Program-made: the position numbers and the translations under genes
Shown here: piece after piece, positions 1 through 20,322 of the stretch
Layout of the letters: each line of letters opens with the position of its first letter
Numbering within the stretch: position 1 is the first letter of the stretch
The notes under the pieces: generated by a model
The model's database searches: none
Told to the model about the DNA's origin: nothing
Seen by the model: the letters and a program-made list of their open reading frames with translations, nothing else
Source of the DNA: a virus
Length of the DNA: 20,322 bases
Reading direction: 5' to 3' (one strand)
Virus record (IMG/VR): IMGVR_UViG_3300035157_000334
Span: 1 to 20,322 of that record

Positions 1-44
1 TCTTTGAGTACGCTTCCGTCTGGTTTGTAATTAAAGCTTGTCAA
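1..44 (-). CDS. Possible terminase large subunit, N-terminus only (runs off left edge)
   Basis: An open frame on the minus strand overlaps the end of the 63-aa gene and reads ...TSFNYKPDGSVLK to the window edge. The 'YKPDGSVLK' type of opening resembles the N-termini of phage terminase large subunits, the ATPase/nuclease that packages DNA into the procapsid, as I remember them. Position fits, because the terminase small subunit lies upstream in the same direction. No ATG is available. A TTG at 44..42, with GGAAG about 11 nt upstream, is the best start I can see. Only about 14 residues are inside the window, so no Walker motif can be checked. It could equally be an unrelated gene or a chance open frame. 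Confidence 0.35.
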   Translation of the reverse strand, partial: MTSFNYKPDGSVLK

Positions 45-222
45 TGTTATAGTTTCTTCCGACTTCTTTGATTCTCTCTAAGGTGTTGGGGAGAAGGGAT
101 GCAATTAATTTATCCGCTTCTCTATTGGTAATAAACTCTTTTGGAAAATGCTTTAGATGAACTTGTTTAACAACAACACGTAATAGATTCCTATCTTCTT
201 TAGATAGTTTGTGTTCGTGCAT
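31..222 (-). CDS. Small hypothetical protein, 63 aa
   Basis: A short charged protein that I do not recognise. It is rich in Lys, Arg, Glu and Leu, looks alpha-helical, and has no cysteine pair, signal peptide or membrane segment. Its ATG overlaps the stop codon of the upstream MPQGKGTYG gene by one base (TAATG), which suggests translational coupling within the terminase operon. It sits between the terminase small subunit and a possible large subunit, so a packaging-related or DNA-binding role is conceivable but only inferred from position. Confidence that it is a real gene rests on the tight coupling and the co-directional context. Confidence 0.6.
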   Translation of the reverse strand: MHEHKLSKEDRNLLRVVVKQVHLKHFPKEFITNREADKLIASLLPNTLERIKEVGRNYNIDKL

Positions 223-323
223 TACTTCTTCTTTCTTGAGGGTGCTTTTTTCTTTTTGGGTGAAGAAGACTTCTTAGGTGGGCGACCCTTAGTAGTTCCA
301 TACGTTCCTTTTCCTTGAGGCAT
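222..323 (-). CDS. Small basic MPQGKGTYG-type protein, 33 aa
   Basis: The protein begins MPQGKGTYGTTKGRPPKK and ends in a run of Lys, Ser and Pro, so it is extremely basic and probably binds nucleic acid or is disordered. Short proteins opening with MPQGKGTYG are familiar from marine phage genomes near the terminase genes; no function is known to me. I chose the ATG at 323..321 because it gives the family's usual N-terminus and has AAGGA 7 nt upstream. The frame stays open to another ATG at 407..405, itself preceded by AGGAG, which would add 28 residues (MKIFFTIKDL...), so a longer form is possible. Confidence 0.65.
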   Translation of the reverse strand: MPQGKGTYGTTKGRPPKKSSSPKKKKAPSRKKK

Positions 324-612
324 AGCTCCTTCCTTTCTTTGTAGTAAATTAGACATTAGCACAGGAACTTTCATAAGCAAATCCTTTATAGTAAAAAATA
401 TTTTCATCGAGCTTTTTTCTCCTAAATTGTTAGTAGACTATCCCTTGCGTGTTAGGTTACACCACTTTCAACCCCCCCTAGCCAGCTGGGGGACTTGCAA
501 GCCTTGCTTGTCACAGAAACTGCGTAACTGTGTACGCACCATCTCATGTAACATGCATGACTTCGTGCAAGCATGTCATTCAATGGACGCTTGTATAGTA
601 CAGCAGAAAGCA
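324..612. other. Intergenic leader, terminase small subunit to MPQGKGTYG gene
   Basis: About 290 bases. Roughly the first 85 could be coding if the longer start of the basic gene (407) is used. The rest shows no convincing ORF. It contains a short G/C hairpin at 474-492 (CCCCC, loop TAGCCAGCT, GGGGG) and an imperfect inverted repeat with arms ACATGC and GCATGT between about 549 and 576. No T-run follows on either strand, so I do not call a terminator, and I could not fold a tRNA here. Confidence 0.5.
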
Positions 613-981
613 TCAGGATAAGTCTATCTTTACGTCTATGTTGCCTACATGGCTGTGCATTACTTTGTCTGGTGCTTTAAAGCCAGCTCTATCTAGTATA
701 TCTTTGCTTGCTTCAAGGCTTACATACTCACTCTTTGCATTATGGCTAAGGGATACAATCTTATTCAGTGCTTTCGTAGCATTCAAGCTCATACTGTCTG
801 ATATTGTCTGCATCATGTATTGTTGCACATTTGGTACTCTCAAAGCCTTACTGGCACTGACTCTACCTGATTCACCCTTTGCGTATCCAGCTTCTTCACT
901 AGCTTGCTTTATACTGCATCCTTTTGCTACCAACGTATCAACAAGCTTCTTTTGCTTCTCTGTTATCTTCACAAGTGTCAT
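613..981 (-). CDS. terS: Terminase small subunit
   Basis: 122 aa. Residues about 5-60 contain the helix-turn-helix region typical of phage terminase small subunits: an opening 'TEKQKKLVDTLVAKG', an 'A..AGYA' turn and a following 'RVSASKALRVPNVQQYM'. The C-terminal half is helical, and the end (ILDRAGFKAPDK...) also fits TerS oligomerisation and tail regions. In the family this protein recognises the packaging site on phage DNA and hands it to the large subunit. I chose ATG 981..979 because AAGGTGG lies 5 nt upstream; a GTG nine bases earlier (990) is possible. It is the first minus-strand gene after the large intergenic region, so it likely opens the late operon. Assignment is from sequence pattern, not a search. 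Confidence 0.75.
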   Translation of the reverse strand: MTLVKITEKQKKLVDTLVAKGCSIKQASEEAGYAKGESGRVSASKALRVPNVQQYMMQTISDSMSLNATKALNKIVSLSHNAKSEYVSLEASKDILDRAGFKAPDKVMHSHVGNIDVKIDLS

Positions 982-1106
982 GCCAACCACCTTGCATCAA
1001 ATCAATTGGTCTTGTCAATACGTTAATTTTGTAATCATCCAAAATATTGCCTACGACAGAACGCTAGAATGTTCCAAGTCTGACCAAACACAACCTGATA
1101 AAATCG

Positions 1107-1118
1107 AATACTAGTATT
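1107..1118. repeat. 12-bp perfect palindrome AATACTAGTATT
   Basis: A perfect dyad in the divergent intergenic region, 126 bases upstream of the terS start codon. A site of this form could be an operator for a dimeric phage repressor, or an RNA dimerisation loop if the region is transcribed. No second copy was seen in the window. A 12-bp palindrome is not rare in AT-rich DNA, so the operator role is only a possibility. Confidence 0.35.
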
Positions 1119-1648
1119 AAGCTGTCTGATAGACGCCAGCCGATTTCATCAGAACGCTGTTTGCTCACTAACATTCTACCAACCATGCTCGTATTCAATG
1201 CACAAGTTGACAAGTATGGAGTTAATCTTGTGACGTTGTCACCAATCAATATGCATTTTCTGTCTTCCCCCTTAATTTAATGACTTCGTCATGAATTATA
1301 TAGTTGGGGGTTAGTCTGCAGACGCATGCCCACTGATAGGCGTGGGTTGGGGGGCTGTTGGTCAATATGCCATTCTGGTATGTCGTCGTGCCTAGACATA
1401 CGCGCCATTCTATATTGCCCAGAGAACCCCCAATCTTTTGACCCTCGAAAATGGACTACACACACGAATTCCAATTGTATCATTGCAAGATGATGACTAT
1501 TCCAAATCCCAGTGATTGCAACAACAAAAGCTAGAAAAGGCGAGGTATTATATCTCTCTCTTCCTCGCAAACTTTTTGGCATTGATACTGTTGGCTTCTG
1601 TTCTGTCTAGTCTTCGAGTGCCAAAAACTTTGTTCCCTTTTCTACCCC

Positions 1649-1680
1649 AAGCCCATCGTCGATTCCTTTGGATGGGTTTT
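1649..1680 (+). terminator. Weak terminator-like hairpin
   Basis: AAGCCCATC (1649-1657) pairs with GATGGGTTT (1671-1679) including one G-U pair, with a 13-nt loop, and runs into TTTT. The U-run is short. It could end the candidate noncoding RNA upstream, about 115 bases before the first early gene. On the minus strand the G-U pair becomes a C-A mismatch, so the plus strand is favoured. Confidence 0.35.
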
Positions 1681-1796
1681 GCTGTAAGACTGCAATCAAA
1701 GGGATTCGGAATTGGCACGCGAGATGTAATTGGAATGTGTGTGTAGTTAGTTGTTCCAGTTGCATAATTTTAATCTTAAATATAAGGAGTTTTAAC

Positions 1797-2549
1797 ATGA
1801 GTAATGTAGTTAAATATAATACCAAAGAAGAGAAAACTAAAACACGATTCTTTGAAAATGATATTGTTGGTAAGACACAAGAGTTAGATGTGTTACGTAA
1901 AAGTAAAGAGTATAAGCAGATAGAAAAGTTGTCTGTTAATCGAGAGCTTATCTTGATTGATGTTTTCTATCAGTGGTTATTAGGTAGCGGTGAAGTTTTC
2001 AATCCATTTGAACTTAAGGCTAACATTGATACTATGCAATTAGAGTATCAGCGTAAAGTTAATGGTGAGTGGATTCAAGATGACACTGAAGTTCCAGTTG
2101 GTAATCTTTCTGTTATGTATGAGCTTCAAGACCAGTTATATTCTCATACACGTAAGGATTCTAGAGGTCAGTTTTTAGATTCCTTTTCTAGAACAGTAAG
2201 TACAGCTCTTGGGCAGAAGAACAAAGCTCGTAGTAAAAAGGCTGACCAAATGGAAGGGACTGGTTCTTATACAGATGCAGAGATTAAGCATGACATGAGA
2301 AGGTCACAGATTAACGGTGAGTCTGCCATGCGGATGAAAGAGCTACACATGTACTTGGAAGCTTTGCATCTAGAGTTAACTGGTTCGTGTTACCTTCCAC
2401 CTGAATCTAAAGCACAGCAAGCTAAGGTTAATGCTGAAAAGGCAGAAGCTAAGATGGCTAAAGCTGATGCTGAATTAGAGAAGATGATGGAAGGTTTGGG
2501 TAACAAGCCTACAAAAGAAGAAATCAACTCATTAAGAGAAGATATCTAA
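1797..2549 (+). CDS. Hypothetical early protein, 250 aa
   Basis: I do not recognise this protein. It is the first gene of the rightward operon, starting at ATG 1797 with AAGGAG 7 nt upstream; the frame stays open further upstream, but no start there has a comparable site. Residues 1-90 are charged and mixed. The middle (about 115-180) is basic and rich in Arg, Lys and Ser. The C-terminal 50 residues have a high Ala/Glu/Lys content (KAEAKMAKADAELEKMMEG), suggesting a coiled coil. There is no signal peptide, membrane segment or enzyme motif. Being first after the promoter region and soluble, it may be an abundant early protein such as a host-takeover or nucleic-acid-binding factor, but that is inference from position. 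Confidence 0.8.
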   Translation: MSNVVKYNTKEEKTKTRFFENDIVGKTQELDVLRKSKEYKQIEKLSVNRELILIDVFYQWLLGSGEVFNPFELKANIDTMQLEYQRKVNGEWIQDDTEVPVGNLSVMYELQDQLYSHTRKDSRGQFLDSFSRTVSTALGQKNKARSKKADQMEGTGSYTDAEIKHDMRRSQINGESAMRMKELHMYLEALHLELTGSCYLPPESKAQQAKVNAEKAEAKMAKADAELEKMMEGLGNKPTKEEINSLREDI

Positions 2550-2559
2550 CTTTAACCAA

Positions 2560-2587
2560 GAGAGTCAGCTCTTCGGAGTTGGCTCTC
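2560..2587 (+). terminator. UUCG-capped hairpin after first early gene
   Basis: GAGAGTCAGCTC (2560-2571) and GAGTTGGCTCTC (2576-2587) form a 12-bp stem with two G-U pairs, closed by a C(UUCG)G tetraloop, the exceptionally stable loop common in bacterial terminators. It begins 11 bases after the stop codon. The downstream sequence (ACATTTCATG) is only weakly T-rich, so it may act as a partial terminator or a 3'-end stabiliser rather than a full stop. The G-U pairs favour function in plus-strand RNA. Confidence 0.65.
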
Positions 2588-2607
2588 ACATTTCATGAGG
2601 TTCAGTA

Positions 2608-2694
2608 ATGATACGCTACATGCTAATCAATTTCTTTATGCTAGCATGCACACTCTATATGATTACAGTAATAGGGTTGGTTATTGGTATATAA
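2608..2694 (+). CDS. Putative 28-aa single-membrane-span peptide
   Basis: A short ORF encodes a peptide opening MIRYMLINFFMLACTL and continuing in the same hydrophobic style to ...VIGLVIGI, with Arg at position 3 as the only charged residue. Essentially the whole peptide is one predicted transmembrane helix. A modest ribosome binding site (TGAGG) lies 7 nt upstream of the ATG. It is bracketed by two related hairpins, 2560-2587 and 2701-2726. Possible roles, all inferred, are a membrane-acting inhibitor, a superinfection-exclusion or lysis-modulating peptide, or a type I toxin-like product. Hydrophobic short ORFs can arise by chance in AT-rich DNA, so reality is uncertain. Confidence 0.4.
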   Translation: MIRYMLINFFMLACTLYMITVIGLVIGI

Positions 2695-2700
2695 GATTAG

Positions 2701-2726
2701 AGAGAGTTGATTAAGTTCAGCTCTCT
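2701..2726 (+). terminator. Terminator-like hairpin after the mini-gene
   Basis: AGAGAGTTGA (2701-2710) pairs with TCAGCTCTCT (2717-2726), with one G-U pair and a 6-nt loop TTAAGT. It begins six bases after the 28-aa ORF stop and is followed by CCATTTACTTTTG, which is T-rich but interrupted. The arm sequences resemble those of the hairpin at 2560-2587 (shared AGAGAGT and AGCTCT-like segments), suggesting duplication or shared recognition. Confidence 0.55.
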
Positions 2727-2833
2727 CCATTTACTTTTGTGGCATAACCTGACTATCCCTTGTAGGATTTGTTGTTTAGTTGCTGTGCTTCAATTGTTCG
2801 ATGGCAAAACTAGATGTTAACAATGACGATGCT

Positions 2834-2920
2834 CTGATAGCAGACCAGTTGTTTCTGTAAAGGGTTCCCTTCGGCTCGTTCCTCGCCCTTGACTGAAACA
2901 AGCTTTGGTCTGCTAGTCAG
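2834..2920 (+). ncRNA. Candidate structured RNA or 5' leader element
   Basis: A long hairpin. The basal stem CTGA+TAGCAGACCA (2834-2847) pairs with TGGTCTGCTA...TCAG (2906-2920) over 14 bp with one bulged base. Next comes TTGTTTC/GAAACAA (2849-2855, 2895-2901), then AAGGG/CCCTT (2860-2864, 2886-2890), closing a 21-nt GC-rich loop that includes CCCTTCGGCTCG. The loop is markedly more GC-rich than its surroundings. It ends 26 bases before the next gene's ATG, so it may be a cis-regulatory leader or a processed small RNA. I recognise no family. No U-run follows, so it is not a standard terminator. Confidence 0.5.
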
Positions 2921-2946
2921 GCTAGTATATTTTAAAGGAGAAGATT

Positions 2947-3195
2947 ATGTTGAAACTGAAAGATACATATAAGATGTATGGCATTGATAAGCTATATGAT
3001 AGTGAGTGTAATGAGGTTGAGTATTATCGTTTCAAATTGAATGGTGACATACAGATATGGCATACTTATGAAGATAAAAGTGTACTATATGAAGTGTGTG
3101 ATACCAAAATTGGTTCATCAAAAGTATGTAAGAAGCTCTCAGATGCCATGTCTATTGGCTTGTTCTGGAGTCTTCTACATCATTATGTTTATTAA
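2947..3195 (+). CDS. Hypothetical early protein, 82 aa
   Basis: The ATG at 2947 has AAAGGAG 7 nt upstream. The protein is soluble and acidic, rich in Tyr and Lys, with no recognisable motif; three cysteines (CN, CD, CK) are not arranged as a metal site. It follows the 2834-2920 hairpin and is the first of a run of small early genes with similar ribosome binding sites. I do not recognise the family. Small early phage proteins of this size often modify host functions, but nothing in the sequence shows which. Confidence 0.7.
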   Translation: MLKLKDTYKMYGIDKLYDSECNEVEYYRFKLNGDIQIWHTYEDKSVLYEVCDTKIGSSKVCKKLSDAMSIGLFWSLLHHYVY

Positions 3196-3215
3196 TTTTA
3201 TAAAGGAGATTAGAC

Positions 3216-3443
3216 ATGAATAAACAACATATAATAAATAACGAGCATAAGAATTTAAGAGAACAGATAATGTTTCATTTAAGTTTTTGTCTCATGATGA
3301 AATTTTCTGGAAGAGATGAGATGGCAGAAATGCATATGCAAAAGTGCCAAGACCTTATAGAAATTATTCCAGATATAACTATAAAGCATGCCAAAAAAGA
3401 ATACGATAAAGCTGTGCAAGTAGGCATGGGACTACCAGAATAA
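3216..3443 (+). CDS. Hypothetical early protein, 75 aa
   Basis: ATG 3216 follows an AAAGGAG ribosome binding site, 20 bases after the preceding stop. The protein looks mostly helical, with a Met-rich stretch (residues about 19-45, including MFHLSFCLMMKF) that is only mildly hydrophobic and unlikely to be a membrane span. No family is recognised. It belongs to the same leader operon as the 82-aa gene and is followed by a promoter, so the two may be expressed together, before or apart from the downstream genes. Confidence 0.7.
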   Translation: MNKQHIINNEHKNLREQIMFHLSFCLMMKFSGRDEMAEMHMQKCQDLIEIIPDITIKHAKKEYDKAVQVGMGLPE

Positions 3444-3447
3444 AGAG

Positions 3448-3476
3448 TTGAGTTAGTATTAATATTAATCTATAAT
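3448..3476 (+). promoter_or_regulatory. Sigma70-type promoter with palindromic spacer
   Basis: TTGAGT (3448-3453) and a perfect TATAAT (3471-3476) are separated by exactly 17 bases. It lies in the short gap upstream of the 137-aa gene. The spacer contains the 12-bp palindrome ATTAATATTAAT (3458-3469), placed where a bound repressor would block RNA polymerase. The three HTH proteins encoded downstream (3917, 5125, 5456) are possible regulators, which is inference only. Confidence 0.65.
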
Positions 3477-3493
3477 CATAAGTGGAGAAAGCT

Positions 3494-3907
3494 ATGAACA
3501 GACAGCAAAAACATCAATACTTTTTAAAGACAATCATCAAACAAATTCTGATGGCTGAACCAGATGCATTCAAGAATTGGAAATGCAAAATAGGTACTGA
3601 CTCAGTGATGGGATTAAAACAAACTAAAGACAGACGAGCTGGCTTACGACTTGTCGTTGAAGGTAGTAAACATAAAGGTCCGGTCTACATTAATCTAACT
3701 TGGGCTGATGATTATACAGTGCAGCTCCTCGACAAGAATGAAAAAGTAATTGAAACAACTGAACGCATCTATGCACCAGAGCTGTGTCGTGTACTTGATA
3801 TGAAGATTGATAAAGGCACAGATACAACAGTGCAAGACTTAGTACCAGTTGTAGAAAAAAGCGATGGAGTAATATCTGTTGACTTCAAAGCACCATTAGT
3901 AAACTAG
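3494..3907 (+). CDS. Hypothetical early protein, 137 aa
   Basis: I chose ATG 3494 because GGAG lies 6 nt upstream; a GTG at 3482 overlaps that ribosome binding site. The N-terminus is basic (MNRQQKHQYFLKTIIKQ), followed by a beta-rich central section (residues about 45-95, e.g. GPVYINLTWADDYTVQLLD) and an acidic, Val-rich end. There is no signal peptide or catalytic motif. The architecture suggests a small alpha/beta domain with a helical N-terminus; the family is unknown to me. It is the first gene behind the 3448 promoter and lies nine bases ahead of a winged-helix gene, so an accessory regulatory role is possible. Confidence 0.75.
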   Translation: MNRQQKHQYFLKTIIKQILMAEPDAFKNWKCKIGTDSVMGLKQTKDRRAGLRLVVEGSKHKGPVYINLTWADDYTVQLLDKNEKVIETTERIYAPELCRVLDMKIDKGTDTTVQDLVPVVEKSDGVISVDFKAPLVN

Positions 3908-3916
3908 GAGGATATA

Positions 3917-4285
3917 ATGGAACGCATAACATCACAGAAAGAAAGAATCAAACAACACCTGGAGGATAGGGAAGGTATTACACCTATGGATGCTCTAAGA
4001 TTATATGGATGCTTTCGTCTATCAGCAATCATACTTAAACTGAAAGAAGAAGGTATGAAGATTGTTACTGTCTTACGTTCTCAGTATCGAGAAGATGGTG
4101 ACAAACATGGTGTTGTACAGTTTGCAGAATACTGGCTCGAGTCTAGATTCAAGAAGGAACATGCTGAATCATACAACTTTAATCTAGCTAACAGTGGTGC
4201 AAACATACCAGTACCAAAAGCATACTTCAAAAAGACGAGGGAGTATTACGAATCAAATGCTCAACAAAACTTTGAAGAAATATGA
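3917..4285 (+). CDS. Helix-turn-helix domain protein, 122 aa
   Basis: Residues 5-60 match the small winged-helix type found in many phages: 'SQKERIKQHLEDREGITPMD' followed by 'ALRLYGCFRLSAIILKLKEEG', where the second helix is a likely recognition helix and 'GMKI' begins the wing. It therefore probably binds DNA, either as a transcription regulator or as a replication accessory. The C-terminal 60 residues are polar, with Tyr and Asn, and lack motifs. ATG 3917 has a full AGGAGG 5 nt upstream. The 3' end overlaps the start of the next gene by 29 bases. The nearby palindrome in the 3448 promoter is a candidate target, not demonstrated. Confidence 0.7.
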   Translation: MERITSQKERIKQHLEDREGITPMDALRLYGCFRLSAIILKLKEEGMKIVTVLRSQYREDGDKHGVVQFAEYWLESRFKKEHAESYNFNLANSGANIPVPKAYFKKTREYYESNAQQNFEEI

Positions 4286-4592
4286 GCATGTAGGAACATT
4301 CGTGTGGCATAACTTGACACACAATGTACGAGTGAGTCGTGACTATCTCAACTATTCAGAGCATGGTATGCCCTATGTAGTTGACCACTTCGAACTCAAT
4401 GTAACCGATGTAAATGGTAATAAAGTAAAGAGTCCGCTGACAGAAACTGGGTATCGTTCGTACATGCTGGCACGTAAGTCAGAACATTACGACGGCACAA
4501 CTCATTGCGATGAACCAACCAGCAATGAGGAGTTTCTGTCTGGCATAAAACAATCACTTGGCGATGAGCCACAACAGAAGGAACTATTCTAA
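4257..4592 (+). CDS. Hypothetical protein with clamp-binding-like C-terminus, 111 aa
   Basis: The protein reads MLNKTLKKYEHVGTFVWHNL..., with a middle of 'GMPYVVDHFELNV' and 'SPLTETGYRSYML', segments I associate with uncharacterised proteins of marine phages. The last five residues are QKELF, which fit the QxxLF pattern of bacterial sliding-clamp (DnaN) binding motifs and are positioned ideally at a free C-terminus. ATG 4257 starts within the preceding HTH gene; a GA-rich segment about 13 nt upstream is a loose ribosome binding site, so the exact start is uncertain. If the motif is real, the protein may tether to the host clamp, modulating or recruiting the host replisome. Function is otherwise unknown. 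Confidence 0.65.
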   Translation: MLNKTLKKYEHVGTFVWHNLTHNVRVSRDYLNYSEHGMPYVVDHFELNVTDVNGNKVKSPLTETGYRSYMLARKSEHYDGTTHCDEPTSNEEFLSGIKQSLGDEPQQKELF

Positions 4593-4858
4593 TGAATACA
4601 GCAGTAAGAGGAAAAGAGATGGTAACACTCGAGGAAAGACTAAGAGCAGACATGCTGTTCTATGAAGCGTTAAAAGATGATACCGATAGGTTCCCATCAT
4701 TTGGTACAAGGTATGACATCGAGAAAGTGTATGACAGACTCAAAGACTTAGTTGATAAGTTCAACTTTGTAGATGATGTCCGCAATGAAACTAATCTGCC
4801 AACAGATAATGAGGGCAGAACAATTCATTATGGCGGTGATGATGTCACATCCAATTAA
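4592..4858 (+). CDS. Hypothetical early protein, 88 aa
   Basis: An acidic helical protein of unknown function. ATG 4592 overlaps the preceding stop (TAATG) and has AAGGA 9 nt upstream, implying coupled translation. A second ATG at 4619, with AGAGG 7 nt upstream, would remove nine residues, and the homologous-looking part (MVTLEERLRADMLFYEAL) starts there. Residues 'TRYDIEKVYDRLKDLVDKF' suggest an amphipathic helix. No motif for an enzyme or DNA binding is visible. Confidence 0.65.
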   Translation: MNTAVRGKEMVTLEERLRADMLFYEALKDDTDRFPSFGTRYDIEKVYDRLKDLVDKFNFVDDVRNETNLPTDNEGRTIHYGGDDVTSN

Positions 4859-4898
4859 CGACCAAATAAAAGAAGCAGTGGAAGAGGAGGTAAATAAT

Positions 4899-5021
4899 AT
4901 GCCAGCTCTTCAACTGCTAAATAAATGCGATGAACTAGGTATCAAAACATCTGAGCTACCGATGGAAGAACTGATGGACCAGCTACACGATGCCTTAGTA
5001 GAAATACGCATGCAACCATAA
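4899..5021 (+). CDS. Small hypothetical protein, 40 aa
   Basis: A 40-residue acidic helical protein (MPALQLLNKCDELGIKTSEL...). The start is well supported: AGGAGG at 4885-4890, 8 nt before the ATG. The frame remains open upstream to 4839 (MMSHPINDQIKEAV...), overlapping the end of the preceding gene, but that start has no comparable ribosome binding site. The pattern 'LLNKCDELGIKTSELPMEELMDQLHDALVEI' looks like a SAP-like or short helix-loop-helix fold (two helices around a 'GI.TS.LP' turn), a fold sometimes used for nucleic-acid binding. That assignment is tentative. Confidence 0.6.
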   Translation: MPALQLLNKCDELGIKTSELPMEELMDQLHDALVEIRMQP

Positions 5022-5024
5022 CAC

Positions 5025-5074
5025 GTATCAGTTCTGGCACAAACCACCATACAGTAACCAGCGTGGTCTGATAC
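5025..5074 (+). promoter_or_regulatory. Structured leader element, possible pseudoknot
   Basis: GTATCAG (5025-5031) pairs with CTGATAC (5068-5074) and ACCAC (5043-5047) with GTGGT (5063-5067), giving two stems that stack on a continuous right arm. The 11-nt left bulge contains CTGG and the 15-nt loop contains CCAG, so a small pseudoknot could form. It lies between the 40-aa gene and a winged-helix gene, followed at once by an A-run and another hairpin. It could be a regulatory leader for the downstream gene. Confidence 0.5.
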
Positions 5075-5102
5075 AAAAAGGGGGAGGTGTTAAAGCCTCC
5101 CC
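5075..5102 (-). terminator. G/C hairpin with minus-strand T-run
   Basis: GGGGAGG (5081-5087) and CCTCCCC (5096-5102) form a 7-bp G/C stem with an 8-nt loop. On the minus strand it is followed by CTTTTT (complement of 5075-5080), a textbook rho-independent terminator. This is odd, because all genes around it are on the plus strand. On the plus strand only AAGTTTG follows, which would be weak. It may stop antisense transcripts coming from the late genes, or serve as an attenuator of the plus-strand leader. Confidence 0.55.
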
Positions 5103-5124
5103 AAGTTTGAAGGATACTACAAAC

Positions 5125-5517
5125 ATGAAAAAATTAACGTCACCTCAAGTTCGTATACTTGCAACAATAAAACTATATCACGAAAAGTCAAATCCAAAAC
5201 CACCTAGAATTACTTTTCGTCTGATACAAAAAGAACTCAAAGACTTACAGCAAGGCACAATCAGCACGACATTGCATACACTCGAACACAAGTATGGATT
5301 GATAGTCGGAGTCAACATGCATGATAACGAGCGGATACTATACGCAAATAAAAATGCACATGGTATTACTAAGAAATATTTTATTACCGCATTAGGTACT
5401 AAAGTAATCAATAGATACTTGTATTCGCAAGCTAAACGTAGTAATCCTAGACTCTATGAAAAGTTATTTGGAACAACTTACAATTCAATCAGAGAATCAG
5501 GAAATCAATTTGCGTAA
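5125..5517 (+). CDS. Winged-helix DNA-binding regulator, 130 aa
   Basis: The protein is MarR/PadR-like in layout. 'SPQVRILATIKLYHEK' is the first helix; 'RITFRLIQKELKDLQQGTISTTLHTLEHKYGLI' forms the helix-turn-helix with recognition helix 'GTISTTLHTLEHKYGL'; a beta wing follows ('GVNMHDNERILYANKNAHGITKKYFITALGTKVINRYL'), where 'ITALGTKV' matches the typical end of the wing and start of the last helix. It should bind DNA as a dimer and act as a phage transcription regulator. ATG 5125 has AAGGA 10 nt upstream; an upstream TTG at 5107 overlaps that site and is unlikely. It is preceded by the structured leader 5025-5102, so its own synthesis may be controlled at RNA level. Confidence 0.75.
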   Translation: MKKLTSPQVRILATIKLYHEKSNPKPPRITFRLIQKELKDLQQGTISTTLHTLEHKYGLIVGVNMHDNERILYANKNAHGITKKYFITALGTKVINRYLYSQAKRSNPRLYEKLFGTTYNSIRESGNQFA

Positions 5518-5647
5518 AGCTTTTGAATGGGCTGGTTTATCTAAGGCAACATACTATAGACAATTAAGAGGGACAGAATTACGCTATGGTACTGCTATTA
5601 AAATTGAAAAAGCTATTGAACAACTTGCGACGCTCAAAAAAAAATAA
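5456..5647 (+). CDS. Small HTH protein, 63 aa, ending in a slippery A9 run
   Basis: Residues 19-55 (NLRKAFEWAGLSKATYYRQL...GTAIKIEKAIEQL) form a Cro/C1-type helix-turn-helix, with 'GLSKATYYRQLRG' as turn and recognition helix. The start overlaps the winged-helix gene by 62 bases and has no clear ribosome binding site, so coupled translation is likely. The reading frame ends LKKK-stop inside a run of nine adenines (5636-5644). Loss of one A, or a +1 or -2 shift at the run, would continue directly into the zinc-ribbon frame downstream, giving a protein of about 120 aa. Confidence 0.65.
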   Translation: MKSYLEQLTIQSENQEINLRKAFEWAGLSKATYYRQLRGTELRYGTAIKIEKAIEQLATLKKK

Positions 5648-5816
5648 AGGCATAGAGCAAAGAGCTTGGCAAAAGTGTGACGCTTGTGGGCAACAGACTC
5701 AATACTTTGTAGTCTTTCTATATAGAAGCAGTTTGATTTGTCACAAGTGTTATGAGGAGGATACATGGTTAGCAAAAGTAAAGCAAAAGGAAGCTATCAC
5801 GAACGATGGTTTCTAA
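5586..5816 (+). CDS. Zinc-ribbon segment, probably a frameshift extension of the HTH gene
   Basis: This frame contains a four-cysteine zinc ribbon: C31-x2-C34 (CDAC) and C52-x2-C55 (CHKC), spaced 17 residues apart, with aromatic residues between. Such ribbons commonly bind nucleic acid or mediate protein contact. The first 20 codons lie inside the HTH gene in another frame and read as low-complexity Leu/Lys, so they are probably not natural protein. After the HTH stop codon there is no ATG before the cysteines. The simplest reading is that this is the second half of one HTH-zinc-ribbon protein, made by slippage at the A9 run or split by a one-base indel. Its 3' end overlaps the nuclease gene by 52 bases. 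Confidence 0.55.
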   Translation: MVLLLKLKKLLNNLRRSKKNKGIEQRAWQKCDACGQQTQYFVVFLYRSSLICHKCYEEDTWLAKVKQKEAITNDGF

Positions 5817-6091
5817 AATTATTTAACCAGCTAGGTATAAAGACAAAGAAGCAACCACTATCGGGCAGTCTTGGTGGTGAATACAAAGGGGATTTGACTA
5901 TCGAGATTGATGGTCAGGTTCTCTTTGTAGAAGTAAAGTATCGAGACAAGAGTTCGTTTCCAAACGTATTCAATCTCTTAGAAGATAGGGATATGGCAGT
6001 ATGCAAACGAAAGACTGGCGACCCTAGATACTGTGTAATAATTAGTGACCGAGTATGGGAATCAACATTCAAAAAATTAATTGGAGGATAA
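5765..6091 (+). CDS. Holliday-junction-resolvase-like PD-(D/E)xK nuclease, 108 aa
   Basis: This has the compact fold of archaeal Hjc and related phage resolvases. E13 sits in 'KGSYHERWFLKLFNQLG', D43 in 'EYKGDLTIEIDG', and E56-x-K58 in 'VLFVEVKYR'; together they form the metal-binding active site of PD-(D/E)xK nucleases. 'SGSLGGEYKGD' matches the Gly-rich segment before the catalytic Asp. The length is right for the family. The likely job is resolving branched DNA from recombination-dependent replication before packaging. ATG 5765 has a GAGGAGG ribosome binding site 4 nt upstream. It opens the recombination half of the early operon, with exonuclease, annealing protein and SSB-like genes following. 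The exact subfamily is not certain. Confidence 0.75.
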   Translation: MVSKSKAKGSYHERWFLKLFNQLGIKTKKQPLSGSLGGEYKGDLTIEIDGQVLFVEVKYRDKSSFPNVFNLLEDRDMAVCKRKTGDPRYCVIISDRVWESTFKKLIGG

Positions 6092-6092
6092 C

Positions 6093-6467
6093 ATGACAGT
6101 TATTAACATACTATATAAACCGCTAGATACTGTTCAATCAAGATACTTTTTTGGTTATACTGGTGGTGAAAGTCCAAAGCAAGTTGCAACAAGTAAACAG
6201 CTTTGGAAAATTCAGGACTTATCAAACAGATTGTATCATTATTATCTTTGCATCGAAGCAGTTGCTGAAGATAAAGTAAACAATAAACAAATAATAAAAC
6301 AGATGAAGGAAACTAAACAAGCTATTGATGATGTTAGTTCTGTATCTTTACCATGCTCGAAAGAAAACATGGATAAAAAAATAAAATTACTAACTCAATT
6401 ACTTGAATCAACACTTCCAAAGCTACACAATATAGTTGAAGAATCAATACAAATTAATTCAGCATAG
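6093..6467 (+). CDS. Hypothetical early protein, 124 aa
   Basis: Not recognised. ATG 6093 has GGAGG 5 nt upstream; an in-frame TTG at 6081 overlaps that site. The N-terminal part contains 'RYFFGYTGGESPKQVATSKQLWKIQDLSNRLYHYYL', which resembles a small alpha/beta module. Residues from 60 to the end are long charged helices (KQIIKQMKETKQAIDDVSS, KKIKLLTQLLESTLPKL), probably coiled or bundled. There is no enzyme motif. It sits between the resolvase-like nuclease and another unknown gene in the recombination cassette, so an accessory DNA-metabolism role is possible. Confidence 0.7.
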   Translation: MTVINILYKPLDTVQSRYFFGYTGGESPKQVATSKQLWKIQDLSNRLYHYYLCIEAVAEDKVNNKQIIKQMKETKQAIDDVSSVSLPCSKENMDKKIKLLTQLLESTLPKLHNIVEESIQINSA

Positions 6468-6475
6468 GAGAAAAC

Positions 6476-6961
6476 ATGTCCAAAGTCGTATCTATTGGGG
6501 AGGGTGGTAATGTTACTGCCCTTCTAAAATTCCGTTCACCAACAGAAACAAATACACAATTAGTTAAAGAACTAAACGCTCTTGAATCTGTAAGTGTAAA
6601 CAAGCTTGATGTAAGTTGCATTAAACTTGCTGATGCTCTTGCCGCCAAAGCAAATGTCGAAGCATATCTTACACCACACAGACCAGATAGAGTACGCCAG
6701 CTATTCAATCGTTGGAAGTATTTATTTCAGCGACCATACGAAACCAGTATGGATGAGTGCAGTGAACGTGTTGATATAATGATTGATAGTCTGGTTGATA
6801 TGCCAGCGGATTGCATCATGCATATTTACAACAGTTCCATCAAAACATTTCGTATACTGCCACCTTACTCAGATGTATACGGATTGATAAAACGAGAGTA
6901 CGAACACCGCAAATTTTATTTAGATAGGTTTAATTATTTTATTGACCAGTTGCAGAAGTGA
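6476..6961 (+). CDS. Hypothetical early protein, 161 aa
   Basis: Not recognised. ATG 6476 has GGAG 6 nt upstream. The first 20 residues (MSKVVSIGEGGNVTALLKFR) are distinct from the rest, which appears all-helical with many aromatic and Arg residues ('RVRQLFNRWKYLFQRPYE', 'YGLIKREYEHRKFYLDRFNYF'), a composition suited to nucleic-acid or protein contacts. There is no membrane segment or metal site. It directly precedes the YqaJ-type exonuclease in the same operon and may be part of the recombination or replication module, by position only. Confidence 0.7.
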   Translation: MSKVVSIGEGGNVTALLKFRSPTETNTQLVKELNALESVSVNKLDVSCIKLADALAAKANVEAYLTPHRPDRVRQLFNRWKYLFQRPYETSMDECSERVDIMIDSLVDMPADCIMHIYNSSIKTFRILPPYSDVYGLIKREYEHRKFYLDRFNYFIDQLQK

Positions 6962-6994
6962 GACTACAATCCCCCTATATATAAGGAGAAAACT

Positions 6995-7849
6995 ATGGGA
7001 ATCATTAACGATAGAAAAGATTTTATCGGTGGCACAGATGCCATCAGAATTATGAATGGTCAGTGGGTTGACTTGTATCAAGAGAAGCTTGGTATAGTCG
7101 AGCCAGAAGACCTATCAGGTAGCTTACCAGTTCAGCTTGGTGTACATACAGAGCAGTTCAATCTTGACTGGTGGACTACAAGACATCAGCCAGGATTCAA
7201 CATGGCTGGCACTAGGGTCAGAATGCAGTTTGGTTTGGGTAGTGGCGACCTCAATGCTATGCATGGTGTGCCTATGTTTGGTACAGCAGACATGATGTGC
7301 ATTGATAGTCAAAACAAAAGCTATCTTGTAGAAGCAAAGCATACAAACTCGTTTACTAATATGGAAGCTGTAATCGACAGATACATGCCGCAGTTACAAT
7401 TCTATATGTTTTTACACAAGAACTTCTGTCAGAGTGAAGGGTTCAAAGATGATGGTATATATCTATCTGTCATATTTGGTAACAGCAAATGGGAATCAAA
7501 GCACATATCATACGACCATGCGTACACAATGAATATGATATCGCTGATAGTAAAGTTCTGGCGACATGTGCAAGCGAAGATGCCACCTAGCAATCGTGAT
7601 GCGGAGACCCCAGATATCTCAAGCATTGCGATTGATAGGAAGGTCAAACTTGATATGAACGAAAGCAACGAGTTTATGTCAGACGCACACGACTATGTAG
7701 ATACGCTTGAATCAGCAAAGAAGAACGAGTCTGCTAAGAAAAGATTACTGAGCCACATACCACCAGATGTATACGCTATGGATTGTGACTTATTAACAGT
7801 TAACGTAACCGATAAAAGAAGAACCATAAAAGTAAAGGAAACAGCATGA
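6995..7849 (+). CDS. YqaJ/lambda-exonuclease-like recombination nuclease, 284 aa
   Basis: The N-terminal 'IGGTDA' opening followed by 'W..LYQEKLGIVEPEDLS...VQLGVHTEQFNLDWW' is the hallmark layout of YqaJ viral recombinases. Active-site candidates are E53 (GVHTEQ), D99 (GTADMM), E113 and K115 (YLVEAKHTN), with Q133 in 'MPQLQFYM'. The family degrades one strand of double-stranded DNA 5' to 3', producing overhangs for an annealing partner. The next gene encodes such a partner and overlaps by ATGA, as in Red/RecET-type pairs. ATG 6995 has AAGGAG 7 nt upstream. The C-terminal 80 residues are Lys-rich and helical. Length is close to the usual range. Confidence 0.85.
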   Translation: MGIINDRKDFIGGTDAIRIMNGQWVDLYQEKLGIVEPEDLSGSLPVQLGVHTEQFNLDWWTTRHQPGFNMAGTRVRMQFGLGSGDLNAMHGVPMFGTADMMCIDSQNKSYLVEAKHTNSFTNMEAVIDRYMPQLQFYMFLHKNFCQSEGFKDDGIYLSVIFGNSKWESKHISYDHAYTMNMISLIVKFWRHVQAKMPPSNRDAETPDISSIAIDRKVKLDMNESNEFMSDAHDYVDTLESAKKNESAKKRLLSHIPPDVYAMDCDLLTVNVTDKRRTIKVKETA

Positions 7850-8331
7850 ACAAGAAAGACCCTGAATACGAAGTAACAATGCAGAAAAAGAAGAACATGG
7901 ATTTATGGAATTCTATCTGCGATACCGACCCAAACTTTATGAGGAACGTAAGCTTTGGGTCACGAAGCTTTATGTCAATCGACCCACAGTATCAGATTAA
8001 AAAGATGACAGAAAAATTTGGTCCAGTTGGTGTAGGTTGGGGATACAACGTAGAGTTTGATTACCCATCTAATGACTATATGATTCTGATTGTGGCAAAG
8101 GTTAGTATCTGGACCACTCTACCAGAAAATATTTATGGTCCGATTGCTGGCAGTAGAACTTTCTGGCACAAGGACATGAAGCGACCAGCAGAAGACGCTG
8201 GCAAAATGGCATTAACTGATGCTTTAACTAAAGGTTTATCTCATATTGGCTGTGACGCTAATGTATTTCTTGGCGTGTATGACAACAAGCATGAACAAGA
8301 TAATGGTAAATCTAATAACAATCCATTTTAA
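7846..8331 (+). CDS. Sak3-like (DUF1071) single-strand annealing protein, 161 aa
   Basis: Residues 20-70 include a tryptophan and 'YQIKKMTEKFGPVGVGWGYNVE'; residues 78-105 are a beta sheet; residues 112-146 contain the diagnostic 'AEDAGKMALTDALTKGLSHIG' followed by 'DANVFLGVYD'. This 'K...TDALTK.LS.IG...DVFLG.YD' pattern is what I know from Sak3/DUF1071 annealing proteins, a Rad52-like group. They coat single-stranded DNA and anneal complementary strands, working with the exonuclease encoded just upstream. Start and stop codons of the pair overlap (ATGA), so production is coupled. The C-terminal tail is Asn-rich and disordered. ERF or RecT relatives are alternatives; an annealing role itself is likely. 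Confidence 0.75.
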   Translation: MNKKDPEYEVTMQKKKNMDLWNSICDTDPNFMRNVSFGSRSFMSIDPQYQIKKMTEKFGPVGVGWGYNVEFDYPSNDYMILIVAKVSIWTTLPENIYGPIAGSRTFWHKDMKRPAEDAGKMALTDALTKGLSHIGCDANVFLGVYDNKHEQDNGKSNNNPF

Positions 8332-8341
8332 CGGAGGTAAT

Positions 8342-8716
8342 ATGGAATATGATAACAACAATACTGGTGCAATCTTTACTAACAATGCGAATGTCAAGCT
8401 TCAAGGTACTGGCAGTATCATTGATGAGGGAGAGACAAAACGTATATGCATGACCAAAGATGTTATGCCTGATGGTACTGATGTTCGTGACATATATGTA
8501 AAGATTGGTCGCTTGTGGGATAACAAGAGCGATACACCAAACGCACCTACATTTACTGGTGTTTGCGAAACTTCTACTGGTGAGAAAAGACTTGCCGCTT
8601 GGGTAAAGCAGACAGAAAAAGGAGCGATATTGTCTATGAAATTGTCTGATAAAAATGAAAGTCAGCACAATAATAATGTTGACAATAGCTCTGAATCAGA
8701 TGAAATACCGTTCTAA
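8342..8716 (+). CDS. SSB-like protein with acidic C-terminal tip, 124 aa
   Basis: Residues 1-100 are beta-rich with the layout of small phage OB-fold-like proteins ('NNTGAIFTN', 'TGVCETSTGEKRLAAWVKQTEKGAILSMKLSD'). The last 25 residues are a disordered Asn/Ser/Asp/Glu tail ending SDEIPF, closely matching the DDDIPF tip by which bacterial SSB binds partner proteins. It probably binds single-stranded DNA and recruits host SSB partners. It follows the exonuclease and annealing genes, completing a typical recombination set. ATG 8342 has GGAGG 5 nt upstream. It is not a classical SSB in its core sequence, so the fold assignment is less sure than the tail. Confidence 0.65.
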   Translation: MEYDNNNTGAIFTNNANVKLQGTGSIIDEGETKRICMTKDVMPDGTDVRDIYVKIGRLWDNKSDTPNAPTFTGVCETSTGEKRLAAWVKQTEKGAILSMKLSDKNESQHNNNVDNSSESDEIPF

Positions 8717-8745
8717 GGACATAGTTTTCTCCAAAATAACTAAAT

Positions 8746-8804
8746 CCTAGAACAAGCTAGGGGGTCTTACTGCTCAATACACCTGCCGACCTCCTAGCTT
8801 TTAA
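8746..8804 (+). promoter_or_regulatory. Terminator/attenuator hairpin with competing stem
   Basis: AAGCTAGGGGGTC (8754-8766) pairs with GACCTCCTAGCTT (8788-8800) over 13 bp including one G-U pair. The loop is 21 nt and the right arm runs into TT (CTTTTAATAG), so this looks like a rho-independent terminator with a short U-run. Upstream CCTAG (8746-8750) can instead pair with CTAGG (8757-8761), disrupting the long stem: an antiterminator-like alternative. It lies after the SSB-like gene and just before the ribosome binding site of the last early gene. Confidence 0.6.
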
Positions 8805-8818
8805 TAGCGGAGGATACT

Positions 8819-9031
8819 ATGATAGAAAAAATGACACACACAGTTATTTTTATGCTGATGATAGACTTGGAATCAGCAAGAGAATGCCAAAAAGTTAGCG
8901 AAAAATTATACAACGAGAACAGATGCTTCAAAGCATACAACATCTACAGCAGAATACCGACAAGAAAACCAGACAGCTTCGAAAATATTATTGCTCTGTA
9001 TATAGAACGCAAGAAGCTATGGGAGAAGTGA
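8819..9031 (+). CDS. Hypothetical protein, last early gene, 70 aa
   Basis: ATG 8819 has an ideal GGAGG 5 nt upstream. The protein is basic and helical: 'THTVIFMLMIDLESARECQKVSEKLYNENRCFKAYNIYSRIP' then a charged end. The first strand-helix portion resembles a small ferredoxin-like alpha/beta fold, but no family is recognised. It sits behind a terminator/attenuator-like hairpin and just before the convergent late genes, so its expression may be set separately from the recombination cassette. Confidence 0.65.
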   Translation: MIEKMTHTVIFMLMIDLESARECQKVSEKLYNENRCFKAYNIYSRIPTRKPDSFENIIALYIERKKLWEK

Positions 9032-9124
9032 CCACAAGTAGTGCAGCCAGAGTTCATCTGGACCATCGTAGTCATCAAAGTCAAAAGTTAGTTGTCTAGG
9101 TGTGCAATTGGAAGTGAGGTCCAT
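9017..9124 (-). CDS. Possible 35-aa acidic ORF at the convergent junction
   Basis: On the minus strand an ATG inside the end of the endolysin gene opens a 35-codon frame that crosses the convergent gap and ends inside the last early gene. The peptide begins MDLTSNCTPRQLTFDFDDYD and continues GPDELWLHYLWSLLP: acidic in the middle with a Trp/Leu-rich end. The composition looks more protein-like than most chance frames. No ribosome binding site is visible, so it would rely on coupling to the endolysin. It overlaps the plus-strand gene by 15 bases. Real status is doubtful. Confidence 0.25.
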   Translation of the reverse strand: MDLTSNCTPRQLTFDFDDYDGPDELWLHYLWSLLP

Positions 9125-9563
9125 CGATGAACGGACGTCTTGATTCGGCTCTTCTTGTGTCGATGTAGTCATTCATTAAATCCTCTGCACTATCCGGTGA
9201 CATGGTAAGAAGCTTGTGCCATGCCGCACCCCAAACCAAATCAACTCCAACTTCTTTACCAGCCTTACGCATAGCGTCAGCTATGTTATCATAATCCACG
9301 ATATCCCAGCTTGGGTTACTACCATCATAAGCCATAAGGTCAACAGCGTGTGCATAGCCATCATCTTGAATCAAATGTTTGCTAGCCATAGTCTGCGATT
9401 TGCCAGACGCATATAATTTCTTCTGAGTTTCTAGGTCACGAACACCATAGATAACTCCAAAGTCTACATCCGTGTACTCAATTGCTTTCTTAACAACCTT
9501 AACAAGGTCAGGATGTACCCCATCCAATCTATCCAGCGACCGTTGTGATAATTTAAATGCCAT
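9096..9563 (-). CDS. Peptidase M15-type endolysin (peptidoglycan peptidase), 155 aa
   Basis: This is a close match in layout to phage L-alanoyl-D-glutamate / D-Ala-D-Ala type M15 peptidases. 'FKLSQRSLDRLDGVHPDLVKVVKKAIE' is the usual opening. Zinc ligand candidates are H63 (SKH), D75 (HAVDL) and H150 (GPHFQL). It cuts peptide cross-links in the cell wall to release progeny. An insertion between about residues 64 and 70 (IQDDGYA) and another near the C-terminus (MSPDSAEDLMNDYIDTRRAES) lengthen loops compared with the usual form. I chose ATG 9563 for its AGGAG 7 nt upstream and family-like N-terminus. An ATG at 9662 overlaps the upstream gene's stop (ATGA) and would add 33 basic residues, so a second, longer form is possible. 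There is no signal peptide; export depends on a holin. Confidence 0.88.
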   Translation of the reverse strand: MAFKLSQRSLDRLDGVHPDLVKVVKKAIEYTDVDFGVIYGVRDLETQKKLYASGKSQTMASKHLIQDDGYAHAVDLMAYDGSNPSWDIVDYDNIADAMRKAGKEVGVDLVWGAAWHKLLTMSPDSAEDLMNDYIDTRRAESRRPFIDGPHFQLHT

Positions 9564-9658
9564 ATCAGTTCTCCTAAAGTTTTTAATATCCCAATCTCTG
9601 TTAATTTTTTTTCTTTCAACATGTTTATCCCATTTATTATTGAAAGACCCTAAGTTAA

Positions 9659-10018
9659 TCATTTCTTTTTCATGCCAAAGAATTTGGTCACTGAACGTAT
9701 ACCAAAGCTGGCGGCTACAATACAACCTAAAGTTACCTGATACCACTCAGGCATCGTTTCTAAGGCTCTGAAGCCCTGTTCTACTATATCTCTCCCCCAC
9801 TCACCCATGAAACAGAGAATCAGAGGAATACTAAATAAAATTACAAGGTATTCATCCTTCCAAGAAGACTGCGAACCCTTCATAGCTTCCAAATCCCAGT
9901 CAATATCACCAGTCAACTGCTTCTTTTTTATCTCCAGGTTAAGTTTCTGAGACTCAGCCTTTGATTCTATCCATGTAGATGCCATACCACCTACCATTTG
10001 CAATGCTTTAAATAACAT
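9659..10018 (-). CDS. Holin-like membrane protein, 3TM type, 119 aa
   Basis: Residues 1-50 form a charged amphipathic region (ESKAESQKLNLEIKKKQLTGDIDWDLEAMKGSQSSW would be its core). Two clear hydrophobic segments follow, about 56-72 (EYLVILFSIPLILCFMG) and 94-112 (QVTLGCIVAASFGIRSV), with a basic end GMKKK. The 'WKDEY...', 'MPEWYQ' and 'FGIRSV' features match the 3TM holin-like family first described for gene-transfer-agent release. It likely forms the membrane lesions that let the endolysin reach the wall. It lies directly upstream of the endolysin, overlapping its possible longer start by ATGA. Confidence 0.7.
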   Translation of the reverse strand: MLFKALQMVGGMASTWIESKAESQKLNLEIKKKQLTGDIDWDLEAMKGSQSSWKDEYLVILFSIPLILCFMGEWGRDIVEQGFRALETMPEWYQVTLGCIVAASFGIRSVTKFFGMKKK

Positions 10019-10422
10019 TATGCACCCTTATCTTTTAATTTACCCTTAATTAACTGCCACAATGCTTGTTTCTTTTCAGTTTTTGTAGGAAGGAATCTAA
10101 AGCCAGTTATTTTTCTTGCTCCAGTATCATGCTTTATAAGAATATCTTTATCTCTTTTTAAAGCAGACTCATATAAATCAACAGTAACTCTGTTTTGAAA
10201 TGCTTTCATTTGTCTTTGACTGGCACTATCAGTCTTTGGACTATTCTTTAATGACCTTATCATTGCATTTTTATTTTTTCTTTTGATATTTAAATACAAT
10301 TCATTTGCTTCAATAGAATTATTTACAAGAGGAAGTTTCTTTTTTTGCCCACCAATATAAAACTTTCTATAAGTTCGAAAATGTTCTCCACCTTTTTTAA
10401 GATTCTTATATTCTTCAGCCAT
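10018..10422 (-). CDS. Hypothetical basic protein, 134 aa
   Basis: Not recognised. Very Lys/Arg-rich throughout, with no hydrophobic segment. 'KNAMIRSLKNSPKTDSASQRQMKAFQNRVTVDLYESALKRDKD' looks helical and the C-terminal 35 residues are strongly basic. Its codons are particularly A/T-rich (many AAA and ATT) compared with the neighbouring membrane-protein genes. The start overlaps the 66-aa gene by 8 bases and the stop overlaps the 3TM holin-like start by one base, so it is translationally embedded in the lysis cluster. A structural or DNA-condensing virion role is as plausible as a lysis function. Confidence 0.65.
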   Translation of the reverse strand: MAEEYKNLKKGGEHFRTYRKFYIGGQKKKLPLVNNSIEANELYLNIKRKNKNAMIRSLKNSPKTDSASQRQMKAFQNRVTVDLYESALKRDKDILIKHDTGARKITGFRFLPTKTEKKQALWQLIKGKLKDKGA

Positions 10423-10615
10423 TAGATTCCTTTCCTAACCAGATAGCAAATGAACCAGTCATTGCACCAGTAACAACAGACACCAAGCCAGCCTGTTGTG
10501 TGCTTAAATCAGGCTGACTTAATGCCCACTCGATACACCGTATGTAAACACAGGTCATAGCTAGCATCATCAAGCGTGGGAGGAGTTTCCACTTGTCTAA
10601 TGTTTCTGGAGTCAT
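10415..10615 (-). CDS. Small two-span membrane protein, possible holin, 66 aa
   Basis: Two hydrophobic helices, residues about 13-32 (PRLMMLAMTCVYIRCIEWAL) and 41-61 (AGLVSVVTGAMTGSFAIWLG), are joined by a short polar loop 'SQPDLSTQQ' with polar ends, the size and layout of a class II holin. Proteins with 'DLSTQQAGLVSVVTGAMTG' are familiar from marine phage lysis regions. Its ATG overlaps the preceding stop (TGATG). Together with the 3TM protein it gives two candidate holins in one cluster; one may be a holin and the other an antiholin or pinholin, which the sequence alone does not settle. Confidence 0.7.
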   Translation of the reverse strand: MTPETLDKWKLLPRLMMLAMTCVYIRCIEWALSQPDLSTQQAGLVSVVTGAMTGSFAIWLGKESNG

Positions 10616-11112
10616 CAGCCTATGTTTCCCTTATCGAGTTGTACCAATCCGTATACAAAAGCTAGCAATATACCCATACCAATTAAAACAACAACTAAGA
10701 AAACAATAACTGTAATTATTTTTTGTTGCAATATTTGTTTATCATATATCTCTTTTTGCCTACGCTTGCGTATGTCACCTTCCATTTTAAGTAATTCATT
10801 CCATGCTTGTGTGCCATGTTTAAATTTAATGAACTGCTGTAGCTCATATCGCTGTGCTTCAAGCTGTTTCTTTGCAGTTAATGCTTCAACAGCTTCTTGT
10901 TCGATGCTATCTCTGCGTGTAAGTTTAGAAATAAAGGAAGGATTCTTAGCTCGTTTCTGTGCATTCTCAATATCTGAAGCGGCACTCATCCATTTAGATA
11001 AGTCCTGACCCATACTCTGCATATCCTTGCCAACTTGAAAAGCTCTTTTGATTCCATTAAACGCTGTATTAGCGGTGGCAAGAGCCGCACTTATTGTTAA
11101 TGGGTCGAGCAT
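10615..11112 (-). CDS. Conserved phage membrane-anchored protein, 165 aa
   Basis: Opening MLDPLTISAALATANTAFNG and continuing with 'IKRAFQVGKDMQSMGQDLSKWM', this resembles a hypothetical protein often found near lysis or tail genes of marine phages. Residues 30-125 are charged and probably coiled coil. Residues about 131-157 (a hydrophobic Ile/Val run ending GILLAFVYGLV) form one membrane span, with a short tail facing the other side. A coiled-coil domain plus one anchor fits a spanin-like or virion-ejection role, but the N-in/C-out layout is the reverse of classical i-spanins, so I leave the function open. It overlaps the 66-aa gene by one base. Confidence 0.65.
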   Translation of the reverse strand: MLDPLTISAALATANTAFNGIKRAFQVGKDMQSMGQDLSKWMSAASDIENAQKRAKNPSFISKLTRRDSIEQEAVEALTAKKQLEAQRYELQQFIKFKHGTQAWNELLKMEGDIRKRRQKEIYDKQILQQKIITVIVFLVVVLIGMGILLAFVYGLVQLDKGNIG

Positions 11113-11116
11113 TATA

Positions 11117-11656
11117 CTAACTAAAAAAGTTTATAGGTGGATTCCCCCCACTCTTTGGAGTTTCAAAGAGAGAAATAAAATCAGATAACTTAGAACAAGC
11201 ATTTATTTTATCTTCGATAGCTTTACTTTCTGTTCTAACTTTTTCTCTGTATGTTGCAATATCAGAAGGAATTGCTTTACCAGTTTCAGATTTTCTTACA
11301 ACATACCAGTCAGTTGCAAGGAGCAAAGACATCGCCCTCTTTTTAGTTTGCCTAATATGAATTGTTTTAAGACCATCAAGTTTTACTTTGTTCCCTTTTT
11401 CATCAACTATATCTTTGCCATCTAAATCTTTTTGATAATAGTCATCAAGACTACGCTCAATTAATTTACCATCAGAATCTCTGCCGTGATAAAACTCACT
11501 ATTGAATGGCTCAGGTTCTGCAACATAAGATATTCCCATTTTCTTTTTTTCTTTGTCTGACATCTGGAACCAGTCAGGAGAATGTTTTGTTCCTTTCTCG
11601 TCAATCCAACTGTTGCCAATATGTATCTCTTGTGTTTTTTTATAAAACCATCCCAT
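11117..11656 (-). CDS. Probable tail-fibre assembly chaperone, 179 aa
   Basis: The N-terminal part is 'MGWFYKKTQEIHIGNSWIDEKGTKHSPDWF'; the C-terminal part carries 'LLLATDWYVVRKSETGKAIPSDIATYREKVR', a signature I know from phage tail assembly chaperone proteins, followed by a helical end. These chaperones assist folding or attachment of the fibre encoded just upstream, here the 924-aa gene whose stop lies 12 bases before this start. ATG 11656 has AGGAG 8 nt upstream; the frame is open further but overlaps the fibre gene. The internal repeat-like 'LDGKDIVDEKGNKVKLDGL' may be a small beta module. Confidence 0.65.
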   Translation of the reverse strand: MGWFYKKTQEIHIGNSWIDEKGTKHSPDWFQMSDKEKKKMGISYVAEPEPFNSEFYHGRDSDGKLIERSLDDYYQKDLDGKDIVDEKGNKVKLDGLKTIHIRQTKKRAMSLLLATDWYVVRKSETGKAIPSDIATYREKVRTESKAIEDKINACSKLSDFISLFETPKSGGNPPINFFS

Positions 11657-11667
11657 TGTATTATCTC

Positions 11668-14442
11668 CTATAATGCATTCGCAATGTCTTGTGGTAGAAA
11701 TGCCCAAGCAGCAAAAATATAAGTATTAGCTGTGTTGCATATAGTACTACTTCGTAGCTTAAATCCATTGCTTAAAAAATCAATTGTATCTTCAGTAAAT
11801 ATTTTTTGTGTACTAGTAGCACTTATATCAATTCTGTTTGCAAAACGTCTAGGATTTTTTTGGCTATCTCTGAAATTCCACATATGCCAATTTTCAACTG
11901 CGTCTATATTCTTAATTAAAACTATTGCTGGTGAAAACCCTGTGTAAAAAAATGGTGTCTCATCAGATGAACCAGTTCCTTCATAAAAATCAAACCAACT
12001 TAATCCCTCAACAGTATGCCAGCAATAACAAACATGAGATTCATTGCTGTTATTAAGAGCTTGGTCAGTCCCTAAAGATATAACTGTATTTGTTGGAGCT
12101 GTTGAGTTCCATTTTGCTGACGCTTCATTTGTAACTTGTGCCGCATCAGTATCAAGTCTTATCCATGCATTCGCTGATAAATCTTTATGATACGCAACCC
12201 AAGTACTGGCGATATCTCTATTTTTAATCATAAAAAATTCTGGTGTTTTATTTAATCCATGACCAACTGTTGCGTTAGCTCCAGTTCCAGTGTAAGTGAA
12301 TAGTGAAAACCCAGCGTCAGTATGTGCAAGAAGACTTGTTGATATAGAACCATCTGAATTTGTTACTGGTGTCGCTCCTAAAGCACGTTGCGTTGGATAT
12401 CTAGTTGACCTACTTCCAGCATTCCAATAAAAAACATTATATGTCGCACCTTGATAATTGTGATTCAGAGAAGACCAAGAATTAGGCTGATGAGGTAATT
12501 GAACTCTATTGTAAAATAACCCATTATCTTCAAAGTGAAATCCTTCAGTTGCGTCATCATAATCAACCCAAGAAACTTGGTCTTTTTCATCAAAATTTAA
12601 AGCTGGGAAAAGAGCCTTTTGATTAGTTGTAACAGTTGGGTCTGGTTGAGAACGCACTCTATCAAAAGAACCATCGTACCAATTGTTTGCAACAGCAGAA
12701 ACAAACCAAAGAAAATCTGGATTATTGTCTAAATTTAACATGCGACCATACACACTATTACCAACATAGCGAGTCGCACTTACTACATCTTGCGGTCTTC
12801 GACCTCTTCGTGAACTAAAAAATACTGGCTCTAAATTATGTGTGCATAATGCAAGAAAATCTTGAGGTACACTAGTAGTTCTAAATTGTCCTATGCCATT
12901 ATTATCAACAGAAGGATTACTTGGTAAATTATTATAGCCATGTCCAGCCATTGTTATGTCTTGACCACAGTTTAATATCATTTGAGGTTGTATATTTACA
13001 TTGCTCACATCTCCTTGACAAGCAATTGTCCAGTGATATTTTTTACCGTTATCAATATTAGCAGTATAAACAAGTTCACTATTATTCCCAACACTTCTAA
13101 AAAAAGAAATCTGAACATAAGTTGCGTTTGTATCATAATCAATTAGAACACCAACTGTATAGCCATTTTCATATCCTTTCATTTCATTGTCAAAATTTGG
13201 ACCACCAGGATAATTTGCAGAGTCATCAAATAAAGTTTGGTTGTTATATACAATAGCTGAGCTAGCATAATAAACGATACTATGTTCATCCATTCCTAAT
13301 CTTGCAGGGAAATTACCACTATTTGTTAATGTTGTATGATTATGAGCAACTCCTACACCAAGAGACCCTATCATAGTGCTAGCACCTTTTTTTATATGCA
13401 CTTCACCAAACCATTTGCCCCTACGAAAAGATGGTGCCATAGTAGCCCATGTTTGTAGCTTTACAGCAAAACCCCCACTTGGGTCTGGCTTAGCCATCAA
13501 GCCTCCCAAAGAATAGAACATATTATTAGCAGTATCATTGTTCTGAAGCAATTGATTCCAAACTGGAAAGTTATTTGTTGGAGTGTCTAATGTTGTTCCA
13601 ATAAACTCTGTGCCACCATTATTACTCATTGTCCATGCTGGAATAGTTTCAACTCTGTCAACTAAACTGCCTGTATCGAACGTAAAATTAAATCCTTTGT
13701 TGCCATATGAAGTAACTGGGTTTGCGAGATACATCCAATAATTTCTAGGTTGCAATGCTGAATCTCGAAACATAGCAAAATAACCATATGTAAATTCAGT
13801 TCCATCTACCATATGAATGTCAGCTAAGTACCCATCAAAGTATTGCCTATCAGCTGTTAAATAAGAATTATACTTTGGACCGCCAATTCTTTGACCTACA
13901 CTTGCGGCGTTAACATAAAAGTCTGCATTTTGAGTAACTGTATTAGTTAAAGATAATTCATCAGCTGTCAATTGACTACCATTTACATAAAGTTGAACTC
14001 TATATTCTTCAGTAGCATTAGGAGTATTTACTCGAACAAGAATATGATACCATGAAGCTATATCTCTAAATTTCATTTTGCTTCTTCTATGCGTTACCGC
14101 ACTTCCGTTTAGCTGTTTATGAACAAACACCAACCTATCTTCTGCATCAAAACCAATTGTAGTATAGAAGTCAGTATTAGTATCTGTATGACCACCACCA
14201 GCTTGAAAAATTACCATTGGTCTACCTTCTTCTTGGCAAAGACGACCACGCTTTACCCATGTAGCAAAGGTAAATATTTTTGTTGATGTTCCAGCTAGTG
14301 TATATCCAGAACTCCCATCTTGTTCTAGATACCCACCATTCGTTGATGACCCACCTTCTGCTCGTAAAGCTAAACTACGTCGAATTGGATACTGATAATG
14401 TTTTGTTTCGTCTATCCATTTTGATGCTGAGTAATCAACCAT
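11668..14442 (-). CDS. Lectin-domain tail fibre / receptor-binding protein, 924 aa
   Basis: A modular, secreted-looking adhesin without a signal peptide. Residues about 30-250 form a LamG/concanavalin-like jelly roll ('FTFATWVKRG', 'WYHILVRVNTPN...YRVQLYVNG', 'FDGYLADIHMVDG'). About 290-470 looks like a SPRY-type beta sandwich ('PTNNFPVWN', 'GKWFGEVHIKKG', 'GYTVGVLIDYD'). From about 560 to the end are further beta modules containing 'TGTGANATVGHGLNKTPEFFMIKN' and 'FFYTGFSPAIVLIKNID', of the DUF7483 kind seen in marine phages. These folds bind sugars, so it likely contacts host surface glycans. Its ATG overlaps the upstream fibre's stop (TAATG), indicating coupled synthesis of the two fibre proteins. 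Confidence 0.75.
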   Translation of the reverse strand: MVDYSASKWIDETKHYQYPIRRSLALRAEGGSSTNGGYLEQDGSSGYTLAGTSTKIFTFATWVKRGRLCQEEGRPMVIFQAGGGHTDTNTDFYTTIGFDAEDRLVFVHKQLNGSAVTHRRSKMKFRDIASWYHILVRVNTPNATEEYRVQLYVNGSQLTADELSLTNTVTQNADFYVNAASVGQRIGGPKYNSYLTADRQYFDGYLADIHMVDGTEFTYGYFAMFRDSALQPRNYWMYLANPVTSYGNKGFNFTFDTGSLVDRVETIPAWTMSNNGGTEFIGTTLDTPTNNFPVWNQLLQNNDTANNMFYSLGGLMAKPDPSGGFAVKLQTWATMAPSFRRGKWFGEVHIKKGASTMIGSLGVGVAHNHTTLTNSGNFPARLGMDEHSIVYYASSAIVYNNQTLFDDSANYPGGPNFDNEMKGYENGYTVGVLIDYDTNATYVQISFFRSVGNNSELVYTANIDNGKKYHWTIACQGDVSNVNIQPQMILNCGQDITMAGHGYNNLPSNPSVDNNGIGQFRTTSVPQDFLALCTHNLEPVFFSSRRGRRPQDVVSATRYVGNSVYGRMLNLDNNPDFLWFVSAVANNWYDGSFDRVRSQPDPTVTTNQKALFPALNFDEKDQVSWVDYDDATEGFHFEDNGLFYNRVQLPHQPNSWSSLNHNYQGATYNVFYWNAGSRSTRYPTQRALGATPVTNSDGSISTSLLAHTDAGFSLFTYTGTGANATVGHGLNKTPEFFMIKNRDIASTWVAYHKDLSANAWIRLDTDAAQVTNEASAKWNSTAPTNTVISLGTDQALNNSNESHVCYCWHTVEGLSWFDFYEGTGSSDETPFFYTGFSPAIVLIKNIDAVENWHMWNFRDSQKNPRRFANRIDISATSTQKIFTEDTIDFLSNGFKLRSSTICNTANTYIFAAWAFLPQDIANAL

Positions 14443-15809
14443 TACGAAAAGTCTCTTTGTGGATTCCCTAACAAAATTGAATTTTCTGCTTTAATAACAT
14501 AAGGAATTAAATCATATTGATTAACTCTTGTTGATAAAGAAATACCCTGACCCAGTGATGTTTCGTAATCACTTCCTACTGATAAATATCCAGCTTGACC
14601 GGAAGAAGGTTGAATAAGAATAATAACTCCAGTTTGACCAATATTCCCACTTTCCGTTGTTGGGTTTGCTAAACTATTACTTCCAGAACTGAGAGTTAAA
14701 ATAAAATTTTGGTAAGTGTCAAAATCTAAAGTGAAGTTAGTGCCAATATAGGTACTCGGTATTTGAGCTTTAGTCCAAGTATTAGTATTAACTGTAAAAT
14801 CATAACCACTTACTCCAGCTATCCATTGAGAACCATTATAAACTTTCATAACTTTACTAGTTGAATTGTAAAAAAGGTCTCCTTCATCTAATGAAGAAGT
14901 TGGGTCACTTGAACCAATACGATATCTAACAGCAAAAGTATTTACATCAGCAATTGAACCAGCAACAGTTGTTACATTTGAACTTATCCCAGCTACCGCA
15001 GTTACGTCAGACGCTACACCAGCCACAGCATTTACGTTGGTAATATTATTTCCAACATTATTTACGTTTGTTATTGCATTTGCAACTGTTCCAATATCAC
15101 TTGCATCCCCAGCAACAGCATTAATGTTAGATGTATTGCCAGCAACAGTAGTTACATTAGCATGAATACCAGCAACAGTAGTAACATTTGCGTGTATATT
15201 AGCTACTTGAGTTATATCAGCGTTAATACCAGCAAGAGTATTTATATTAGCAGATTGCGTAGCTACAGTTGTTACAGAAGCAAGACTTGGACCAGCTTCT
15301 GGTACGCCAGTAGATGAATTAAATGCAAGAACTTTTCCTTTTCGTGCATCAATTAATGGCAACCCAGTAGCAACAGCATCATCAGAATCTTGCAATCTTA
15401 AACCTCTGTTTGCGGTATCCTGAACATCAGCATGTACTGCAATAACTCTATCAAGCTCTGTATTCAGAGAAGAAATATTAAAAGCACCAGATGTTGGAAA
15501 GTCAGTCGTTCTTTCAAGAGCTATCTTTCTAGTTATAACAACAACTTGGTCAGCAGATGCTGGGTTAACTTCATTTCCATTGGTAAAATGTATAAACCCA
15601 GTAGTACCTGATACATGCACTGCATTATTCTGAGCATTTGCTGAAGTTGTATAATGTGTTGTTAATGTTTTTTTAACGTCATTTACATACACATTTAAAT
15701 CTGCGTCAGCAAAAAATTCAAATGGAACTGCAAAGGCAGTTTGTGAACTAGCCCCTTGACTTAGAGTATAACTTTGTCTTGGGTCATTATCTGAAACTGA
15801 TATTGTCAT
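14442..15809 (-). CDS. T7-type tail fibre protein with decapeptide repeats, 455 aa
   Basis: Residues 1-130 match the virion-anchoring N-terminal domain of T7 gp17-like tail fibres ('SYTLSQGASSQTAFAVPFEFF', 'DLNVYVNDVKKTL', 'VVVITRKIALERTTDF', 'LNTELDRVIAVHADVQD'). Residues 178-287 are eleven tandem ten-residue repeats of the form NVTTVAGISA, presumably a trimeric shaft. Residues about 297-345 include 'DEGDLFYNSTSKVMKVYNGSQW', a common fibre module, and the C-terminal 100 residues are beta-rich. It is probably the adaptor that joins the tail to the 924-aa distal fibre. The ATG has only a weak ribosome binding site (TAGAG). Position after the giant virion protein mirrors T7 gene order (gp16, gp17). 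Confidence 0.82.
   Translation of the reverse strand: MTISVSDNDPRQSYTLSQGASSQTAFAVPFEFFADADLNVYVNDVKKTLTTHYTTSANAQNNAVHVSGTTGFIHFTNGNEVNPASADQVVVITRKIALERTTDFPTSGAFNISSLNTELDRVIAVHADVQDTANRGLRLQDSDDAVATGLPLIDARKGKVLAFNSSTGVPEAGPSLASVTTVATQSANINTLAGINADITQVANIHANVTTVAGIHANVTTVAGNTSNINAVAGDASDIGTVANAITNVNNVGNNITNVNAVAGVASDVTAVAGISSNVTTVAGSIADVNTFAVRYRIGSSDPTSSLDEGDLFYNSTSKVMKVYNGSQWIAGVSGYDFTVNTNTWTKAQIPSTYIGTNFTLDFDTYQNFILTLSSGSNSLANPTTESGNIGQTGVIILIQPSSGQAGYLSVGSDYETSLGQGISLSTRVNQYDLIPYVIKAENSILLGNPQRDFS
14949..15278 (-). repeat. Eleven tandem 30-bp repeats (decapeptide shaft)
   Basis: Within the T7-type fibre, an exact 30-base period encodes eleven decapeptides such as NVTTVAGIHA, NVTTVAGNTS, NINAVAGDAS, DVTAVAGISS. 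The pattern is (N/D)-(V/I)-x-x-V-A-G-x-x-x, with hydrophobic positions 2 and 5. Copies differ at DNA level, so the array is old or under selection against recombination. It likely forms a beta-helical or coiled trimeric rod whose length depends on copy number. Confidence 0.85.
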
Positions 15810-15836
15810 GTCAAAACTCTACTTTCTTTTTTTAGT

Positions 15837-18800
15837 TTAATCAAGATTTCTGTCAACGGTTGCCGCCAAATCATTAACTTGATTCCTTATATAAGGCAAT
15901 CCTGTAAAGGGTAAATTCTTTGCAGTTTTTGCTACACCTAAACCAAAATCACCAACCATCATTTCATAAATGCCTTGCACTACATCTGTTACATAGCTTG
16001 GTCCAGCCCCAGTTAAACCTATCAAAGACTCGTAAGGTTCATCTTTATACTTAGGATTCAAAAACCCACCAGTAATATTAACACCATTTAATGCAAGCAT
16101 AGAATGAAATGACTCATAAAATAAATCCATGTAAATTGCCGCCACGCCAGAGTATTCTAATGCTCTCATAAGTTTATCTTGTGGCTCCATTTTATCCCAA
16201 GCGTAGTCTGGAGTTCTTAGCCATACTGACATGTAAGCTAAACCAATCCCCACCAACACAGCAGTTGACCTATTCTTTAAAGCACCTTGCGTCATTGATG
16301 CTGTAACCTTGTTGACCGCACCGAGAGAATAAGAATAAAACTGAAATGGTAAAGCTAATAGCTGATTCTCAATTTTTACATAGCCTGGATAATCAGCGTG
16401 TTCACGAAATATACCACCTAAACCTGATTTATCAACAGTGCTTTTTTTAAGAAGAATAACGCCATCAACTAATTTTGGCTTATCAGCTGGTGTACCCATA
16501 ATTATTGTGTTTAGCATTCCAGATGACAGAGATGTTCTAAACGTATCTCGAAGCTCGATGTCATCCCACATATTTGTATTAGCTAAATACAAACCATTAG
16601 TTGATTTTTCTATTACTCCCTCATCAACCAATGCTCGTATTTTATCTGCAGCACTTTTATCAATATCATATCGCAACATATAAAGTTTATCTTGCTCAGG
16701 CAAATTACCATCTCTCGACCACTTAACAGCAGAATCAATATAATGATGAGCCCTTGCTAATGCATCTAATCTTTTCATTGTTTGTGTTGCCCAAGTCAAA
16801 CCATTCAATACATAAAAAGCATTCTTTGTCTTATCCCAAAAAGAATCGCCAAAAGGACTCATGTTTATATCATCAACAAACTTATGTTGTGCAGACCCCA
16901 AAGCCAAATCAATAGCTTCACCATATGCCCCAATATCTTTTACAGTTGCTTTTACTTTTGCATCTGTAAGTGCTTCATACAAAGTAAACATTGTACGACC
17001 AATACCATGATTCATCATTATTATTGCTGGCTCTGCTAAAGTAGCGAAAAAAGCACCGCCAAGATATTTAAGTTGAGCCCCTGTTCTTACTGCATACGCT
17101 ACACTTTTATCCCAGCTATGAGGATTATCTGTAGTTCTACCTACAACAACTCGGTCATAAGCAAAACGTATCTCTTTAAATATTTCTTGAGCCCTTTCAA
17201 CTGTACCACCAGCGTCAGCAACAGAATCAAATATATCATCTTTCATTGAATCTATAGTTGCGTGAGTGCCAAATGTTTTTTTAAACTCAACCATACCAGA
17301 CGTTCTTTCAACATATGCTTTATGTACTTTGAGTGGGTCTAGCTCAATAAAGTCAAGAATAAGTCTATTAGGTATATCTATCTCTCTATGTTTGAAGTGC
17401 TTTGCTTTACCCTGACCAGTATAAATATCTTCTACCTCTTCATAGTTTTCATTTAGAATACGCTGGGTAGTTTCTTTTGCTCTGTTCCTAGCTTCCTTTC
17501 TAGTTGGAGAGCGTGGTATAACATCCATTTGATTTGTTCTTGTATTCCAAGTCACATGGTATGGATTCTTAAAATAATAGTTAGTAAGAATATCCTCAAA
17601 TCTTTTTCTGTTATTCCGTATAGCTCTATGGTCATAGTAGCGAGGGAAGTAGTTTTCTACTATTCTACTGGCTTGGGCAAACTTTTGACCTTCAGCTAGA
17701 CTACGCTTAAGAGCAAGTTCATTGATTACATTTTCTAGCTCAACATCGCTTTCACCTTTTTTAGGTCTTCTCTTACCATGATACAACTCATGGAATATAA
17801 TATAGTCTTCATAGTCGCCTTTAGTTTTAAACTTATCAAAGTTATCATATGCATGCTTCTTGTGGTTCCAAAAAATTGCAGTATCTTCTATCATATCATT
17901 CATATTTCTAACAGCAATTGCCCTTATTTTTGGGTCTATATTTTGCCCTTCTAACGATTTTCTAAAAGCTTTTTTCATAGGAAAAAAATCTTCAGTAGAC
18001 CAGAGTCTATTAGGAAGACTATCAAAAAATGTTTCAAATCTTTTTTTAATGTCATCAATAGTTCTATTATAATTTGGAGATATTCCTTTAAACTTTTCAT
18101 TTGTTCTAATCATAATATCAAGATAGTTAGCAAACTTTTTTTCAAGTGAACCACGCAAATACGCTTCTCGTCTTGCTGGGTCAGTAATCTTAATCATGTC
18201 TTCATAATCTTTGGTTATTACATTTCTGTCTATAAACACAACACCTTTGTTTGGCACAAGCTTACCAAATACCTTTGAATATTTACTGGCACTTAATCTT
18301 GTTATTTGTTTCTCATTAATTATTGTTCTCATGCCGTAATAATGAAAACCCAAAACACTCATATTATTTTTAAACTGTTCAAGCGTCACGCCATCAAGAG
18401 TTCTTTCTTTCTTTGGCAAATCTTTTTGAATCATTTTTATGTACGCATAGATATTTTTCCAGTCATCTAAAATAACTTTTTGCACATTAAACTCTTTACC
18501 AAATAACTTAACCATTTCTTTTTCACTGAGTTCACTAATGTTATTTATGTTGAGAGTAGATGTGTATGACTTAGGTGAAACAGCAACATCTTGCAGTTCT
18601 GCTAATCGGTGAAGCGTAGCTTCTCTTTCTGTATGCAGTTGTTGTATTCTGTTTTGATAACTTTCAACCCATTGTTGCAACCTATCAAAACGTTCATCCT
18701 CAGCGTCTAGCAATCCTTTATTGCGAATCCTTTCTTTATGAGCCGCAATCTTTGTGTTTATTGTTTTCAATTCATTTTTAGTATAGGGCTTGCCAGTTTC

Positions 18801-20322
18801 TTCATTAATACTGCGATAGTTTATTGAGGATAATTTTTTTAACTGTTCATTTATTTCTTGCCTACGACCACTATAGTCATACTTATAAGCTCTTCTAAGA
18901 CTTTCGAGTTCTTCTAATTCTTTTGAATACGCATCAAGCTTTTCTTTGTTCCTAATTATTTCCAAGCGAATATTAGGCAACTTACCCTTAAGATATTCTT
19001 CATTACCAATTAAACCAGCTTCTAGTTTTTCTTTTTCTTCTGCCTTCCAAGTTTTCTTAAGGTATGCAATAGCTTGGTCTTCAACATCATTGTCACCAGC
19101 TTCATCAAGAATGTATCGCATAATCATCTTTGAGCCAAATTCTTCTTCAGTCATTATATCTTTGCTTATGCCAACAGTTCTTCTTGCTTTCAAAAGAATG
19201 TTTGGGACATTAAGCTGTTCCATAGAAAATAAGTTAGTAGCTTCTCTAGGGGCTGACCCTATACTTACTAAGTAGTATGCTCTCATCTTTTGCTGGAAAT
19301 CGTATATCTTACCTTTATGCAATGCTTTTGCCGCATGAACTGCATTGCCTAAATGCATACCTTTCTCAACAAGCTTTAGCATCATACCTTTATCATGGAT
19401 AAGTTTAAGCATATAATATTTCGCAATGCCTGGAGCATTACTGTTTAAAATATTTTTGAGTGGTGTAGGAATAAATTTGAATAGGGGACTATTTACAAAC
19501 CAACTTTCTGTGTAAGCTAAATCTTGTGCTTGCTCATCTATAGCTTGTCTTCTTTGTTTTGCAGTCTTAAGGTTATCTTTATAGTCAAGCCTTAACTGCT
19601 CGATTCTATTTTTTGCTATTTGCACTCGTTTGTTTGCTTCAATCATTTTTTTCTGAGGAGCAGAATCATTCATAATCTTAGCAAACTGACCTTGATGTAA
19701 TTCATTATCTGGATTGAACGCTCTATTTCTACGCTCACCATATATCTTTTTTTTCAGCATAGATGCTCTATAGTTATTATACTCAACTTGAAGCTGTCTA
19801 ACTTTAGTCATCTGCTCATCAATGACTCTTTGCTGTTTCTTGCCAGCCGCTTTAATCTGTTTGTCATTATGTATAATCTGGTCTTGTGTTCCCAGTGTCT
19901 TCAGTTTTGTGAGGTCAATGACTTCATCACCAACCTTCATTGTTTTCTTTTTACCATCGAGAACAGCTTCAGAATCTTTAAACACTCTTGACTTTATTAC
20001 TTTTTGAAGCTCTTCAACCTTAAGCTTTGCTTCATCTCTCATTTTAGTAATAGCTTCAATAGCTAAATCCTTATTGCCACCACCAAACTTTTTAAGTAAA
20101 TCACTAACTGCTTTCCCACCTTTGCCAGCTTTTATTATTTTTAGTCTGCCTTCATTTATATTAAATATAGATTTAGCTTCTTTAAGCTCATCTCTTGTTA
20201 CGGCTATATCATACCGTGTAAAAGGTAGGGATATATCAGGATTAGGTTTGCTTGGAAGATTCATTGTATGTGCATTTTTATATGCATTAGTTGCAAAATC
20301 TACAGCTTCGTTATTTTTTTGT
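15837..20322 (-). CDS. Giant virion protein, probably internal/ejected (5' end beyond window)
   Basis: At least 1475 aa if counted from the Met at 20264, but that ATG has no ribosome binding site and the frame stays open to the window edge, so the true start is probably outside. Long coiled-coil stretches (about 400-480 and 490-560), a zincin-like HELYH at 825-829 in 'IIFHELYHGKRR', and hydrophobic segments near 'LGGAFFATLAEPAIIMM' and 'VLVGIGLAYMSVWL' in the last third are visible. The soluble N-part and membrane-active C-part, directly before a T7-type fibre gene, fit an internal virion protein ejected into the cell to build a DNA conduit (gp16-like position). No lysozyme or transglycosylase motif was seen. 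Enzymatic activity of the HExxH site is unproven. Confidence 0.7.
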   Translation of the reverse strand, partial: QKNNEAVDFATNAYKNAHTMNLPSKPNPDISLPFTRYDIAVTRDELKEAKSIFNINEGRLKIIKAGKGGKAVSDLLKKFGGGNKDLAIEAITKMRDEAKLKVEELQKVIKSRVFKDSEAVLDGKKKTMKVGDEVIDLTKLKTLGTQDQIIHNDKQIKAAGKKQQRVIDEQMTKVRQLQVEYNNYRASMLKKKIYGERRNRAFNPDNELHQGQFAKIMNDSAPQKKMIEANKRVQIAKNRIEQLRLDYKDNLKTAKQRRQAIDEQAQDLAYTESWFVNSPLFKFIPTPLKNILNSNAPGIAKYYMLKLIHDKGMMLKLVEKGMHLGNAVHAAKALHKGKIYDFQQKMRAYYLVSIGSAPREATNLFSMEQLNVPNILLKARRTVGISKDIMTEEEFGSKMIMRYILDEAGDNDVEDQAIAYLKKTWKAEEKEKLEAGLIGNEEYLKGKLPNIRLEIIRNKEKLDAYSKELEELESLRRAYKYDYSGRRQEINEQLKKLSSINYRSINEETGKPYTKNELKTINTKIAAHKERIRNKGLLDAEDERFDRLQQWVESYQNRIQQLHTEREATLHRLAELQDVAVSPKSYTSTLNINNISELSEKEMVKLFGKEFNVQKVILDDWKNIYAYIKMIQKDLPKKERTLDGVTLEQFKNNMSVLGFHYYGMRTIINEKQITRLSASKYSKVFGKLVPNKGVVFIDRNVITKDYEDMIKITDPARREAYLRGSLEKKFANYLDIMIRTNEKFKGISPNYNRTIDDIKKRFETFFDSLPNRLWSTEDFFPMKKAFRKSLEGQNIDPKIRAIAVRNMNDMIEDTAIFWNHKKHAYDNFDKFKTKGDYEDYIIFHELYHGKRRPKKGESDVELENVINELALKRSLAEGQKFAQASRIVENYFPRYYDHRAIRNNRKRFEDILTNYYFKNPYHVTWNTRTNQMDVIPRSPTRKEARNRAKETTQRILNENYEEVEDIYTGQGKAKHFKHREIDIPNRLILDFIELDPLKVHKAYVERTSGMVEFKKTFGTHATIDSMKDDIFDSVADAGGTVERAQEIFKEIRFAYDRVVVGRTTDNPHSWDKSVAYAVRTGAQLKYLGGAFFATLAEPAIIMMNHGIGRTMFTLYEALTDAKVKATVKDIGAYGEAIDLALGSAQHKFVDDINMSPFGDSFWDKTKNAFYVLNGLTWATQTMKRLDALARAHHYIDSAVKWSRDGNLPEQDKLYMLRYDIDKSAADKIRALVDEGVIEKSTNGLYLANTNMWDDIELRDTFRTSLSSGMLNTIIMGTPADKPKLVDGVILLKKSTVDKSGLGGIFREHADYPGYVKIENQLLALPFQFYSYSLGAVNKVTASMTQGALKNRSTAVLVGIGLAYMSVWLRTPDYAWDKMEPQDKLMRALEYSGVAAIYMDLFYESFHSMLALNGVNITGGFLNPKYKDEPYESLIGLTGAGPSYVTDVVQGIYEMMVGDFGLGVAKTAKNLPFTGLPYIRNQVNDLAATVDRNLD

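Follow-up and report, generated by a model that had tools for sequence, protein, structure and literature searches.

The window, a whole 20,322-nucleotide stretch that constitutes a 20.3-kb linear IMG/VR virus record, belongs to a podovirus-like phage and most likely encodes a large noncoding structured RNA at about positions 1045 to 1750 of the minus strand, pointing at the gene for the terminase small subunit (TerS). We assign a probability of roughly one half to the reading that this is the gene for a large modular RNA that is made as a separate transcript and has a structural role in trans of the kind proposed for GOLLD and ROOL. The structured region occupies the divergent gap from TerS, on the minus strand with the other late genes, to the first of the early genes, which occupy the plus strand from 1797. 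Read inward from the right end, the late genes begin with one for an internal virion protein, continue with tail genes, and reach an endolysin gene at about 9,100. The 1475-aa internal virion protein (15837-20264, minus strand) has distant relatives in Pelagibacter phage Hodr and in Vibrio phages; Vibrio phages CKB-S2 and D105, which have this protein in common with the window but lack the divergent early/late layout, were set aside. The first early gene has no family match in PHROG or Pfam. The features of the region are as follows.

613-981, minus strand: TerS gene, first gene of the late operon (phrog_2538, E 8e-13; PF03592, E 6e-9)
989-1018, minus strand: conserved TerS promoter-like element, with TTGACA (1018-1013), 18 nt, and CAAGGT (994-989)
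1045-1750, minus strand, approximate: most likely a large structured noncoding RNA (folding z-scores, covariation, strand tests)
1045-1200, minus strand: module A, about 155 nt (54 pairs, 11 changed on both sides; covariance model R2)
1230-1242, minus strand: small hairpin GUGAC-AAC-GUCAC (GUGAC-AAA-GUCAC in the sequence of relative L004)
1267-1310, minus strand: optional hairpin with CCCCC...GGGGG arms, cleanly missing from close relative L004 (blastn blocks)
1328-1347, minus strand: hairpin with the recurrent loop GCCUAUCA (minus) / UGAUAGGC (plus)
1347-1433, minus strand: three-tier hairpin, arms 1347-1368/1412-1433, 73% complementary
1456-1745, minus strand: Domain I, about 290 nt, nested long-range helices (inverted repeats; alignment A5)
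1767-1795, minus strand: weak candidate promoter for the RNA, TTAAAA-N17-TAAAAT, 9/12 matches, no better than shuffles
1797-2549, plus strand: first early gene, 250 aa, relatives 17-82% identical

The ends of the RNA (5' near 1750-1760, 3' near 1045) were inferred from helix boundaries. A sequence-only reading of this DNA had proposed a large ornate noncoding RNA between the operons at 1065-1680; its structured region is real, its limits were too narrow, and the actual span is about 1045-1750. An inverted-repeat check recovered the stems which that reading had listed, including the three-tier hairpin at 1347-1433 and the 14-nt arms 1568-1581/1619-1632, which are 93% complementary. What the list had overlooked were the outer arms of Domain I. 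This domain is closed by 1455-1465/1737-1747 and 1460-1481/1723-1744, which are followed inward by 1494-1520/1691-1717 (the third overlooked pair of arms), 1532-1540/1636-1644, and the 14-nt arms. Module A contains two AGCGUUCU segments and an apical UCUAUC loop. For the stretch from 1200 to 1450, the main support comes from folding, the loss of modules, and comparison with the close relative L004.

In the relatives closest to the window, which encode flanking proteins 82-95% identical to its own, the open reading frames of the gap (up to 97 aa) are interrupted by stop codons, so the region is not a protein gene. Five open reading frames were tested, and each has stops in near relatives, which bears out the earlier view that no convincing gene is present.

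The folding energy of the region lies outside the range of dinucleotide-shuffled sequences. Positions 1055-1760 fold at -222.4 kcal/mol compared with a shuffle mean of -179.9 (z -6.25), and none of 20 shuffles was as low. On 767 nt, another comparison with dinucleotide shuffles yielded z -4.3 for the plus strand and -6.7 for the minus strand, so that the region is 4-7 SD below shuffles and both strands fold well. The corresponding regions of 19 near relatives were all below their shuffles, with z from -2 to -12 on the plus strand and from -4 to -18 on the minus strand. Across the wider TerS clade and Hodr, most 500-nt segments upstream of TerS had z of -3.6 to -19, the exceptions being L054 and one segment of L056. 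Control sequence downstream of TerS had z mostly between +2 and -3.5, with one value of -4.7. Strong folding at this position upstream of TerS was seen in almost all the relatives tested, Hodr included.

These relatives were found by a TerS search that yielded 80 loci, about 20 of which carry a gene related to the 250-aa first early gene. The gaps were grouped by DNA similarity into G1 (the window, L004, L005, L016, L017, and L019), G2 (L006, L007, L010 to L013, and L015, to which a pattern scan added L100, L105, and L107), G3 (L014, L022, and L024), G4 (L020 and L021), and G5 (L008 and L009). Gap length ranges from about 0.5 to 1.1 kb, and the RNA from 500 to 1,000 bases. The isolate Pelagibacter phage EXVC031P Hodr, whose TerS is 61% identical to that of the window, has a reduced version consisting of one long imperfect hairpin and small stems. 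A scan with a module A pattern gave L111 to L113, which were rejected as chance matches because they align poorly and because two of them, L111 and L113, come from other phages and are high in GC. Among 50,697 phage genomes, blastn found no match to the region. Scanning prokaryote genomes with TerS returned only five marine MAG contigs of mixed taxa, which are uninformative on the host. The position between the divergent operons is fixed across these loci while the sequence turns over quickly.

Covariation was evaluated in alignments of the relatives. The G2 alignment (A2) has 126 consensus pairs, with pairing in 97.8% of cells and changes on both sides at 39 of the 126 pairs, compared with a mean of 19.5 for partner-shuffles and 1-8 for structures slid along the alignment. 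Relatedness can inflate the shuffle tests; the slid controls retain relatedness and are still far lower. In alignment A5, which covers the large domain of the window together with L004, L005, L016, L017, and L019, 12 of 64 pairs change on both sides (slid controls, 0-2). The same type of change was found at 11 of the 54 pairs of module A when the window was compared with G2, and at 9 of the 28 pairs of the core hairpin of G3 to G5, with few independent lineages in each alignment. Three G-U pairs of module A stay fixed between divergent copies. Since the structures were derived from the same alignments, they are favored over slid structures in percent paired, and the both-side changes are the stronger evidence. 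The alignments show that the predicted helices are kept by compensatory change.

Gain and loss of sequence tracks structural units, because the blocks missing from L004 are module A and one whole hairpin. L004 is close to the window elsewhere. It is without the approximately 195 bases (1029-1223) that hold module A, and without 1265-1309, which form one complete hairpin; L004 131/132 abuts window 1264/1310 in the blastn alignment. The window shares module A with L006, L011, L105, and L106, whereas L004 and L012 do not have it. Covariance model R2 matches module A on the minus strand with an E value of 2e-30, and L008 and L093 have only its apical half (E 2e-10 and 2e-9). The groups have modules in common rather than the whole RNA, since the core-hairpin model R1 does not reach the group of the window. 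Hairpin loops with CUAUC (minus strand) recur on unrelated stems, with one orientation in all clear cases but one.

Folding energies alone cannot decide the strand, and strand-neutral mismatch tests were therefore used. Helix prediction excluded G-U pairs, only helices obtained on both strands were retained, and a mismatch was counted if it was single and had three pairs on either side. Read on the minus strand, 48 loci had 69 G-U versus 14 A-C in-helix mismatches, and 60 versus 13 when duplicates were removed (composition expectation, 57%; p = 6e-6). The near group had 25 versus 2, and the window alone 3 versus 0. For G2 pairs mapped between relatives, the plus reading gave 378 A-C versus 179 G-U, A-C on the plus strand being G-U on the minus strand; the same mapped count in G1, 136 versus 110, was weak and mixed. 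The G2 alignment energy was -121 kcal/mol on the minus strand versus -97 on the plus strand, and G2 pairs found in both folds had 9 G-U cells and 0 A-C in the minus reading. The G-U bias and the alignment energies therefore indicate that the RNA is most likely on the minus strand, directed towards TerS. The sequence-only reading had taken G-U pairs to favor the plus strand, a claim that these counts contradict. The covariation, the clade-wide position, and the absence of a gene strongly support its central proposal, a large and ornate RNA without coding function in the gap between the operons. Of the outcomes that it had named as counting against it, a lack of covariation among homologues and a folding energy inside the shuffled range were both checked, and neither was observed.

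The sequence between the RNA and TerS probably contains the late (TerS) promoter of the clade. TTGACA, with 17-18 nt to a hexamer resembling a -10 element, recurs upstream of TerS in most relatives, most clearly in Hodr (TTGACA-N17-TATACT); the second hexamer of the window is poor. No convincing conserved promoter for the RNA itself was found on the early-gene side in the window or its relatives. In G2 (alignment A2) a U-run follows the last stem, as for an intrinsic terminator. Several other relatives have no U-run, and their last hairpin is within a few nucleotides of the TTGACA box, so read-through into TerS is possible. A consensus terminator scan of the window gave none. On the minus strand, G2 also has 7-9 consecutive U in the middle of the gap, within the RNA region (A2 columns 505-515); these could act as an internal terminator and divide the RNA of that subgroup into two.

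The early operon contains a second strongly folded stretch, at 2550-2940 after the first early gene, with the plus strand favored (z -5.7). The equivalent stretches in relatives, which include coding sequence, had 20 G-U versus 5 A-C in the plus reading. L006, L010, L011, and L015 have a long plus-strand hairpin, gcgagcUGAUAGACgcucgc, with a loop complementary to the recurrent GUCUAUC loops. An unannotated, conserved micropeptide of 26-28 residues, MIRYMLINFFMLACTLYMITVIGLVIGI, apparently membrane-spanning, is encoded at 2608-2694 (plus strand) in the window and at a similar place in L010, L011, L014, L015, L022, and L024; the remaining relatives have a different small hydrophobic peptide there.

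In the preferred reading, transcription would start beside the first early gene and end just upstream of the TerS promoter. We infer a separate transcript because of the U-run after the last stem in G2 and the separate conserved TerS promoter downstream. The RNA would fold compactly, and its repeated exposed loops, GYCUAYCR on unrelated stems, may dock with RNA segments, with other copies, or with a phage protein. It would then act in trans late in infection as a structural RNA, as proposed for GOLLD and ROOL. A more tentative extension, which we hold at clearly less than even odds, is that these are members of an undescribed class of very large modular RNAs, fixed between the early and late operons of a marine podovirus-like clade, each built from interchangeable modules with the same docking loop and perhaps working as an RNA particle that assembles itself, or by kissing-loop contact with a second structured RNA, that of the early operon.

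One alternative is that the region is a cis-acting 5' leader of the TerS/late transcript, with a role in antitermination, RNase III processing, timing, or stability. The region is on the minus strand, in the direction of TerS and always directly upstream of it, the last hairpin abuts the TTGACA box without a U-run in several relatives, and the retention of synteny while sequence changes fits a role in cis. However, TerS has a conserved promoter element of its own, clearest in Hodr, on the side facing the RNA, and the G2 U-run precedes that promoter. Furthermore, to our knowledge, 500-1,000 nt of modules with tertiary-like complexity far exceeds what known antitermination leaders need. A leader is a possibility to be taken seriously, albeit a rather doubtful one. 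An antisense regulator, in which the 5' part of the RNA or its GUCUAUC-type loops would pair with early plus-strand RNA, appears unlikely. It would account for the hairpin with a complementary loop, UGAUAGAC, in the early RNA of several relatives, including gcgagcUGAUAGACgcucgc in the early operons of L006, L010, L011, and L015, for the structured stretch after the first early gene with its plus-strand z of -5.7 in the window, and for the overlap, in some relatives, of the closing stem with the complement of the ribosome-binding site of the early gene. Yet the complementary loop has a clear stem in only four loci, the window is without it, and no covariation between the two loops is demonstrable.

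The remaining explanations do not invoke a functional RNA. A DNA element, either a pac site beside TerS or a replication origin acting as double-stranded or cruciform DNA, would fit the adjacency to TerS and the strong folding of both strands. Such an element predicts no strand bias, whereas the minus-strand mismatches are 60 G-U versus 13 A-C (p = 6e-6) and three G-U pairs of module A are fixed between divergent copies, which makes this explanation improbable. Single stems of 5-9 bp commonly arise by chance, but the z-scores, the covariation above slid and shuffled controls, and the broken open reading frames make it scarcely credible that this is an ordinary intergenic region with chance stems, or the remains of decayed genes.

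The RNA in the window is not a recognized member of a known family; the sequence-only reading had likewise recognized none. No Rfam model, including GOLLD and ROOL, matched the window or 18 related loci at the gathering level, permissive thresholds gave only chance-level matches to eukaryotic miRNA/lncRNA or enterobacterial sRNA, and for GOLLD, window positions 950-1850 had no hit with E as high as 5. No account of the present RNA emerged from literature searches. OLE, raiA, and HEARO are likewise large structured bacterial RNAs that are not known as neighbors of phage late operons, and the present RNA differs in having no Rfam match. The phi29 pRNA, of about 174 nt, is a phage structural RNA that multimerizes through loops, and the present RNA adjoins a terminase gene; in contrast, the present RNA is 500-1,000 nt, has no Rfam match, and is accompanied by a canonical TerS gene. 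GOLLD offers a closer comparison, being phage-encoded, often over 800 nt, and ornate, with many hairpins with conserved loops and with one part more conserved and another variable. It forms a 14-mer RNA cage, and its expression rises during lysis. GOLLD is often near tRNA genes, whereas ARAGORN found no tRNA gene anywhere in the window, and the present RNA adjoins TerS between divergent early and late operons, with groups that are weakly alike in sequence and have only modules in common. ROOL is similar in size class, phage location, and dense secondary structure; its two halves are described as intertwined (PMC12286853), unlike the present RNA, which gains and loses modules. GOLLD and ROOL form RNA-only cages of unknown function (PMC12286853). 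The present RNA is like them in kind but is not a member of either family, because their Rfam models do not match.

Few large structured phage RNAs are known (GOLLD and ROOL), their function is open, and the present one is unrelated to them in sequence. Across a diverse clade of marine phages it keeps a fixed place while entire folded modules are gained and lost, and the alignments of its relatives offer strong covariation data for studies of RNA structure. One relative, Hodr, has been grown on the very abundant bacterium Pelagibacter. Thus, a new modular RNA at a fixed place, with a relative cultured on a SAR11 strain, makes the function of giant phage RNAs testable in a new, ecologically important system.
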